This document shows, one piece after another, positions 1 to 64,000 of a stretch of 64,000 bases of DNA. The notes beneath the pieces are model-generated. The model searched no databases. It saw only the letters and a program-made list of their open reading frames with translations, and was not told the DNA's origin. The stretch is from an uncultured Gemmatimonadota bacterium (lineage in GTDB: Bacteria; Gemmatimonadota; Gemmatimonadetes; Gemmatimonadales; Gemmatimonadaceae), in assembly GCA_902826615.1 (NCBI GenBank), contig CADEFN010000002.1, forward strand, positions 62,001-126,000, in the 5' to 3' direction. The translations under genes were made by a program, and so were the position numbers. Positions within the stretch are counted from its first letter, which is position 1, and each line of letters opens with the position of its first letter.

Positions 1-892
1 GCAGCACGGCAAAGGGTTGTACCACACCATCGCGTTTGATCACGATTTCGCCGTCCAGCACGGTGCCATCAGGCAGGTGCCCGGCCGGCACGACGAGATC
101 GGGGAAACGCTCGGTAAGCCGCTCTTCCCCGCGCGACCAGAGAAAGACCTCGCCCCCACGCACAATCAGCTGGGCGCGAATCCCGTCCCACTTCCACTCG
201 GCGAGCCATTCGTCCCGTTCGCCTGACGATTCTGGTGAGTCGCCCAGCGGGCTGGCGAGATAGAAGGGATAGGGACGCGAGCGGTCCGCGGCACCGTCGT
301 CGGCCGCGCGGAGACGTGCACCAAAGGCTGCGGTAGGCTCCCAGGTCCCCATGAGGCGATGCTCGACCACACTGGGAGCGTACCCGAGTCCCTTCGCGAA
401 TCCGCGCACCGCCAGGGTCGCGGAGACCCCAACACGGAGCGCTCCGCCAACGAGTTTGTGCGCCAGAAAGCAGTCCCGCTCATCCAGCGTGTCCCACCAG
501 CGCTGCAGCACCTGCCGTTGCTCGTCAGGCTCGGCGGCGCCAAGGGGGAGCACCTCCTGCTCCATGAACTCGGCGAGACTGAGATCGGGTGGCGCGTTTC
601 CCTGCCCTCGGCTGCAGAGAATGGCAAGCGTCTCGCTCAAGTCCCCGACAGCATGATACGACGCCTCGATGAGCCAGGCAGGCAACCCCGTGTGCTGACT
701 GGCCCAGTCGCGCATCACGTTTCCCGACACCGGGCGGCGCATGCGGCGGCCGGTGAGCACAAACACGGCCCACGCCAGGTCGGCATCACTGGCATCCGTA
801 GCGTATGCCGCCAGGGCGTCGCGCTTTTCGTTGGTCGAGGTGGTCTCGTCCAGCGCGCGGTAGAGATCGCCAAACCGCCGAAAGCCGCTCAC
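1..892 (-). CDS. ATP-dependent DNA ligase, 3' part beyond window
   Basis: Reading leftward from a GTG at 892 gives an open frame to the window edge (about 297 codons). It contains the nucleotidyl-transferase motif EWKWDGIRAQ, with the Lys expected to carry AMP, near residue 230, and the downstream motif DGEIVI near residue 282. The preceding ~200 residues match the N-terminal domain of ATP-dependent ligases. The start codon overlaps the stop of the exonuclease gene as GTGA, so the two are translationally coupled. By family knowledge this is the ligase of the bacterial ligase/exonuclease/helicase repair cluster. It seals nicks in DNA using ATP and is not the essential NAD-dependent LigA. The C-terminal OB domain lies outside the window. 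Confidence 0.9.
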   Translation of the reverse strand, partial: MSGFRRFGDLYRALDETTSTNEKRDALAAYATDASDADLAWAVFVLTGRRMRRPVSGNVMRDWASQHTGLPAWLIEASYHAVGDLSETLAILCSRGQGNAPPDLSLAEFMEQEVLPLGAAEPDEQRQVLQRWWDTLDERDCFLAHKLVGGALRVGVSATLAVRGFAKGLGYAPSVVEHRLMGTWEPTAAFGARLRAADDGAADRSRPYPFYLASPLGDSPESSGERDEWLAEWKWDGIRAQLIVRGGEVFLWSRGEERLTERFPDLVVPAGHLPDGTVLDGEIVIKRDGVVQPFAVL

Positions 893-1899
893 GCGCCATC
901 CTCGTCGGCGTCACTCGCGCCGGGCATCACGGCACCCAGTGCGGCGGCCTCCAGTCCGGTTTCCGCAAGGAACCGCACCAGCGCAGCGCTGTCACCATGG
1001 GTGGCCAGGACGCGTTGTGCCCCGGTCTCACGAATGGTCTGCAGCAGCCCGGGCCAGTCCGCGTGGTCGGACAGGGCAAAGCCGCGGTCCATCGAGCGAC
1101 GGCGCCGAGTGCCGCGGAGCCGCATCCATCCCGACACAAAGGCCATCTGTGGCTCGTGAAGGCGGCGTAGCCATGCAGGAACGGCAGCACTCGGGGGCGC
1201 CAGCACCACGGCCCCGCGCACACCGCCACGCACCGGTGTGTCACGCACCAGCTGGGTGCTGGCCAGTGTGACACCCGCCGCGCGATACAATGCGTTCAGT
1301 GGTTCGACCGCGCCGTGAACCAGGACGGGGGCCTCCAGATGCGGAGCCAGCTCGGCCAGCAGCCGCTGCGCCTTGCCTAACGTGTAGGTGAGCAGGACCG
1401 CACACCCATCGCTGGCCATGGTGGCCTGGCACCAGCTGACCACGTCGGCCATCACCGCATCTGGTCCGGCCCACCGGTACACCGGGAGGGCAAAGGTGGC
1501 TTCGGTGATGAAGGTGTGGCAGCGCACGACCTCGAAGGGGCGGCAGGTCGGGTCGGCTTCGCGTTTATAGTCGCCCGACGCCACCCACACCTCGCCTCCA
1601 TGTTCAACACGCACCTGCGCCGCACCGCGGATGTGCCCGGACGGATGCAGCGAGACCCGCACACCATGAATGGTGCGCGTTTCGCCCCACTCCAGTCCCT
1701 CCACCCTGGCACCAGGGAGCCGATGCTGTAGCAGCGAAACACCTTCAGCTGCCGCGATGTAGAGCTCGCTCCCCGCGCGCGCGTGGTCGGAGTGTGCGTG
1801 TGTTGTGACGGCTCGAGGGACGGGCCGCCAGGGGTCGATATGAAAGTCGCCGGCCTCGCAATAGAGACCGGCGTCTGTCATGGTCAGCAAATCAGCCAT
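889..1899 (-). CDS. Ligase-associated DNA exonuclease (MBL fold)
   Basis: 336 residues. The metallo-beta-lactamase zinc motif HAHSDH is at residues 34-39, followed by HPSGHI and the SGDYKREADPTC segment typical of the ligase-associated exonuclease branch of the beta-CASP-like / COG1236 nucleases. A C-terminal SDHADW motif supplies the late metal-binding His. The gene lies directly upstream of the DNA ligase with a 4-bp overlap, the arrangement that defines this family, so a role in trimming DNA ends before ligation is expected. It starts 23 bp after the cyclophilin stop and may be transcribed with the SusCD genes upstream. A CGTTAGGC octamer supplies its TTA codon at 1375-1382. Confidence 0.92.
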   Translation of the reverse strand: MADLLTMTDAGLYCEAGDFHIDPWRPVPRAVTTHAHSDHARAGSELYIAAAEGVSLLQHRLPGARVEGLEWGETRTIHGVRVSLHPSGHIRGAAQVRVEHGGEVWVASGDYKREADPTCRPFEVVRCHTFITEATFALPVYRWAGPDAVMADVVSWCQATMASDGCAVLLTYTLGKAQRLLAELAPHLEAPVLVHGAVEPLNALYRAAGVTLASTQLVRDTPVRGGVRGAVVLAPPSAAVPAWLRRLHEPQMAFVSGWMRLRGTRRRRSMDRGFALSDHADWPGLLQTIRETGAQRVLATHGDSAALVRFLAETGLEAAALGAVMPGASDADEDGA

Positions 1900-1922
1900 C
1901 GAGTCCGATGGTGTGTGTTACC

Positions 1923-2537
1923 TCATATTACTCGCACGCTCCGTATGCGCACCACACTCTTGAGACGTTGTGGTGGGGCGTCGTCGGCCGGCATCTGCTG
2001 AATACGCCGGACAATGTCCATTCCCTGCGTCACCTTGCCGAAGGCGGCAAAGCCCTGCCCATCGGGATTCCGCTTGCCACCAAAGTCCAGCTCGGGCTGC
2101 GGACCGATGCAGAAGAAGAACTCACTCGACGCCGACCCCGGGGCCCCACGCGCCATGCTGATGATGCCGTCGAGGTGCTTGATCCCGGTTTTGTCGTTGG
2201 TCTCATGCCCGATGGCGGGGAGTCGCTTGGTGGTGTCCATGTCGATCCCGCCCTGGATCACCTCGATTTTCACCGGGCTGGTGGGCTGGTTCTTCATCGT
2301 GACCACACGATAGAACGCCCCGCCATCGTAGCGCTGCTCCGAGACGTACCGCATGAAGTTGGCGGCCGTAATCGGCGCCTTGTCCTGGTATACCTCAACG
2401 ACAATCGGTCCGGCATCAGTGTCGATGCGGACTTTCCGGTTGGCCTGCGCCTGCAGGGTGAAGGGCGCCGTCAGCAGCGCCGCCACCGCGAGGCGCCGCC
2501 AGCTGCGGCGACGCCCCGGAAGGGTGTGTTCGGTCAT
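1923..2537 (-). CDS. Exported cyclophilin-type peptidyl-prolyl isomerase
   Basis: 204 residues. A basic N-terminus and hydrophobic stretch ending at TLQAQA (about residues 1-32) form a signal peptide, so the enzyme should fold proteins in the periplasm. The cyclophilin core is clear: FYRVV, the IQGG segment, ISMARG, SSEFFFCIG and the FGKVTQG near the C-terminus. The usual Phe-Phe-Ile pattern is retained. It overlaps the upstream SusD gene by 4 bp (ATGA), an unusual pairing that suggests it helps fold the neighbouring outer-membrane SusC/SusD proteins; that link is inference. Confidence 0.92.
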   Translation of the reverse strand: MTEHTLPGRRRSWRRLAVAALLTAPFTLQAQANRKVRIDTDAGPIVVEVYQDKAPITAANFMRYVSEQRYDGGAFYRVVTMKNQPTSPVKIEVIQGGIDMDTTKRLPAIGHETNDKTGIKHLDGIISMARGAPGSASSEFFFCIGPQPELDFGGKRNPDGQGFAAFGKVTQGMDIVRRIQQMPADDAPPQRLKSVVRIRSVRVI

Positions 2538-3979
2538 TTGTCGAACCAGACACGCGCGTCAAGCTGCGGCACAGGCTTCGGCGTGTTGGGGTTGGAGTTG
2601 ATCTCTTCGCTCCGGTAGGTCAGTCGGCGAACCACGTTACCCACGAGGGCACCTTGTGGCGGCGTCAGGACGGGATACTCCTGCCCTGCCGGGCCGCTGC
2701 GCTTCCACTGCACCCAGGCTTCCAGCGGGCGCATGAAAAGATCCAGCCACTGCTGCCGGTTCATTTCACGACGCCAGTTGGTGGCGTTGAGGGTCGGGAG
2801 GGCATTCACATAGGTGTCGATCGATGCCGTCGGAACGCCTAACGCTCCCATCGATTCGCGGACACCGGTGCGATAGCGCGCATCGGCGATCCCGATGCCA
2901 CCGGGCCAGAACCCACGCGCGATCGCCTCGGCTTCGAGCAGCAGCTGCTCGGAGTACGAGAAGGACACTTCCGGGAGGTTGGCCTTGAGCAGGTTCAGGT
3001 GCACCAGCGAAGAACGCGGTGTGCGGGGCTCTACTCCAACGAGGGAGAGAAACTCGTTGGCTGAGGCGCCCGGTCCCGGCTGATAGAAAATCGGGAGCCG
3101 CGGATCGTTGAGCGGTACCATCTCGTCGAACATGACCTTTGACGCGTACCAGTCCTGCTGCACGCCACCGCGGAAGATCTGCGTGAACGAGAAACGCGGG
3201 TTCTGGCGGCCGGGCGAATCGAAGTAGGGGAACTTCATCTCATCGCCGCGCGACGCGATCATCGTCTGCGTGGCCATGGCGCCGATGGCAGCCGACTTGG
3301 AGGCATCCGCATCCACCATCGTCATCAGGATGCGGAACTTGAGCGAGTTGGCAAAGCGGCGCCATTTCGCCATATCGCCGCCGTAGTACAGGTCGTTTGG
3401 CGCCGTGATCCGCGCCGACGTGGCGTCGATGAGGGCGATGGCGTCGTCCAGCATCTTGATCGTGCCGTTCAGCACATCCTGCTGCGTGTCAAACTTCGGA
3501 AAGTCCACGTCGCCGGTGGCCGCCTCGCTGAACGGGATGTCGCCCCAGAGATACGTGGTCTGCGAGTAGACAAACGCTTCGTAGATCTTGAGCTGAGCGA
3601 TCGTATTGTTCGGCTTGGGCGTGCGCGATTCGGCCTCACGGCGTGCGAGCACCAGGTTCTTGAGCACGTCGGTGTAAATGGAGCCCCACGCGCTACGCAC
3701 ACGCGTCTGGTCGTACTGCGCCTGCTGCAGTCCCCAGGCGGCGCCCGAGGCCCACTGCTGATTCATAAGCGACACGGGCCAGGTGAGTTCCGCGACACGG
3801 AGCAGGGAGAACTTCACCTCCGCGCCGGCAAAGAGCAGTGCCGGTTCGGCGGTGGTCGATCGGTTGGGATCGACATTCAATGCCCCATCCTCGAAGCAGC
3901 CAACGGTGGCCAGTCCCACGAGGGCCGTTACGCCGAGTCGCCGAGCCTGCTGGATCATGGTGTGATTGCGATTGGTCAT
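2534..3979 (-). CDS. SusD/RagB-family outer-membrane lipoprotein (first pair)
   Basis: 481 residues. The N-terminus ends in ATVGC, a lipobox with Cys about 28, so the mature protein is a lipoprotein. The helical TPR-like body with ALLFAGAEVKFSLLR, the YSQTTYLWGDIPFSEA segment and the C-terminal NWRREMNRQQWLDLF match the SusD-like branch that pairs with RagA/SusC. SusD proteins cap the SusC barrel and bind the imported glycan or peptide. A GAGG Shine-Dalgarno lies 8 nt before the ATG. SusC ends only 24 bp upstream and the cyclophilin overlaps downstream. A CGTTAGGC octamer lies at 2837-2844. The substrate cannot be told from sequence. Confidence 0.93.
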   Translation of the reverse strand: MTNRNHTMIQQARRLGVTALVGLATVGCFEDGALNVDPNRSTTAEPALLFAGAEVKFSLLRVAELTWPVSLMNQQWASGAAWGLQQAQYDQTRVRSAWGSIYTDVLKNLVLARREAESRTPKPNNTIAQLKIYEAFVYSQTTYLWGDIPFSEAATGDVDFPKFDTQQDVLNGTIKMLDDAIALIDATSARITAPNDLYYGGDMAKWRRFANSLKFRILMTMVDADASKSAAIGAMATQTMIASRGDEMKFPYFDSPGRQNPRFSFTQIFRGGVQQDWYASKVMFDEMVPLNDPRLPIFYQPGPGASANEFLSLVGVEPRTPRSSLVHLNLLKANLPEVSFSYSEQLLLEAEAIARGFWPGGIGIADARYRTGVRESMGALGVPTASIDTYVNALPTLNATNWRREMNRQQWLDLFMRPLEAWVQWKRSGPAGQEYPVLTPPQGALVGNVVRRLTYRSEEINSNPNTPKPVPQLDARVWFDK

Positions 3980-4003
3980 GGAGAAATCCTCAGGGAAGGA
4001 CGA

Positions 4004-7000
4004 CTAGTAGGTCAAACGGAGATTGAAGCCGAACGAGCGGGTCGACGGAAGGTTGTTGCGTTCGATCCCTTCGCCGATGAGCGATGCACCGTGCACGTTG
4101 GACTCGGGATCGATGTGCGGCACCTTGCTCGAAATCAGCCACAGGTTGCGCCCTTCGAGCGAGAACACCGCGTCGCTGCTGCGCAGGGCATTCGCCCAGG
4201 AGTTCGGCAGCTTGTAGCTGAACTGGAGTTCGCGGAGCTTGGTGTACGACCCGTCAAAAATGTTGTTCTCCGGGCTCACCGAGCTGTCGAGGTTGCCCCA
4301 GTACTGCTGGACACTCGCTACCGGCACATCGTTAGGTCTGGTGGATCCATCGGCATTGCGGATCACACCCTTCTGGACAAAGGGCGTCCGGTCAGCCGTC
4401 TCGGCACCCGTGCCTGACGAGCGGAGGGCCGACACGGTGTTGGACATCAGCACACCACCCTTGCGAATGTCGACCAGGAAGGAGAGCGACGCATTACGGT
4501 ACCGGAAGGTGTTGTTGATCCCACCGATCCAATCTGGATAAATGTTGCCGAAGAGACGCCGGTTCCCTGGAATACGAAGTCCATTGGCCGGGTTGATGAG
4601 GTACTGGCCCGTGGCGGAGTCACGCTGGAACCCGACACCCTGAATCTGGAACGTGGTGCCCTTGCGCGCCGCGATGAAGGTACCGAATCCGTCGCCAGCC
4701 GTGACGATGAACTCGGAAAGCCCGTCGGCGAGGCTGTCGACCGTGTTGCGGTTGCGGCTCCAGTTGGCGCCAATGTCCCACTGGAAACCGTTGCGGGCGG
4801 CCTGCAGCACGGCGTAGTTGATCTGCGCTTCGATGCCACTGTTGGAAATCTGGCCCACGTTGAGGCGGCGCGCACGGAATCCACTCGTCTCCGGAGTCGA
4901 GATCGACACGATCTGGTCGTAGTTCTTCACGTCGTAGTACGTGAGATCCACACCCATACGGTCCTTGAGCATGCGGAACTCACCACCCACTTCCCATGAG
5001 TTCTGCCGCTGCGGTTTGAGGTTCTTGGGAGGAATGACGTTTGTAGCGCCAAAGGCCGACGCCCCATTGAACGGGAAGCTCTGGTTGAATGTGTAGATGT
5101 CGCTCTGCTGCGTGAGTGGCGAATACGTGAAGGCGAGCTGATAGGGCTCCTCGTCCGAACCCACGTTCGCCCAGTTGGCGCGCAGCTTCGCGAAGCTCAC
5201 CGTGCCGTTCTTGAAGACCGAGGCCTCCTTGAACGCGTCCGACAGCACAAAGCCGGTGGAAATGGAAGGATAGAAGTAGCGGTTGTTGTCGACCGGAAGC
5301 GTGGAGGACCAGTCATTGCGTCCGGTGACGTTCACGAAGAGATAGTCCTTCCAGGAGAAGCCGAGATCGCCGTACGCGCCATAGATCTGCCGTTCGGAGA
5401 AGAAGTTCGTGGCCTCGTTAGTTTGGGCATTGGCCTGCGTGTAGAGCCCGTCGACGTTGAGGCCCTGACTGAACACGCGCTGCCGCTTGAACGTACGCTT
5501 GTTGAAGTTGTGGCCGAGCACACCCTTGAAACCCAGGCTCGGCGTAACCTGCCGGGTGACCGTGGCGATGAAGTCCGTGTTCAGTTCGCGTTCGTTGAAA
5601 TCCTGCGTGTCGAACTGACCATCGAGTCGCCCGCGCGTTCCCTTGCGGGTCACAAAGCGGCGATTCTCGACCGCGATGTCGGTTCCCCCGCGGAACGAGA
5701 GGTTGAGCCAGCTGTTCACGTCGTACGAGGCGAGGGCATTGCCGAACAGGCGGTCGATGGAGTTGTTGAGACCGTTGTTGTCCGTCACCCAGTACATGTT
5801 GTTGCTGGTGCCGGTGCCGTCAATCGAGCCGGCGCGCCCGTCGGCACGCTGCCGGTCGGACCGCAGGAACTCCGTAGACAACGTGCGCGGCGTGAACGTC
5901 CACAGCGACATCGGAATGCTCTGACCATTCTGGCCCTGCGACGCGCGACCCGATGAGTTGGACCGGACATAGTTGGCCGCCAGACGGAGGCTGAATTTCT
6001 CGGTGTAGCGCTGCCCGGCGTTCAGCGCCAGGGTATACCGTTGCAGTTCGGAGTTTGGCACGATACCGCTCTGGCCGAGCCATGTCCCGCCGAGGCGGTA
6101 GTCACTGGTCGGCGTGCCACCATCCCACGACATCGCATGGACGTTGGTGACACCCGTGTTCCAGAAGTCCGAGAAGTTGTTGGGATCCGCGCGCAACACC
6201 TCGGGCACGCCAAGGATGTTCGGCTCGGTCTGCCCCGTGATCTTCGGCCCCCACCCATTGGCGTTGGCGTTGTTGTAGACGCCGAGGTTGCCCTGAGCGT
6301 ATTCGTTCTGGAAGTCGGGCTCGCGGAAGATGTTGTCAGTGCGGAAGGAGCCGTTGTACGTAAAGCGCTTCTGGCCGGCACGACCACGTTTGGTCGTCAC
6401 CACGATCACGCCGTTGCGCGCACGCGAACCGTACAGCGCCGATGCGGCGGCGCCCTTGAGCACGGACATCGACTCGATGTCGTCCGGGTTGAGGTCCTGC
6501 GCCCGGTTGCCAACGTCCACACCACCGGTGACGATCTCGGTTTCCGAGCCGGCGAAGGAGGAGTTGGAAATCGGCACACCGTCCACCACAAAGAGGGGCT
6601 CGCTGGCCGACGCAATCGAGTTCACGCCGCGGATGACGACCTTGCTGCCGCCACCGACGGTGCCCGACTGCTGCGTGATGCGCACACCGGCAATCTTGCC
6701 AGCCACCTGGTTGAGCACGTTGGAGCTTCGTGCCACGGTGAGCTGTGCCGGTTCGATCTGCGCCACCGAATACCCGAGCTCCTTGGTCTCGCGCACGATC
6801 GCGTTAGCCGTTACCACGACACTGGAGAGCTGAGTGGTTGCGGTCTCCAGCGCAACATCGACGGTGTTCCGCCCCTGCACCGACACATCGGTCGGCTTGT
6901 ACCCGATCAGGCGAAACGTGAGCATGTCCACGCTCCGGCTGGCTGGCAGGGTCACGCGGTAGGAACCAGCCGAGTCGGTCATGGCTCCGGTGTTGGTCCC

Positions 7001-7168
7001 GCGTACCACGATAGTGACACCCTGGAGTGGGCGTCCACCATCAACGGCAGTCACTCGGCCCGTGACCGTTCTTGCCTGGGCTTGAACCAACAGGACGGGC
7101 ACGAGGCTCAGCGCGAAGACTGCGCCAAGGACCCGTGCCGCCCTCCCGCTACGACCAGATTCTCGCAT
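4004..7168 (-). CDS. SusC/RagA-family TonB-dependent receptor (first pair)
   Basis: 1,054 residues. A signal peptide ends around VQAQA (residue 32). A carboxypeptidase-regulatory-like beta-sandwich follows (VTGRVTAVDGGRPLQGVTI), then the plug with VVIRGVNSIASASEPLFVVDGVP and the SusC signature around MSVLKGAAASALYGSRA. The rest is a 22-strand beta-barrel ending in the aromatic-terminated FGFNLRLTY expected for BAM-assembled proteins. It imports large ligands in a TonB-dependent way together with its SusD partner. No convincing promoter or regulator binding site is visible in the 213 bp upstream. An octamer variant (CGTTAGGT) is at 4330-4337. Confidence 0.95.
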   Translation of the reverse strand: MRESGRSGRAARVLGAVFALSLVPVLLVQAQARTVTGRVTAVDGGRPLQGVTIVVRGTNTGAMTDSAGSYRVTLPASRSVDMLTFRLIGYKPTDVSVQGRNTVDVALETATTQLSSVVVTANAIVRETKELGYSVAQIEPAQLTVARSSNVLNQVAGKIAGVRITQQSGTVGGGSKVVIRGVNSIASASEPLFVVDGVPISNSSFAGSETEIVTGGVDVGNRAQDLNPDDIESMSVLKGAAASALYGSRARNGVIVVTTKRGRAGQKRFTYNGSFRTDNIFREPDFQNEYAQGNLGVYNNANANGWGPKITGQTEPNILGVPEVLRADPNNFSDFWNTGVTNVHAMSWDGGTPTSDYRLGGTWLGQSGIVPNSELQRYTLALNAGQRYTEKFSLRLAANYVRSNSSGRASQGQNGQSIPMSLWTFTPRTLSTEFLRSDRQRADGRAGSIDGTGTSNNMYWVTDNNGLNNSIDRLFGNALASYDVNSWLNLSFRGGTDIAVENRRFVTRKGTRGRLDGQFDTQDFNERELNTDFIATVTRQVTPSLGFKGVLGHNFNKRTFKRQRVFSQGLNVDGLYTQANAQTNEATNFFSERQIYGAYGDLGFSWKDYLFVNVTGRNDWSSTLPVDNNRYFYPSISTGFVLSDAFKEASVFKNGTVSFAKLRANWANVGSDEEPYQLAFTYSPLTQQSDIYTFNQSFPFNGASAFGATNVIPPKNLKPQRQNSWEVGGEFRMLKDRMGVDLTYYDVKNYDQIVSISTPETSGFRARRLNVGQISNSGIEAQINYAVLQAARNGFQWDIGANWSRNRNTVDSLADGLSEFIVTAGDGFGTFIAARKGTTFQIQGVGFQRDSATGQYLINPANGLRIPGNRRLFGNIYPDWIGGINNTFRYRNASLSFLVDIRKGGVLMSNTVSALRSSGTGAETADRTPFVQKGVIRNADGSTRPNDVPVASVQQYWGNLDSSVSPENNIFDGSYTKLRELQFSYKLPNSWANALRSSDAVFSLEGRNLWLISSKVPHIDPESNVHGASLIGEGIERNNLPSTRSFGFNLRLTY

Positions 7169-7381
7169 AGGTACACCAAGGGGTGGGGGTAGGTCTGCGA
7201 GGGCCGGGCAGCAGGCGGCCGCGGGGCTCCTCGCGTGTGATCTAAAGTGTATGGATGTGCGGGGGCGCGAAAGGCTCCCGTAAGGTTCTGGATGGCAGAC
7301 GACATTCGTCAGCCGCGGGGGGCTCGGGCCGGGCGGGTCGCCGAGGGGCGAGGCGGCCCGGTCGGGCGTTCCTCGACGGCC

Positions 7382-8551
7382 TCACGGGAGTCGGTAGCGT
7401 TGCAGATACTCCAGGTCGTCATCATCGACGCGCACCAGATACACACTTCCCTGCCCGAATCCCGCGAGCCGGGTACGGACCGGGAGCCGCATGCGCGCGG
7501 TCACACGTCCTCGGCCGTCGACCAGATCGAAGGATGGAGTGGAGTCGTTATGCGGTCGGCTGCGCGGCACCCACAGTGTGCCGCTGGGATCCACCAGAGC
7601 GGTGCCTCGTACCGGTGGCAGGTGCGAGGGCCACGGGAGGGAGTTCGCCTCTTCGTCGAGCGCACCCTCTGGCATCCGAGTGATCCGCGGCGTCGGTGCT
7701 GACTTCGTCGCGCCGCTCGGGTGTTGAACCACAAAGATCTTCCCGGGCCGTGTCTGCGACTGCACGAACGCCCGCCGTTCGGCGTCGGTCACCGGAATAC
7801 GCTCGTGCTCGATGGGAGCCCCAACCACGGCCGTGCCGGTCACCGGGTGCCACTCCACGCGATACTCCGGCACGCGCACCACGGCCACTCGACCATCGGG
7901 GGCGACGGCGGCAATGTCTTCGGGCGCGAGCGGGCGGTTGTTGATGTCGCGTATCATCCCGCCGGGAAGCGAGCGCGCGCCCATCTGCCGACCTTTTGGC
8001 ACACGCAAGGTTGTTACCGTGTCGATTTTCCACGTGCGACGATCCACCCGCACGATCACAGTCTCGCCCGTGGCGCCATCCGACGGCCGCTCGGCGTTGT
8101 ACCCCTCCCGCTGTGCATACAACCGGCCGGCAGCATCCACCCCGAAGTACTCGGCCGTCCACACCATCTGTGGTGCGTCTCGGAAGGCGAGGGTGCCAAC
8201 CGGTGCGGCCGCAGGGTCGAGCACGAGCCATCGCGCGTTCATGACATCCCACACCCAGGTGCTGTCGCCGGGCAGGGCAGTCAGGGCCGCCGGGACCCGG
8301 AACTCCCTGGGGCCAGCGCCCTGGCGGGCAACCGTCGTCTTTGCGCCGCGCGCCAGGTCGACCAGGAACAGCTGCGCATCACGTGCATCGGCCACCACCA
8401 CGCGTCGGTCGCGCAGTTCGCGGATGTAGGTGATCCGCGTGAAGGGGTCCGGGTGTTCGTGCTCGGCGCGCTCAAGCATGCGTGTGGACACCTGCGCATC
8501 TGCGGCGCTTCCCACCACCAGCGTTGCAAACAGGGCGGTCCTGTAACTCAC
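7382..8551 (-). CDS. Secreted 6-bladed beta-propeller-like protein, function unknown
   Basis: 389 residues from a GTG at 8551. This start is preferred over a GTG 27 bp upstream because a perfect AGGAGG lies 6 nt before it (8558-8563). A signal peptide ends at SAADAQ. Repeated blade-like segments such as VVVADARDAQLFLVDLA and WVWDVMNARWLVLD fit the NHL/TolB-like six-bladed propeller proteins often found beside SusCD loci in Gemmatimonadota and Bacteroidota. No catalytic residues can be assigned. It is leftward like the SusCD genes but separated from them by 213 bp, so it may have its own transcript. Confidence 0.72.
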   Translation of the reverse strand: MSYRTALFATLVVGSAADAQVSTRMLERAEHEHPDPFTRITYIRELRDRRVVVADARDAQLFLVDLARGAKTTVARQGAGPREFRVPAALTALPGDSTWVWDVMNARWLVLDPAAAPVGTLAFRDAPQMVWTAEYFGVDAAGRLYAQREGYNAERPSDGATGETVIVRVDRRTWKIDTVTTLRVPKGRQMGARSLPGGMIRDINNRPLAPEDIAAVAPDGRVAVVRVPEYRVEWHPVTGTAVVGAPIEHERIPVTDAERRAFVQSQTRPGKIFVVQHPSGATKSAPTPRITRMPEGALDEEANSLPWPSHLPPVRGTALVDPSGTLWVPRSRPHNDSTPSFDLVDGRGRVTARMRLPVRTRLAGFGQGSVYLVRVDDDDLEYLQRYRLP

Positions 8552-8754
8552 CTTTTCCCTCCTGCGCGTCCCTCCCACACGGTCAGGGAGTCAGCGCACC
8601 GCAGTCACGCGCTCGAAGTTGCTGGAACTCTCTACTTCAAAAGTGTCCGCTCCGGTCTGGGGTGTAAACACCAGTGATCGGTCAGGAACGCCCCACCTGA
8701 GACCCCCTCATCGCGATCGCTATCCTGTGCGTCACTGGACCTTTTCAACTCGCT

Positions 8755-8879
8755 CCCGAGGTTCCCTCGGGGGCTGGGGTGGACCCCGCTTGGATTCTTG
8801 GAGGGTGCCCCATCAGCAGTGGCCTCCTATTGGCTGTCGCAGAGCTCGCTTGCCAGCGAGCCCGGCCGTTCTGCCGGCA
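8755..8879 (+). promoter_or_regulatory. Structured upstream region with two clear hairpins
   Basis: The 615 bp between the propeller gene and the PKD lipoprotein hold no supported gene. Within them are two dyads: CCCGAGG / CCTCGGG with a 3-nt loop at 8755-8771, and GCTCGCT / AGCGAGC with a 4-nt loop at 8844-8861. A weaker CCGGC / GCCGG dyad follows. They could form a structured 5' leader for the gene starting at 9167, or be remnants of something else. Neither hairpin has a following T-tract, so they are not ordinary terminators. A GCCTAACG octamer is at 9073-9080. Confidence 0.35.
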
Positions 8880-9166
8880 TGCCCGTTTGCAGGAGCCTCC
8901 GGCTAAGCCTGACCGCGCGTCGGCCGAGCTACTGCAATGGTTCGTTGCAGGCATCGATCCCAGGCGAAACACAACGACTCAGGCAGCCCCTCACATGAGA
9001 TCCTCCGAATCCTCACTCAAGAGCGGGTCGCGTTGCGTTAGTCTTCCCAGCGTCGAGCGGCCGAGCTCAGGCGCCTAACGAGTCGGACACCCCCGGTGGC
9101 ACGAGGTGTGAATGTCACTCCTCGCAGGTCCCGGGACGCGGGCCCGACCCCATGGAGAAACAACTC

Positions 9167-11179
9167 ATGTCCAGATCCGCTGCTGCCGCAGTCCTCGCAC
9201 TGTCTCTGATGGCCGCTGCCTGCCGAGAGGCGACCGATCCCATCTTGAGTCGACGGGCAGTCGCGGCCTCGGCCGGTCTGCTCCCCGGCGCTTCGCAGGT
9301 CGCGAGTGTGTACGTCGCCGATTTCGTAGGGACCGCTGCGACCGGGTTCGACCTCAACGATGCCGGTGACGTCGTCGGCCGTTCATACGCCGACCCCGGC
9401 TGTGGCCCGTTTTGCCTGCCGCCAGAGGAGAACGTTGTCTGGCGTGCCGGAAACCGGATCGTGCTGCCACTGGTGCCTGGTTACACCAGCGGCAGCCAGT
9501 ACCCACTCCACATCAACAATCAGGGGCTTATCGGCGGCGTGGTGGGACTCATTGGCAGCAGCACCCGTGTAGCAACGTGGACTCCAAACGGGCTGGCATA
9601 CACCGCCCAGGATCGCGGGACCTTCCCCGGGACATCGAGCGCCGAGCTGGCTGGGCTCGACGACCAGGGGCGGATGGTCGGGTGGGCCACCCAGGGTGGC
9701 GCCATACCCACACTTACGGTGCCCTTCATGTGGTCCCAGGCAACGGGCATGATCGACCTGAAAACCCAGGGATACCCTAACGAGCGGCCGGCGGCGATGA
9801 GTCCGGGGGGCAAGGTGGTCACCTGGTACCATCGGTATCAGCTGGGCAACCCCGCGAGCGTGGTCACGTTGCCCGCCCCACCATTGGGGTTCACGGGGCT
9901 GGCGTCCAATGGCAGCGCGATCAACGACAACGGTGATATGGCCCATCTGCTCATCACGATCGGGAGCCAGAATCTGCGTTATCCGTTCCGCCTGACGAGT
10001 GGCGGCACCTGGCAACAGTTATCGAGCGCAGGAACTGGCAACCTGTCGCGTGCCGGGATTGGTGCAATCAACTCCGCACAGGATGTCGCCTTCACCGTGC
10101 AAAGCACCGCGATGATTGCCGCCGGACCGACCGGACTCGGCCAGGCCCTCGCGTCCCTTGTCTCCCCCGCCTACGGCTCCGCCGCGCTCACCGGCGTCGG
10201 GACCATGAACAACTCGGGGCAGATGCTTGCGTCGATCATGCTCGGCCGCAGTGCGCGGTTGGTAAAGCTGACGCCCGCCGTCCCGTGCGGTGTGAATTGC
10301 CTGGTGTCCAGCACCCTGGTGATGACCGGCCAGTTTGTGCAGGATCCCGCAGCCCCCGGGAGCTGCTTCCAGGGCGGGAAGATGTACAACTACAGCACCG
10401 CGACCGTCACCATGACGAGCGAAACCGGGGCACCCCTCGCCAACGCACAGGTGAGTGGCCGGTTCATGGATGACTACTGGACCAACAAGGTGGTCAGTGG
10501 CACCACAAACGCCGCCGGGGTCGTGACCTTTGCACACACCGGGTTATGCGGCGTGGGCGCCATCGCCTTCCTCATCGATGGAGCCACTCTCGGGACCCGG
10601 ACCTTCGACAAAACCAGAGGGAAGGTCGCTGATTTCGTGATTCCCAGTGTGGCGCCCCCGGGCAATCAGCCACCCGTCGCCCGCTTTTCGCGCAGCTGCA
10701 GCAGCACGACGCGGACCTGCACCTTCAACGGCGCGAATTCCACGGACGACGTCGGCGTCGTCTCATACAATTGGACCTTTGGTGATGGCACAACCGGAAC
10801 CGGCGCCACCGTGTCACACACGTATGCCCGGGCCGGCACCTATCAGGTGACGCTCACCGTCACCGATGGCGGCGGGTTGACCAACAGCCTGACCAAGTCG
10901 GTTACGCTCACCGGGGGTAATCAACCGCCCGTCGCCGCCTGGACGATCAGTTGCCTTCCGGCACCGGCGCACACCTGCACGGCAAACGGGAGTGGATCGA
11001 GCGACCCCGACGGGAGCATTGTCAGCTACAGCTGGACAAACGGTGTGGGCCAGGTGGTGTCGACACTCCCCACCTTCACCAAGAGCTGGCAGAGCGCCAG
11101 AACGTTGACGTGGACGCTGACGGTCACGGATAACGGTGGGCTCACCAGCCAGCTCACCAAGACGTTCAACGTGCCCTGA
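9167..11179 (+). CDS. Cell-surface lipoprotein with HAF-like repeats and two PKD domains
   Basis: 670 residues. The start at 9167 is chosen because GGAG lies 9 nt upstream; an in-frame ATG at 9152 would put that site inside the gene. The N-terminus ends in LMAAAC, a lipobox. Residues about 40-370 contain repeats of the form (L)NDAGDVVG, INNQGLIGG, LDDQGRMVGW and INDNGDM, typical of HAF/DUF3466-like extracellular repeat proteins. An Ig-like segment with several Cys follows. The C-terminus has two PKD domains, each opening with NQPPVA; the first contains WTFGDG. PKD domains usually bind surfaces or carbohydrates. The gene has two TTA codons outside the CGTTAGGC context, which is unusual here. 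Confidence 0.8.
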   Translation: MSRSAAAAVLALSLMAAACREATDPILSRRAVAASAGLLPGASQVASVYVADFVGTAATGFDLNDAGDVVGRSYADPGCGPFCLPPEENVVWRAGNRIVLPLVPGYTSGSQYPLHINNQGLIGGVVGLIGSSTRVATWTPNGLAYTAQDRGTFPGTSSAELAGLDDQGRMVGWATQGGAIPTLTVPFMWSQATGMIDLKTQGYPNERPAAMSPGGKVVTWYHRYQLGNPASVVTLPAPPLGFTGLASNGSAINDNGDMAHLLITIGSQNLRYPFRLTSGGTWQQLSSAGTGNLSRAGIGAINSAQDVAFTVQSTAMIAAGPTGLGQALASLVSPAYGSAALTGVGTMNNSGQMLASIMLGRSARLVKLTPAVPCGVNCLVSSTLVMTGQFVQDPAAPGSCFQGGKMYNYSTATVTMTSETGAPLANAQVSGRFMDDYWTNKVVSGTTNAAGVVTFAHTGLCGVGAIAFLIDGATLGTRTFDKTRGKVADFVIPSVAPPGNQPPVARFSRSCSSTTRTCTFNGANSTDDVGVVSYNWTFGDGTTGTGATVSHTYARAGTYQVTLTVTDGGGLTNSLTKSVTLTGGNQPPVAAWTISCLPAPAHTCTANGSGSSDPDGSIVSYSWTNGVGQVVSTLPTFTKSWQSARTLTWTLTVTDNGGLTSQLTKTFNVP

Positions 11180-11202
11180 TCCCGGTTAGCGATGCGAAGA
11201 CG

Positions 11203-11230
11203 GGCTGCCGACCATCGGCAGCCTGTTTTC
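11203..11230 (+). terminator. Rho-independent terminator after PKD lipoprotein
   Basis: A perfect 9-bp stem (GGCTGCCGA / TCGGCAGCC) with a 3-nt loop at 11203-11223 is followed by TGTTTTC. It lies 24 bp after the stop codon, the standard place for an intrinsic terminator. Confidence 0.85.
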
Positions 11231-11318
11231 ATTGTGGCAACGCTTTAGTCCGTACTACCCCTCGCCTCGGGCCCAACAGCCCTGAGGCAGTAGCCAGGCG
11301 ACCACCCTCGCTTTCCTC

Positions 11319-11332
11319 CGCAATCGTTTGCG
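11319..11332. promoter_or_regulatory. Putative LacI-family operator upstream of malQ
   Basis: CGCAATCGTTTGCG is an inverted repeat (CGCAA-TCGT-TTGCG) with a central CG, the form of LacI-family operators. The 14-mer starting one base later (11320-11333) matches 13 of 14 bases of the reverse complement of 37989-38002 in the lacI promoter. It lies about 170 bp before malQ. The rest of 11231-11503 holds no gene I can support; a start for malQ transcription probably lies between this site and 11504. Confidence 0.6.
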
Positions 11333-11503
11333 CCCGGTCTCCGGACTCAAGTTCAAGATTCACAACCACTTCCGGGCCAACCTCGTTCTGGCTCCGCGCG
11401 CATTGGCCGCACATCTTTGGCGGCCCCGCGTCTCGACCGGACATCGGTTATCTATGCGCGGGCGCGACCGCTCCAGCTCCCAATTCATCCCTGTCACAAC
11501 ACG

Positions 11504-12967
11504 ATGGTCTTTCCTCGTTCGTCGGGAATTCTGCTCCATCCCACCTCCCTCCCCGGGAACAACGGTATCGGCGAACTCGGCAGCCAATCGCTCAAGTTCC
11601 TCGACTTCCTCGCTGAAAGCGGGCTGAAGATCTGGCAGGTCCTTCCGCTGGGTCCGACGGGGTACGGCGATTCGCCCTATCAGTGTTTCTCCGCGTTCGC
11701 CGGCAACCCACTGCTCATCGAAGTCCCGGCACAACTGGCGAGTTTTCCTGCCCACACCGTCGACTTCGGTCGGGTGATCGAGCACAAACGCGCGCTGGTC
11801 AGCAAGGCGGTGACGGCCTTCAAGCCGACCGACGCGTATCTGTCATTTCTTGATCGCAACTCGGATTGGCTGGTGGACTACGCGCTCTTCATGGCGCTCA
11901 AGCAAGCGCACGGCGGCATCGCCTGGCCGTACTGGGAGGCCGGTGCCGCGCGTCGCGATCCCGACGCCCTCGCACGCTGGCGCCAGCGCCTCGCCGACGC
12001 CATCGATGCCATCAAGATCGAGCAGTATCTCTTCTTTGCGCAGTTTGACACGCTGCAGAAGGCGGCGACAGAGCGTGGCATCAAACTCATGGGGGATCTC
12101 CCCATTTACGTCGCGCACGATTCCGCCGACGTCTGGGCCAACCCCGAGCTCTTCCGTCTGAACGACAACGGGACACTCAAGGTGCAAGCCGGTGTGCCCC
12201 CGGACTACTTCTCCGCAACAGGACAGCTCTGGGGCAACCCCATCTACGACTGGGATGCCATGAAGGCAAGCGGGTACGCCTGGTGGATCCGGCGGATGCG
12301 CGCCGCCCTTCATCAGTTTGACCTCGTACGCATCGATCACTTCCGCGGCTTCGAGGCCTACTGGGAAGTGGCGGGCGACGCCGCGACCGCCGTGGATGGC
12401 AGATGGGTGAAGGGTCCTGGTGTCGAGCTCTTCCGCGCCATCGAGGGCGCACTCGGCACCCTCCCGATTGTCGCGGAAAATCTGGGCCTCATCACGCCCG
12501 AGGTGGAGCAGCTGCGCGAGGCGTGCGGATTCCCCGGCATGAGCATTCTGCAGTTTGCCTTTGGCGGCGACGGCCAGGCCAAGGAATTCCAGCCGCACAC
12601 CTACCCGAAGGACCGCGTGGTGTACACGGGCACGCATGACAACGACACTACCGTGGGATGGTGGAACTCCGGCGCCGGCGACTCCACACGCGATGCCTCG
12701 GATGTGGAGAAGGAAAAGGCTTTTGCCCGGCGCTATCTCGGTGCGGATGGGAGTGAGATGCACTGGACACTGATCCGCACTGCGTTGGCATCGGTGGCCA
12801 ATACCGTGCTGATCCCGATGCAGGACGTTCTGGGTCTCGGGAACGAAGCACGCATGAACCTCCCTGGTCGTCAGGCGGGCAACTGGGGATGGCGCTTTTC
12901 GTGGGACCAGGTGACGCCGGACATTCGAGCTCGGCTGAAGGAGATGGTGCAAACGTACGATCGGTAG
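11504..12967 (+). CDS. malQ: 4-alpha-glucanotransferase (amylomaltase, GH77)
   Basis: 487 residues from the ATG at 11504; the frame is open further upstream, but homology begins at SSGILLHPTSLPG. Family motifs run in order: GPTGYGDSPYQCFSAFAGNP, the acid/base and nucleophile region with DLVRIDHFRGFEAYW, then IVAENLG (catalytic Glu) and THDNDT (third carboxylate). The enzyme moves 4-alpha-glucan segments between maltodextrins, releasing glucose in maltose catabolism, in the cytoplasm. It is the first gene of a rightward series with the transporter, the amylase and the AhpD-like gene. A LacI-type operator lies upstream. There is no obvious Shine-Dalgarno. Confidence 0.93.
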   Translation: MVFPRSSGILLHPTSLPGNNGIGELGSQSLKFLDFLAESGLKIWQVLPLGPTGYGDSPYQCFSAFAGNPLLIEVPAQLASFPAHTVDFGRVIEHKRALVSKAVTAFKPTDAYLSFLDRNSDWLVDYALFMALKQAHGGIAWPYWEAGAARRDPDALARWRQRLADAIDAIKIEQYLFFAQFDTLQKAATERGIKLMGDLPIYVAHDSADVWANPELFRLNDNGTLKVQAGVPPDYFSATGQLWGNPIYDWDAMKASGYAWWIRRMRAALHQFDLVRIDHFRGFEAYWEVAGDAATAVDGRWVKGPGVELFRAIEGALGTLPIVAENLGLITPEVEQLREACGFPGMSILQFAFGGDGQAKEFQPHTYPKDRVVYTGTHDNDTTVGWWNSGAGDSTRDASDVEKEKAFARRYLGADGSEMHWTLIRTALASVANTVLIPMQDVLGLGNEARMNLPGRQAGNWGWRFSWDQVTPDIRARLKEMVQTYDR

Positions 12968-12985
12968 ACACGCGACTCGCGTGTC
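12967..12985 (+). other. Intercistronic hairpin between malQ and MFS gene
   Basis: GACACGCG and CGCGTGTC pair as an 8-bp stem around a 3-nt loop, beginning on the last base of the malQ stop codon. No T-tract follows, so it is more likely an mRNA stability or attenuation element than a full terminator. Confidence 0.5.
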
Positions 12986-13008
12986 CGAAGCGTTCCTGAG
13001 AGGAAGCC

Positions 13009-14355
13009 ATGACCAGCATGCCGCAGAACCGGGTCGCCGCACCAGCCCACGTCGCCCATCGTACTTCGTTTGGCACCATCTGGAACATGTCGTTCGGGTT
13101 CCTGGGCATTCAGTTCGGATGGGCGCTGCAGATGGCGAACATGAGCGCCATCTATGAATACCTCGGCGCCAGCCCCGACGAGATTCCCATGTTGTGGCTG
13201 GCCGCACCCCTGACCGGGTTGCTGGTGCAACCGATCATCGGGCATCTGAGCGACAACACCTGGTCGCCAACGTTAGGCAGGCGTCGCCCCTTCTTTCTCA
13301 TCGGCGCCCTGCTCAGCTCGTGTGCGCTCATCTTCATGCCGCAATCGAGCACGCTCTGGATGGCGGCAGGACTGCTCTGGATCCTCGACGCCTCCATCAA
13401 CGTCTCGATGGAGCCCTTCCGCGCCTTTGTCTCCGACCTGCTGCCTCAATCGGAACGGACACGCGGCTTTGCCATGCAGAGCTTCTTCATCGGGCTCGGG
13501 GCCGTCATCGCCAGCGCCATGCCGTGGATGCTCACCAACTGGTTCGGTGTGGCGGACAGCACGCCTGGCACGATCCCCATGACGGTGCGGCTCTCGTTCT
13601 ACATCGGCTCTGCGGCATTCCTCGGGGCGGTGCTGTACACCATTCTCACCACGAAGGAGCATCCCCCGGCCGACCTTGCCGAGTTCCAACGCAAGAAGGC
13701 GGAGAGCCGAGGGGCGATGGCGATGGTGCGCGAGATCCGGGAGGCGGTGGCCCACATGCCGGAGACCATGCGTCGCCTGGCCCCTGTGCAGATCTGCACC
13801 TGGCTGGGTCTCTTCTGCATGTGGCTCTATTTCCCCGTCGCGGTCGCGCGAAACGTCTTCGGCGCACCGGACACCAGTTCACCGCTGTATCAGCAAGGTG
13901 TGGCATGGGCGGGGGTCTGCTTCGGGGCCTACTCCCTCGTGTGTTTTGTCTTTGCGTTCTGCCTCCCGCCGCTGGCCCGCAAGTTCGACCGCAAGGGCAC
14001 GCACATGATCTGTCTGCTCGCCGGGGCTGCGGGACTCATCTCGGTCGCCTTCATCAAGAATCCCAATCTGCTGCTGCTCTCCATGACCGGTGTTGGCATC
14101 GCGTGGGCCAGCACCCTCTCCATGCCCTACTCCATGCTGGCCGGGTCGCTGCCCGAGGGGAAAACCGGGATCTACATGGGGATCTTCAACTTCTTCATCG
14201 TGATTCCCGAGATTGTCGCATCGTTAGGCTTCGGCTGGGTGATGAACAACCTGCTGGACAACAACCGGATGGCGGCCGTGGTGGCAGGTGGCGTGTTCAT
14301 GATCATTGCTGCCCTGCTGGTGCTGCGGGTGAATGACAAGGGAGAGACCGCGTGA
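13009..14355 (+). CDS. SLC45-like MFS sugar transporter
   Basis: 448 residues with about 12 hydrophobic segments. The start is supported by GAGAGGAAG just upstream. The N-terminal half carries [36 protein letters not shown] and [11 protein letters not shown], the pattern of the SLC45 / plant sucrose carrier-related MFS branch that sits beside maltose-utilisation genes in Bacteroidota. It lies between malQ and a secreted alpha-amylase-family enzyme and overlaps the latter by GTGA, so maltose or maltodextrin uptake across the inner membrane is the likely job. Two CGTTAGGC octamers (13271 and 14222) each encode a Leu-Gly pair with TTA. Confidence 0.87.
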
Positions 14356-16190
14356 GGCATTGTTCGAGATCCCTGCTGATGCTGGTGGCGTGGCTGCCGG
14401 GAATCGCGCTGGCTCAGGCGCCGGCCGTGACGAAAGTGGAGCCCCCCAATTGGTGGGCCGGGAGCACGGTGAATCCCGTGAGAGTCATGCTCCGCGGGCA
14501 GAACCTCACCGGGGCACGTCTGGACTGCGGACGGCTGCGCTGCAGCAATGTGAAGGTGAACAGCAGCGGCACCTACCTGTTTGCCGACGTGGCGATCGGC
14601 AACAACACACGTCCCGGTTCGTATCCGCTCACCGTGCGGTCTGCCGCCGGTTCGGCCAGCGCCCCCTTTGCCATTGCACCACGGCTCGGGTCGGCTGGGC
14701 GTTTCCAGGGTTTCGGGCCTAACGATGTGTTCTACCTCCTCATGCCTGATCGCTTTGCGAACGGCGACACGGCGAATGACAACCCGGCGGTCTCGCCCGG
14801 CCTGCACGACCGCAGCAAGGGACGTTATTACCACGGGGGCGACCTGGCTGGGGTCAGACAGAAGCTCCCGTACCTCAAGAGCCTCGGGATCACCACTATC
14901 TGGATGAACCCGATCTATGACAACAACAACGCTCTGAACCGCAAGGAAACGTACGACAACCAGCCGATCACCGACTATCACGGCTACGGGGCCACGGACT
15001 TCTACGCCGTCGATGAACATCTCGGTGACATGGCGAGTGTGCGCGCACTGGTGGACGAGGCACACACCATGGGCATCAAGATCGTGCTCGACATGGTGGC
15101 CAACCACTCGGGACCGTATCACCCGTGGGTGCAGGACGCGCCGACACCCACCTGGTACCACGGCACCGAAGCGAAGCATCTCGACGAAACCTGGCAGACG
15201 TGGACCCTGGCCGATCCATACTCTACCGACGCGATGCGCCGCGCCACGCTGGACGGCTGGTTCATCAACATTCTGCCTGACCTCAATCAGGACGATCCCG
15301 AGGTCGCGCGCTACATCATCCAGAACACCCTCTGGTGGGTGGGGATGACCGGCATCGACGGCATCCGCCAGGATACGTGGCCGTATGTGCCGCGGTCGTT
15401 CTGGAAACCGTGGATGGCGGCGATCAAGCGCGAGTACCCGCGGGTGGACGTGGTGGGCGAGGTCTTTGATGGCGATCCCGCGATGATTGCCTTCTTCGAA
15501 GGGGGCCGCACCAAGCATGATGGCCTCGACGACAAGGTCGACGCACTCTTCGACTTTCCGCTCTACTACGCCATCCGCAGTGCCTTTGCCTCGGGGCGCT
15601 CCATCAAGGATGTTGCGCAGATGTTGTCGCGCGATCATCTCTACAAAACCCCGTCATCCCTCGTGACGTTTCTGGGCCTCCACGATGTGTCGAGGTTCAT
15701 GAACGAGCAGGGTGCCACCGTGCAAGGCCTCAAGCTGGCGTACACCTTCATGCTCACGGCACGCGGCACACCGCTCATCTACTACGGTGACGAGGTGGCT
15801 CTCCCTGGCGGAAACGACCCGGATAATCGCCGCGACTTTCCGGGCGGATGGGCAGGTGACGCGGCCAGCGCTTTTGAAGCGACTGGCCGTACCGCAGTAC
15901 AGCAGGAGGTCTGGTCGCACGTACAGCGTCTGCTTGCCATTCGCGCGCAACGCGCAGACCTGCGCACCGCCCCCATGGAACACCTCGTCGCGAATGATGC
16001 GGTCTTTGCCTACCGCCGCGGCAAGACAGTGGTGGCGCTCAACAACGCCAAAGGTGAAATGAAGGTGACGGTGGCAGTGGGCCGGCTCGGCGACGACTTG
16101 CTCAGCGTCTGTCCGGCGGCCCGGCCCGGAGACGGCGGCACAACCATCACCATCCCGCCACGGGCGGGGTGTGTGTTTCCAGTGCAATGA
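14352..16190 (+). CDS. Secreted alpha-amylase family enzyme (GH13, neopullulanase/cyclomaltodextrinase-like)
   Basis: 612 residues from a GTG that overlaps the MFS stop (GTGA). A signal peptide ends at ALAQA. Residues about 25-110 form an Ig-like N-terminal domain (cyclomaltodextrinase N type: VEPPNWWAG). The GH13 barrel starts at DVFYLLMPDRFANGD. The catalytic residues are visible: nucleophile Asp341 in GIRQDT, acid/base Glu370 in VGEVFDGDP and Asp445 in GLHDVSRF. A small C-terminal beta domain follows. It should hydrolyse cyclic or linear maltodextrins in the periplasm, feeding the adjacent transporter and MalQ. The exact specificity (neopullulanase or cyclomaltodextrinase) is not determined by sequence. 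Confidence 0.92.
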   Translation: MRHCSRSLLMLVAWLPGIALAQAPAVTKVEPPNWWAGSTVNPVRVMLRGQNLTGARLDCGRLRCSNVKVNSSGTYLFADVAIGNNTRPGSYPLTVRSAAGSASAPFAIAPRLGSAGRFQGFGPNDVFYLLMPDRFANGDTANDNPAVSPGLHDRSKGRYYHGGDLAGVRQKLPYLKSLGITTIWMNPIYDNNNALNRKETYDNQPITDYHGYGATDFYAVDEHLGDMASVRALVDEAHTMGIKIVLDMVANHSGPYHPWVQDAPTPTWYHGTEAKHLDETWQTWTLADPYSTDAMRRATLDGWFINILPDLNQDDPEVARYIIQNTLWWVGMTGIDGIRQDTWPYVPRSFWKPWMAAIKREYPRVDVVGEVFDGDPAMIAFFEGGRTKHDGLDDKVDALFDFPLYYAIRSAFASGRSIKDVAQMLSRDHLYKTPSSLVTFLGLHDVSRFMNEQGATVQGLKLAYTFMLTARGTPLIYYGDEVALPGGNDPDNRRDFPGGWAGDAASAFEATGRTAVQQEVWSHVQRLLAIRAQRADLRTAPMEHLVANDAVFAYRRGKTVVALNNAKGEMKVTVAVGRLGDDLLSVCPAARPGDGGTTITIPPRAGCVFPVQ

Positions 16191-16239
16191 GCGTCGTCCC
16201 CCGAGCGCAAGGAAACCTCCGCCAAGGAAGGAGATAGTC

Positions 16240-16830
16240 ATGCATCGCATGTTTCTCAAAGAGGTTGAAGACGCGAGCGGTTCGGGTGCCTACGCCCGCA
16301 GGATCGATGGCATGCGCACCGCTGGTGCGACCATACCGCAGATCATGCACCTCTTCGCCTTCAAACCCGACCGCACCGATCACCTGGCGAAGTTCACCCA
16401 CGCCGTAATGCGCGGGCCGTCGCCGCTGTCGCCGGGACAACGCGAGCTGATTGCCGCATTTACCTCTCGCCGCAACGACTGCCCGTTTTGAATCGGCTCA
16501 CACGCCGCGGTCGCGGCGGAGTTGTTAGGCAGCAGGGCCCTCGTCGACGCCGTCCTCGCCGACTACACCACGGCCCCGATCACGCCCGCCGAGAAGGCGC
16601 TGTTTGCCTTTGTCGACAAGGTCAACCGTTCGTCCAACCAGATGGGGCCTGCCGACATCGACGAGGCAAAGGCCGCGGGGTGGAGCGAGGAGGCACTCTA
16701 CGACGCCATGACGGTGTGTGCCCTCTTCAACTTCTACAACCGCTGGATCGATGCCTCCGGCGTGAGTGACATGACACCCGCGGACTATGAGCAGTCCGGC
16801 AAACGCATGGCGACTGGCGGATACGGCTGA
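16240..16830 (+). CDS. AhpD-like peroxidase-related protein, probable selenoprotein (in-frame TGA at 16489-16491)
   Basis: Read through one TGA, the frame is 196 residues. The start has AAGGAAGGAG about 7 nt upstream. The active-site segment is CPF(TGA)IGSH: Cys81, TGA at 84, His88, with Glu69 exactly 12 residues before Cys81. This is the Glu-x11-Cys-x2-Cys-x3-His layout of AhpD/carboxymuconolactone-decarboxylase peroxidases, where the second Cys attacks the peroxide. Only that residue is replaced by TGA, the frame and homology continue without a shift, and no other stop interrupts. A hairpin with a GGTC loop starts 11 nt after the TGA. CxxU selenoproteins of the AhpD-like group are known. 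The alternative is a simple TGC-to-TGA nonsense mutation or sequencing error giving a pseudogene. No selenocysteine machinery is in the window. It sits 49 bp after the amylase gene. Confidence 0.7.
16503..16518 (+). promoter_or_regulatory. Candidate bacterial SECIS hairpin
   Basis: CGCCGC and GCGGCG form a perfect 6-bp stem around the loop GGTC. Eleven nucleotides separate it from the TGA at 16489-16491, the same spacing as in E. coli fdhF, whose apical loop also contains GGUC. By general bacterial SECIS rules (at least one G in the first two loop bases, short upper stem, 16-37 nt from UGA to loop) it qualifies, with 17 nt to the loop. The Ala-Val-Ala-rich coding could produce such a stem by chance in GC-rich DNA. 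Confidence 0.5.
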
Positions 16831-16857
16831 CCACTGGCACGGGCGGCGCGCGGCCTG

Positions 16858-18018
16858 CTATCGCGTGGTGCCCGGGTGAAACTCCCGCCAGCTGTGCCAG
16901 AACTCCTGGCTCGCCTTGAGCCGGCGGAGCCCGCCTAACGCGCGCCCACTCACGGGCCACACCTGGCCACCAGCCATGAGAGAATCACCCTGCACCGTGA
17001 ACACCAGGTCGGGACTGGGTCGCTCGTAGGCGTAGAACGAGGCGTTGTCGGGCGCCAGCGCTATGACCACCGGCAGCCCACCGACGTCATCGTTGATCAC
17101 CCGCGCCTGCCGCAGGACATTCCAGTCGAAGGCCTTGCTCTGTTCATTGTATTCGATGCCGATGACCCACGACTTCTCACCCCACGACGTGGTATCGGTG
17201 CCCGTGAGTGTCTTGCGGCTCGATCCGTTTTCAAATGCATAGTCCTTGGCGTACTCGCCAGCAAAAGCAGGATCCGCCTGCATAACGAGCGAACGGGGAT
17301 GCAGCGCCAGCCACTCGGTTAGTGTCACTTGCAGCGAGGGGATTTCCTGCAGCGTGGCACCCTTCCGTTCACCGGTAACCGCTTCCCCATTCGCCTGACG
17401 CCACCAGCTTCCCGTCGTTTCGTCCTCGAACATGGCATTGAAGTGATCCATTCCAACAAGCCGGAAGCGTTCGGGCCTGCGGTCCACGATCGGGGAGTAC
17501 ACACGACCGGTGCGGCACACGGTGCAGTAACTCACCATCACCGGGACCCCACCAACCGAGTCGCGCACCTGGTGGTGGTAGCCGATGTACTGCAGTGGGT
17601 AGGCACGCGCCTCGCCATTCACTTCCACGCCCACGACGAGCCGGTCACCGGCCACACGATTTCGAGCAGTCGGCAGCATTGAAAGCGTGCGGGGTTGCTT
17701 GAATGTCTGGTCGGCCGCCATCCGGAAGTTGGCCGCATAAGCAACCACGGCGACTGCGGCCACCGCGACGACCCCGACCCAGCGGCGTCTGCCACCCGGT
17801 CGCCACCAGCTCGCCGCCCCGGCCAGAGCAAGCGCGCCTAACGCCAGACGCACGGGCCACCGCCAGGTATGGATCGCGTAGGCAAGGTCGAGACTGCGCA
17901 TTCGCTGGCTGCCCGGCATGGGCATGATGAAATACACGTTCACCGCCTCGTACACGATGAGCCCGGCGATGCCGATCCAGAACAGTCCTTTCGTGCGTGC
18001 ATCGCGGGAACTCGTCAC
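16858..18018 (-). CDS. DUF3179 domain membrane protein
   Basis: 386 residues. Three hydrophobic segments lie within about residues 12-95, then a soluble domain with ARAYPLQYIGYHHQVRD, the Cys pair motif YCTVCRTGRVY and FNWNVL-like and GIEYNEQSKAFDW segments that define DUF3179. The function of the family is unknown; the conserved CxxC suggests a metal or redox role. The gene begins within the trehalase stop (ATGA overlap), so it is the last gene of the leftward transporter-trehalase-DUF3179 operon and runs convergent with the AhpD-like gene, 27 bp away. Two octamers (16933, 17836) supply TTA codons. Confidence 0.88.
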   Translation of the reverse strand: MTSSRDARTKGLFWIGIAGLIVYEAVNVYFIMPMPGSQRMRSLDLAYAIHTWRWPVRLALGALALAGAASWWRPGGRRRWVGVVAVAAVAVVAYAANFRMAADQTFKQPRTLSMLPTARNRVAGDRLVVGVEVNGEARAYPLQYIGYHHQVRDSVGGVPVMVSYCTVCRTGRVYSPIVDRRPERFRLVGMDHFNAMFEDETTGSWWRQANGEAVTGERKGATLQEIPSLQVTLTEWLALHPRSLVMQADPAFAGEYAKDYAFENGSSRKTLTGTDTTSWGEKSWVIGIEYNEQSKAFDWNVLRQARVINDDVGGLPVVIALAPDNASFYAYERPSPDLVFTVQGDSLMAGGQVWPVSGRALGGLRRLKASQEFWHSWREFHPGTTR

Positions 18019-19631
18019 GGTTTCACCCGTCGGGCGGCGTCGGCCGAGAGGCGTAGCGCCACACCGTTACTCCAGCCGAAGCCATCCTGCGTGGGATACT
18101 CGCCGCCGCCTGCGGGCCGCGCCGCGTCGACCACATCGTACTTCTCCGTCATCTTCCCCGTGGCCTGATAGGTGCGCCGGTTGAGCCCCAGCCAGCGATC
18201 CCGCGCCACATCCGCGAGATCGGCGCGACCGTAGCCCCGCACGCCTTCCATCGCCAGCCATTGCAGCGGGGGCCAGCCATTCGGTGCATCCCACTGCTGT
18301 CCGGAGTTGATCTGCGTGGTGACAAACCCACCACTCTTGAGAAAGTCACGCTCGAGCCGTGCGGCCACCGCGCGACCCTGCTCAGCCGTCGCCACGCCAA
18401 AGTAGAGCGCGCTCGCCGCGGCCAGGGTCGGCCGGTCGGTCACCCGCTCAGCGCGGGGCCATCGCACATCAAAGTAGAAACCCTCGCGCTCGTCAAACGC
18501 CAGACGTTGCAACGCGGCACGACGCGCCTCAGCCGCAGCGGCAAAACGACTCGCCACCTGGGCGTCACCTGCAGCCCCACGTTTGCGACGCAACGCCGCA
18601 ATGGTACGCTCGGCGTGGTACAAGAGGGCGTTGAGGTCCACCGGGATGATGTTCGTGGTCTCCAGCGTACGCAGGTCCTTCGGATCGCGCATCCATCGGC
18701 TGGAGAAATCCCACCCACTTTCCGCCGCAGCCCGCACATGCCGATAGAAGGTGGCACGTTGCGCTTCGGGGAGGGACGTGCCCAGTAACACGTCTTCCCG
18801 GTACGACTCGGGTCGCGGTTCGGGAATGTCGTCCCAGTACCGGTTGAGCGTGGTGCCATCTGCGAGCCGCATGACGCGGCGGATCGTGCCTCCTGGGGCC
18901 AGGGTAGTGGCGCCATCCATCCAGAAGGCATGTTCCTTCTCCATCGCCGCCAGATACGGATAGGCCGACATCGTATCAGTAGCCGTGGCATACAACCCCA
19001 CCATCGCCGCGAAGTAGGGTGGCTGGCTCCGGCCGAGGTAGTAGGTCCGATTCCCGTTAGGCACATGCCCCACGGTCTCGATCAGCCGGGCAAAGTTGTC
19101 GAGCATCGACTTCACCAGGTCGGTGCGACCACTCTCCACGAGCCCGAGCATGGTGAAGTACGAATCCCAGTAGTACACCTCGCGAAAGCGTCCGCCAGGT
19201 ACCACGTACGGGGACGGCAACGGGAGCAGGGACGACCGGGTGTCGGCGGCGTCGGGTGAGCGCGTGAGGACGGGCCACAGCCCCCGGATGTGCGCCTCCA
19301 TCGACTGCGAGGCATCACTTGCGTAGGCCTTTGCCGACTCCACCGGAACATCGAATCGTTCGCTGACAAACCGCTGCAGGGAGAAGCCAGCCGTCGCGCG
19401 CTGCCTGTTCCACTCGGCGAGTATGTCAGCGACGGGAGCCCGCGGCACGGCGTCAACAAACGTCTTGGAATCGGGGAAGAGCTGGGCCATCTGGATCTCG
19501 TGAAACAGCGGTCCCAGATCGCGCGAGGGTTCGTACCGATTCCGTGCACCTGCGTCAGGGCCCGGCGCTCTTGAGGCACCGCCCCCTGCACAACCCAGGA
19601 GTAGCAGACATGCGCCAAGGCGTCGCCTCAC
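18015..19631 (-). CDS. Trehalase lipoprotein (GH37)
   Basis: 538 residues from a GTG at 19631 overlapping the transporter stop (GTGA). The open frame continues far upstream but that part is antisense-frame noise of the transporter. The N-terminus RRLGACLLLLGC gives a lipobox at Cys about 14, so the enzyme is anchored in a membrane. Both GH37 signatures are present: PGGRFREVYYWDSYF and QWDAPNGWPPLQW. The catalytic Asp lies in ESGWDFSSRW and the catalytic Glu in the TEKYD segment. It splits trehalose into two glucoses. Its place between an SLC45-like transporter and DUF3179 suggests a trehalose utilisation operon. Confidence 0.93.
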   Translation of the reverse strand: MRRRLGACLLLLGCAGGGASRAPGPDAGARNRYEPSRDLGPLFHEIQMAQLFPDSKTFVDAVPRAPVADILAEWNRQRATAGFSLQRFVSERFDVPVESAKAYASDASQSMEAHIRGLWPVLTRSPDAADTRSSLLPLPSPYVVPGGRFREVYYWDSYFTMLGLVESGRTDLVKSMLDNFARLIETVGHVPNGNRTYYLGRSQPPYFAAMVGLYATATDTMSAYPYLAAMEKEHAFWMDGATTLAPGGTIRRVMRLADGTTLNRYWDDIPEPRPESYREDVLLGTSLPEAQRATFYRHVRAAAESGWDFSSRWMRDPKDLRTLETTNIIPVDLNALLYHAERTIAALRRKRGAAGDAQVASRFAAAAEARRAALQRLAFDEREGFYFDVRWPRAERVTDRPTLAAASALYFGVATAEQGRAVAARLERDFLKSGGFVTTQINSGQQWDAPNGWPPLQWLAMEGVRGYGRADLADVARDRWLGLNRRTYQATGKMTEKYDVVDAARPAGGGEYPTQDGFGWSNGVALRLSADAARRVKP

Positions 19632-20983
19632 GCGCGTGCCTCCTTCGGCTGCGTCTTCACCAGCAAGACAGCACCCGCCGCACAGAGCAGCAGCGCGCCC
19701 GCCAGCCGGATCACATTCTCGGGGTTTCCGCCCAGCAACGACTTGTAATACAACGGCAGCGTGAAGATCTGGATCATCATCGGGATCACGATGAACATGT
19801 TGAAGATCCCCATGTACACCCCCACACGATCGGCCGGGATACTTCCCGCGAGCATGACGTAGGGATTCCCCATGATGCTGGCCCAGGCCAATCCGATGCC
19901 GATCATCGGGATGAACAACATCGCCTTGTCGCGTATCTCGGGAATGGAGATCATCGCGATTCCTGCCAGCGTCAGGCAGATGGCGTGCATGACCTTGGGG
20001 CCAAACCGCCGAGTGAATGGCACCATCGCAAAGGCGCCGGCAAAGGCTATAAAGTTGTAGAAGCCACCGATCTGCCCGTTGATCAGCCCTGCCTCGCGGA
20101 ACCCTTCGGTGCTGGCGTCGGACGAACCGAACATCGTGACCGAGATCGACAACACGATGTACTGCCAGTAGCAGAACATCGCATACCACTGGAAGAGTTT
20201 CATCACCGCCAGCTGCTTCATGGTCGACGGCATGTCACGCATGGCCTCACCAACCTCCTTGAGCGCCGAGCCGAAGCCGCGTGGCAGCGCCATGATCCGC
20301 GCGCGCTCTGCTTCGGTGAGGGGGAGTTCGGGGGTCGTCCGGACCGTCAGCAGAATGGACGAGATGGAAAACACGGCGCCGATGATGAACGCGATCTCCG
20401 TGATCACGGGAATCCCTCGCGAGTTCATGGCGTCGCGACTCATGCCCAGCACCACCAGCAGCGAGGGGGTGAGATAGGACAAGGTCTGCCCGAGCCCGGT
20501 AAAGGCACTCTGCGTCAGGAATCCAATGGAGTGCTGGGAATCATCCAGCCGATCGCTCACAAAAGCGCGATAGGGCTCCATGGTGATGTTGTTGGCGGCA
20601 TCAAGGATCCAGAGCAGCCCGGCCGCCATCCACAACGTGCGGCTGAACGGCATGAAGAGCAGGGCCACGCTGCACAACACCGCGCCGACCAGGAAATAGG
20701 GCGTGCGCCGGCCGCGGGGACTCAATGTCCGGTCGCTCATGGCACCGATGATCGGCTGGACAATCAGTCCGGTCATGGGCCCTGCCAGCCACAGGAGCGG
20801 AAGACTGGCTTCATCTGCGCCCAGGTACTTGTAGATTGGGCTCATGTTGCTTTGCTGCAACCCGAAGCTGTACTGGATGCCGAAAAACCCGACATTCATG
20901 TTCACGATCTGCCAGAAGGAAAGCCTCGGCTTCGCCAAGCGCGTCGCTGAGGGATTCCCGATTGCCGCCGCTGTTCCGGCCAC
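19628..20983 (-). CDS. SLC45-like MFS sugar transporter (second copy)
   Basis: 451 residues from a GTG at 20983 with GGAGG about 8 nt upstream. The sequence is a paralogue of the transporter at 13009-14355: NVGFFGIQYSFGLQQSNMSPIYKYLGA, LAGPMTGLIVQPIIGAMSD and RGRRTPYFLVGA occur in the same order. About 12 membrane segments. It overlaps the trehalase gene by GTGA, so import of trehalose or its hydrolysis products is the natural guess. It is divergent from the glycosidase gene at 21038, with only 54 bp between. Confidence 0.87.
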   Translation of the reverse strand: MAGTAAAIGNPSATRLAKPRLSFWQIVNMNVGFFGIQYSFGLQQSNMSPIYKYLGADEASLPLLWLAGPMTGLIVQPIIGAMSDRTLSPRGRRTPYFLVGAVLCSVALLFMPFSRTLWMAAGLLWILDAANNITMEPYRAFVSDRLDDSQHSIGFLTQSAFTGLGQTLSYLTPSLLVVLGMSRDAMNSRGIPVITEIAFIIGAVFSISSILLTVRTTPELPLTEAERARIMALPRGFGSALKEVGEAMRDMPSTMKQLAVMKLFQWYAMFCYWQYIVLSISVTMFGSSDASTEGFREAGLINGQIGGFYNFIAFAGAFAMVPFTRRFGPKVMHAICLTLAGIAMISIPEIRDKAMLFIPMIGIGLAWASIMGNPYVMLAGSIPADRVGVYMGIFNMFIVIPMMIQIFTLPLYYKSLLGGNPENVIRLAGALLLCAAGAVLLVKTQPKEARA

Positions 20984-20996
20984 TGCCCTATCCTCC

Positions 20997-21008
20997 GTTC
21001 ATGTGAAC
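20997..21008. promoter_or_regulatory. Inverted repeat between divergent sugar genes
   Basis: GTTCA-TG-TGAAC is a perfect 12-bp dyad in the short gap between the leftward transporter operon and the rightward glycosidase gene. It could be an operator controlling one or both. It does not resemble the LacI-type sites in this window. Confidence 0.3.
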
Positions 21009-21037
21009 ACGCCTCGTCGTTGCCGACCGGAAGCGCG

Positions 21038-22183
21038 GTGAGCGAGCTCTCTTCATTGGACCAGCGGGCGACCACCCTGCTGCAGGAGCTCAGCGGACCG
21101 CACGGCATCCATGCGTCGCTGGCTTCTACCGCCAACTACCGCGCCATCTTCACTCGCGATGCCGTGATGGCCGGCGTGGCAGGCTGCCTGCTGGCGGACC
21201 AGAGGGTCATGACGTCCTTCGGGCGCACCCTCGAGCAACTCCGCGATTACCAGGGCGACGAGGGGCAGATCGCCTCCAACTACGAAGTGCGCCCCGGTCA
21301 GCCCCATCATGTCAGCTTCGGCACCATCGCCCCACGCATCGACGGGGCCACCTGGTACCTGGTGGGGGTCGCCCTCGCCGCGCGCGCCGGGGTAATTCAG
21401 GCGTCCCACTTCGAGGCCTCCGTCCGTGCGACGGTTCGGCTGCTCAACGCCCTCGAGTACAATGGACGGCACCTCGTGTATGTGCCGACCGGCGGGAATT
21501 GGGCCGATGAATACATCTACGAGGGGTACATCCTCTACGATCAGGTGTTGCGTGCCTGGGCGTTGCAGCTGCTGGCTCCCCTGTATCAGGAGCCCTCGTG
21601 GGCCGCAAAGTCGGCGGCCATCGCCGAGCGAATTTCCTCGGCCTTCTTCGCCGCCGACACGAGCGCGCCCCATCACCCCATCGCCGCCTTCACGCCGGTC
21701 CATCGGCACGACATGTTCGATCTTGCCGCCTGCGCCCTGCTGGCGGTATCGGGGCTCCTGCCGGAACGTGCCGGTCAGGCCCTGCAGTGGATCGACACAA
21801 ACTTCTTGCAGCGTGGCGCCCTCCCCCCGGCCTTTCACCCGGTGATCCACGAGGGTGACGCCGCGTGGCCCGCGTTGCGCCGCTACCACCTGCATGCCTT
21901 CCGCAATCAGCCCCATGAATACCATAACGGTGGCATCTGGCCCATCTGGCTGGGCTGGCTGGCGCTGGGGTGTGCGCGTACCAATCACGCCGACTTCCTC
22001 GGACGGCTGCGTGAACGGTCCGCTGAGGCGTTAGGCACTCGTGGCGACTTCGCCTTCGAGGAGTATCTCCATGGCGAAACGGGGTTGGCACTGGGCACCC
22101 CCGGCATGGCGTACACGGCGTCTGGTCTTGTTTTCCTCCGACTGGCCGGCTCCCCGGCCGCGCACTCCCTGCTCTCCGCATGA
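21038..22183 (+). CDS. Cytoplasmic (alpha/alpha)6-barrel glycosidase, possibly GH100-like
   Basis: 381 residues from a GTG at 21038 that follows GGAAG; a TTG at 21020 is an alternative start without a ribosome site. There is no signal peptide. Features are FTRDAVMAG, LRDYQGDEGQIASNY, the PRIDGATWYLVG segment, GNWADEY and HNGGIWPIWLGW, which resemble the helical-barrel invertase/glucosidase families (GH100, and more distantly GH15/GH37). Acidic residues in RDAVMAG and GDEGQ could be catalytic. I am confident of the fold class but not of the family or substrate. It overlaps the kinase gene by ATGA. Confidence 0.65.
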   Translation: MSELSSLDQRATTLLQELSGPHGIHASLASTANYRAIFTRDAVMAGVAGCLLADQRVMTSFGRTLEQLRDYQGDEGQIASNYEVRPGQPHHVSFGTIAPRIDGATWYLVGVALAARAGVIQASHFEASVRATVRLLNALEYNGRHLVYVPTGGNWADEYIYEGYILYDQVLRAWALQLLAPLYQEPSWAAKSAAIAERISSAFFAADTSAPHHPIAAFTPVHRHDMFDLAACALLAVSGLLPERAGQALQWIDTNFLQRGALPPAFHPVIHEGDAAWPALRRYHLHAFRNQPHEYHNGGIWPIWLGWLALGCARTNHADFLGRLRERSAEALGTRGDFAFEEYLHGETGLALGTPGMAYTASGLVFLRLAGSPAAHSLLSA

Positions 22184-22821
22184 CCAACCTCGATCGTCAG
22201 GCGGTTACCGATCAATCCCTCCGGCTCGCCCGCGAACTCCTCGATGCATTGGGCATCGACCGGGCGAGGTCGCGATTCGTCATCGGCGTCGCGGGCGAGT
22301 CGGGAAGTGGCAAATCGGTGGTTGCCACCAGCATGGCGCGCGAGCTGGCGCGGGACGGTCGTGAAGCCACCGTGCTGCACCAGGACGACTACTTTGTCCG
22401 GCCGCCGCGCACCAATCACGACTTCCGCATGGAAGACATCGCCGCGAACACCGGCCCACACGAGGTCCGTCTCGACCTCATGGCGGAGCATATCGCGGCC
22501 TTTCGCAGAGGGGAAAGTGCGGTGCGCGCGCCGATCGTGAACTACCCGGCCAACCGCTTCGACGAACAGCTGCACAACTTCTCGCACGGCGATGTGTTGC
22601 TGGTGGAAGGCACGTACGTGCTCGGACTCGCCGATCTCGACGCCCGCATCTTTCTCACCGCCACCCATCACGACACCGCGGAGCGCCGGCGGGCCCGCAA
22701 TCGCGACATCGATGACCCGCGCATCGCGCAAGTCCTCGGCATCGAGCATGACTTGATCGCCCCGCAGGCGGAGCTCGCCGATCTCCTGATCGATCGTCAT
22801 TTCGCGGTCCACCGACGCTGA
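22180..22821 (+). CDS. Uridine kinase / phosphoribulokinase-like P-loop kinase
   Basis: 213 residues. The Walker A motif GESGSGKS is at about residues 39-46, followed by HQDDYFVRPP, which is the substrate-binding DDF/DDY segment of uridine kinase-like enzymes, and LLVEGTYVL (Walker B like). A C-terminal RRARNRDIDD segment fits the lid. Because it is translationally coupled to a glycosidase gene, the substrate may be a sugar or nucleoside released nearby rather than uridine. The family assignment is good, the substrate is unknown. Confidence 0.8.
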   Translation: MTNLDRQAVTDQSLRLARELLDALGIDRARSRFVIGVAGESGSGKSVVATSMARELARDGREATVLHQDDYFVRPPRTNHDFRMEDIAANTGPHEVRLDLMAEHIAAFRRGESAVRAPIVNYPANRFDEQLHNFSHGDVLLVEGTYVLGLADLDARIFLTATHHDTAERRRARNRDIDDPRIAQVLGIEHDLIAPQAELADLLIDRHFAVHRR

Positions 22822-22826
22822 GGCTG

Positions 22827-22846
22827 GGGGCGGGTGTTGCCGCCCC
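22827..22846. terminator. Hairpin between convergent genes
   Basis: GGGGCGG / CCGCCCC pair as a 7-bp stem with a 6-nt loop in the 41-bp gap between the kinase and the convergent symporter gene. The flanks are C/T-rich rather than a pure T-tract, so it is a plausible but not ideal bidirectional terminator. Confidence 0.45.
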
Positions 22847-22862
22847 TCCCCTTCCCACTGGC

Positions 22863-24488
22863 TCAGCTGAACCAGAACCACAGCCCGCCCACGGCGGCGA
22901 TCAGCAGCATGGTCAGCAGCTTGTCAGTGCCGCGTTGTGCGCGCGCCACGGCATCCTCTGGCGCCGGCGTCGCCGTCTGGAAGGTGATCCCCTCCACCTG
23001 AGCCGCTGATGGCGGTGGCGTCATGAGGCTGACGCCAACCAGGAGCAGGGAACAAATGACGAAGAGCAGAATGGCGAAGTGCAGGAAGTTGATGGTGGCA
23101 AAGTCGAGCAGCACGCCGCTGAGCGAGGCGCGGTTGAGTTCGAGCACCAGACGCGCCACACCAATCACGAAGCCACCGAGCAGGGCCGCCATCGCCCCCT
23201 GCGAGTTGACGCGCTTCCACAGGATACCGATCAGGAAGACCGCGGCAATCGGAGGCGAGATGTACGCCTGAACACTCTGCAGGTACTGATAGAGCTGCGC
23301 CGACACCAGCTTCATCACCGGAATCCAGGCCAGCCCGAAGCACACCAGAATGGCCGTGGACACCTGCCCCACCCACACCAGCTGCTTTTCACTCGCCTGC
23401 GGCTTGAGCTTCTTGTACACGTCGATGGTGACCAGCGTCGACGTCGAGTTGAACACCGACGACAGTGAACTCATGAGTGCCGCGAGGAGACCGGCCACCA
23501 CCAGCCCCTTGAGCCCCACCGGGAGCAGCGCCGCCACCAGCGTGGGGAGTGCTCCATCGGTGGCCGCGAGCTGAATTTTCCCCTGTTTGTTGAGGGCGTA
23601 GGCAATTAGCCCGGGCAGCACAAAGATGAAAAGCGGGAGCAGCTTGAGGAAGCCGGCGAAGATGGTGCCACGCCGCGCCTCACTCTGGTTCTTGGCAGCC
23701 AGCACGCGCTGGACGATGAACTGGTCGGTACACCAGTACCAGACCCCCAGGATCGGGGCACCGAACAGGATCCCCGTCCAGGGGAAGTCCTTGTCCGACA
23801 TCGGCCGCCACATGGAGAGGAAACTCGGCGCCACCTCGGCCGTCAGCACATCCCACCCGCCCAGCACGCTCAGCCCCACCCAGGTCACGGCGACAGCGCC
23901 CCCAATCAGCACAAACATCTGCATCAGGTCGGTGTAGAGCACCGCACGCAACCCGCCGAAGATGGTGTAGATCCCGGTGATCACGACCACCACCAGCGCA
24001 CCCGTCCAGAAGTTGATTCCCATCAGCGCTTCGAACACAATGCCGCCCGCGGCAATGGTCACCGAGATCTTCGTGAGGACGTAGGCGATGATCGAGATGA
24101 TGGCCAGGTACCACCGCGCGCCTGACGAGTAGCGCCGCTCGAGAAACTCCGGCATCGTGAAGACATTGCTGGTCAGGTAGAACGGGACGAACACCCAACC
24201 CAGCACCAGCAGCACCAGCGACGCGAGGATCTCGAACTGGCCCACCGCCACACCACTCGCTGCGCCGGTGCCGGCCAGGCCCACCAGGTGTTCCGATCCG
24301 ATGTTCGAGGCGAAGAGTGATCCGCCGATGATGAACCACCCCGAATCACGTCCGGCGAGGAAGTAGCCGGTGGAGCCGCCGGCGCCCTGCCGTCGTTCGC
24401 GAATCCCTGCGACCACGGCCACGCCAAACGTGAGAATGAAGTAAATGGCGATGATGATCCAGTCGAGCGTTTCGAGGGAACCGGTCAC
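22863..24488 (-). CDS. Sodium:solute symporter (SSS family, sugar-type)
   Basis: 541 residues with 13-14 hydrophobic segments. Typical SSS elements are GYFLAGRDSGWFIIGGSLFASNIGSEHLVGLAGTG near the N-terminus (split here only by description), FVPFYLTSNVFTMPEFLERRY and YWCTDQFIVQRVLAAK. This pattern is closest to the SGLT-like sodium/sugar cotransporters. It is the last gene of the leftward locus with SusC, SusD, two VCBS proteins and the haloperoxidase, 95 bp after the first VCBS gene, and probably carries the product across the inner membrane. Confidence 0.9.
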   Translation of the reverse strand: MTGSLETLDWIIIAIYFILTFGVAVVAGIRERRQGAGGSTGYFLAGRDSGWFIIGGSLFASNIGSEHLVGLAGTGAASGVAVGQFEILASLVLLVLGWVFVPFYLTSNVFTMPEFLERRYSSGARWYLAIISIIAYVLTKISVTIAAGGIVFEALMGINFWTGALVVVVITGIYTIFGGLRAVLYTDLMQMFVLIGGAVAVTWVGLSVLGGWDVLTAEVAPSFLSMWRPMSDKDFPWTGILFGAPILGVWYWCTDQFIVQRVLAAKNQSEARRGTIFAGFLKLLPLFIFVLPGLIAYALNKQGKIQLAATDGALPTLVAALLPVGLKGLVVAGLLAALMSSLSSVFNSTSTLVTIDVYKKLKPQASEKQLVWVGQVSTAILVCFGLAWIPVMKLVSAQLYQYLQSVQAYISPPIAAVFLIGILWKRVNSQGAMAALLGGFVIGVARLVLELNRASLSGVLLDFATINFLHFAILLFVICSLLLVGVSLMTPPPSAAQVEGITFQTATPAPEDAVARAQRGTDKLLTMLLIAAVGGLWFWFS

Positions 24489-24583
24489 GGGGAGTCCGGG
24501 TGAGGGGAATGCGCAGGCACCGGCGCCGCCGGTCAGCCTAACAGCGTGATGCCAAACTCGATGATGAGGTCATGCTGCCGCCA

Positions 24584-27500
24584 CTACCGCACGCGCCACA
24601 GCTGCAACACGCCACCACTGCTGGTGATTGCCACCAGCCGCCCGCCGAGGGCGTCCCTCACCACCTGTGCGCGCCGTGCTTCGGCCTGAATAAGCAGCCC
24701 ACTGGTCGTCATGTCCATTGGCACCCACGCGCCCTCGCGCGAGCCCCGCAGCAGCAGCCCCTGCCCCGCGTCGTGACGGCCGATCACCGGTGGGACGCCA
24801 AACGCGTTCCCGGCCAGCAGCAGGTCGGTGCGACCGTCGCCATCAAAGTCGTCAGGCACGATGGCATACACCGGCGCAAATTGCGCTTCGGCCGGAAGTG
24901 GCTGCACCTCAAAACGGCCGCCCCCCCTGTGGAGGGCCACGACGTGCGCAAAGGTCCGCGCGTTCAGCACCTGGGAGCCGGCGAGCTCCTGCGGCGGCAG
25001 AATGTCCTTGAGCGTCGCCGCACCGAAGTCCTTGTAGTTCGGATACCGGCCGCGAAGTGGTGGCATGAGCTTCACCAGCTCATCACGACCGACCAGGGGA
25101 TAACTCACCCCGTTTTTGTAGAACGTCAGGATCTGCTTGAGCGTCCCGGTGGCGTAGTAATCGTTTACGAAGAGCTGCGCCGGCTCGTTTGGGGTCGCCC
25201 GGAGGTACGAATTCAGTCCAAGGTTGCCGGCGATGAGGTCGAGCTGGCCATCCCCATTCAGGTCGGCCGCTCTCACGACATTCCACCACCCCTCGGTCGA
25301 GTCGAGGCCGGCGGCCGATGTGGCGTCGACGAATCGGCCCTGCACCTGGCGAAGGACGCGCAGTGGCGTCCATTCGCCCGCCAGAACGAGATCGAGCGCG
25401 CGATCGGCATCGATGTCCATCCAGAGTGCCGAGGCCACCATACCGGCGCTCAGGAGCCCGGGCGCTACCTCAGCCGTCACATCGGAAAAGCGCCCACCCC
25501 CCTCATTGCGCAGCAACTGGCTCGGCGGGGTTCGGCCGTAGGCGCGCGCGACAACCCGGTTGCCGACAAAGAGGTCGAGGTCGCCATCGCCGTCGTAGTC
25601 GCCGGGAGCCACCGTGCCACCGTTCTGCGTCCCCGGGATGGGCTGCGTCGCCCGCACGAGCGACCCCTTCCCATCGTTGAGATACAGGCGGTCGCGGAGT
25701 GCTTCGCTCTCGCCCCAGAACTCATTGCCGCCGCTGACCACAAAAAGGTCCTGGTCGCCATCCCCGTCCGCGTCAAAGAAGGTGGCGTCCACATCTTCGG
25801 CGAGAGAGTCGGCCGCCAGGGCTGGTTGAAGCGTGCGGGTGAAGCGCCCATCGCGACCCTGCGTCAGCACCTGTCCAGCCTGCCACTTCCCTCCCCCCAC
25901 GAAGATGTCGTCGGTCCCATCACCGTTGACATCGGCCACGGCGAGGGCCGGACCCTGGGTGGAGAGGAGATGTGGCATCAGCGGCTCGCGGTTGTAGTCG
26001 AGAAAGGGCTCCTCGAGATGGCGCACCGCTGCGCCCCGCTGGCTCGCGACCTCGGTAAAAAGCGGCGACACCGGTGGCACCACCGCACGTTTGATCGCCG
26101 CCGCGCTGTCCTGCCAGAGCGTCAGCACCGTATTCAGCGCCACGTTATGCAGCACCTGCTGCCGCCGGTCAGGCCAGAGGATCACCAATGAATCGGCGCG
26201 CGTCGCGACGCCAGTCCCGAAGTGCAGACGCGGATCAACCGACGACTGGAATCCGCGGGTCGGGAATTGCTCCAGCATCTGTGTTTCACCAGCAACCGTC
26301 AGCGTCACACGGGCACCAACTCCGAACGTGTTGCGGCCGGCGCCACGCAGCTGAACGGTGAGCGAGTGGTGGCCGGTGCGCGCTTTCCCCAGGTTGCGAT
26401 AGACACCGGCCGGCGCGTTCACGGCATTCACCACCAGGTCGAGCGCCCCACTGTTGTTCAGGTCCACCCACGCGGCCCCATTGCTGAAGCCTTTGGTGGC
26501 CAGCCCCCACTCCGCCGCATGATCACGGAATCGGTAATTCCCTTCGTTGCGGAAGGCGTGATTCGGGAGTGGGACCGAGGGCAGTTTGTTGAGCACCGAC
26601 AGCGTGGAGTCGGTGATCCCCCGTGCCAGCGATGCCTGCACATCCTGCGCGCTGATGTAGTTGATGTAGTCCAGGTCGTTCGGCCGCCGGAGGATGCCGT
26701 TGGTGACAAACAGATCCTTGCGCCCATCGTTGTCCAGATCGGCAAACAGGGGCGCCCAGCTCCAGTCACTGGCAAACACCCCCGCCTGATACCCGATCTC
26801 GCTGAAACGCCCATTGCCGCGATTGAGCTGGAGTGTGTTGCGTGGATACTGCGGGTGATAGCCGGCACGCAATCGCAGGTCAAAGAGATTGAAGCCCTCC
26901 GACGACGCCGAGGTCTTGAGAATGTCCTCGCGCTCGGGGAGCATGTCGGCGACGAACAGATCCGTCAGCCCGTCGTTGTTGAAGTCCGCCGCATCCACCC
27001 CCATCGAGAAGCGCGAGGTGTGCTGCGTCGCCGTGGTGATGAGCTCGGTGAACGACCCCTGACACGTATTGCGATACAGGAAGTCGTTCTCCTGAAAATC
27101 GTTGGCCACATAGAGGTCGGGACATCCATCATTGTTGTAGTCCGTGACCACCACCCCGAGCCCGAACCCGGCGACGCCATCGACCAGGCCCGCGGCCTCC
27201 GTGACATCGGTAAAGCGATTGCCGTCGTTGCGGTAGAAGCGGTCGCGCCCCGGAGCATCACGTCGTGCGCGGTCAACCGGACTGATCCCGCGCTCGTTAT
27301 GCGTGCTGTGCACCAGCAGGTAGAGGTCGAGATCGCCGTCGCCATCGTAGTCGAGAAAGGCGGCCTGCGTGCTGTACCCGGCGTATGACAGCCCAAACGC
27401 GTCCGTGCTGTCGGCAAAGGTGCCATCGCCACGATTGACGTAGAGCACGTTGCGCCCCTGCATGGAGAGGTACCGCACCGCCGACACGTAGAGGTCGACC

Positions 27501-27883
27501 AGACCGTCGCCATTCACATCGGCCATCGTCACCCCGGTTTTCCATCCCGGCGGCCCCGCCACGCCCGCTCGCTCCGTGATATCCTCGAACTGGTAGTTGC
27601 CCTTGTTCCGGTAGAGCCGGTTGGCGTCGAGGTTGGAGGAGAAATACAGGTCCTGCAGTCCGTCGTTGTCCACATCGCCAACGGCCACCCCACCGCCGTT
27701 GTAGTAGTACAGGTAGTTGATGATGTTGAACTCGGGGCGTTCGGGCAGGTCGTTGCGGAAGGTGATCCCGGTGGCCTCGGGCGCGAGCGACTCGAAGAGC
27801 GGGTTGGCCGGCGAGGCATCTGGAGTGCAGGCCATCACAAACGCCAGGCCCGCGACCAGCGTGTGGCGCGGCGACACTGTCAC
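24584..27883 (-). CDS. VCBS/FG-GAP and ASPIC/UnbV (CRTAC1-like) lipoprotein A
   Basis: 1,099 residues from a GTG at 27883, 7 bp after the upstream stop; the frame is open further but the lipobox FVMAC lies just inside this start. About 13 calcium-loop repeats of the form DxNxDGxxDLxV are visible (for example DVNGDGLVDLYV, DYDGDGDLDLFV). An ASPIC/UnbV domain sits between the two propeller halves (GARVTLTV ... FPTRGFQSSVDPRLHFGTG). The second half begins with FLDYNREPLMPHLLSTQGP. Such proteins are surface beta-propellers of unknown function, related to eukaryotic cartilage acidic protein 1. Its nearest partners are the haloperoxidase and lipoprotein B upstream. Confidence 0.9.
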   Translation of the reverse strand: MTVSPRHTLVAGLAFVMACTPDASPANPLFESLAPEATGITFRNDLPERPEFNIINYLYYYNGGGVAVGDVDNDGLQDLYFSSNLDANRLYRNKGNYQFEDITERAGVAGPPGWKTGVTMADVNGDGLVDLYVSAVRYLSMQGRNVLYVNRGDGTFADSTDAFGLSYAGYSTQAAFLDYDGDGDLDLYLLVHSTHNERGISPVDRARRDAPGRDRFYRNDGNRFTDVTEAAGLVDGVAGFGLGVVVTDYNNDGCPDLYVANDFQENDFLYRNTCQGSFTELITTATQHTSRFSMGVDAADFNNDGLTDLFVADMLPEREDILKTSASSEGFNLFDLRLRAGYHPQYPRNTLQLNRGNGRFSEIGYQAGVFASDWSWAPLFADLDNDGRKDLFVTNGILRRPNDLDYINYISAQDVQASLARGITDSTLSVLNKLPSVPLPNHAFRNEGNYRFRDHAAEWGLATKGFSNGAAWVDLNNSGALDLVVNAVNAPAGVYRNLGKARTGHHSLTVQLRGAGRNTFGVGARVTLTVAGETQMLEQFPTRGFQSSVDPRLHFGTGVATRADSLVILWPDRRQQVLHNVALNTVLTLWQDSAAAIKRAVVPPVSPLFTEVASQRGAAVRHLEEPFLDYNREPLMPHLLSTQGPALAVADVNGDGTDDIFVGGGKWQAGQVLTQGRDGRFTRTLQPALAADSLAEDVDATFFDADGDGDQDLFVVSGGNEFWGESEALRDRLYLNDGKGSLVRATQPIPGTQNGGTVAPGDYDGDGDLDLFVGNRVVARAYGRTPPSQLLRNEGGGRFSDVTAEVAPGLLSAGMVASALWMDIDADRALDLVLAGEWTPLRVLRQVQGRFVDATSAAGLDSTEGWWNVVRAADLNGDGQLDLIAGNLGLNSYLRATPNEPAQLFVNDYYATGTLKQILTFYKNGVSYPLVGRDELVKLMPPLRGRYPNYKDFGAATLKDILPPQELAGSQVLNARTFAHVVALHRGGGRFEVQPLPAEAQFAPVYAIVPDDFDGDGRTDLLLAGNAFGVPPVIGRHDAGQGLLLRGSREGAWVPMDMTTSGLLIQAEARRAQVVRDALGGRLVAITSSGGVLQLWRVR

Positions 27884-27890
27884 CGCGCGC

Positions 27891-29228
27891 CTAACGTTGT
27901 GCCACGGCGGCTGCGGCGCCGCCGAACTGCACCCGATCCGCGACCAGCACACCAACTCGGCGACCCTGCGTGCTCCCTTCGTCAATCGCCTGACGATAGT
28001 GGATCCCACCATACAGCCGGCTGATGGCGGCCTCTTCTGCTGCCGTCTTGAACGAAGTAAAGGACCGCACCGGCAGTCCGTACTCCACCTCGGTGGAATC
28101 AGCAAAGGCGAAAGTGTTTCCGAGATGTCTGGTGAGTACCTCCGCGGCCGCGTTGGAGATCACGCTGTGACCGCTCGTGTACTCGGGAAAAGGTGGCGTC
28201 TGCAACAGCGGCACCCACCCTTCATCGACATGTTTGTTGATGACTGTCTCTGGCCGCAGGACGTTGGTGGCGTACTTCATGTCCCACGCGCTGATGAACC
28301 CATCGGCAATTGCGACCGCGGTGTGGGCGAACAACGCAGCGGTTTGCACCAGTCCGGCCGCTGCCTGACGAGAGGCAATGCCCACGATTCCCATCCAGTG
28401 CCCGCCCGGGGTGATCTTCTTGGTGGCGAACATCGTATGCCCCTGCACATTCATCACGTAGGGATTGCAGTCCCAGAACGAGGCGATGGCCCGCTGCTCG
28501 TCGGTGAGGTTCTTTCCCGTTTCGTACACCTCCTTCACCTGCTGCATGAAGGGGCTGCTGGCCGCGGTGCTGAAGGGATGCGGTACGGCGGGCCTGAACT
28601 GCGACGCCGAGTCGAGGACGAAAGGCCGCAGCGTCCCCCAGTTGGGCTCCACGGCATCCATGTAGGCCGGTGGGGTGGGAATCCAGCGCCCCGCGCGATC
28701 CTCCACCGAATACTTGGGCATTCCGCGCGACTCCCGGAAGCCGTCCTTGCCGGCCCACTCGAGCACCCGCCGTGCCACCGTGTCCCCATATGCCAGCGAG
28801 GCCTCCACCACCGCGCGCGGCAGTCCGGTGCCTAACGCCTTGTCGCTCGCCGTGCGAATGGAGTCCATCCGGTCGCGCGAGAAGGTCAGCTCCCGCCCCA
28901 CGGAGAGAAAGGCATGCACCCCGGCTAGCGGCAGGGATACCTCCACTCCGACCGGCACTGGTGGCACATCACTCCACCCCCGGAGCTGCCCGGCCAGCGA
29001 CCGGAACGAGGAATCACCCTGCCGCAGGACTTCGAACGCCGCAATACTGCTGTAGGCATACACACGGCTCGCCTGCGGTGGGCTGAAGATGTCGTACACG
29101 ATCACCCCCGACAGCGCATGCATCGCCTGCCGGAGCGGCTCGCCGTCCGCGAGAGATGGCGCAGGTGCACGAGTGCCCGTACAGGCCACGAGGCCGATCA
29201 TCAACACCGCTCGAAGTGTGCGCATCAT
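27891..29228 (-). CDS. Vanadium-dependent haloperoxidase / PAP2-family lipoprotein
   Basis: 445 residues. The N-terminus ends in GLVAC, a lipobox. The three-part PAP2/vanadate pocket is present: KYATNVLRP (K-x6-RP), PEYTSGH (SGH) and SRLYGGIHYRQAID (SR-x5-H). Length and order match bacterial vanadium chloro/bromoperoxidase-like proteins rather than small PAP2 phosphatases. It may oxidise halides with hydrogen peroxide or act as a phosphatase; sequence alone does not decide. It is sandwiched between two VCBS/ASPIC lipoproteins and overlaps the upstream one by ATGA. Its stop codon TAG lies inside a CGTTAGGC octamer at 27889-27896. Confidence 0.88.
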   Translation of the reverse strand: MMRTLRAVLMIGLVACTGTRAPAPSLADGEPLRQAMHALSGVIVYDIFSPPQASRVYAYSSIAAFEVLRQGDSSFRSLAGQLRGWSDVPPVPVGVEVSLPLAGVHAFLSVGRELTFSRDRMDSIRTASDKALGTGLPRAVVEASLAYGDTVARRVLEWAGKDGFRESRGMPKYSVEDRAGRWIPTPPAYMDAVEPNWGTLRPFVLDSASQFRPAVPHPFSTAASSPFMQQVKEVYETGKNLTDEQRAIASFWDCNPYVMNVQGHTMFATKKITPGGHWMGIVGIASRQAAAGLVQTAALFAHTAVAIADGFISAWDMKYATNVLRPETVINKHVDEGWVPLLQTPPFPEYTSGHSVISNAAAEVLTRHLGNTFAFADSTEVEYGLPVRSFTSFKTAAEEAAISRLYGGIHYRQAIDEGSTQGRRVGVLVADRVQFGGAAAAVAQR

Positions 29229-32200
29229 CTCGAACCGCCTCGCGGGCGGTAGAAGAGGGGCCGGTCGTTGTTACGTGCCACCAGGTACAGGTCGCCGCGG
29301 GCCGTCCTGAGCCGGCGGATGTCTCGCACCTCACCCGGCACACGGAATCCGCTCCGCGTCGCCGGTTCAGCTACAAACTTCCCGTTGCCACTCCCCAGCA
29401 GCACCTGACCGTAACTCGCCGCCATCGGAGCCAGATCGGGTTTGAAGCCACCGAAGTTGCCGCCGAGGATCAGGTCCTGCTTGCCATCGCCATTCACATC
29501 GCCTGAGGCGATGCCGAACACTGGCGCCAGTTGTGCCTCACGCGGCAGCGGCTCGAGCGAAAAACTCCCATCGGCGTTCTGGCGCGCCAGCGAGGTGGCA
29601 AACAGATGCACCGTGTCCGCCTCCGCCCCGCTCAGATCGGGGAAGACGTCGGCCAGTGTCTGCGTGGCGTAGTCGCTGTAGTTGATGTAGCGCGCCTTGA
29701 GCGGCGGGATCGCGCGTATCAGGTCGTCGCGCAGGGGAAGCGGGTAGCTCTTCCCCGCCCAAAAGCTCGACACCAGCTGCAGATCGAAGCCATTCCCCAC
29801 GAAGTCCTTCACATGCATCGTCACCGGCTCGGTCGCGCTGGCCGAGAGCCGCTGGTTGAGCCCGAAATTGCCAAGCACGAAGTCGGTGCGCCCGTCGCCG
29901 GTAAAGTCGCCCGCGATGATGCGGTTCCACCAGCCGTGGCTCTTCTCGAGGCCGTTGGTGCTGGCTCGTGCCAGACGCCCACCGCCTTCATTCTTGTAGA
30001 CGGTGACCGGCATCCAGTCACCCACCACCACCAGGTCGGCACGTCCATCACCCGTGACGTCAGCCCACACGGCGTCGGTCACCATTCCCGCCTGCTGCAA
30101 CGCAGGAGCGAGTTTGTCGGTGGCGTCGCTGAACCGCCCCCGCCCGTCGTTCACCAGGAGCATCTGGCGCGGCTTGCGTCCGTATTTCCAGGGCACCACA
30201 CGCCCGCCGACAAAAAGATCCTGGTCACCATCGCCGTCATAATCGGCGGCCGCCACCTTTGAACCGGCAAGGGTCTCGTCAGGCAGGGCGCCGGCGGCCT
30301 TTGTGAACCCGCCGCGTCGATCGTTGAGATAGAGCCGGTCCTGCAGGGCGGGCGCTCCATCGGAGAATTCGTTGCCACCGCTCACCACGTAGAGGTCGGG
30401 TGCACGGTCGCCATTGGCATCAAAGAAGAGCGCCCCAACGTCCTCCGAGACCGAGTCGGCGTCGAATGCCGAACCACCGCCTGACGAGAAGCTCCCATCG
30501 CGCCGCTGAATCTGCAGCGAGCCAGGTTGACCCTTTGCGCCACCGATCCAGACGTCATCCAGCCCGTCTCCGTTCACGTCGGCAACGGCGACACCGGGTC
30601 CGTCGGTAGACACGAGACGCGGGATCAGCCGTTCACGATCGAAGTCGACAAAGTCGTTTTCCTGGTGCGCGAACGTCACCCCCGCTTGCCCCGTGACGTC
30701 AGTTAGCAGTGGCGTCACGGTGTTCAGCGTCGGCAAGGGTGCCTGCACCGCGGTACTCTGCCGAATCGTCAGACGCTGCCCGGTGGCCGTGCGTCCCAGC
30801 CGGGTGAGACGCCAATCGGGCCACCGCACGTGGATGGAGTCGACGCTATCGCGTGCCCCCATGCCAAAGACGAGCGCGTAGTCCACACTCGACTGAAAAC
30901 CGCGCGTGGGCTGCAATTCCTGCATCAACCGCTCGGTGCCGGAGAACAGGGTGACCCGTGCGCCAACCGCGCCCGTGTTCTGGCCTTCGCCCACAAGCGT
31001 GAGCTGCAACGGACGGTTTGCCGGCTGCAGCGTGCGCACATTGTTGCGATAGACAAAGGCCTCATCGTTGACGTTGTTCACGACAAGGTCCAGGGCCCCG
31101 TCCCCATCCAGGTCACCGTACGCCGCCCCATTGGAGAAACTCGGCGTGTCGAGTCCCCACGCCTTCGCGTCGCTGGCAAAAGTCAGATCGCCGCGATTGC
31201 GAAACATGTAGTTGGGGATGCGTGTGGACGACATCGCGTCGACCAGACGCAGATAGTCCACCTTCTTGCCCACAAACACCGACTCGGCTGCCGCCTGGTT
31301 GGCAATCGAGTTGATGTAGTCCTGTGACGTCACGTCCTTTGCCAGTCCGTTGGTGACAAAGACGTCCTTGTACCCATCGAGGTCGAAGTCGGCCATCAGC
31401 GCACTCCAGCTCCAGTCGGTGCGCGCGACGCCGGCCATCTGCCCGATATCGCTGAAGGTGCCGTCCTGATTGTTGAGCTGCAGCATGTTGCGCATGAACT
31501 GCGCGTGATAGCCGTTCTGCACCTTGGCCTGATACACATCCCACCCCTCAAACGACGACGTGCTCCTCAATCGGAACTCGTCCTCGGGAAGCATGTCGGT
31601 GGTGTAGATGTCGGGCCAGCCGTCGTTATTCACGTCGGCAATGTCGAGCCCCATCGAGAAGTAGCTGGTGTACGGAAAACGAGCCGCGAGGGACTCGGTG
31701 AAGCCCCCATTGCCATTGTTGAGATAGAGGTAGTCGCGCTCGAAGAAGTCGTTGGACACGTAGATGTCCGGCCAGCCGTCACGATTCACGTCACCCACCA
31801 CCACACCCAGGGCAAAGCCGATCTCCGGGCCGTAGATCCCCGCCGCCGCACTCACATCCACAAAACGGCCGGCATCGTTCCGGTAGAGTTTGTCGCCACC
31901 GGTGGGGTGCCGCATCGTACGCGTGTTGCGCAGCCCGAAGCTGCTCACCGCCCGAGGCGAGTTGTTGATCAGAAAGAGATCGAGGTCGCCATCGCGATCG
32001 TAGTCCGTGAAGGCGGCATGGGTCGAGAAGCCGCCATCCATCAGGCCATACGCGTCCGCTTCCTCGCTGAAGGTGGGCACCCCTTCGGAGTTCACCCCCT
32101 GGTTGATGAAGAGCTGGTTCGCGCGCTTGACCTTGGCGTCGTTGCCGGCATGACACACATACACGTCCAGGCGCCCATCGCCATTTACATCCGCCATCGT

Positions 32201-32587
32201 CACACCCGTCGTCCAGGCGCCATTGTCCTTCATGCGCGCGGCGTCGGTAACATCGGCGAAGCGGAAGCTCCCCTTGTTGAGGTAGACTCGTGGCCCACCC
32301 TCGTTGGCCGTCAGCACCAGCTCGGGTAGTGAGTCGCCCGTCAGGTCACCGATCGCCACACCGCCACCGTTGTAGTGGTTGCGATAGGTAAAGACGTTCA
32401 CCTCGCGAGTGTCGGTCACCGGGTTGGAAAACACGACCCCGGTGTACGCCGATGGCATACGCGTGAACAGCTGCTCGCCAGCGGGAGGTGCGCTCACCGC
32501 TGCGTCCGACCCACCCTTTTCTCCGGGGCCGCAAGCGCTGACCAGCAGCATGCCGATGGGGGCCAACAGGCGCCGACGCAGAGTCAT
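29225..32587 (-). CDS. VCBS/FG-GAP and ASPIC/UnbV (CRTAC1-like) lipoprotein B
   Basis: 1,120 residues from the ATG at 32587, chosen because it gives a signal sequence ending in LLVSAC; an upstream in-frame start exists 27 bp before. The architecture matches lipoprotein A: an N-terminal set of calcium loops (DVNGDGRLDVYV, DYDRDGDLDLFL, DVNRDGWPDIYV), a central ASPIC/UnbV domain (GARVTLFSG ... PTRGFQSSVDYALVFGMG), then a second set starting FVDFDRERLIPRLVSTDGP. About 13 such loops again. A and B are therefore paralogues. It is the first gene after the SusCD terminator and overlaps the haloperoxidase by 4 bp. Confidence 0.9.
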   Translation of the reverse strand: MTLRRRLLAPIGMLLVSACGPGEKGGSDAAVSAPPAGEQLFTRMPSAYTGVVFSNPVTDTREVNVFTYRNHYNGGGVAIGDLTGDSLPELVLTANEGGPRVYLNKGSFRFADVTDAARMKDNGAWTTGVTMADVNGDGRLDVYVCHAGNDAKVKRANQLFINQGVNSEGVPTFSEEADAYGLMDGGFSTHAAFTDYDRDGDLDLFLINNSPRAVSSFGLRNTRTMRHPTGGDKLYRNDAGRFVDVSAAAGIYGPEIGFALGVVVGDVNRDGWPDIYVSNDFFERDYLYLNNGNGGFTESLAARFPYTSYFSMGLDIADVNNDGWPDIYTTDMLPEDEFRLRSTSSFEGWDVYQAKVQNGYHAQFMRNMLQLNNQDGTFSDIGQMAGVARTDWSWSALMADFDLDGYKDVFVTNGLAKDVTSQDYINSIANQAAAESVFVGKKVDYLRLVDAMSSTRIPNYMFRNRGDLTFASDAKAWGLDTPSFSNGAAYGDLDGDGALDLVVNNVNDEAFVYRNNVRTLQPANRPLQLTLVGEGQNTGAVGARVTLFSGTERLMQELQPTRGFQSSVDYALVFGMGARDSVDSIHVRWPDWRLTRLGRTATGQRLTIRQSTAVQAPLPTLNTVTPLLTDVTGQAGVTFAHQENDFVDFDRERLIPRLVSTDGPGVAVADVNGDGLDDVWIGGAKGQPGSLQIQRRDGSFSSGGGSAFDADSVSEDVGALFFDANGDRAPDLYVVSGGNEFSDGAPALQDRLYLNDRRGGFTKAAGALPDETLAGSKVAAADYDGDGDQDLFVGGRVVPWKYGRKPRQMLLVNDGRGRFSDATDKLAPALQQAGMVTDAVWADVTGDGRADLVVVGDWMPVTVYKNEGGGRLARASTNGLEKSHGWWNRIIAGDFTGDGRTDFVLGNFGLNQRLSASATEPVTMHVKDFVGNGFDLQLVSSFWAGKSYPLPLRDDLIRAIPPLKARYINYSDYATQTLADVFPDLSGAEADTVHLFATSLARQNADGSFSLEPLPREAQLAPVFGIASGDVNGDGKQDLILGGNFGGFKPDLAPMAASYGQVLLGSGNGKFVAEPATRSGFRVPGEVRDIRRLRTARGDLYLVARNNDRPLFYRPRGGSR

Positions 32588-32649
32588 TCTGAAAGTTAGC
32601 GACTCGGGACTCAACCTTCACCCACACCAATTCCCTGACAACCGGTGCC

Positions 32650-32688
32650 GAAAAGAGAACGCCTGCCTCCGTGAAGGAGGCAGGCGTT
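32650..32688 (-). terminator. Strong terminator between SusD and VCBS lipoprotein B
   Basis: A perfect 13-bp stem with a 5-nt loop spans 32658-32688. On the minus strand it is followed by CTCTTTTC, so it ends or attenuates the SusC-SusD transcript about 31 bp after the SusD stop. The downstream VCBS-haloperoxidase genes would then be expressed at a lower level or from their own promoter. Confidence 0.85.
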
Positions 32689-32719
32689 TCTGTTGATGAA
32701 CCGTCTTCAGCTGCGGAGC

Positions 32720-34270
32720 TTAGTAGCCCGGGTTTTGACGCAGCTGAGGATTGATTTCAATCTGGGCCTGCGGAATCGGGAAGAGCACCTTGTGAGCGCC
32801 AGACGCCGCCTTGAACGCCCAGGCACGCGACGTGAATTCACCGTACCGCACGAGATCCTGGCGCCGCTTGGCCTCGCCCACCAGCTCAAACAGTCGCTCG
32901 TTGCGAATCGCGGTGCGGGCCTGCGCCTGCGTCAGCGATGTCGCGAGGGCCGGCATCGAGACACGCGCACGAACACGGTTGACCTCGGCAATTGCTGCCG
33001 CCGTTTGGCCCTGTTCATTCAGCGCTTCGGCCTTGATGAGGTACATCTCCGAAAGCCGATAGAACGGGTAGTCATTTCCGTTGTCCCCGCCGACTTTCGC
33101 CGGATCGGGACGGAACTTGGCGATGCGTGCCCCTTCGCCTTCCGAGGCCTGCGTGGCGTCACGAATCTCGAGCGTGAAAACCAGCGGATTGCCGGCGCGA
33201 TCATTGATCGGCTGGCCGGTGATGAGGTCTTTCTGCGGCCCAACCAGGAACACATTCTTGCGATCGTCCGTGTTATCGAAGGTATTCACGATATCAGCAA
33301 GCGTCGCAAAACCATTCCAGCCGCCGTTCGCCATGGAGTTGTAGTGTGTATACCGCATGGCGATCGACAAGCCGAGTCCATCCTGCGCCACGTGGCGCGC
33401 CACAAAGATGTTCTCGCGAGAGTTGCGGTTGGAGGTGTTGAAGTTATTCCGCCAATCGGCTTCGAGCGCATAGTTACCGGAGCTGATCACGCGATCCGCC
33501 GCAGAGACCGCCTGGGCCCACTGGGCAGCGCCCTTCGTCACACCGCCCGTGGTAACGGATCCCGAGAACACCTCAGCATTCAGATACAGGGCAGCGAGGA
33601 TCGCGTCGACCGCGCCACGCGTGACCCGTCCATACTCCCCTGCCGGCCTGGTCGCAGGCAGAATGGCGCGTGCCGCCGTGAGCTCGGTCTCTACGAACTT
33701 GTAGACTTCGGCGCGTGTGTTGTTGGGCCGCGCCGCGACTTCGGTCGTCGTGACAATCGGCACATTGCCGAAGAGGTCGAGCAGCGCGAAGTAATACCAC
33801 GCACGCAATGCTTTGACCTCGGCCTCAACGATGTTCTTGTTTGGCACATTGACGCTGGCCAGGGCGCCGATGACCGCATTCGCGCGCGACACGCCGGCGA
33901 AGAGATCGTTGTACATCCCGGTCACGTCGTCCAGTCCCATGGGGCTGTTCGCGGTCCAGGTGTGGCGGTGCATCTCCAGCCACCGACCGTTGTCAAACCA
34001 GTCACCGCCGCGTGTCGGGACGATGTTCTCGTCTGACGTCACCTGCGACATGTTGTACCAGCCCCACATCATGCTGCGCAGCGAGGAATACACCGACGCA
34101 ACGCCGGCGAGCACTTCGCCTTCGTTCTGGTAGAAATTATCTGGCGTGATGGCGCTGACCGGGACCTCGGTGAGGTCCGTGCAGCCTTGCACGGTGAATG
34201 CTGCGCCGGGGGCCAGCAGCAAAACTGCCAGCCGCGCTCCCGTGAGCTTTCTCAAGAATGGCTTCCGCAT
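32720..34270 (-). CDS. SusD/RagB-family outer-membrane lipoprotein (second pair)
   Basis: 516 residues. The signal sequence ends in TVQGC (lipobox). Canonical RagB/SusD features are present: ITPDNFYQNEGEVLAG, EVKALRAWYYFALLDLFGNVPIVT, the YPFYRLSEMYLIKAEALNEQG segment and a C-terminal FPIPQAQIEINPQLRQNPGY. These are the helix bundles that contact SusC and the C-terminal lid. It lies 77 bp downstream of its SusC with a hairpin between, and is followed by a strong terminator. The ligand is unknown; the locus context with LacI and a glycosidase favours a carbohydrate. Confidence 0.95.
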   Translation of the reverse strand: MRKPFLRKLTGARLAVLLLAPGAAFTVQGCTDLTEVPVSAITPDNFYQNEGEVLAGVASVYSSLRSMMWGWYNMSQVTSDENIVPTRGGDWFDNGRWLEMHRHTWTANSPMGLDDVTGMYNDLFAGVSRANAVIGALASVNVPNKNIVEAEVKALRAWYYFALLDLFGNVPIVTTTEVAARPNNTRAEVYKFVETELTAARAILPATRPAGEYGRVTRGAVDAILAALYLNAEVFSGSVTTGGVTKGAAQWAQAVSAADRVISSGNYALEADWRNNFNTSNRNSRENIFVARHVAQDGLGLSIAMRYTHYNSMANGGWNGFATLADIVNTFDNTDDRKNVFLVGPQKDLITGQPINDRAGNPLVFTLEIRDATQASEGEGARIAKFRPDPAKVGGDNGNDYPFYRLSEMYLIKAEALNEQGQTAAAIAEVNRVRARVSMPALATSLTQAQARTAIRNERLFELVGEAKRRQDLVRYGEFTSRAWAFKAASGAHKVLFPIPQAQIEINPQLRQNPGY

Positions 34271-34317
34271 ACGCTTCGGGTGCCTGGGTTGAAGATTCGT
34301 GAGTTTATCCGAAGGGC

Positions 34318-34334
34318 CACCGGCGGCGCCGGTG
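34318..34334 (-). other. Intercistronic hairpin between SusC and SusD
   Basis: CACCGGC and GCCGGTG pair as a 7-bp stem around a 3-nt loop in the 77-bp gap between the SusC stop and the SusD start. No T-tract follows. It may set the SusC to SusD ratio by mRNA processing; this is inference. Confidence 0.45.
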
Positions 34335-34347
34335 ACCCTGACCGGAC

Positions 34348-37300
34348 TTAGAACGTGAAGCGGAACCCGCCCGTGAAGTTCCGGGCGCGGGGGTACGTCA
34401 GGTAATCGACGCCACGAGAAGCCAAGCCGGCGTCGACAAACACTTCCGGGTCATAGCCGGTGTACGGCGTGAAGAGGAGGAGGTTGTCGCCGGAGAGGAA
34501 GGCACGCGCTGAGGCACCGCGCATCACGTTCCCGGGGAGACGGAAGGTGTAACCGACGGTGATGTTCTGGAGGCGGAAGAACGAGCCGTCTTCGATCCAG
34601 CGCGACGAGTAGATGGCCGGCTCGGACAGCGCGTCCTTCTCGCTCAGTGCCGACTTGAGCAAGTTGCGATTGGTCAGCACGTTGGCCTTGTTGGCGTACA
34701 CCAGGGCCGTGTTGTTGAACACGTCGCGACCCTGCTCGGCGCGCCACAGCCAGCTGGCGTCGAACTTCTTCCAGTTGGCATTGCTGCGCAGACCAAGCGA
34801 GAACGACGGGTTGGCGTTGCCGATGATGGTGAAGTCATCGCCACCCGGGGTGGTTGTCACACCGGAACGTACGCGGCTCGTTTCGCGGCCCTGGGCGTCA
34901 CGGGTCACGGTGTACTTGGCAAACTCCTGCTTGCCGGCCGCATTCACACCCACGAACTGCGGGCCGAAGAAGGTGCCGAGGGGCTGGCCGGGGATGATAC
35001 GCTGCGCGTTCTGACCCGACTGACCCTGACCGGACACACTCGACGTCGTGATGAAGTTACGACCACCGAGATCTTCGACTTCGTTCCGCTCGACGGCCAG
35101 CACAAGGCCGGCGCCCAGCGAGAACTCACCCTTGTTGAAGACGTTGCCTTCGATGGTGGCTTCGAGTCCGCTGTTCTTCAGGCTGCCGACGTTTTCCAGT
35201 CGGGTGGAGACCAGCGCCGGCTGCGGCACGGAGACGGTGAGCAGCAGGTCTTCGGTGCTCTTCTGGTAGTACTCGATGGTACCCGAGAAGCGGTTCGACG
35301 CGAAGGCGTAGTCAATGGCGACGCTGGTCTGCGCGGTCTGCTCCCACTTGAGGTTCGGGTTGGCATTGCGGGTGGGGACCACGCCCGTCACCACCGTGTT
35401 GCCGAACGGATAACGCGCCCCGTTGTTTGGCTCGAGCAGGATGAGCGACGAGTACGGCGCCACCGCCTGGTTACCCTGGATGCCGTAACCGGCACGGAGT
35501 CGCAGGTCGGAGAAGGGCGTCTTGCCCTTCATGAAGCCTTCTTCCGACAAACGCCACGAAGCGGACACGGCGGGGAACATCGCCCACTTGTTGCCAGCGC
35601 CGAAACGCGACGAGCCGTCGCGACGGAGCACGCCGGTCAGGAAGTACTTGTTCTTGATGCCGTAGTTGGCGCGGCCGAAGAACGACACCAGCCGGCTCTC
35701 TTCCTGGAACGAGAAGGGCGGCGTGAGATCGCCACCACCACCGAGGTTGTTGAACGAGAAGAGGTCGGTGGTGAAGTTGCGGCCTTCGGCGCCGAACTCG
35801 CCGTTGTCGAACTTGGCGAATTCGTAACCACCCACCACTTCGAACTCATCACCGGGGATAAAGCTGGGAAGCTTGGGTGCCCAGGTGAGCACGCTCTGCA
35901 GGTTGACGTTCGAGAGGTTGCGCTCGACCTGGCGGGCTCGGCCACCGAACTCGGCGCCCACCGGGCTCTGACGAGGCAGATACGTCTGACGAAGGCTGCC
36001 AGATCGATCGGTACCCAGGTTGAGCTGGGCCGTCAGCGACGGCAGCAGGCTGTACGAAACCTGAATGTTTCCGAGGTAGCGGTTGGTCTGCGCCTCATCC
36101 AGGACCTGGTTGGCCATGGCGACCGGGTTACGCGCCGACTGACGACCGGTACCAAGTTCGTAGAAACTGGAGATCCCGTTTGCCGTCTGGTAGATCGGGC
36201 GCGTCGGGTTGAAGATGAGCATGTTGGCCAGCACGCCGCCTTCGAAGCCGCCGGTGTTTTCGAACGGCATGTAGTCGTTGTCCATCCGCGACGTCGTGAG
36301 GTTCACTCCAATGCGGAGCTTGCCGCCGGCGAGAGCCTCATGGTTGGCGTTCAGTCGCGCCTGGTAGCGCTTGAAGCCGTTGGAGATGACCACGCCCTGC
36401 TGGTCCTGATAGTTCACCGAGGCGCGGTACGTGGTGTTCTGCGTGCCACCGGAGAACGAGAGGTTGTGATTCTGGGTGAAACCGGTGCGCATCAGCGCAT
36501 CTTCCCAGTCGGTGTCGGCATTGCCGAGGTCACCAAGGCGGCTGGCCGGGAGGGCGCCAGCGGTGATCTGCTGCTGGATGAAGTTGCGATACTCGGAGCC
36601 CGTGAGCACCTCGAGGCTGTTGGCCGTTTTGGCGGCCGCACCGAACACTTCGTACTCCATCTGCGACGTCCCACTGCGACCCTTGCGGGTCTCGATGAGC
36701 ACCACACCGTTTGCGCCACGTGCCCCGTAGATCGCAGTCGCGGAGGCATCCTTCAGGACGGAAATCGAAGCGATGTCGCTCGGGTTCAGCAGATTGAGCG
36801 GGCTGCGGGCCAGTGCCGCGCCACCGCCGATGCCGATGCCGGTGGCTTCGGTCTGGTCGTTCTGGATCGGCACGCCGTCAATGACGTAGAGCGGCTCGTT
36901 GCTCGCGCTGATCGAGGTGCCGCCGCGAATGCGGATCTGCGCACCGGCGCCAGGCTCACCACTGTTGAGGGTGAGGTTCACACCGGCCACGCGGCCGGCC
37001 AGCAATCCGTTCGCGTTGTTGATCACACCGACATTCGCTTCCTGCGCGTCGATGGCGGCGACCGCACCAGTGATGGCTTCCTTTCGCTGGGTGCCATACC
37101 CGGTCACAACAACGGCCGTGAGGTTTGCCGCCACGGCCGCAATGCTGATGTTCACGTTCGTGCTACCACCAGCCGTCACGTTGACTTCGGTGGTGACCGG
37201 GCGATACCCCAGGCGGGATACCTTGAGGCGTTGAAGGCCGGCCGGCACGTCGCTCAGCAGGAACCCGCCATCGATACGACTTTGCGTACCGCGCTGGGTG

Positions 37301-37452
37301 CCGTCGAGCTGAATGTTGACGCTCGACAACGGCTGCTGACTCGTGGAGTCGACGACCCGCCCCGAGATGCTTCCTGTGGCCTGCGCCGCGATTTGCGACG
37401 CTGAGACCACACCGCCGACCAGGGCGGCTAACAGACATCGGGTGAATGCCAT
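34348..37452 (-). CDS. SusC/RagA-family TonB-dependent receptor (second pair)
   Basis: 1,034 residues from the ATG at 37452, which has GGAGA 8 nt upstream; an earlier in-frame start would lie before the promoter leader and is rejected. A signal peptide ends at SQIAAQA. The regulatory-like beta-sandwich (GSISGRVVDSTSQQPLSSVNI), plug (IRIRGGTSISASNEPLYVIDGVP) and ISVLKDASATAIYGARGANGVV signature are all present, and the barrel ends in NFTGGFRFTF. It should import a ligand with the SusD at 32720. A sigma70-like promoter and a possible operator lie in the leader. No CGTTAGGC octamer occurs anywhere in this gene. Confidence 0.95.
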   Translation of the reverse strand: MAFTRCLLAALVGGVVSASQIAAQATGSISGRVVDSTSQQPLSSVNIQLDGTQRGTQSRIDGGFLLSDVPAGLQRLKVSRLGYRPVTTEVNVTAGGSTNVNISIAAVAANLTAVVVTGYGTQRKEAITGAVAAIDAQEANVGVINNANGLLAGRVAGVNLTLNSGEPGAGAQIRIRGGTSISASNEPLYVIDGVPIQNDQTEATGIGIGGGAALARSPLNLLNPSDIASISVLKDASATAIYGARGANGVVLIETRKGRSGTSQMEYEVFGAAAKTANSLEVLTGSEYRNFIQQQITAGALPASRLGDLGNADTDWEDALMRTGFTQNHNLSFSGGTQNTTYRASVNYQDQQGVVISNGFKRYQARLNANHEALAGGKLRIGVNLTTSRMDNDYMPFENTGGFEGGVLANMLIFNPTRPIYQTANGISSFYELGTGRQSARNPVAMANQVLDEAQTNRYLGNIQVSYSLLPSLTAQLNLGTDRSGSLRQTYLPRQSPVGAEFGGRARQVERNLSNVNLQSVLTWAPKLPSFIPGDEFEVVGGYEFAKFDNGEFGAEGRNFTTDLFSFNNLGGGGDLTPPFSFQEESRLVSFFGRANYGIKNKYFLTGVLRRDGSSRFGAGNKWAMFPAVSASWRLSEEGFMKGKTPFSDLRLRAGYGIQGNQAVAPYSSLILLEPNNGARYPFGNTVVTGVVPTRNANPNLKWEQTAQTSVAIDYAFASNRFSGTIEYYQKSTEDLLLTVSVPQPALVSTRLENVGSLKNSGLEATIEGNVFNKGEFSLGAGLVLAVERNEVEDLGGRNFITTSSVSGQGQSGQNAQRIIPGQPLGTFFGPQFVGVNAAGKQEFAKYTVTRDAQGRETSRVRSGVTTTPGGDDFTIIGNANPSFSLGLRSNANWKKFDASWLWRAEQGRDVFNNTALVYANKANVLTNRNLLKSALSEKDALSEPAIYSSRWIEDGSFFRLQNITVGYTFRLPGNVMRGASARAFLSGDNLLLFTPYTGYDPEVFVDAGLASRGVDYLTYPRARNFTGGFRFTF

Positions 37453-37537
37453 GCGATTGCTCTCCAGATAAAACCTGTGAAAGGGACGACGGTGGTGCGG
37501 GTCCTGCAGGGGCACTGCCACTTGCTGTGTACCTTTA

Positions 37538-37559
37538 GCGTTGCGAAACAGCGAAACGC
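37538..37559 (-). promoter_or_regulatory. Possible operator in SusC leader
   Basis: An imperfect dyad with outer arms GCGTT / AAACGC and an internal direct repeat of GCGAAAC lies about 16-37 bp downstream of the predicted transcription start of the SusC gene. Its position would suit a roadblock operator for the adjacent LacI regulator. The match to the other LacI-type sites is weak. Confidence 0.35.
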
Positions 37560-37581
37560 CCGGGCCACGGGCGGTGAGACG

Positions 37582-37609
37582 ATTATAGGAGGTCAACGGC
37601 GTAAGACAA
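37582..37609 (-). promoter_or_regulatory. Sigma70-type promoter for SusC-SusD
   Basis: On the minus strand TTGTCT (37609-37604) is followed after 16 nt by TATAAT (37587-37582), a perfect -10 box. Transcription would begin near 37575, leaving a leader of about 120 nt before the SusC ATG. Confidence 0.7.
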
Positions 37610-37835
37610 GCTGTGACACGACGTTGGCAGACTCTACCATCGGACTGCAGTCATAGGCGTTTGCCCGACGTCGGCCCTGCACCAGCCTCAGCCGCTGGCC
37701 CAGCTAAACACTTTCACAACGGCACCAGTTCCGGTGTACCTGCCACGCCGCACGCCACCAGTCGGCACAGGGGCCCCAGCCGGTGATCCACGTCTTTCAC
37801 CAGTCCAGCGCCGCTCCGCAGGCCGTCCAGCGTGG

Positions 37836-38002
37836 CTTGTTTCCGAAACAAGTTCCGCAAACGTACGTTGCACTATCCGTATTTTTACCACATGGTAACG
37901 GCAACGTGTTGCCGTTTCGCGGCCATTTGATAGCTGCAAACGTGATATTGCGCAAGCGAATTCGGTGCAATTAGTTGCGCAATCGGTTGCGCAAACGATT
38001 AC
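37836..38002. promoter_or_regulatory. Cluster of palindromic operator-like sites upstream of lacI gene
   Basis: Within 167 bp there are: CTTGTTTC-C-GAAACAAG (37836-37852); GCAAACGTACGTTGC (37857-37871); TTACCA-CA-TGGTAA (37885-37898); the perfect 18-mer ACGGCAACGTGTTGCCGT (37898-37915); and three copies of TTGCGCAA at 37948, 37975 and 37987, the last continuing into GCGCAAACGATTAC. Most have the central CG or alternating arms of LacI-family operators. They lie just before the LacI-family gene and could serve autoregulation and control of the divergent SusC promoter. The remainder of 37453-38028 has no gene. Confidence 0.65.
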
Positions 38003-38028
38003 GCTGAACTGCCCCCACGACCGCCTCA

Positions 38029-39063
38029 ATGCCAGGAACTCGCGTCACACTCAAGGACATCGCCAAGCGGCTGGGACTCTCCATGCCCACGGTCTCGCGA
38101 GCCCTCGCCGACCATCCCGACATCAGCGCCGCGACTAAAGAACGCGTGCGGGAGGTGGCGCAGGCACTGCACTACATCCCCAACTATCGCGCACGCTACC
38201 TCCGCGCCAAGCACTCCCGGCTCATCGCCCTCATCGTGCCGGAGATGAACACCTTCTTCGTCCCGGCCATGATCGCCGGCATCAACCGGGTCGTACAGCA
38301 GAACGACTATTCACTCATTGTCTTCCAGTCCGACAACTCCATCGTCCAGGAACGGCGGCTCGTCGAGTACTGCACCCATCTCTCCGCCGACGGCGTCCTC
38401 ATCGTCCTCTCCTCCGAAACCTCGGACCTCGCGCACCTCGAAACACTGCGCGAGGTGGGAATCCCCGTCGTCCTGCTCGACAAAACGATCGAAACCACCC
38501 GCCATTCCACCGTCACCATCGATGACCAGGAAGTCGGGCGAGAGGCCGCCAACTACCTGATCGAACGCGGCCACACCCGATCGGTCGGGATCTTCGGTGA
38601 TCAGCGGCAACGGATCAGCTCCCTTCGGCTTAAGGGTTTCAAGCGGGCGCACGCCGAACAGGGCATCCCTCTCGCCGAATCACAGGTCCTGCGCATCACC
38701 ATGCTCGATGAACTCGGCGAGCAGCTGGAGCAGGCCTTTGCCCGGCACCCGGACCTCACGGCCATCTTCACCATGACCGATGAGTTGCTGGTCTTCACGC
38801 ATCACCTGCTCATGCGCCGCGGGACCCGCATTCCCGAGGAAGTGTCGCTGCTGGCCATCAGCGATGGCCTGGCCCCCACCTTCTTGCACCCCAATGTGAC
38901 GCACCTGCGCCATTCGGGCGGCGAGGTCGGTGAGCGAACCGCGCACTTCCTCATCGGCCTCATCGAGCACAATTCGGACGCCATGATGGATGTGCGTATC
39001 CGCACCACCCTGGTGGAGCTGGGCTCGGTGACTACACGAACACAGCGCCCCGCTCGTCGCTGA
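38029..39063 (+). CDS. LacI-family transcriptional regulator
   Basis: 344 residues. The N-terminal helix-turn-helix TLKDIAKRLGLSMPTVSRALADH at residues 4-26 is complete (described here in parts: TLKDIAKRLGLS then MPTVSRALADH), followed by the hinge helix region NYRARYLRAKHSRLIALIV and a periplasmic-binding-protein-like sensor domain through ILAISDG-like LLAISDGLAPTFLHP. It should repress nearby sugar genes until a sugar ligand binds. It is divergent from SusC and 20 bp upstream of a glycosidase-like gene. Operator-like sites surround its promoter and a related one precedes malQ. Confidence 0.93.
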   Translation: MPGTRVTLKDIAKRLGLSMPTVSRALADHPDISAATKERVREVAQALHYIPNYRARYLRAKHSRLIALIVPEMNTFFVPAMIAGINRVVQQNDYSLIVFQSDNSIVQERRLVEYCTHLSADGVLIVLSSETSDLAHLETLREVGIPVVLLDKTIETTRHSTVTIDDQEVGREAANYLIERGHTRSVGIFGDQRQRISSLRLKGFKRAHAEQGIPLAESQVLRITMLDELGEQLEQAFARHPDLTAIFTMTDELLVFTHHLLMRRGTRIPEEVSLLAISDGLAPTFLHPNVTHLRHSGGEVGERTAHFLIGLIEHNSDAMMDVRIRTTLVELGSVTTRTQRPARR

Positions 39064-39083
39064 CCCCCGACTCACCGTCCCTC

Positions 39084-41528
39084 ATGCTTCTCGCTTCACT
39101 GGTCCTTCTCGCACAACTCGCGGTCACCCAGCGCGTCGCGCCTCCGGTGCTGGTCTTTCCGGAAGCCGGCCTGGATGATCCCGCCGCCTATCGCGGATAC
39201 CAGACCCGCTTCTATCGCGATGCCGCGCGAAACACCGTCCAGGCATACCTCGATGAGCGCGAGGGGCGGGTCGTGAATGTGTGGGCCAACGCCGAGAACG
39301 AAAGCATGGCGTTCTCGATTCGCGCGACGAACGGAGGTGCGACCACACTCGCATGGGGCGCTGCCCCCGGGACCATCGGGCAACGAGGACGTCAACGCAC
39401 GGTGACCTACCCGATTGTTGCAGGATCGTCCTCCGTGACCCTCGGATGGTTCCTCCTCGGCAGCATGCGGGTGGAGCGGGATGTGCTGTATCAGCGGCTG
39501 CATGCCCGTCCGTATGGCAGCCCGCGCTACGAGGTCCCTGAGTATCGGCTGCTCCTCCAGGCGCTGGACCGGCTGGATGCCGCCACGCGCGCCTCGCATC
39601 TGCGGCATCTCGGCGCCAGCGACATTGCCACGCTCGAATCACGCCTGCAGCCGAGCTTTGTGGTGAACGAATCGCCCACCCGGTGGGCGTTGCGTGTCGT
39701 CCAGCCCTCCATTGATGCGCGTGACACCATCACCGTCGAGGTTCGCGTAGACCCGCGACGTGTCACGACTGTTCGTGGCGGTGACTCCCTGACCCTAGCG
39801 GCACGCACGGGCGCGGTCGTCCCGATGGAGATCACCATCTCCACAACCACGGCGGCACTCACGCCGCTGGCGCGCACCGAAATCTTCACGAGCGAATTCC
39901 TGCGTTTTCTCGCGTCCGCACGCGCCGATGGGGCACGCCGCGGTGGGGCGGCCTCGATCCATGCGCGCTGGCTGGAGCGGCAGGTCCGTGGGGTCGAGCT
40001 CCTCTCGTCGCGCCAGAAGCTGATGGCGGGGATGCCGACGTATGCCACCTACTTCGGGCGCGACATGTTCATGAGTGCGCTCATGATGCGCCCCATCCTG
40101 CGCCCCGAGATGTCGGAGTTCGTGATCGCCGCTGCCCTGCGCAAGCTTTCGCCTACGGGCGAAGTGAGTCATGAGGAAGCGTTAGGCGGACAGGCGGTGC
40201 GGGAAACCGCCGTCGACTACGCGCGGCTGGTGGACAGCGCCGTGGCGGCCACCACCCGTGGTGACATGACCACGGCACGACAGCGACTGAGCGACGCCGA
40301 CACCACACTGCGGCACTACCGCCGACCGCGCGAGAACTACCACATGGTCGATGACGAGCTGCAGCTCCCGCTGATGGCGGGGCGCTGGCTGTCTGATCAG
40401 GCGGTTACGGCGGCGCGCAAACGGGCCTTTCTGCTGGATTCGTCCGATGGCCAGGGTCCCCGGTTGCGGCAGCTGCTTCGCGAATTTGCCGTCGTGGCAC
40501 GCATGACCCGGCCGTACGCCGAGCGTCCTGGAACCTCCACACTCATCGGCTTCGCCCCGCGTGACGCTACACGCTGGGCGGCCAGCAGCTGGCGTGACAG
40601 CGGCGTGGGATACGCAAACGGCCGCTACGCCATGGACGTGAACGCGATATGGGCGCCTGAGGCCCTCGCGGCCATCCGGTCGAGCCTGGAAACCCTGCGC
40701 GCGCTTGGCTGGACGACCGATGCCCTCACCCGCCTTGCCCCCGACGCCATGGTGCCATCAGCGTTAGGCGCGTGGGTGAACGACTCCACCGCCCTCGACG
40801 CCGCCATCACCACCTGGCGTGGCGCCTGGAAACACTTCGAGGTGCGCCATGCCGCCGCGGAGGTGAAGCGTGCAGTGACGGCCCGCCTGGCCGCGATGCC
40901 CGTCGCTGAGCGCAGTCATTGGGAGGGCGTCCTTGCCCGCACAGGCGCCGATCGCGATTCCCTGATTTTCGAGGCCCTCGCCCTCGATGCCAGCGGTCAC
41001 CCGATCAGTGTGGCCCACAGCGACGCCGCCACCAGACTCTTTCTTGTGAGTCCCGATGTACGCAACCCGGATGACCGGGCCCGCGTACTGAACGATGTGC
41101 GTCTCTTCGTACGGGCCTACCCGGTGGGGTTGATGGTTGATGGTGTGGGCCCGGTTGTGGCAAACGATGCCTATGCCACACCCGACGTCTGGAAAGCATT
41201 CGTCGACGATCCCTACCACGGCCCGCGTGTGGTGTGGGGCCGCGAGGTGCATCTCTTCCTCGAGGGCGTGGCCGCCACGGTAGCAGCCGCCGAGCGTGCA
41301 CCGGTGCAAGATGCGGCACTGCGTGCCTTTGCGGCCGAGCTGCGGAGCGCAATGGATCGTGTGGCGGGCGAGGTGGAAGCGTCGGGGTTCCGGAACGAGC
41401 TCTGGAGTTACGACTTTCCGGAGGGACGCCCGCGACCGGTGCGGTACGGATCGGGGGGAGACATTCAGCTGTGGAGCACCACCGACCTGGTCGTGCAGTT
41501 CTTGCGCGCGCGTCTGGACAACCGCTGA
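39084..41528 (+). CDS. Secreted glycosidase-like (alpha/alpha)6-barrel protein
   Basis: 814 residues with a short N-terminal hydrophobic signal (MLLASLVLLAQLAVTQ). The first ~270 residues look beta-rich. From about residue 310 onward, TYATYFGRDMFMSALMM, HMVDDELQLPLMAG, GYANGRYAMDVNAIWAPEA and the C-terminal FRNELWSYDFPEG resemble six-hairpin glycosidases and glycogen-debranching-type barrels. The acidic residues in FGRDMF and VDDELQ are candidates for catalysis. I cannot name a CAZy family. It follows the LacI gene by 20 bp and is probably cotranscribed. Two octamers (40180, 40762) encode Ala-Leu-Gly. Confidence 0.6.
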   Translation: MLLASLVLLAQLAVTQRVAPPVLVFPEAGLDDPAAYRGYQTRFYRDAARNTVQAYLDEREGRVVNVWANAENESMAFSIRATNGGATTLAWGAAPGTIGQRGRQRTVTYPIVAGSSSVTLGWFLLGSMRVERDVLYQRLHARPYGSPRYEVPEYRLLLQALDRLDAATRASHLRHLGASDIATLESRLQPSFVVNESPTRWALRVVQPSIDARDTITVEVRVDPRRVTTVRGGDSLTLAARTGAVVPMEITISTTTAALTPLARTEIFTSEFLRFLASARADGARRGGAASIHARWLERQVRGVELLSSRQKLMAGMPTYATYFGRDMFMSALMMRPILRPEMSEFVIAAALRKLSPTGEVSHEEALGGQAVRETAVDYARLVDSAVAATTRGDMTTARQRLSDADTTLRHYRRPRENYHMVDDELQLPLMAGRWLSDQAVTAARKRAFLLDSSDGQGPRLRQLLREFAVVARMTRPYAERPGTSTLIGFAPRDATRWAASSWRDSGVGYANGRYAMDVNAIWAPEALAAIRSSLETLRALGWTTDALTRLAPDAMVPSALGAWVNDSTALDAAITTWRGAWKHFEVRHAAAEVKRAVTARLAAMPVAERSHWEGVLARTGADRDSLIFEALALDASGHPISVAHSDAATRLFLVSPDVRNPDDRARVLNDVRLFVRAYPVGLMVDGVGPVVANDAYATPDVWKAFVDDPYHGPRVVWGREVHLFLEGVAATVAAAERAPVQDAALRAFAAELRSAMDRVAGEVEASGFRNELWSYDFPEGRPRPVRYGSGGDIQLWSTTDLVVQFLRARLDNR

Positions 41529-41540
41529 GCCCTACACGCC

Positions 41541-41575
41541 GAAAGAAAGAGGGGCAGGCTGGTGGCCTGCCCCTC
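41541..41575 (-). terminator. Terminator between convergent glycosidase-like and HNH genes
   Basis: An 11-bp perfect stem with a 5-nt loop spans 41549-41575. On the minus strand TTTCTTTC follows, so it ends the HNH transcript; on the plus strand it lies 20 bp after the glycosidase-like stop and may act in both directions. Confidence 0.8.
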
Positions 41576-41582
41576 GTGTGGT

Positions 41583-42164
41583 CTACCGCGCCGTGTGAGT
41601 GCGCCGTTCGACGCCCTGCAGCTGTCGCAATGTTTCTGCGCCGTAGAACATGCGAATGTACCGCGCCTGCGTGGGGGTGAGGCGACGCACCGCCCAGCTG
41701 AGATGGACAAAGTGCGGCTCCACGGGAGCGTGCATCGGATGCATCCCGATTTCACTCGGCAGCCGGTTGGACTTGCGCGTGTTACAGGGCGAGCACGCCG
41801 TCACCACATTGGTCCACTCGTTTGTGCCACCGCGCGAGATGGGAATCAGGTGATCGCGCGTGAGCGACTCCCGCGGCGGCAACTGATACGCCGTGCGGCC
41901 ACAGTACTGACAGGTGTACTCGTCACGCGCAAAAAGGAACGTGTTGGTCACCTGCCGGCGGAACTTCCGCGGCACATGGATGAACTTCGTCAGGCGGATC
42001 ACCGCCGGGCGTGGCATCGTCAAACGCTCCGAACGCACGACGCGCCCGGTCTCCGCTTCCACAATTTCCGCCTTGCCGTCGATGACCAGCCGCAAGGCGC
42101 GCTTGAGCGGAACCATGGTGAGTGGCTCGAACGAGGCGTTGAGGGCGAGGCAACCAACGATCAC
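41583..42164 (-). CDS. HNH endonuclease family protein
   Basis: 193 residues from a GTG at 42164; this start is chosen over an upstream ATG because AGGAGG lies 5 nt before it and the family begins with (L)ALNASFEPL. The zinc-binding CQYCGR and CSPCNTRK pairs flank the catalytic LTRDHLIPISRGG, the classical HNH layout. Such stand-alone HNH proteins are common in soil bacteria and are not clearly tied to restriction. Upstream (42165-42412) there is no gene that I can support. Confidence 0.88.
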   Translation of the reverse strand: MIVGCLALNASFEPLTMVPLKRALRLVIDGKAEIVEAETGRVVRSERLTMPRPAVIRLTKFIHVPRKFRRQVTNTFLFARDEYTCQYCGRTAYQLPPRESLTRDHLIPISRGGTNEWTNVVTACSPCNTRKSNRLPSEIGMHPMHAPVEPHFVHLSWAVRRLTPTQARYIRMFYGAETLRQLQGVERRTHTAR

Positions 42165-42412
42165 CGGGACCTCCTGTTCCCGAAATGAAAACTCCCGCCG
42201 GATGTCATCGGACGGGAGCCACGGAACCACACGAGACGACGGGACTACTGTGGACGCACCTGACCTGTGCGCCAGGGACCGACTGCACCGGTCTCCTGCT
42301 CCCCGATATGTGTGGTTGTGGCCCGATCCGCATGCTGTCTGTGCAATGGCGAGGGTCGAAGCTTGTAGTCTAGCAGCGTGAGGGGGGATTTCGGGAGTGG
42401 CGTAGCCCGGGA

Positions 42413-43768
42413 TCAGGGCTGCGTACCCGGGGTGTCACCGAGCTGTGACAACGCCGTCGCCGCCTCTCGCACGACACGCTGATCGGCCCGCACGTCGGCC
42501 AGCAGACCGCCATCGCGGACCAGCTCCCGTCCACCAACCATGGTCAGAATGGCGCGCCGTCCGCCGCGCGCGAAGACCAGGGCACTCTCGGGGGCATAGA
42601 CGGGGGTGTCTGCCACGTCATCAAGGGAAAAGGCAGCGAGGTCTGCCTGTTTACCGACTTCGAGGGTGCCGATCTGCGCGTCGAGGCCCAATGCGCGGGC
42701 ACCACCTAACGTGGCACACCGGAGCACCTCAGCCGCGGGGAGGGCGGCGGGGTCACCCAGCCGGATGCGTTGCTGAAAGACGGCGAGACGCGCGTCGTCG
42801 AGGAGGTCCATGCGGTTCCCGCTTGCCACCGAGTCGCTGCCCAGGCCCACCGCACTTCCCTGCGCGAGGAACTCGGTAATTGGGGCAATGCCGTGGCCGA
42901 GCTTGGCGTTGGAGGCCGGGCAATGCGCGACCGATGCACCGCTGTCACGGATGAGGTGCCGGTCACGTTCGTCAGCGTGGACCGCGTGAATCAGGAGCGC
43001 CCTGCTGTCGAGGACGCCGCAATCGGCCAGCAGCTGAATCGGAGAGCGGGCGCGCGGCTCCGCCGTGATCCCGCGACGTCGCCAGGCGTCACCAAACTCA
43101 CCGCTGCCTTGCGTCACGAGGTCGTGTTCGGCACGTCCCTCCGCCACATGCACCGTGATCGGGAGCCCCTCCTCGCGGGCGAGGGCGGCCGTCGCCCGAA
43201 AGAGGGCATCACTCACGGTGTAGGGTGCGTGCGGAGAGACCCCCAGACCGACACAGCTTGTCGTCTCTCCGCGCAATTCCGCGAGCCGAGCACGGAGCGC
43301 GAGAATGGCGTCGTCGCACTGCGCCGGGTCGGGCCCAAACACTTCGTGATAGACAATCCCCCGCACCTGCATGCCGCGCATGGCACCGAGCGAGAGACCC
43401 GAATCGCTCACATCCGCAAAGGTGGTCACGCCTGCCAGCAGTCCCTCGGCCAGGCCCACCCGTGCCGCCGCGACGCGACGCTCGGGCGACATCGCCGACG
43501 CACGAGATCGGGTGAGGCGGACGATCCACTCGCGAAAGGGCACATCCTCGAGGAACCCGCGCATGGCGGTGAGTTCGAGGTGGGCATGGGTGTTCACCAG
43601 GCCCGGCATGAGGGCGGCATTCCCCAGATCGATGCGGCGCCCTTCGGGTGCCTCTCCGGCGGGCCCCACCCAGATGATACGATCCCCCTCCACGGCGACG
43701 GCGCCCTGGGGAATCGGTTGACTAACGATTGGAAGAACCCAGCGCGCGCTGTAGACGCGCACACTCAT
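42413..43768 (-). CDS. Amidohydrolase of the SAH/MTA/chlorohydrolase deaminase family
   Basis: 451 residues starting within the PBP stop codon (ATGA overlap). The metal site begins with GLVNTHAHLELTAMRG (HxH), continues with PITVHVAEG and LIHAVHADE-type His residues, and ends with GLGSDSVAS (metal-binding Asp). This is the cytosine-deaminase-like/MtaD-SsnA group that removes amino groups from adenosine derivatives or related rings. The exact substrate is uncertain. The product closes with a beta-sandwich typical of the family (EVGKQADLAAFSLD). It is coupled to the peptidoglycan synthase, an association without obvious metabolic meaning. Confidence 0.85.
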   Translation of the reverse strand: MSVRVYSARWVLPIVSQPIPQGAVAVEGDRIIWVGPAGEAPEGRRIDLGNAALMPGLVNTHAHLELTAMRGFLEDVPFREWIVRLTRSRASAMSPERRVAAARVGLAEGLLAGVTTFADVSDSGLSLGAMRGMQVRGIVYHEVFGPDPAQCDDAILALRARLAELRGETTSCVGLGVSPHAPYTVSDALFRATAALAREEGLPITVHVAEGRAEHDLVTQGSGEFGDAWRRRGITAEPRARSPIQLLADCGVLDSRALLIHAVHADERDRHLIRDSGASVAHCPASNAKLGHGIAPITEFLAQGSAVGLGSDSVASGNRMDLLDDARLAVFQQRIRLGDPAALPAAEVLRCATLGGARALGLDAQIGTLEVGKQADLAAFSLDDVADTPVYAPESALVFARGGRRAILTMVGGRELVRDGGLLADVRADQRVVREAATALSQLGDTPGTQP

Positions 43769-45999
43769 GGCGACGGAATCTTGAACGGATTCGCCGTGTC
43801 GGCCTTGGCCTTGGCTGGCGGTTTGGGTGTGGTGGGTGCCGCAGCGGGGGCAACGGGTGCCGCGGTGTCTCGCTGGGGCGTGATCGAGAAGGGATTGGCG
43901 TTGCCACAGCCCTGCGGCTCCGTGCCGGCGAGGAAGTAGTCGGTCACACCGCCACAGCCGTTGGCGAGGACAACACCCCCCGGCTGCGGCCAGTCCGGGG
44001 GCGCAGGCTTCCGTCGATACACCTCGAGCATGAACTGCGTAAATGCCGGCGCCGCCAGACGGCCACCCTGAGCGTTTGCCATGATCTTCTTCGGCTTGTC
44101 GAAGCCCATCCAGACCCCGGCCACGAGATCGGCGGTGTACCCGATGTACCAGACATCGGCGCCGTCGTTGGTTGTGCCGGTTTTGCCGCCTGACGGAACA
44201 CGGAATCCGGCGCCCCACACACTCCCGGCCGCAGTCCCGCGCTGAACCACACCCTTCATCATGTCGACCATCAGCCACGCCTCGGAGGGCGAAAGCACTT
44301 CATTGCTGGCCGAGGCCGGTTTCCACAGCACCTCACCGCGCTGATTCTCAACGCGGAGTATCCCGTTAGGCTCGGCGCGAGCGCCGAGGGTGGCAAAGGC
44401 GCTGTAGCTGGCGACCATTTGCAGGGGATAGACGTCGGCCGAGCCGATGAAGATCGACGGGAAGGGCGGGATGTAGGTGCGCAAGCCGAAGCGTTTGGCC
44501 ATGGCGATGACGGCCGACTCGCCGACGTCCATGCCCGCACGAATGGCGACGAGATTCCGCGACTGGGCGAAGCCATACCGCATGGACTGCGGCCCACCAA
44601 AGGTCCCGTCGTAGTTGCCGGGGGTCCAGACCGAGCCATCCACCTGTGGTAGCGAGATGGGAGCGTCGTCGTAGATGGTGGCGGGCGAACGGCCGTTGGC
44701 GATGGCCGTGGCGTAAACGATGGGCTTGAAGGTCGAACCCGGCTGCCGCAACGCCTGCGTCGCGCGGTTGAACTTGGAGTCGTCGTAGTCGCGGCCACCA
44801 ATGAGCGCCCGCACAGCACCCGTACGCGGCTCGAGCGCGATAAACGCCCCTTGCAGGTAAGGTGACTCGGGGTTGATCGACGAGGATGCGTCGGCCGTGC
44901 GCGCGAGATACTGCTCGAGCGTGGTGTGGCCGTATTTGCCGAAGCGTCCCCCCTCGATGGTCCGCATCTGGGTTTCCAGGGCCCGGTCGGCGGCCGACTG
45001 CATATCGAGGTCGAGGGTGGTGTAGACCTTGAGCCCCTCGTCGTACAGCCGGTCGCCGAACTTCTTCTCGAGCTGCTGACGCACCCACTCCACAAAGTAG
45101 GGGGCGATGTCGCCTGACTCGGTGCGCTGCGCCAGCTGCAGGGGATACGCCTTGGCGAGCGACGCATCATCGTCAGTGACGGCGCCATTTCGGCGCATCA
45201 GCTCGATGATGGTGTTGCGGCGCATGATGGCGCGGTCGGGATACCGGCGTGGATTGTAGCGGGTGGGCGCCTTGGGAATGGCCGCCAGTGTTGCCGCCTC
45301 GGCGAGGTTGAGATCGCGGACCGACTTGCCGAAGTATCGCTGCGCCGCGGTCTCCACCCCAAACGCTCCGGAGCCGAGGTTGATCTGATTGAGGTAGAGC
45401 TCGAGGACCCGCTCCTTCGGGTATCGGCTTTCGATCATCAGGGCCACGCGGGCCTCGCGCAGCTTTCGCACCAGGCTTCCCATCGACACCGAGCGGTCCC
45501 GCGAGATCTGTTCGGGGAACACGTTGCGGGCGAGCTGCATGGTGATGGTCGAAAAACCCTCGGCAAAACTTCCGGCCTTGAGGTTGGCCAGCACCGACCC
45601 CGGAATCCGGAGCCAGTCGATCCCTCCGTGCGAATAGAAGCGCTTGTCCTCCGTCACCACGAAGGCCTTGCGAACGAGGGGGGGGATGTCGTCGTGGGAA
45701 ATGAGCGTGCGACGCTCGAGCCCGAGTTCAGCGATAAACCGCCCGTCGACCGCGAAGAGCTTGGAGGTCTGGTCGGGCTGGTAACTGTCCAGCACTTCGA
45801 TGGACGGGCAGCGGGCCCCCCGGCAGACCAGCGCCCACGCTCCGTAGGTGCCGCCCAGTCCCGCAGCCCCCATGAAGGTGACCGCCAGGGCGGCGCGCCG
45901 GGTAAAGACGGGATGGCGCGAGAACCACGACGGCCGACGTGGGCCACGTCGCGGCCTTCGCTTGAACATCGCCCGCAGTCGCTCCACGACCGTTCGCAT
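43765..45999 (-). CDS. Class A penicillin-binding protein (PBP1A-like)
   Basis: 744 residues. A basic tail and one membrane helix (about residues 34-52) are followed by the GT51 glycosyltransferase domain, with its Glu in VVTEDKRFYSHGGID (residue 117), and then the transpeptidase with Ser422 in STFK, SRN (480-482) and KTGTT (606-610). The C-terminus is Pro/Ala-rich with a Cys pair. It polymerises and cross-links peptidoglycan at the outer face of the inner membrane. The gene is divergent from tyrS and followed by the amidohydrolase. A CCTAAC copy at 44364 encodes Pro-Asn. Confidence 0.95.
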   Translation of the reverse strand: MRTVVERLRAMFKRRPRRGPRRPSWFSRHPVFTRRAALAVTFMGAAGLGGTYGAWALVCRGARCPSIEVLDSYQPDQTSKLFAVDGRFIAELGLERRTLISHDDIPPLVRKAFVVTEDKRFYSHGGIDWLRIPGSVLANLKAGSFAEGFSTITMQLARNVFPEQISRDRSVSMGSLVRKLREARVALMIESRYPKERVLELYLNQINLGSGAFGVETAAQRYFGKSVRDLNLAEAATLAAIPKAPTRYNPRRYPDRAIMRRNTIIELMRRNGAVTDDDASLAKAYPLQLAQRTESGDIAPYFVEWVRQQLEKKFGDRLYDEGLKVYTTLDLDMQSAADRALETQMRTIEGGRFGKYGHTTLEQYLARTADASSSINPESPYLQGAFIALEPRTGAVRALIGGRDYDDSKFNRATQALRQPGSTFKPIVYATAIANGRSPATIYDDAPISLPQVDGSVWTPGNYDGTFGGPQSMRYGFAQSRNLVAIRAGMDVGESAVIAMAKRFGLRTYIPPFPSIFIGSADVYPLQMVASYSAFATLGARAEPNGILRVENQRGEVLWKPASASNEVLSPSEAWLMVDMMKGVVQRGTAAGSVWGAGFRVPSGGKTGTTNDGADVWYIGYTADLVAGVWMGFDKPKKIMANAQGGRLAAPAFTQFMLEVYRRKPAPPDWPQPGGVVLANGCGGVTDYFLAGTEPQGCGNANPFSITPQRDTAAPVAPAAAPTTPKPPAKAKADTANPFKIPSP

Positions 46000-46112
46000 G
46001 AGGCAGGTATGGTAACATGTCTCCCGTCCCCCCGCCTCCGATCCATCTCACAACCGGATTATACCGCACGCGACGGTCCCTGTTTCGGGGTCGCCCGGAT
46101 ACTTTGGTTCAC

Positions 46113-47375
46113 ATGGACCTGTCCTTTATTGAAGAGCTGACCTGGCGGGGGTTGCTGCACCAAACCACCGAGGGGGCACCGGCGGCGCTCGCCGAACGCC
46201 AAGTGGCTGGATATGTCGGTTTTGACCCAACCGGCTCCTCCCTGCATGTCGGTCACCTGGTGCAGGTGATGGGGTTGGTGCACCTGCAACGCTGCGGGCA
46301 CCGGCCCGTCGCGCTCGTGGGCGGGGGCACCGGTATGATCGGAGACCCGAGTGGCCGCAGTTCGGAGCGCAACCTGATCTCCCTCGAACAAGTGGCGGCG
46401 AACGCGGAGTCGATCCGCGGGCAACTCGAGCACTTTCTCGATTTCTCGGGCCCGCGTGCGGCGCGGATGCGGAACAACGCGGACTGGTTGATGACGCTCT
46501 CGCTCGTTGGCTTCCTGCGTGACGTCGGCAAACACTTCAGCATCAACCTCATGCTGGCGCGCGACTCGGTGAAGTCGCGACTCGAGACGGGCATCTCCTA
46601 CACGGAGTTCTCGTACATGCTGCTGCAGGCGTACGACTTTCAGCAGCTGTACGAACGCGATGGTGTCACCCTTCAGATGGGGGGCTCCGACCAGTGGGGC
46701 AACATCACCGCGGGCACGGAGCTCATCCGGCGCGCGTCGGGGGGTGAGGCCTATGGTGTGACGCTGCCCCTCATCACCACAGCCGACGGCAAGAAGTTCG
46801 GGAAGACCGCCGAGGGCACGAGTGTGTGGCTCGACCCCTCACGCACGTCACCCTACCAGTTCTACCAGTTCTGGATCAACGTGGACGACCGCAACGCCGG
46901 CGAATACCTGCGGATGTTCACCCTGATGCCACGCGAAGAGGTGGAGGCATTCGACGTCGCGGTTGCCGAACGCCCGGAGAAACGCGAGACCCAGGCCGCG
47001 CTGGCCATGGACGTCACGGCCCGGGTGCATGGTCAATCGGCGGCGGCCGCTGCGCGCGAAGCGAGCCGTGTGGTGTTCGACAAGAAGGCGGACCCGCGGT
47101 CGATTTCACTGGAGGTTCGTGAAATGCTGCATCACGAGCTTCCGCACGCCACGCTGCCCGCGGGCGATACCGTCTCGGTGGTGGACCTGATGGTGGACAC
47201 CGGGCTGGCCAAGTCCAAAGGCGACGCGCGCCGTCAGATCCAGCAGGGAGCTGTGAGTGTGAATGGCCGGAAGCTGGGCGCCGAGGAGGTGGCAGTGCCG
47301 GCGAGTGAGGCGGCGCACGACCGGTACTTCCTTGTTCGCAAGGGTGCGCGAGAGATCGCGTCGGGGAGTTTCTGA
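46113..47375 (+). CDS. tyrS: Tyrosyl-tRNA synthetase
   Basis: 420 residues from the ATG at 46113; the frame is open upstream but the family begins at this point. The HIGH-like motif is HVGH within GFDPTGSSLHVGH, the tyrosine-binding residues lie in YTEFSYMLLQAYDF and GGSDQWGN, and the KMSKS-like motif is KKFGKT. A C-terminal S4 RNA-binding domain (KSKGDARRQIQQGAVSVNG) completes the protein. It charges tRNA-Tyr in the cytoplasm. It is a single gene between the divergent PBP and the convergent aminotransferase gene, ending 3 bp before the latter's stop. Confidence 0.97.
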   Translation: MDLSFIEELTWRGLLHQTTEGAPAALAERQVAGYVGFDPTGSSLHVGHLVQVMGLVHLQRCGHRPVALVGGGTGMIGDPSGRSSERNLISLEQVAANAESIRGQLEHFLDFSGPRAARMRNNADWLMTLSLVGFLRDVGKHFSINLMLARDSVKSRLETGISYTEFSYMLLQAYDFQQLYERDGVTLQMGGSDQWGNITAGTELIRRASGGEAYGVTLPLITTADGKKFGKTAEGTSVWLDPSRTSPYQFYQFWINVDDRNAGEYLRMFTLMPREEVEAFDVAVAERPEKRETQAALAMDVTARVHGQSAAAAAREASRVVFDKKADPRSISLEVREMLHHELPHATLPAGDTVSVVDLMVDTGLAKSKGDARRQIQQGAVSVNGRKLGAEEVAVPASEAAHDRYFLVRKGAREIASGSF

Positions 47376-47378
47376 GAC

Positions 47379-48524
47379 TCACTCCGACAAAACTCCGAGT
47401 GCAGTTTCGAGGTGTTGCACCGGGGTGAAGAAGTGTGGCGAGAGACGAATGGCACCCTCGCGCAGCGAATGCGACACCCCGCGCGCCGTCAGGCGTGCGG
47501 ATGCCGCCCGGGGATCGGGTGGGATCACCGCCACGATACCCGCCCGATGGTGGTCGTCTGACGGGGTCACCAGCTGCATCCCGTGGTGACGCTGCGCCCA
47601 CTCGATGATATGACGCGTGAGCTCGCGGATCCTCGCGGCCACCACCACCGGCCCGGCCTCGTGAATCACCTCGAGGGCCGCGTTCATCACCGAGAAGTCC
47701 TGATACGGGAGCGAGACCATCTCGAAGCGCCGGGCGTCGTCCCAATACTGCAGCCGGTAGTTGAGGAGCTGCGTGAAATCATCGGAGCCCTCGACCGCCA
47801 TCCAGCTCACCTGGGTGGGCTCCAGGGTCCTGACGAGCTCCTTGCGGACGTAGGCAAAGCCGGTGCCCCAGGGTGAGAGGAGCCACTTCTGGGTGCCGCA
47901 GGACAGGATATCAATGGGCGTCCGGCTGACATCGAGGGTAAGCGGTCCGAGCCCCTGAATGGCATCGACAACAAACCAGATGTTGCGGGCTCGGCAGGCC
48001 TCGCCGAGCCGCTGCAGGTCGAGTTGCATCCCCGACTCGAATGACACCCACGACACCACCAGGGCTTTCACACCCGGCTGCTCGATGGCCGCGAGGAGGG
48101 CCTCCTCATCAAAGAGCCGTCCTGCACAGGGCACCACACGGAAGTCGATGCCCGTGTCCCGCGCGAGCGCCATCCACGGATAGATGTTGGCGGGAAAGTC
48201 GCGATCGCTGGCAACGACGACGTCGCCTTTCTTGAAGGGCAGCGAGCGGGCCGCCAGGTTGAGACCGTAGCTGGTGTTCACCATCAGCGCGATTTCCTGT
48301 GGCGCCGCGCCGATGAGCTGCGCGATCAGCTCACGTGAGCGATCCAGCGTCCGGAACTGCACATCCGGCCCGTACCGCCAGGGCTCGGCGCGCATATCGG
48401 CCTGCTCGATGGCCACACGCCGGGCACGTTCGGGGAGCGGACCGGTGGCTGCACTGTTGAGGTAGATGGTGCGGTCCTGCTGCAGGCGACCGAACTCCCG
48501 CTGGATAATCGCGTCGAGGGACAC
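47379..48524 (-). CDS. Class V aminotransferase (cysteine desulfurase-like fold)
   Basis: 381 residues from a GTG at 48524; the upstream extension overlaps the acyltransferase gene in another frame and lacks family similarity. YLNSAATGPLPERARR starts the domain. The PLP Lys is in SCGTQKWLLSPWGTG, with the cofactor Asp in FVVDAIQGLGP. The C-terminus has HFFTPVQHLETAL. It belongs to the broad group of class V enzymes that includes kynureninases and desulfurases; the lack of an obvious sulfur-carrying Cys loop makes a desulfurase role unlikely. It is the last gene of the envelope operon, 20 bp after LpxL. Confidence 0.82.
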   Translation of the reverse strand: MSLDAIIQREFGRLQQDRTIYLNSAATGPLPERARRVAIEQADMRAEPWRYGPDVQFRTLDRSRELIAQLIGAAPQEIALMVNTSYGLNLAARSLPFKKGDVVVASDRDFPANIYPWMALARDTGIDFRVVPCAGRLFDEEALLAAIEQPGVKALVVSWVSFESGMQLDLQRLGEACRARNIWFVVDAIQGLGPLTLDVSRTPIDILSCGTQKWLLSPWGTGFAYVRKELVRTLEPTQVSWMAVEGSDDFTQLLNYRLQYWDDARRFEMVSLPYQDFSVMNAALEVIHEAGPVVVAARIRELTRHIIEWAQRHHGMQLVTPSDDHHRAGIVAVIPPDPRAASARLTARGVSHSLREGAIRLSPHFFTPVQHLETALGVLSE

Positions 48525-48544
48525 TGTGCGTGACGTTGAGCTGT

Positions 48545-49483
48545 TCAATTGCCGACGGGCTGCGTGACCGGATCGCGCAGGGCGGGAGGCGTGTCGGGTG
48601 GCTGGCGTTTCCACCGGCGATGCTGCCAGAAGTACTGATCAGGGTACCGCCTGACGAGTCGCTCGAGGGCGGCGGTGAAGTTCGCGACCGTCGTATCGAT
48701 GTCGGCGTCGCGGTCGCCGGTATCGGCCACCACAATTTCCTCGGCAACAAAACGGTACTTCCCGCTGGGCTGGAGCACGGCTGCCACAAAAACGATGGGC
48801 GCCTTGAACCGCATGGCAAAGACGGCTGGACCGCGAGGCGTCTTGGCCGGACGCCCGAAAAAGGGCACAAAGGTCGAGGCCAAACCGAGGACCCCCTGGT
48901 CGGCCATGAGCGCCGCGGAGCGCCCTTCCTTGCGGCCACGAATGAGTTCGCGCACGGCGTCGCTGTCGTACACGATGCGCATCCCCACACGGCTGCGCGT
49001 CCGGTTGAGAAAACCGTCGAAGAGAGGGTTTGCCATGCGACGCACCACGGCATTCATGCGGATGCCACGCGACGCGAGATAGGCACCGGCCAGTTCCCAG
49101 TTGCCGACGTGCCCCGAGAAGAGCACCAGTGCGCGCTCGCGCACACCAAGCGCCTCGAGCACATGCAGGTCGTCGTCAGCCTCGAAGAGTGCCCGCAGTC
49201 CCTCCTCCTTCATCGAGGGGAGGAGGGCGAGCTCGATGGCGAGTCGCCCGAGATTGGCATACGATTGCCGAGCCAGCGCCGCAACGCCGTCGGCATCGAG
49301 TCCGGGAAAGGCGGCGGCCAGCTGCCGCTCAACGGTCGTGCGACGTACGCCTAACGGCGAGTAGCCCAGACGTCCGATGGCCTGACCGGTGCGCCGGGCA
49401 AATGAGAGGGGCACCAGACGCAGAACGAAGGTCACCAGGCGAAGGAGACCATACTCCAGCCGGTGTCGGAGCCGCGGCTTCAT
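48545..49483 (-). CDS. LpxL/HtrB-like lipid A acyltransferase
   Basis: 312 residues with one N-terminal membrane-associated helix. The acyltransferase motif SGHVGNWE (H-x4-E) and the late YPDQYFWQHRRWK segment are diagnostic of the LpxL/LpxM family, which adds secondary acyl chains to lipid A. It is preceded by a glycosyltransferase with a 4-bp overlap and lies in an operon with an MsbA-like exporter, so it acts on LPS or an LPS-like lipid at the inner membrane. An octamer at 49349 encodes Pro-Leu-Gly. Confidence 0.92.
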   Translation of the reverse strand: MKPRLRHRLEYGLLRLVTFVLRLVPLSFARRTGQAIGRLGYSPLGVRRTTVERQLAAAFPGLDADGVAALARQSYANLGRLAIELALLPSMKEEGLRALFEADDDLHVLEALGVRERALVLFSGHVGNWELAGAYLASRGIRMNAVVRRMANPLFDGFLNRTRSRVGMRIVYDSDAVRELIRGRKEGRSAALMADQGVLGLASTFVPFFGRPAKTPRGPAVFAMRFKAPIVFVAAVLQPSGKYRFVAEEIVVADTGDRDADIDTTVANFTAALERLVRRYPDQYFWQHRRWKRQPPDTPPALRDPVTQPVGN

Positions 49484-50646
49484 GCGCCCACTCCAGTCAC
49501 GCGCTGCGCGAATTCGAGGGTCTCCCGCGCGACACGATCCCAGTTGTAGTGCGAGAGGGCCGCGTGGCGCCCTGCCCGCCCCATGGCGGTCCTGCGTGCT
49601 TCATCAGACAGAAGATTCTGGATCGCCGCCGCGGCCGCGCCGTGATCGTCGGCTGGAACCACAACACCTGTCTCTCCATCGCGGATGGCGGAGCGCACAC
49701 CACCAGAGTCGCCACCGATCACCGGGACACCACTCGCCGAGGCCTCTACGAAAGAAATGCCGAACCCCTCGACGTTCACGCCAGCGTCCAGACGCGAGAG
49801 CCCGATGTAGATCGTCGCGGTCGCATAGGCTTCGGCTACCTCGTCGTCGGAAAGGGCACCGGCAAAGTGGACACGACCTGCCACACCAAGGGACGCCGCC
49901 AGTGCCTCGAGGCGCGGGCGGTCATCGCCGTTGCCGACCATGAGGTAGTGCACGGTGTCATCGCCTAACGCGGCCAGCGCGCGGATCACGGAGTCCTGTC
50001 CCTTGTGCCGGACGAGTCGCGCCACCGTGACCAGGAGTGGGGCGGTGCCGATGCCAAAGGTCGTGCGCAGGCCCCTGGTATCACGATCGGGGCGAAACCA
50101 GTGCGGATCGGTGCCGAGGTCGATGGCGGCCACCTCGGGCGGGCGTGAGACACCGGCCAGCGTCAGCACCTCGCGGGTGATATCGGCCGTCCAGCGTGAG
50201 TTGGCGACGATACCGCTGGCATTCCCCATGATGTCTCGCGCCGACCAGCGCTTGAGCAGGCTGCCGCCGATACGGGCCCGTTCGCGCAAGACATCGCCCC
50301 CATTCACATAGACCAGCCATGGCGTAGGCACGCGTCGCACCGCCATTGCCAGTGCGTATCCGCATGGTCTGATGTTCCCCAGGTGAATCAGCTCCACGCC
50401 GTTGCGAAGGTGACGCACGAGGTCACCCGACCATCGCACCTGCCGTGTGAAACGTTTGGCCTGGGCAAAGGGAAAGGGCTGCCGCTCGACGGGATACCCT
50501 TCACCGGCGTCGAAGGCGGCCGACTGCGGTGCGGAGACCGTAGACACCGTCACCGAGGGAAAGCGACGGCAGAGTTCGACATGACGTCGCGCCATGCCCC
50601 CGAGGTCGGGCCCAAAGTCCTGTGTGACAAAGAGGTGCCGGCTCAC
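49480..50646 (-). CDS. Glycosyltransferase family 4
   Basis: 388 residues from a GTG at 50646 that overlaps the upstream stop (GTGA); the longer open frame upstream is in the wrong gene. The N-terminal FVTQDFGPDLGGMARRH is the GT4 acceptor-site loop, and the C-terminal GFGISFVEASASGVPVIGG has the E-x7-E motif that binds the nucleotide-sugar. A GT-B fold retaining enzyme acting on an envelope glycolipid is likely. The donor and acceptor are unknown. An octamer at 49963 encodes Ala-Leu-Gly. Confidence 0.9.
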   Translation of the reverse strand: MSRHLFVTQDFGPDLGGMARRHVELCRRFPSVTVSTVSAPQSAAFDAGEGYPVERQPFPFAQAKRFTRQVRWSGDLVRHLRNGVELIHLGNIRPCGYALAMAVRRVPTPWLVYVNGGDVLRERARIGGSLLKRWSARDIMGNASGIVANSRWTADITREVLTLAGVSRPPEVAAIDLGTDPHWFRPDRDTRGLRTTFGIGTAPLLVTVARLVRHKGQDSVIRALAALGDDTVHYLMVGNGDDRPRLEALAASLGVAGRVHFAGALSDDEVAEAYATATIYIGLSRLDAGVNVEGFGISFVEASASGVPVIGGDSGGVRSAIRDGETGVVVPADDHGAAAAAIQNLLSDEARRTAMGRAGRHAALSHYNWDRVARETLEFAQRVTGVGA

Positions 50647-51404
50647 GTGCGGGGGGTACGCGGCATGGACCAGAGCTGCGCATACTTTGCCGCCACACTC
50701 ATCGCGCCAAGCACGGCAATCACCACCCCATGTGCGCCGTCCCGCCAGCCCTGCCTGACGATGAGCATGGTGAGGAACCTGGCCAGTGGGCGCAGGGTGA
50801 GGTCGGTGAGTGTGGCACGACGCCCGCGCGCCGCGTGCTGCTCGGCCCACCACCGCGAGTAGCGATGCAGCTTTTCGAAGTACTCCCCGAGGTGGGAATA
50901 GGGCGTGTGCAGCAACGGGGCGCCTAACGTTCCTACCGTACCGGCCACGATGACATGTTCGTGTACCGGGCGCTCGTCATACCGGTGATCACTCCGGAAG
51001 AGGCGGACCGGTCGATCACGCTCCCAGCCGCCGAACCGGATTTCGCGGCCGAGGAAGAAATTGCGGCGTGGCACACGCCAGGCCTGCGTTCCCGTGGTGG
51101 CAATCGCGGCTTTGACGGCGGCCTCAAACTCTGGTGTGGCGCGTTCGTCGGCGTCGAGCACCAGAATCCAGGGGTGTGCAGCCCGGGCGATGGCGGCATT
51201 GCGCTGCGCACCGATGGTGCGAAAGGGGTGCGAGAAGACGGTGGCGCCCGCCTGCCGTGCCACCGCGACCGTGTCGTCCGTGGAGTCGTTCTCAACGACA
51301 AGCACCTCGGCTGCCCACCCCACACTGGCAATGCAGGCGGTGATGTCCGCCGCCTCATTGCGCGCCGCGATCACGACCGTGACTGGCTCTCGGGGAGCGC
51401 TCAC
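50643..51404 (-). CDS. Glycosyltransferase family 2 (WaaE/KdtX-like)
   Basis: 253 residues from a GTG overlapping the preceding stop (GTGA). The GT-A motif begins VTVVIAARNEAADI and the metal-binding LVLDADERATPEF contains the DxD-type site. The YDERPVHEHV segment is typical of the WaaE/KdtX-like LPS core glucosyltransferases. It probably adds a hexose to the LPS core or a similar acceptor on the cytoplasmic face. Its place between two other glycosyltransferase genes supports this. Confidence 0.88.
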   Translation of the reverse strand: MSAPREPVTVVIAARNEAADITACIASVGWAAEVLVVENDSTDDTVAVARQAGATVFSHPFRTIGAQRNAAIARAAHPWILVLDADERATPEFEAAVKAAIATTGTQAWRVPRRNFFLGREIRFGGWERDRPVRLFRSDHRYDERPVHEHVIVAGTVGTLGAPLLHTPYSHLGEYFEKLHRYSRWWAEQHAARGRRATLTDLTLRPLARFLTMLIVRQGWRDGAHGVVIAVLGAMSVAAKYAQLWSMPRTPRT

Positions 51405-52474
51405 GCGCGGGCGGGGGTGCGCGAGCGCTCGCGGGCCGTACGCGCCACGGACTCGAATCCGGACAGCATTTCGCGCAGCGTGAACTCCCGTTCCACACGG
51501 GCGCGACCGGCGTCACCCATGGTGGCGCGCCGTTCGGCGTCGGCGAGGAGCACCGTCGTTTCGGCCGCCATGGTGGGCGGGTCGAGCTGCGCCATGAGGA
51601 TGCCGTGAATCCCGTGCGACAGATACCGGGCCGCCACCGTGGTGCGTTCGGCGAGCGGCACGAGGCCATGTGCCATGAGCTGCAGCACACCTAACGCGGC
51701 ATCGTCCCCGTCGCCGATGACCCACCCGGCTGCGGCACCGTCGAGGGCCCCGGCAACCTGGTTGCGGTGTGTCATCCAGTCCACCCGGCGCGCAAGCCCG
51801 AGGGCCGACGCCAGCACCTGCAGGTCTGGATCGGCGGCCGCCGTACCAATCACCCGCAGCCGCAAGTTGGAGTGTTGCTGCGCCAGGAGCGCGGTCGCGC
51901 GGACCACGTTGGTCGCACGTCGCACCGCCTCACGGGTGGCCAGGCAGACCAGCACGGCGTACCCATCGGCACTGCGCTGCGGCGCGCGTTCGGGCAGGCT
52001 CACCCCCAACTCGACGCGCACGGGGGTGAGCGCCCCACTGGGAGCGGCATGCCCGCTCGGAGGCGATTCGGAGGTGTAGAGGTAGCGCGTGGGCCAGATT
52101 TTCTCGGCGCGGCGACGGGTGCGTGTGTCTGCGGCCACTCCTCCGGCCCCGATACGCCTGACGAGTGCGCCACGCCCCAGCTTTTTCAGTGCCCGTGCGG
52201 CCATGAGCTGTTCGGCATCGGTGTGCACAAAGACGGCATCACTGCCCCGCTCTTCGAGCACGGCCAGCAAGTCCTTCCATCCCCCGGGCTCTCCTTCTTC
52301 GCCGAGGGGCATCTGTCGGGCCGCCGATCGAACGCCGATACGCGCGACCTCGCTTTCTGGGGGGCTCACCAGGGTCGTCTCGTGGCCGCGGCTGGCGAGG
52401 GCATGGGCGACGGTGGTGAACACCCGGGCGGCGCCCGTCCACTGACCGCTCTCGCAGACAAAGACGAGCTGCAT
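51401..52474 (-). CDS. Glycosyltransferase, GT-B type
   Basis: 357 residues from the ATG at 52474, 1 nt after the ABC transporter stop. It begins QLVFVCESGQWTGAARV, typical of GT-B glycosyltransferases, and ends with the conserved TMGDAGRARVEREFTLREML helix. The central E-x7-E motif of GT4 is poorly preserved (GDGDDAALGVLQLMAHG), so the mechanism and donor are less certain than for its neighbour. It overlaps the family-2 gene by GTGA. The role is assembly of a surface glycolipid, by context. Confidence 0.78.
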   Translation of the reverse strand: MQLVFVCESGQWTGAARVFTTVAHALASRGHETTLVSPPESEVARIGVRSAARQMPLGEEGEPGGWKDLLAVLEERGSDAVFVHTDAEQLMAARALKKLGRGALVRRIGAGGVAADTRTRRRAEKIWPTRYLYTSESPPSGHAAPSGALTPVRVELGVSLPERAPQRSADGYAVLVCLATREAVRRATNVVRATALLAQQHSNLRLRVIGTAAADPDLQVLASALGLARRVDWMTHRNQVAGALDGAAAGWVIGDGDDAALGVLQLMAHGLVPLAERTTVAARYLSHGIHGILMAQLDPPTMAAETTVLLADAERRATMGDAGRARVEREFTLREMLSGFESVARTARERSRTPARA

Positions 52475-52475
52475 C

Positions 52476-54275
52476 TCAGGCCACCGCGCCCACGGGACGT
52501 TCCCCGAACTGCAGGGCATGCAGACGACGGTACACCCCTTCGCGTTCGAGGAGCTGGGCATGGGTGCCCCGCTCGACCACGCGACCGCCATCGAGCACCA
52601 GGATCTGCGAGGCGTGCTGGACGGTGGACAACCGATGGGCAATCACAAACACCGTGCGACCTTCCAGCAACCGGTCGATGGCCTCTTGCACCTGCCGCTC
52701 TGATTCGGTGTCGAGCGCCGAGGTGGCTTCGTCCAGAATGAGGATGGGGGGATCGCTCAGGAGCGCGCGAGCAATGGCCAGCCGCTGCCGCTGTCCACCG
52801 GAGAGGCGTGTGCCACGTTCCCCGAGCATGGTGTCATAGCCATCGGGGAGCGCCTTGATGAACTCGTGGGCGTTAGCGGCCCGCGCGGCCGCCTCGACTT
52901 GCGCATCGGTGTAACGGCCCGGAGAGGCATACGCGATGTTGTTGCGCACGGTGTCATTGAACAACACCGTATCCTGCGACACGATGCCGGTGAGGGCGCG
53001 CAGCGAGGCCAGGGTGATTTCGCGGGTATCCACACCATCGAGCAAGACGCGACCCGAGGTGACTTCGTAGAAGCGCGGGATGAGATCGACCAGCGTGCTC
53101 TTCCCCGCCCCACTGGCCCCGACCAGGGCGATCATCTCGCCCCGCCGCGCGGTCAGGCTCACCTCGCGCAGCACAGGTTCGTCGCCGTACGAAAAGGTGA
53201 CGGCATCGAAGACCACATCGCGCGCCATCGCCGTCACGGCCCGGGTGCCGGTGTCCTGCTCAGTGGGATGGTCGAGCACTTCGAACAAACGTCCGGCAGC
53301 CGCGAGGGACTGCTGGGCCACCGCCTGTACCTGCGAGAGCTGCTTGAGGGGCTGCAGCATGCGCATCACCACCGTGAGGAAGGTGACCAGCTGCGCCCCA
53401 TCGAGTGTGCGTGCGGTGAGGACTTCGCGCGCGCCCACCCAGAGGATCGCCATCGCAATTACCGTCGCCGCCGTTTCGGTGATCGGTTGCGCCGACAAGG
53501 CCAGACGCCCGACACGCGACATCCCTTTCGCATACCGTGTACTCGCCTCGGCAAAACGCGCGGTCTCCCAGGCCTCGGCGCCGGACGCCTTGACCAGACG
53601 GACGCCGGCAATGGCTTCCTGCGCGATGCTGGTGAGATCGCCGTACTGGTTTCCGAGTCGGCCGTATCCTTTCCGCAGTTTGCGCAACAGGGGCTGCAGG
53701 AGCGCAATGAGCAGCGGCGCCACGACCAGCGCCATCAGCGAGAGCCGCCAGCTCGTGGCAAAGAGGTACACCAGCGAGATGACGATCAGCGCCACACTCT
53801 GAAAGGAGCGTGTGATCGCTTCGGTAATGACCTGCTTGGTGGTCTGGGTATCGGTGAGCAGCCGGGCGAGGATCTGACCCGCGCGGGTGCGGGTGAACCA
53901 GGCCAGGGGAAGCCGCTGCAGATGCGCGTAGACCGCATTCCGCAGGTCGCGAGTGACGTACTCCTGCAGGGCCGCTCCGGTTTGGCCACTCAGCCAGACC
54001 AGGGCGTTCTTGAGTGCCACACTCACCAGGATGAGTGCAATGATATTGCGCAGCGACGCCATCTGGTCGCTTGGCACCGTGAGGGCCTCCACCAGCGGCC
54101 GCTGGAAGGTGCTCAGCGGGTTGTCCGTCGACTGCGTGCCAAAAAGCAGGTGCAGGAACGGGATGAGCAGCGTGATCGAGAAGACGTCGAACAGGGCCGC
54201 GCCAAGATTGCAGAGAATCGTGGCCCCGAGCCGCCAGCTGTGTGGCCGAAGGAAGGGGAGAAGACGACGGTACAT
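52476..54275 (-). CDS. MsbA-like lipid-flipping ABC transporter
   Basis: 599 residues: about six membrane helices in residues 1-320 and one ATPase domain with Walker A GASGAGKST, Q-loop, signature LSGGQRQR and Walker B ILILDEATSALD. This single-chain half-transporter with fused ATPase dimerises to flip lipids such as lipid A across the inner membrane. It lies 15 bp after the PorX-like gene and immediately before glycosyltransferases and LpxL, which supports an LPS-export role. Confidence 0.92.
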   Translation of the reverse strand: MYRRLLPFLRPHSWRLGATILCNLGAALFDVFSITLLIPFLHLLFGTQSTDNPLSTFQRPLVEALTVPSDQMASLRNIIALILVSVALKNALVWLSGQTGAALQEYVTRDLRNAVYAHLQRLPLAWFTRTRAGQILARLLTDTQTTKQVITEAITRSFQSVALIVISLVYLFATSWRLSLMALVVAPLLIALLQPLLRKLRKGYGRLGNQYGDLTSIAQEAIAGVRLVKASGAEAWETARFAEASTRYAKGMSRVGRLALSAQPITETAATVIAMAILWVGAREVLTARTLDGAQLVTFLTVVMRMLQPLKQLSQVQAVAQQSLAAAGRLFEVLDHPTEQDTGTRAVTAMARDVVFDAVTFSYGDEPVLREVSLTARRGEMIALVGASGAGKSTLVDLIPRFYEVTSGRVLLDGVDTREITLASLRALTGIVSQDTVLFNDTVRNNIAYASPGRYTDAQVEAAARAANAHEFIKALPDGYDTMLGERGTRLSGGQRQRLAIARALLSDPPILILDEATSALDTESERQVQEAIDRLLEGRTVFVIAHRLSTVQHASQILVLDGGRVVERGTHAQLLEREGVYRRLHALQFGERPVGAVA

Positions 54276-54290
54276 GTCAGACGGCTGCGA

Positions 54291-55868
54291 TCACCGGGGC
54301 GTCAGCAGCGCCAGCGGCACAATGCACTCTTCCGGCGTCACGCCACCATGCAAAAACGACCCGCGGTACCGGCTCTGGTATTCCCGCAACTTGGTGGGAT
54401 AGACAAAGAAGGTGTTGCCTACCGCCATCAGGGTGTTGGATCCCATCCCCCGCCGCGGCAGACGCAGGGTGTCTTCGCTGGTGAACTGCAGCGCGTGTTC
54501 GGGACGCTCCGCCCGCAGATCCTCGCCGAACTTGTAGCGCAGGTTGTGGGTGGCGTCGCGTTTGGCAAAGACGGTCGCCGGTGTGGTGCAGTGGATCGAC
54601 CCATGGTCGCTGGTGAGCACCACCGTCACCTTCTTGCGCGCCGCTTCTCGCAGCAGCGAGAGCAGTGCCGAGCGCTGGAACCACTGCAGGGTCAGCTGGC
54701 GGAGCGCGATTTCGTCGCGGGCCACCTCAAAGAGGATAGCCGACTCGCTGCGCCCGTGGGTAAGGAGGTCCACAAAGTTGAAGACAAACGCGCTGATGCC
54801 TTCACCACCAATGGCGGTCGCCAGGTGCCGTTCGAGGTCGTCGGAGTCGGCGGGCGTGGAGATTTTCTGATAGCGCACGGACGCCTGCACCTTGAGCTCC
54901 ACCAACTGCGCTTCGAGCAGGTCGCGTTCGTGGGCGTTGAGTGACTCGTCGTCGCGGTCACCCCACCAATCGGGGAGCCGGGCGGCAATTTCCCCGGGGA
55001 AGAGGCCGCTGAACAGCGAGTTCCGGGCGTACGGCGTGGCCGTGGGGAGCACCGCGTAGTAGTGCGTGGTTTCCACGTCAAACAAACTGCTGACGGTCTG
55101 TTCGAGCACCCGCCACTGGTCGAGCCGCATGCAATCGACCACAACCAGCGCCACCCGCTTGTCGCGCTGCAACACTGGCAGCACAAACTCGGGAACGACG
55201 TCGATGGAAAGCGGGGGGCGGTCCCCGTCGAGGTCCTTGAGCCAGGCGGGATAAGCCGTGCGTATGTATTCGGCAAACTCGCGATGCATGTCGGGATACA
55301 GGCCGCGGAGCGAATCATAGAGGCCGCGCTCACCTGCGGCCGCCAGATCCACGTCCCAGCGCATGAGTTCGTCGAAGCGTTCGATCCACTGGCGCCAGTC
55401 GAGGTGCGGGGCGCGCTCCAGTTCCAGGGCGCGAAACCGTTCGACAAAGGCGCGCGCCACGGCCTGCTGCCGGATTTTGGGCCCGTCCAGCACCTTGGTG
55501 ACCACCGACAGGACCTGCCGCGGACTCACGGGCTTGACCAGATAGTCCCGGACATCGGCGCCTAACGCCTCACGCAGCGTGGCGTCGTCCTCCGACTTGG
55601 TGATCATGACCACGGGCATCGTGGGCGCCACCTCGCGCACCTCGCGGAAGGTGTCGAGCCCCCGCTTTCCCGGCATCTGCTCGTCCAGCAGCAGGAGGTC
55701 GTACGGGCGGCGCCGGATCATCTCCACGGCGTCGTCGGCATTGGTTGCCACCGACACGTCTATCCCCTTGTCAGCCAGGAAGAGCCGGTGTGGTTCGAGC
55801 AACTCGGCTTCGTCGTCGACCCAAAGCACGGACCTGGGCGGCTGACCGATCCTTGGTGGGGGGGGCAT
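54291..55868 (-). CDS. PorX-like response regulator with PglZ phosphatase-type domain
   Basis: 525 residues from the ATG at 55868. Residues 12-125 are a receiver domain with acidic DDE (18-20), phospho-acceptor Asp62 in LLLDEQMPG and Lys111 in YLVKPVS. The rest is a PglZ/alkaline-phosphatase-superfamily domain with VVVDCMRLDQW and VVLTSDHGSIH as metal sites. The same two-part architecture defines PorX, which controls the type IX secretion system in Bacteroidota. No T9SS genes are in the window. It heads the leftward envelope operon, so it may regulate or monitor surface assembly here. Confidence 0.88.
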   Translation of the reverse strand: MPPPPRIGQPPRSVLWVDDEAELLEPHRLFLADKGIDVSVATNADDAVEMIRRRPYDLLLLDEQMPGKRGLDTFREVREVAPTMPVVMITKSEDDATLREALGADVRDYLVKPVSPRQVLSVVTKVLDGPKIRQQAVARAFVERFRALELERAPHLDWRQWIERFDELMRWDVDLAAAGERGLYDSLRGLYPDMHREFAEYIRTAYPAWLKDLDGDRPPLSIDVVPEFVLPVLQRDKRVALVVVDCMRLDQWRVLEQTVSSLFDVETTHYYAVLPTATPYARNSLFSGLFPGEIAARLPDWWGDRDDESLNAHERDLLEAQLVELKVQASVRYQKISTPADSDDLERHLATAIGGEGISAFVFNFVDLLTHGRSESAILFEVARDEIALRQLTLQWFQRSALLSLLREAARKKVTVVLTSDHGSIHCTTPATVFAKRDATHNLRYKFGEDLRAERPEHALQFTSEDTLRLPRRGMGSNTLMAVGNTFFVYPTKLREYQSRYRGSFLHGGVTPEECIVPLALLTPR

Positions 55869-55887
55869 GGGTCGAATGTAAGAGAGA

Positions 55888-56382
55888 GTGACTGCGTTTG
55901 CCGAGTGGTCGGGACGCCCTAGATTCCGCCCTGTGATCGGCCTCCCTCCATACGCACTCGCCCCGCTGACGTTCCGCTTCCGCGCCCTGGTGGCGCTTGC
56001 GGAGCGTCTTCCCGTCGGTGGGGAGCGTGAAGTGGTGCTCGCCACCTTCGTCACCGCCCGGTTGCTCTGGGACTGGACCGACGGCTCGGGATTGCCAGCG
56101 GCCGGCCTCTCAGCCCGCGCCCAGGGAGCCCGCCAGTGGCTTCAGTCCCTGTCGCTGCCGTCTCCCGTCCGCGGGATGTTCCAGAGTGTCACCGAAGCAA
56201 TGAGCGCCGGTAACAGGGCCGCAGCCGCCACCGCGTGGGAACGGGCCCTCGCCCATACGTCCAGGGCGGTCGACGGCGCCGCGCGGGGTGATTTCAGGGA
56301 GCTTGCGGCGCGATTGACGCAGCCCGTGAACCCCGGTGAAGGCGTCGAGACCACCAGCGCCACGGAGGCCAGCCATGCCTAA
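55888..56382 (+). CDS. Unknown protein upstream of DnaB-C-like ATPase
   Basis: 164 residues from a GTG at 55888; a second GTG at 55933 is an equally reasonable start. It is Ala/Arg-rich and probably helical, with no membrane segment, signal or motif I recognise. The reading frame is supported by its position: it is divergent from the PorX-like gene by 19 bp, and its end overlaps the ATPase gene by 8 bp. It may be an accessory subunit of that ATPase. Confidence 0.6.
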   Translation: MTAFAEWSGRPRFRPVIGLPPYALAPLTFRFRALVALAERLPVGGEREVVLATFVTARLLWDWTDGSGLPAAGLSARAQGARQWLQSLSLPSPVRGMFQSVTEAMSAGNRAAAATAWERALAHTSRAVDGAARGDFRELAARLTQPVNPGEGVETTSATEASHA

Positions 56383-57226
56383 CAACGCCAACGAACCGTC
56401 GCGTCCTTTTGACGCGATTGCCTGGCTGGAACGTCTGGACGAAGACGGGGGGCGGCATGATGCAGTTCCCACCGGTTTCCCCAGCGTGGACGCCCTGCTC
56501 AATGGCGGACCTCGCCGCGGCGACCTCGTAGTGCTGGCCGGCGACCTGGGGGCAGGCAAGTCGGCCCTGGCCATGGCCATCGCACTGCGTGCGAGCGAGG
56601 CGGGGCTCGATGCCGCCCTCTTTTCCGGAGAACTCGGGACAGCACGGCTCTTTGAGCGGGCCCTCGCGATGCGCGCCAAGGTGCGCGTGGACGACCTCCG
56701 CCGCGGTACGCTCACCGAGGCACAGCGCGCCCAGGCCGGCACGGCCGCGCTGGCACTCCGCGACCGCTGTCCACTCCTGGCCTACATGCCACCCAACGGT
56801 TTTGGCGGGATGTCGGACCTGCTCATCGACCATCTCGGTATCGACCTGGTGGTTGTCGACCCCATCCAGTCGCTGGTGACGGGTCGGCTGCCGCGCGACG
56901 AGGAACTGGCCAGCGTGGCGCTGGAGCTCAAGGGACTCGCGGTGCGCCGGGAGTGCATGGTGCTCGTGGTGAGTCATCTCGACCGGACCGTTCGCGAGCG
57001 GAACGACCCGCGGCCGCAGCTGGCCGACCTGGGAGCGCAGGGTGCCCTGGGTCAGCAGGCGGACATCGTCCTCGGGCTCTACCGCGAGGAGCAGTATCAT
57101 GCCGAACGTGACGTCGATGGTGCCGCCGAGGTACATGTCCTCAAGCAGCGCGACGGTTCGTTAGGCTACGCCGATCTCTTCTTCTACAAACAGTGGGTCC
57201 GCTTCGAGGATGTGGTGGAGCGGTAA
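56375..57226 (+). CDS. DnaB C-terminal-domain-only RecA-fold ATPase
   Basis: 283 residues from the ATG at 56375. It begins with IPTGFPSVDALLNGG-like VPTGFPSVDALLNGGPRRGD, then Walker A AGDLGAGKS, an ELGTARLFERALAM segment and Walker B-like LVVVDPIQSLVTG, all as in the DnaB helicase RecA domain (and RadA/KaiC relatives). The N-terminal DnaB domain and linker are absent, so this is not a replicative helicase of normal form. The end contains VLKQRDGSLGYADLFF, like the DnaB arginine-finger region. The function is unknown; DNA repair or regulation is possible. Confidence 0.8.
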   Translation: MPNNANEPSRPFDAIAWLERLDEDGGRHDAVPTGFPSVDALLNGGPRRGDLVVLAGDLGAGKSALAMAIALRASEAGLDAALFSGELGTARLFERALAMRAKVRVDDLRRGTLTEAQRAQAGTAALALRDRCPLLAYMPPNGFGGMSDLLIDHLGIDLVVVDPIQSLVTGRLPRDEELASVALELKGLAVRRECMVLVVSHLDRTVRERNDPRPQLADLGAQGALGQQADIVLGLYREEQYHAERDVDGAAEVHVLKQRDGSLGYADLFFYKQWVRFEDVVER

Positions 57227-57300
57227 CCGGGACGGCATCCCGATGGTCCCTCCCCCAATGCCGCGATTAGCTTTCCCCGCACCCTCTTTCATCCGCTCGC

Positions 57301-58044
57301 ATGGCTGGCCACAGTAAATGGAAGCAGATCAAGCACTACAAGGCGGCCACGGACGCCAAGCGTGGTGCCAAGTTCACCAAGCTGATCCGCGAAATCACGG
57401 TCGCCGCCAAACAGGGTGGGGGTGACCCTGGCGGGAACCCGCGCCTCCGCACCGCCATCGACACCGCCAAGGCGGCCTCGATGCCAAAGGAAAACATCGA
57501 ACGCGCGGTCAAGAAGGGGACGGGAGAGCTTGAAGGGGTCGACTACGTCGAGGTGCTGTACGAAGCCTATGGCCCGGGCGGAGTGGCCCTGATGATCCAG
57601 GCCCTCACCGACAACGCCACGCGCACGGTTGCCGAGGTACGCTTCAAGCTCTCGCGCGGCAACGGGAACATGGGCGCCTCCAACTCGGTGTCGTGGATGT
57701 TCGAGCGCAAAGGCCAGCTCTATCTCGACGCCACGAAGTACGAGGAAGATCCCACACTCGAGGCCGCACTCGAGGCAGGCGCCACCGACTTTGCCCGCGA
57801 AGACGAGCAATACGTCGTGAGCACCGAGGTCTCGACCTTCCACGTGGTGAAGAGTGCGCTCGAGGCCAAGGGGATCGTGGCCGTGGAGGCCGAGATTTCC
57901 TGGATCCCCAAGCAGACGGTGCGGGTGGAAGGTGCCGACGCTCAGGCCCTCCTCAAGCTGATCGAATCGCTCGAAGACCTGGACGATGTGCAGAAGGTGG
58001 ACGCCAATTTCGACATGGACATGTCGGAGCTGGCCGAGGCCTAG
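57301..58044 (+). CDS. yebC: YebC/PmpR-family protein
   Basis: 247 residues. The N-terminus AGHSKWKQIKHYKAATDAKRG and the segment GGGDPGGNPRLRTAIDTAK are diagnostic of YebC (TACO1) proteins; the C-terminus VQKVDANFDM is also typical. Members act as transcription regulators or help translate proline-rich stretches, in the cytoplasm. In many bacteria yebC precedes ruvC, as it does here, with the stop codon sharing a base with the ruvC start. Confidence 0.96.
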   Translation: MAGHSKWKQIKHYKAATDAKRGAKFTKLIREITVAAKQGGGDPGGNPRLRTAIDTAKAASMPKENIERAVKKGTGELEGVDYVEVLYEAYGPGGVALMIQALTDNATRTVAEVRFKLSRGNGNMGASNSVSWMFERKGQLYLDATKYEEDPTLEAALEAGATDFAREDEQYVVSTEVSTFHVVKSALEAKGIVAVEAEISWIPKQTVRVEGADAQALLKLIESLEDLDDVQKVDANFDMDMSELAEA

Positions 58045-58553
58045 TGCTCGTCCTCGGCGTCGATCCGGGCAGTGCCAACACGGGGTACGGCATCGTGCGC
58101 CTCTCCCCCAAGCGGACGATGCATCTCGTGGAGTGCGGCGTGATCCGCACCAAGGCACGCGACCCGCTTGCCACGCGGCTCAATGAGATCTTCGAGGGGC
58201 TGAGCGACGTTCTCTCGCGTCATAAGCCCGACGCCATGGCCGTGGAAGATGTCTTCTACAGCCGCAACGTGCGCACCACCGTCGCCCTGGGGCACGCACG
58301 CGGCGTCGTGTTACTCGCGGGCGAACGCGCCGGACTTCCGCTGCACGAGTTCCCGCCGGCCGTCATCAAGAAGGCCGTGGCAGGCACTGGAGCGGCCACC
58401 AAGGATCAGGTGCAGTTCATGGTTGCGCGTCTACTGCGTCTCGCCGCCGCGCCCGAACCCGCTGATGCGTCGGACGGTGTGGCCGCGGCGATTACGCTGC
58501 TGATGCAGGCACCCTTCCTGGCAGCGGCGCAACGCGCCTCGCTCGCCTCGTGA
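58044..58553 (+). CDS. ruvC: Crossover-junction endodeoxyribonuclease RuvC
   Basis: 169 residues from a GTG that shares one base with the yebC TAG. LVLGVDPGSANTGYG opens with the catalytic Asp7, the second acidic residue is in AMAVEDVFYSRN and the C-terminal pair is in DASDGVAAAIT. It cuts Holliday junctions with the RuvAB branch-migration motor. It overlaps ruvA by GTGA. It has a TTA codon outside the octamer context (58309-58311 region). Confidence 0.96.
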   Translation: MLVLGVDPGSANTGYGIVRLSPKRTMHLVECGVIRTKARDPLATRLNEIFEGLSDVLSRHKPDAMAVEDVFYSRNVRTTVALGHARGVVLLAGERAGLPLHEFPPAVIKKAVAGTGAATKDQVQFMVARLLRLAAAPEPADASDGVAAAITLLMQAPFLAAAQRASLAS

Positions 58554-59149
58554 TTTCGCAGCTGAGCGGGACACTGCTCGCCAAGGACCTCGACCGCGCC
58601 GAGGTACTGACCGGCGGCGGGGTGGCGTATGAACTGGCCATCCCGTTAGGTACGTTCGAGAAACTGCCGAAAGCTGGCGACAAGGTCACGCTGCGTACCC
58701 ACCTCGTCATCCGCGAGGATGAGTGGCAGCTCTACGGATTCGCCACGCCGTTTGAGCGGCAGGTGTTTCGACGCCTCCTCGGCGCCACGGGCGTTGGCCC
58801 GGCACTTGCACTCGGCATGTTGTCTACCTTGTCGGCAGAGCGGGTCGTGCGCGCGTTGCGCGAAAAGGACATCGCCACCCTGCAGCAGGTCCCCCGCGTC
58901 GGACGAAAAAAGGCCGAGCAGATGGTGCTGGACCTGTCAGAAAAAGTCGCCGACCTCACCGGCGCGGCCAGTGGTGCGGCTCGACCAGAAGGCGCCGGCG
59001 CGGACGACGCCATACGCGCCCTCGTGGCCCTGGGGTACGCGATGGCGGATTCGGAAAAGGGAGTGCGCCATGCGCTCAACACGGCCAATCATGGCGCCAG
59101 CGCTCCCGAACTCATCCGACTCGCCCTGGCCCACATCGCTGGAAAATAG
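58550..59149 (+). CDS. ruvA: Holliday junction branch-migration protein RuvA
   Basis: 199 residues from a GTG overlapping ruvC. The OB-fold N-domain (ISQLSGTLL ... LRTHLVIREDEWQLYGF), two helix-hairpin-helix motifs (LLGATGVGPALALGML and QVPRVGRKKAEQMVLDL) and a C-terminal RuvB-binding domain (DAIRALVALGYAMADSEK) are all present. It binds the four-way junction and loads RuvB. Unusually, ruvB does not follow directly but appears about 4.8 kb downstream. Confidence 0.96.
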   Translation: MISQLSGTLLAKDLDRAEVLTGGGVAYELAIPLGTFEKLPKAGDKVTLRTHLVIREDEWQLYGFATPFERQVFRRLLGATGVGPALALGMLSTLSAERVVRALREKDIATLQQVPRVGRKKAEQMVLDLSEKVADLTGAASGAARPEGAGADDAIRALVALGYAMADSEKGVRHALNTANHGASAPELIRLALAHIAGK

Positions 59150-59177
59150 GACGCGCGAATCGAACGCGTCGGCTTGC

Positions 59178-59203
59178 GGACCTGCTGATGCACTCAGCGG
59201 TCC
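59178..59203. terminator. Hairpin between ruvA and convergent AraC gene
   Basis: GGACC-T-GCTGA pairs with TCAGC-GGTCC (10 bp with a single bulged T, 5-nt loop). It overlaps the stop codon of the leftward AraC gene. There is no T-tract on either side, so termination would be weak. Confidence 0.35.
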
Positions 59204-60069
59204 GGCGGGCCCAGCAGCGATCCCCGCGCCCGGTAGTCGCTCGGTGTGAGCTGACGAAGCCTCTTGAACGTCTTCGTGAGATGTGCGTGGTCCACAAAAC
59301 CCGACGCCAGAGCGACTTGCGTAATTGAGAGACGCGAAGTCGTCAGCAACCGCGCGGCATGATCGACACGCATGGCGCGAACGCGCTCGCCGATGGTGCA
59401 GCCGTGCACCCGGCGATACCACTTGGACAGGGACACCGGAGCAACCCCAGCAACCTGCGCGACGGCTCCAACACGGAAGGGCTGGGCAAAGTGGGCCCTG
59501 AGGTACTCCTCCACCTGAGGCATCCACGCAGGAGCACCTCGCGGTGTCGCTCGGCGCGAGCGACCGGCGGTCCCCAAAAGCGCGAGCGCCAAACCTTCGA
59601 TAACGAGCGGCGAGCAGGGGTCGAACGCCACGAGCTCTCTGTGCAGCCGGGTGAGAAGATCACGTGAGGTGGCATCGAGCACGCCAGTGTGGGGTGGCGG
59701 CGTGCTCTCCAGGGCGAGTCGTGAGATCCAGTCATCGTCGAGGGTGATGGTGAAACATCGCCCCCCGTGGGTGCCCCATCGACTCGAGTGCTTCGTGCCG
59801 ACCGGATGGAACTCCGCGGTACCGGTCACACACTCCACATCCCTGCCCCGAATCCGTTCAACACAACCGCCGGTCAATCCCAGGCAGAAATGCGCTGGCG
59901 CATGTTCGTGCGCCGGAATGACCTGTGAAGGTGCGTGCTCCGATTCTGCAAGGAGGAGCCCCGCCACCTCTTGTCGGCGCATCACGCCGCCGAAGAACTC
60001 ACCGGGGCCAAGCCGTTGGATGCGCGTGCGCATGGCCTGCAAATTCGCCCGCGGTGACGCGACCGACAA
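59194..60069 (-). CDS. AraC-family transcriptional regulator
   Basis: 291 residues. The C-terminal ~100 residues have the double helix-turn-helix: QPFRVGAVAQVAGVAPVSLSKWYRR and SITQVALASGFVDHAHLTKTFKR, ending LTPSDYR. The N-terminal part is cupin-like, with HEHAPAHFCLGLTGG as the effector-binding barrel. It lies in the interval that separates ruvA from ruvB, divergent from a small lipoprotein gene. Target genes are unknown. Confidence 0.88.
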   Translation of the reverse strand: MSVASPRANLQAMRTRIQRLGPGEFFGGVMRRQEVAGLLLAESEHAPSQVIPAHEHAPAHFCLGLTGGCVERIRGRDVECVTGTAEFHPVGTKHSSRWGTHGGRCFTITLDDDWISRLALESTPPPHTGVLDATSRDLLTRLHRELVAFDPCSPLVIEGLALALLGTAGRSRRATPRGAPAWMPQVEEYLRAHFAQPFRVGAVAQVAGVAPVSLSKWYRRVHGCTIGERVRAMRVDHAARLLTTSRLSITQVALASGFVDHAHLTKTFKRLRQLTPSDYRARGSLLGPPDR

Positions 60070-60162
60070 GGCGGTACACAGCAGCGCATTGAGTACAAGC
60101 GCGAGGCATGATGTGCACCTAGAATCCGGCTTCCCCGCGCTTCCGCACCCACCACCACACCC

Positions 60163-60639
60163 ATGAAACGCCTCCTCTGTCTGCTTGCGGTTCCCATGTT
60201 GATGGGCGCTTGCGAGCGCAATGCGTCACCGCCACCACCACAGGTCGGCGACCAAAACGTGGTGGTGCCAGCGGATACGGCACGCTTCACTTTGGAAGAG
60301 TTCCGGGGCCTTCGGTTTCTCGAGGGCTCGTGGCGGGGCCAGGGCACCGCTGGCGCGCCGTTCTTCGAATTGTATCAGTTCGTGGACGACTCGACGATCG
60401 CCATGACGGCATGGCGGGACTCGTCGATGACCAATGCCCGCGAAAACAGCCGGTACATGTGGAGGGACGGTACAGTGGGCACGGCCGACGGTGCTCGTCT
60501 GGTGCGCATCGACAAGGACGGGTTCCACTTTGAGGCCCCCACCTACCGCTGGTCGTTCCAGCCGGAATCAGCCGATCGTTGGTTGGCGCGGGTGGGCCCC
60601 TCCACGGTGTACACGATGGCGCGGGTCGCGAGGCCGTAG
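60163..60639 (+). CDS. Small lipoprotein, DUF6265-like
   Basis: 158 residues. The N-terminus ends in LMGAC, a lipobox. The mature part has LRFLEGSWRGQG and WSFQPESADRW, resembling the DUF6265 family of small beta-barrel (lipocalin-like) exported proteins with unknown function. It starts 93 bp from the divergent AraC gene, whose product may control it. It has no clear Shine-Dalgarno. Confidence 0.72.
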   Translation: MKRLLCLLAVPMLMGACERNASPPPPQVGDQNVVVPADTARFTLEEFRGLRFLEGSWRGQGTAGAPFFELYQFVDDSTIAMTAWRDSSMTNARENSRYMWRDGTVGTADGARLVRIDKDGFHFEAPTYRWSFQPESADRWLARVGPSTVYTMARVARP

Positions 60640-60777
60640 CCCGGCAGTCCAGGTGGCCAGGAGACCGGAGCGGGAATAGAGTCGCAGGCCCGTTAGGCGT
60701 GCGAAGACCGCCAGGCGCCCTTGAGAAGATCGGCGCGGCGACCAGATTCCCGCATTCACTTCCGCCTCGCTCGCCTG

Positions 60778-61909
<1,132 letters not shown>

Positions 61910-61932
<23 letters not shown>

Positions 61933-63847
61933 ACGCCGAGCCGTAGTCCGGTGTGAGCCGCTTGTCCTCGCTCTCGTGCAACAACCGCCGGTCGAACTCC
62001 GCCGGCGGCAGGGCCGGAGCAAAGAAGAAGCCTTGCCCCAGCTCACACCCCAGCTCCTGCAGCCCGTCGCGCTGCTCGAGCCGTTCGATCCCCTCGGCGA
62101 TGGTCTCGATGCGCAGCGTGCGGCCGAGCGCGATGATGGCACGCACCAGCACCGGGTCCGCATCGGCCAGCGCCACCGAATCGACAAAGGTCCGGTCGAT
62201 CTTGAGGATGTCGATGGGGAAACGCTGCAGGTAGCCCAGCGACGAATACCCGATCCCGAAGTCGTCGATGGCGAGGCGTACACCTAACGACTTGAGCGCG
62301 CGCAACGTGGTGAGCGTGCTCTCCGACTGCATCAGCACACTTTCGGTTATCTCCAGTGTGAGCGCGGAGGGCTCCAGCCCCGAGCGTTCGAGTGCCCCGC
62401 GAACGTCGTCGAGCAGCGACGGCTCCTGAAAGTGGCGCCCCGAGAGGTTCACACTCAGCCGCAGTGATTCGGCGCGACGATGATCACGACGCCAGGCGCT
62501 GGCCTGGGCACACGCCTCCTCCAACACCTGGCGCCCGACGGGAATGATGAGCCCCGTTTCTTCCGCTATGGCAATCAGCCGGGAGGGCTCCACCAATCCC
62601 CGTTTAGGGTGACGCCACCGCACCAGCGCTTCCGCGCCATAGAGCCGGCCAGTGGCCAGATGGACGATCGGCTGATACGCGATGGCAATTTCGTTGGCAC
62701 TGATCGCCGCCCGCAGGTCGGCTTCGAGTTCCATCCACTCCACCAGTTCCTGGTGCATGGTCGGCTCGTAGATGGCGTACCGGCCCTTGTGACGCGACTT
62801 GGCGAAGTACATGGCGAGATCGGCGTTTCGCAGCGCCACTTCAGGCGACTGCTCCAGCCCTACCTCGGCAATGCCCACGCTGACGCCGACAAACACCTCG
62901 CGACCCCGCACCGTGAACGAGGCGTTCACGGCGGTCGCGATGCGCTCGGCGATCTGTTCGGCGTCGGGCAGACCCGTGATCCCTTCGAGGAGCACCGCAA
63001 ACTCGTCGCCGCCAAGGCGCGCGATGGTGTCACCCGGGCGGACACTGGTGGCCAGCCGGCTGGCGCAGGCCACCAGCAGCTCATCCCCGGCAGCGTGACC
63101 TAACGAGTCATTGACCTTCTTGAAGCCGTCGAGATCGAGAAAGAGGACGGCCAGCTGCCGCCCACCACGGGGCGCCCGGGCAATGGCATGCGCCACTCGA
63201 TTGAGAAAGAGCGAACGATTGGCCAGGCGCGTCAGTGAATCGTGAAAGGCCTGATGCGTGAGCTGCGCTTCAAGCGACCGCCGCTCCGAAATGTCGCGGG
63301 AGGTGATGACGATCCCTTCGATTCCTGGTTCCTCACGAAGGTCCGTAGAAGTGTTTTCGGTCCAGATCCACTCCTCGGCGCGGCGCACCCGCCACTCGGC
63401 AATCACGGTTCCGCCCTCACTGGCGCCACGTACAAACCAGGTCAGGGCGCTGGTGTCCTCAGGGTGGACGTGGCCGCTCAGTGCCGACCCTACGACGTCC
63501 GACGCGCTCAGCCCGAGCAAGTCCTCCACCGAGGGACTCGCGTATGTGATGGTGCCGTCGGGCGAGAAGATCAGCGTAACGTCGTTTGACTGCTGAACGA
63601 GGGCACGGAATCGCGACTCACTCGACACCAGGTGGTCGACCTCACGCTGCACCGATGCCATACGCCGAATCAGCGTCAGCACGACAAGGGCAATCACCAG
63701 GAAACCGGCGAACGACTTGGGGCCCATGCTGGCCGCGTCGGTTGCCACCACGCCGCACGCCACCACCACAACCACCGCCGGCACGAGACCTCGTGCCACG
63801 CGCAACCGTGCCCCGGCCGGAGCCGGAGCTTCTTTCGCTGAGGGCAT
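61910..63847 (-). CDS. PAS-GGDEF-EAL cyclic-di-GMP protein with membrane anchor
   Basis: 645 residues. Two membrane segments lie in about residues 20-62, then a PAS domain (SESRFRALVQQSNDVTLIF ... ITSRDISERR), a GGDEF domain with the intact RLGGDEFAVLLEG and an EAL domain with YGAEALVRWRHP and the DDFGIGYSSLGYL loop. Both catalytic signatures are intact, so it could make and degrade cyclic di-GMP in response to the PAS signal. It is divergent from ruvB. Two octamers (62282, 63098) supply TTA codons. Confidence 0.94.
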
Positions 63848-63933
63848 ACGAGCATCGACGCGTGTGACGCAGGCCGGTCACAAGATGTGATCCCCTTTTT
63901 CGGGCTTCGTTCGGGGTATATTCTTCCCACCTC

Positions 63934-64000
63934 ATGGCGCACGAGATCACCACCCCCGACGAGCTTCCGGAAGAAGGCCCGGTCGAGCTCTCGCTCCGCC
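63934..64000 (+). CDS. ruvB: Holliday junction helicase RuvB, first 22 codons (cut by window edge)
   Basis: The ATG at 63934 opens a frame reading MAHEITTPDELPEEGPVELS then LR at the edge. The ELSLR segment preceding the first helix of the ATPase domain is typical of RuvB N-termini, and the functional partners ruvC and ruvA lie upstream on the same strand. A TATATT at 63917-63922 is a possible -10 box, which would give a very short leader. Only this fragment is visible, so the call rests on the N-terminal motif. Confidence 0.7.
   Translation, partial: MAHEITTPDELPEEGPVELSLR

Follow-up and report, generated by a model that had tools for sequence, protein, structure and literature searches.

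A probable AhpD-like selenoprotein with a CxxU active site and a conserved SECIS-like hairpin in Gemmatimonadota and related loci of other phyla

The window, a 64,000-nucleotide stretch of DNA from an uncultured Gemmatimonadota bacterium, contains an open frame that starts with ATG at 16240, ends with a TGA stop at 16828–16830 and is interrupted by a sole in-frame TGA at codon 84. The features of the locus, together with the two neighboring genes, are as follows.

14352–16190, + strand: cyclomaltodextrinase-type alpha-amylase (PF00128, PF09087), the upstream neighbor, separated by a 49-nt gap
16224–16233, + strand: Shine-Dalgarno-like AAGGAAGGAG, read in the sequence, 6 nt before the ATG
16240–16830, + strand: putative AhpD-like selenoprotein coding sequence (TIGR01926/PF02627), 196 aa, Sec at residue 84
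16444–16446, + strand: codon for Glu69, the proposed proton-relay glutamate, invariant in the alignment and in all full matches
16480–16503, + strand: redox motif CxxU-x3-H (codons C81, P82, F83, U84, I85, G86, S87, and H88)
16489–16491, + strand: in-frame TGA, read as selenocysteine (108 of 110 homologous loci have TGA here and two have TGC)
16503–16518, + strand: bacterial SECIS-like hairpin (stem CGCCGC/GCGGCG, loop GGTC) after an 11-nt spacer from the TGA
16858–18018, − strand: DUF3179 protein, the convergent downstream neighbor, whose homologue is likewise found at this position in six further loci

TGA-84 falls at the second-Cys position of the AhpD motif (E69-x11-C81-PF-U84-IGS-H88), as the first-pass annotation of this DNA had proposed when it described a single TGA in place of that Cys with Glu69 twelve residues before Cys81. 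The spacings between E69, C81, U84, and H88 (12/3/4) are identical to those of Mycobacterium tuberculosis AhpD, where the relay residues are Glu118, Cys130, Cys133, and His137 (PMC3141380), and C81, F83, residue 84 (U or C), and H88 are invariant across an alignment of 24 sequences. Translation bears out the claim that the frame runs on unbroken for 112 sense codons beyond the TGA, a Shine-Dalgarno-like sequence is present where one had been noted, and gene prediction with translation table 11 gives fragments, just as had been anticipated.

Further upstream on the same strand lie genes for a GH77 4-alpha-glucanotransferase and an MFS transporter, and a trehalase gene follows the DUF3179 gene downstream. 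The upstream amylase and the selenoprotein gene are possibly co-transcribed. The earlier placement of the gene inside a maltodextrin operon is right for the window, with GH77, MFS, and amylase genes upstream, but does not extend to the family; a cyclomaltodextrinase homologue lies upstream in just three other loci (L101, L106, and L027), where a glyoxalase-fold gene separates the two in every case. The link to sugar metabolism genes may be no more than co-transcription. Neighborhood clustering gave no family-wide partner gene, and the recurring neighbors (MFS transporter, outer-membrane beta barrel, histidine kinase, DUF3179, and Gfo/Idh/MocA oxidoreductase) are lineage-specific. A common 445-aa downstream neighbor in Acidobacteriota, considered as a candidate selA, proved to be an MFS transporter.

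When Cys is substituted for Sec in the query, the protein scores 45.6 bits against PF02627 (CMD; cut-off 23) and 102.4 bits against TIGR01926 (peroxidase-related enzyme; cut-off 81.8), which places it in the latter family; both matches form a continuous stretch across the TGA, and the window gene is the only TIGR01926 match in its genome. The score against NF041238 (AhpD_rel_CFYUT), 46.9 bits against a cut-off of 175, places it outside that family. In Cys-containing homologues, which the first-pass annotation had suggested aligning, the second Cys of CxxC aligns with the in-frame UGA, and the Glu-x11-Cys-x2-Cys/Sec-x3-His pattern of the AhpD hydroperoxidase relay is complete. An AlphaFold2 model built from the 24-sequence alignment has a mean pLDDT of 96.1 and places E69 in helix 65–78, C81 just ahead of helix 82–96, and U84 and H88 inside it. 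The best PDB matches to the model are the AhpD-core peroxidase-related proteins 2prr, 3c1l, 6k40, and 2oyo (TM 0.74–0.80), and in solved relatives the CxxC aligns with C81-P-F-U84. Sequence and predicted model together point, with near certainty, to an AhpD fold and active-site layout.

The loci compared comprise 80 from a one-genome-per-species collection together with those of the window's own family, and their sources include Gemmatimonadota, Acidobacteriota, and Myxococcota, along with two Planctomycetota and a single record labeled Cyanobacteria. At the position of residue 84, 108 of these 110 loci have TGA, and L075 and L127 have TGC; identity of the window protein to TGA-containing orthologues is mostly 52–72%. 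L075 (6001–6582), which encodes a Cys form (CKFC), falls within the Sec clade with 97% support in a quick tree; four of the six pairs of its hairpin remain, and selA is still found in its genome. The simplest reading of the tree is that L075 is a probable Sec-to-Cys reversion. The position of L126 beside the window gene in that tree was discarded as a long-branch effect.

The region downstream of the TGA carries the signature of purifying selection. Between the window gene and L099, dN and dS are 0.25 and 1.22 after the hairpin and 0.20 and 1.19 before the TGA, and close pairs within Myxococcota and Acidobacteriota likewise give dN well under dS; values for distant pairs, calculated under a gap-free assumption, are rough. 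Among relatives the frame ends 113 to 150 codons past the TGA, mostly 114–124. A strain-specific TGA followed by decayed sequence, which the first-pass annotation had named as grounds for abandoning its reading, is thus not what is found.

More distant AhpD-like subfamilies with a TGA also occur in the same bacterial family at 25–41% identity (e.g. G013:C67:79671-80195 and G001:C13:163446-163895), and suggest a larger AhpD-like selenoproteome there.

Bacterial SECIS elements are stem-loops shortly after the UGA with a small apical loop containing G (PMC1088965), and the hairpin of the window gene has both this position and a G in its loop. The first-pass annotation had described a perfect hairpin with a GGTC loop 11 nt past the TGA, which is correct. 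Judged alone it is unremarkable, as a 6-bp hairpin arises there in ∼22% of synonymous recodings, and 37% of recodings fold equally well. No Rfam family is called within the window. Because the folding energy of the window alone is uninformative, conservation was used as evidence. All six stem pairs are intact in 99 of 104 distinct genes, as against a mean of 22% and a maximum of 37% in 500 runs of synonymous recoding with pooled codon usage. Double-sided changes occur at three of the six pairs: the outer C-G becomes T-A in six genes, a G-C becomes A-T in one, and another pair, C-G, becomes A-T, T-A, or G-C in one gene each. The loop is GGTC in 80 genes, AGTT in 16, AGGT in four, and GGGT and GGGC in two each, with G at position 1 or 2 in all loop types seen. 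Moreover, the Ala codons of the hairpin are near-fixed (GCC 96%, GCG 81%, GCG 96%, and GCG 90%), whereas for Ala72 and Ala73 the commonest codon is used about half the time, and mean pS, at 0.28 in the hairpin, is roughly half that of the surrounding sequence (0.62 downstream and 0.60 upstream). On this comparative basis the hairpin is a conserved SECIS-like element, which answers the suggestion that the region be searched for a bacterial SECIS.

The genome of the window (5.9 Mb, 98 contigs, 99% complete) contains all four components of the Sec machinery that the first-pass annotation had proposed looking for: selB (343 bits, cut-off 242), selA (524 bits, cut-off 268), one tRNA-Sec (66.3 bits; anticodon TCA by ARAGORN), and selD (380 bits; G000:C3:14732-15847, in L009 and L128). 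The first and third of these are the signatures of the Sec-decoding trait (PMC1273633). The selD gene, which adjoins tRNA-Sec, has an in-frame TGA of its own in a ...RCAG-U-AAK... motif, followed by a 5-bp hairpin that starts at the same distance as in the AhpD-like gene, and targeted family searches therefore give at least two selenoprotein genes in this genome. The formate dehydrogenase alpha homologues found there are without TGA, and thus this usual client does not maintain the Sec trait in this genome.

Among 179 genomes of the window's family, 29 have a close TGA orthologue, and selA is over the cut-off in 25 of these; the other four (G004, G080, G081 with a fragment only, and G156) are drafts, three of them in 590–820 contigs. 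When all matches are counted, selA is present in 45 of the 52 genomes that have a TGA-containing relative versus 5 of the 21 with stop-free relatives only (Fisher p 5e-7, in a test that ignores kinship); the weakest of the stop-free matches may represent different CMD proteins. Among the 28 source genomes of the other loci, selA exceeds the cut-off in 26, gives no match in one, and appears in one as split fragments that score below it.

Taken together, the locus very probably encodes one intact 196-residue AhpD-like peroxidase-related selenoprotein, in which hairpin-directed UGA decoding would supply Sec84 as the nucleophile. The parts of this reading differ in strength: comparative evidence makes Sec insertion at UGA-84 nearly certain, and peroxidase chemistry, argued by analogy with AhpD, is somewhat favored. 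Of the earlier description as a selenoprotein peroxidase, the selenoprotein part is upheld by comparison, and the term "peroxidase" derives from the fold and active-site motif. In the proposed mechanism, SelB with Sec-tRNA(Sec) would decode UGA-84 under the direction of the hairpin 11 nt downstream, and Sec84 would take the place of the second, nucleophilic Cys in the CxxC site of AhpD. The likeliest course is that the Sec84 selenol, kept deprotonated with the aid of His88 and Glu69, attacks a hydroperoxide (or an oxidant of the disulfide type); Cys81 would then resolve the resulting selenenic acid to a Cys81-Sec84 selenenylsulfide, to be reduced by a thiol donor.

It is quite possible, if short of probable, that the selenoprotein is instead a thiol-disulfide or other CMD-fold redox enzyme and not a hydroperoxidase. 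The CMD superfamily is functionally diverse, with the debrominase Bmp8 among the matches, the characterized AhpD-like PA0269 has weak peroxidase activity only (PMC3141380), and none of the ten annotated neighboring genes in the window (about 7.4–24.5 kb) is an ahpC or peroxiredoxin partner; set against this, the full E-C-U-H relay geometry of AhpD is conserved. It seems improbable that UGA-84 is a selenium-sensitive switch, with the 83-residue product or termination itself also having a role. In favor of a switch, recoding does compete with termination, and an efficiency of 30–40% has been reported for a Sec UGA in vivo (PMC4513850), but no conserved feature peculiar to the short product was seen, and that product would end just ahead of Sec84, without most of the helical fold. 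Reading of TGA-84 as Trp or Cys, through a code change or near-cognate readthrough, would equally yield a product that keeps the AhpD fold, but is very unlikely given that TGA also serves as the terminal stop in the window gene and many relatives, that the full Sec machinery is present, that the hairpin is conserved and compensating, and that the TGA-less relatives have Cys and not Trp. A pseudogene, in which an ordinary AhpD-like gene of the Cys type was interrupted by a nonsense mutation or by an error in sequencing, would account for the fragmented gene prediction but is scarcely credible when the same TGA recurs in independent assemblies from several phyla, always replacing the same Cys, in a frame with no other stop and with purifying selection downstream.

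Chance can be excluded because the TGA is kept and the hairpin is conserved and compensating across phyla. Because the Sec genes, the conserved TGA, the conserved hairpin, and the downstream purifying selection all coincide, the gene is best read as a UGA-decoded selenoprotein and not as a pseudogene.

Two relatives of this selenoprotein gene sit at the head of Sec gene cassettes. In plasmid 2 of Gemmatirosa kalamazoonensis, a megaplasmid (NZ_CP007130.1, L135) and the only close match added by plasmid records, a TGA-containing orthologue (6902–7489) is followed by selA and selB and then by convergent selD and tRNA-Sec. This cassette (6902–11991, about 455134–460223 of NZ_CP007130.1) is a complete Sec-decoding set, and its selD is a form without TGA. 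In the plasmid collection this record carries no annotation; it includes a second AhpD-like TGA copy ∼100 kb off (356440–357024). The other cassette, in genome G014 (L136), consists of two convergent blocks, one with an AhpD-like TGA gene (3396–3908), tRNA-Sec (3958–4053), and selD (4111–5046), and a facing one with selB, selA, and the orthologue (9150–8566), such that two AhpD-like TGA genes flank the Sec genes (3396–9150, about 730395–736149 of G014 C1). The arrangement is rare; when the loci of relatives were searched with the SelA of the window's genome, L123, the copy in G014, was the sole one with selA as a neighbor. That the Sec trait can move horizontally is already established (PMC1273633). 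Tentatively, an AhpD-like selenoenzyme could be a main reason to keep, and in places transfer, Sec decoding in these largely soil phyla, with the two loci as portable Sec cassettes that carry such an enzyme as cargo; the idea is more doubtful than not.

These data correct a gene that standard annotation would split or call a pseudogene, along with more than 100 orthologues in soil bacteria, and widen the range of a selenoprotein family, so far familiar chiefly from marine metagenomes, to a Gemmatimonadota, Acidobacteriota, and Myxococcota clade that nearly always retains Sec. Through the cassette loci, a connection between a single redox enzyme and the way Sec decoding is maintained or transferred becomes testable.

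The literature on AhpD-like CxxU selenoproteins goes back to 2005, with a further report in 2008, and the window gene adds a member to this known kind. The first-pass annotation was right about a selenocysteine AhpD-like protein with CxxU and overrated its novelty. What appears to be new is the clade of mainly soil bacteria in which Sec is almost always present, together with the two AhpD-headed Sec cassettes, neither of which was found described in the largely open-access literature searched. Among solved structures, 2prr, 3c1l, 6k40, 2oyo, and 2pfx share the fold over almost the whole chain (TM 0.74–0.80) at ∼24% identity and carry CxxC, differing from the window protein in being Cys forms. 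M. tuberculosis AhpD shares the Glu-x11-Cys-x2-Cys-x3-His relay, but has Cys where the window protein would have Sec and is a poor whole-fold match (TM 0.39–0.49). NF041238 ("CFYUT," Sargasso hypothetical protein 1) has the CMD/AhpD fold and CxxU in common with the window protein, but is a longer protein (357-position model) of which the window protein is not a member. A close counterpart is the Sargasso and Global Ocean Sampling (GOS) "AhpD-like 1" group (COG2128/TIGR01926), which has CxxU and a downstream SECIS with an apical-loop guanosine, as here; 27 AhpD-like CxxU selenoprotein sequences of COG2128 were reported from the Sargasso Sea (PMC1088965), 299 AhpD-like 1 and 70 AhpD-like 2 from Global Ocean Sampling (PMC2398784), and a 2026 review places the AhpD-like selenoprotein family under TIGR01926 (PMC13188914). 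The published AhpD-like 1 sets come mainly from marine metagenomes and include many Cys homologues (PMC1088965, PMC2398784), whereas the clade of the window gene belongs to Gemmatimonadota, Acidobacteriota, and Myxococcota, appears almost always to have Sec, and is linked in two cases to a complete set of Sec machinery genes.

Follow-up and report, generated by a model that had tools for sequence, protein, structure and literature searches.

Conservation, codon choice and covariation across homologues indicate that a short hairpin just downstream of an in-frame TGA is almost certainly a bacterial SECIS (bSECIS) element, at which UGA would be read as selenocysteine (Sec) in an AhpD-like C-x-x-U enzyme. 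The hairpin lies in a 64,000-nucleotide stretch of Gemmatimonadaceae DNA, hereafter the window. SelB binding, Sec insertion and the activity of the product are deduced from sequence. The comparison of codons and hairpins between homologues with TGA and homologues with Cys at the same site favors the selenocysteine claim of the preliminary description: 128 of 134 distinct TGA sequences carry the hairpin, versus 0 of 37 Cys sequences. The suspected Sec site is thus now well supported, by a test that is independent of protein similarity.

The predicted selenoprotein gene and its hairpin

The features of the locus are the following.

16228 to 16233, + strand: AAGGAG, Shine-Dalgarno-like, 6 nt 5' of the ATG at 16240, from the letters
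16240 to 16830, + strand: predicted selenoprotein gene (AhpD-like, "peroxidase-related"); taking the internal TGA as Sec gives 196 aa
16480 to 16491, + strand: codons TGC CCG TTT TGA of the CxxU redox motif (Cys-Pro-Phe-Sec), from sequence and translation
16489 to 16491, + strand: in-frame TGA, putative Sec codon (residue 84), with TGA kept in homologues
16492 to 16502, + strand: 11-nt spacer between the TGA and the stem; from the TGA to the loop there are 17 nt (16492-16508)
16503 to 16518, + strand: predicted bSECIS hairpin, stem 16503-16508/16513-16518, from conservation, covariation and consensus fold
16509 to 16512, + strand: apical loop GGTC, of which bases 1 and 4 covary (G-C or A-T)

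In the read-through translation, the frame is open from the ATG at 16240 to the terminal TGA at 16828-16830, the internal TGA at 16489-16491 being its sole break, and C-P-F-U is followed by IGSHAAVAAELLG. ORF calling cuts the gene in two at this TGA (16171-16491 and 16522-16830). The read-through protein scored 45.6 bits against the Pfam model PF02627 (CMD; cut-off, 23) and, with C in place of the Sec residue, 102.4 bits against the NCBIfam model TIGR01926, "peroxidase-related enzyme" (curated cut-off, 81.8). Homologues align along its full length across the TGA at 16489-16491. The upstream neighbor (window 14352-16190, + strand) is by eye an alpha-amylase-like ORF and the downstream neighbor (16858-18018, - strand) an ORF with a CTVC motif; a connection of these ORFs with the selenoprotein is not evident.

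The hairpin CGCCGC/GGTC/GCGGCG had been placed at 16503-16518 by the preliminary description, and its letters and coordinates are exact. The stem draws on six codons, one more than the five positions counted there: it opens with the last base of the His codon CAC (16501-16503), and GCC GCG GTC GCG GCG (Ala-Ala-Val-Ala-Ala) supply the remainder. On the + strand, the window contains no other 6-bp Watson-Crick stem closed by a GGTC loop; the - strand has one. Comparable hairpins (6-bp stem, 4-nt loop, and G among the first two loop bases) are found 8 to 14 nt downstream of 27 of the 1,729 TGA triplets on both strands of the window. Moreover, about 10% of 20,000 codon draws, with the protein fixed and codons taken from the rest of the gene, yielded a hairpin of 6 bp whose loop carries G. 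Given these two frequencies, a lone copy of the hairpin is weak and at best suggestive evidence, and the case is therefore carried by conservation across homologues.

The hairpin was also compared with the bSECIS model. As given in PMC13188914, this model has a loop of 3 to 9 nt on an upper stem of 4 to 16 bp, at least one G in loop positions 1 and 2, mostly with flanking N1-N2 pairing, a distance of 16 to 37 nt from the UGA to the apical loop, and a minimum free energy (MFE) of at most -7.5 kcal/mol. The window hairpin has a 4-nt loop on a 6-bp stem, the loop sequence GGTC with bases 1 and 4 pairing, a distance of 17 nt, and an MFE of -17.2 kcal/mol for positions 16486-16530 (z, -1.93). An extension of the lower stem in the window's own fold was dropped, the consensus fold being devoid of such pairs. 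A search of the window and the SelA locus at Rfam gathering thresholds gave no match, a result without weight if bSECIS elements are not among the Rfam families.

Hairpin and codon choice in TGA and Cys homologues

Searching 149 related genomes gave a match in 87, and the best 32 of the matches listed each have one internal TGA. Of 170 relatives in a scan of named genomes, 80 were retained; by record name these belong to Acidobacteria, Gemmatimonadetes, Myxococcus, Corallococcus, Planctomycetota, one Cyanobacteria MAG, and others. In a phylum-wide search of 395 genomes, 182 had a match. The Sec codon is TGA in 79 of the 80 named-genome loci, the exception being L099 with TGC, and in all 30 loci drawn from the search of 149 genomes. 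The selenoprotein, split by ORF calling, therefore recurs across Gemmatimonadota, Acidobacteriota, and Myxococcota.

We aligned 195 loci at the Sec codon, 158 with TGA and 37 with Cys; removal of identical 123-nt segments left 134 and 37 distinct rows. One Cys row came from the named-genome scan, 20 were chosen from a longer list of stop-free matches in the 149-genome and phylum-wide searches, and 16 were taken from 108 plasmid records. Plasmid-borne Cys rows were counted whatever the Sec machinery of the host, and a 17th plasmid record, from Gemmatirosa kalamazoonensis, is a TGA row. Twenty divergent TGA rows were picked from the same match lists by stop status. Both the Cys rows and the divergent TGA rows were picked before any sight of their hairpin region. 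The Cys rows include one close orthologue (L099, 55% identity), the others being homologues of 24 to 48% identity. The spacing [U/C]-x-x-x-His is present in 134 of 134 TGA rows and 36 of 37 Cys rows, and the first Cys of the CxxU motif is substituted in several Streptomyces Cys rows.

A hairpin was scored when its stem had at least 6 bp and its loop started 14 to 20 nt past the Sec codon. The 128 TGA rows with such a hairpin compare with 28.0 expected from codon draws (maximum of 46 in 20,000 simulations), and for the Cys rows 1.2 were expected. These values are from the version of the codon null with all rows; a first version, without minus-strand loci, had 108 of the 134 TGA rows and 26 of the 37 Cys rows. 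In 122 of the 134 distinct TGA rows, the stem is in register with the loop starting at 17. Of the remaining six TGA rows, five have a 5-bp stem and one, L180, has none. The split between TGA and Cys rows persists at 0 to 45% identity, with the hairpin in 30 of 32 TGA rows and 0 of 34 Cys rows, and is thus not explained by low identity; these bands use the better-scoring of two queries, so that L099 was scored against itself. Equal conservation of the hairpin in Cys orthologues, which the preliminary description had considered fatal to its proposal, was not seen in any of the 37 Cys rows.

The same description had proposed that synonymous choice should be constrained in TGA homologues and relaxed in Cys homologues, and this is what the codon counts show. 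In TGA rows, Ala +6 and Val +7 are nearly frozen: Ala +6 is encoded by GCG in 112 rows and GCA in 20, never by GCC or GCT (n = 132), and Val +7 by GTC in 99 and GTT in 16, never by GTG or GTA (n = 115). The other alanines are hardly freer, with GCC in 102 of 107 rows at Ala +5, GCG in 120 of 123 at Ala +8, and GCG in 93 of 103 at Ala +9. In the rest of the TGA-row genes, GCC and GCG account for 39% and 48% of Ala codons, and GTG for 48% of Val codons. The Cys rows, in contrast, use GCC 12 times, GCG 12 times, GCT twice, and GCA once at Ala +6 (n = 27), and GCC 16 times, GCG 11 times, and GCA once at Ala +8. Their Ala codons elsewhere in the gene (GCC, 47%; GCG, 40%) are comparable to those of the TGA rows. 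Our search of the openly licensed literature found no earlier report of this Sec/Cys codon contrast for the AhpD-like family. The paired Sec and Cys data provide a clean natural example of DNA under two codes.

Covariation, divergent rows, and the encoded peptide

The covariation analysis that had been suggested revealed compensatory changes in the stem. It used 122 in-register rows (114 distinct); the exclusion of 12 of the 134 TGA rows, whose in-register stem has less than 4 bp, means that this test favors structure, while the count of 128 in 134 keeps those 12. An unguided RNAalifold consensus of the 122 rows gave exactly the same six stem pairs. In these rows, 99.5% of the cells are paired versus 92.5% in shuffles, and both sides are changed in 45 cells versus 5.4, with 5 of 7 pairs affected. 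The covariation score was 0.216 versus 0.078 for shuffled alignments; no shuffle reached 0.216, and the score was far above those of slid versions.

The loop is constrained as well. Its second base is G in 122 of 122 rows of the covariation alignment. Its bases 1 and 4, at the synonymous third positions of codons Ala +6 and Val +7, change in concert, with GCG-GTC in 99 rows, GCA-GTT in 16, and mixed combinations in none. Over all 134 rows, with the 4-nt register imposed also on the 12 rows that have another register, bases 1 and 4 are G-C in 102, A-T in 20, G-T in 7, G-A in 4, and C-C in 1.

The trees were quick ones with long branches flagged, and the tree for the loop coupling was built without the loop columns. 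The coupling involves 7 changes on this tree, and since only 3 independent pairs fall on starred branches, a sign test cannot reach 0.05. For the choice of CAC or CAT with Ala +9, just one of the 3 independent pairs agreed in direction. Switches between Sec and Cys number at least 6, of which 3 are forced by starred branches. The phylogenetic independence of the evidence from coupling and from Sec/Cys switches is therefore limited.

Divergent clades code the stem with other amino acids, as in GGC GCG GTC GCG TCG and TCC GCG GTC GCG GAG. In most members of a separate clade of TGA paralogues with the motif Y-U-x-x-H-H-G-A-G-L-R (L179 and L182-L189), the register is shifted and the loop has 5 nt (type CGGGN); with codons like GGA GCG GGT CTC CGT, these genes encode different residues for the same kind of hairpin. 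Another TGA paralogue, L180 (HAHDLR), has no hairpin at this location and either uses another class of SECIS or is no selenoprotein.

Two Cys rows retain part of the structure. L099, from an Acidobacteria MAG, reads CAC ATC GCC GTC GCG GCT, with four of six pairs possible and the loop CGTC. L156, from genome G086, reads CAC AGC GCA GTC GCG GCG and keeps the three inner pairs; it shares a starred set with 21 Sec rows, as the only Cys row among the 22, and its hairpin is lost. Judged by these remnants, both look like eroded SECIS elements. SelA is still present in the genome of L099, so that the loss of Sec there does not require loss of the machinery. Four Cys homologues with the motif Y-C-H-G-[AS]-H (L154, L198 from Sphingopyxis, and L200 and L204 from Ruegeria) adjoin on the tree the clade of Sec orthologues that contains L099, with a support of only 70. 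They are possibly a sister Cys lineage of that clade.

As the codons of the His-Ala-Ala-Val-Ala-Ala segment contain the element, RNA-level selection would fix the synonymous choices and probably the amino acids too. Among the Sec forms (n = 134), the hexapeptide is HAAVAA in 96, HSAVAE in 9, HGAGLR in 9, HGAVAS in 8, and HAAGAA in 7, four others occurring once or twice; the 37 Cys forms have 24 different hexapeptides. In the Sec forms, residues +5 and +9 change together (A..A, S..E, and G..S), and the RNA pairs are preserved. Whether the SECIS RNA dictates the amino acids beside the active site as well as their codons seems to us an even call. If it does, the apparent "co-evolution" of residues i and i+4 at this site is made by the RNA, and a switch from Sec to Cys frees the protein segment. 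Residue covariation in bacterial selenoproteins should thus be read with the warning that it may stem from RNA.

Decoding machinery, alternative readings, and known relatives

The window's genome encodes SelA (E = 5.3e-133), SelB (343 bits; cut-off, 242), SelD (379.8 bits), and a tRNA-SeC with the anticodon tca. The tRNA-SeC gene adjoins selD at G000:C3:14732-15847 (L209 and L211). Close to the start of selD there is an in-frame TGA, at what we take to be the catalytic Cys/Sec position, so that SelD is probably a second selenoprotein of this genome. The folds predicted for the downstream RNA of selD shift with the length folded. The tRNA-Sec family scored over its cut-off in 114 of 149 genomes, a figure unfit as a tally of Sec decoding because the family also matches control genomes (14 of 14, with 5 over the cut-off); many of the weaker matches are probably ordinary tRNAs. 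A covariance model of the element and its codons, run on the window's own genome, recovered the selenoprotein gene as its one match at a good E-value (2.0e-12), the next being at 0.213; this model gives no list of other selenoproteins, since it also models the AhpD codons.

In E. coli, the decoding of Sec directed by SelB and a SECIS is an established mechanism. In the window gene, the mRNA hairpin would fold 11 nt 3' of the UGA, and SelB carrying Sec-tRNA-Sec would bind its GGUC loop. With the UGA in the A site, SelB would deliver Sec; the hairpin would melt after this delivery and be translated as His-Ala-Ala-Val-Ala-Ala. The product would be a peroxidase-related, AhpD-like enzyme whose active site is C-x-x-U. 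The E. coli fdhF bSECIS is similar in that its hairpin also lies just 3' of a Sec UGA and bears a GGUC loop, the distance from the UGA to the loop being 18 nt in fdhF and 17 nt in the window gene. However, the fdhF fold extends further and, below a 3-bp apical stem, leaves a U unpaired, whereas the window hairpin consists of 6 uninterrupted base pairs and is bulge-free.

Other readings of the locus have to be considered. The hairpin could be a by-product of GC-rich Ala and Val codons in a conserved segment, arising without selection on the RNA; indeed, the codon resamplings of the gene and the chance hairpins next to window TGA triplets show that such structures form readily. This reading is nevertheless highly improbable, as it accounts neither for the excess of hairpins in TGA rows over the codon draws nor for the perfect synonymous coupling of the loop codons and the compensatory changes in the stem, and the Cys rows are devoid of hairpins despite their comparable Ala codons elsewhere. 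It is just as hard to credit that the TGA is an ordinary stop, due to a pseudogene, a sequencing error, or two split genes, with the downstream frame not in the same chain. TGA is found in 109 of 110 loci, from records named Gemmatimonadetes/Gemmatimonadaceae, Acidobacteria, Myxococcus/Corallococcus, and others, the protein is conserved on both sides of it, and the full Sec machinery is present; the way in which ORF calling divides the gene is what speaks for a stop.

Finally, read-through at the TGA might insert a residue other than Sec (Trp or Cys after a codon reassignment, for instance), and the hairpin might promote read-through or pausing in general. The inserted residue cannot be named from sequence alone, but the internal TGA falls where CxxC proteins have their second Cys, and SelA, SelB, SelD, and a tRNA-SeC reading this codon (tca) are all present. 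In addition, the selenoprotein gene itself terminates in TGA, so that TGA is not simply reassigned genome-wide. We regard this possibility as exceedingly remote and retain a bSECIS-directed insertion of Sec as the best reading of the locus.

Selenoproteins of this kind are not new. An "AhpD-like protein, TIGR01926, CxxU" family is already tabulated in a review (PMC13188914), and CxxU AhpD-like selenoproteins with predicted SECIS elements were reported from the Sargasso Sea (PMC1088965). The window protein resembles this family in its score above the model cut-off and in its CxxU motif, has Cys homologues (37 rows with Cys at the same codon), and comes from a host with SelA, SelB, tRNA-Sec, and SelD. 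It differs in that the host belongs here to the Gemmatimonadaceae and that the SECIS, the codon constraint, and the Cys contrast were measured across phyla. The selenoprotein and its SECIS are thus a well-supported new case within an already known selenoprotein family. A related model of AhpD-domain (seleno)proteins is NF041238 (AhpD_rel_CFYUT), membership of which was ruled out by a score of 46.9 bits against a cut-off of 175. Among solved structures, the AhpD/peroxidase-related proteins 2pfx, 2prr, 6k40, 3c1l, and 2oyo are sequence relatives (E = 1.2e-17 to 4.9e-15), and the best of them, 2pfx (E = 1.2e-17), has Cys where the window protein would have Sec.
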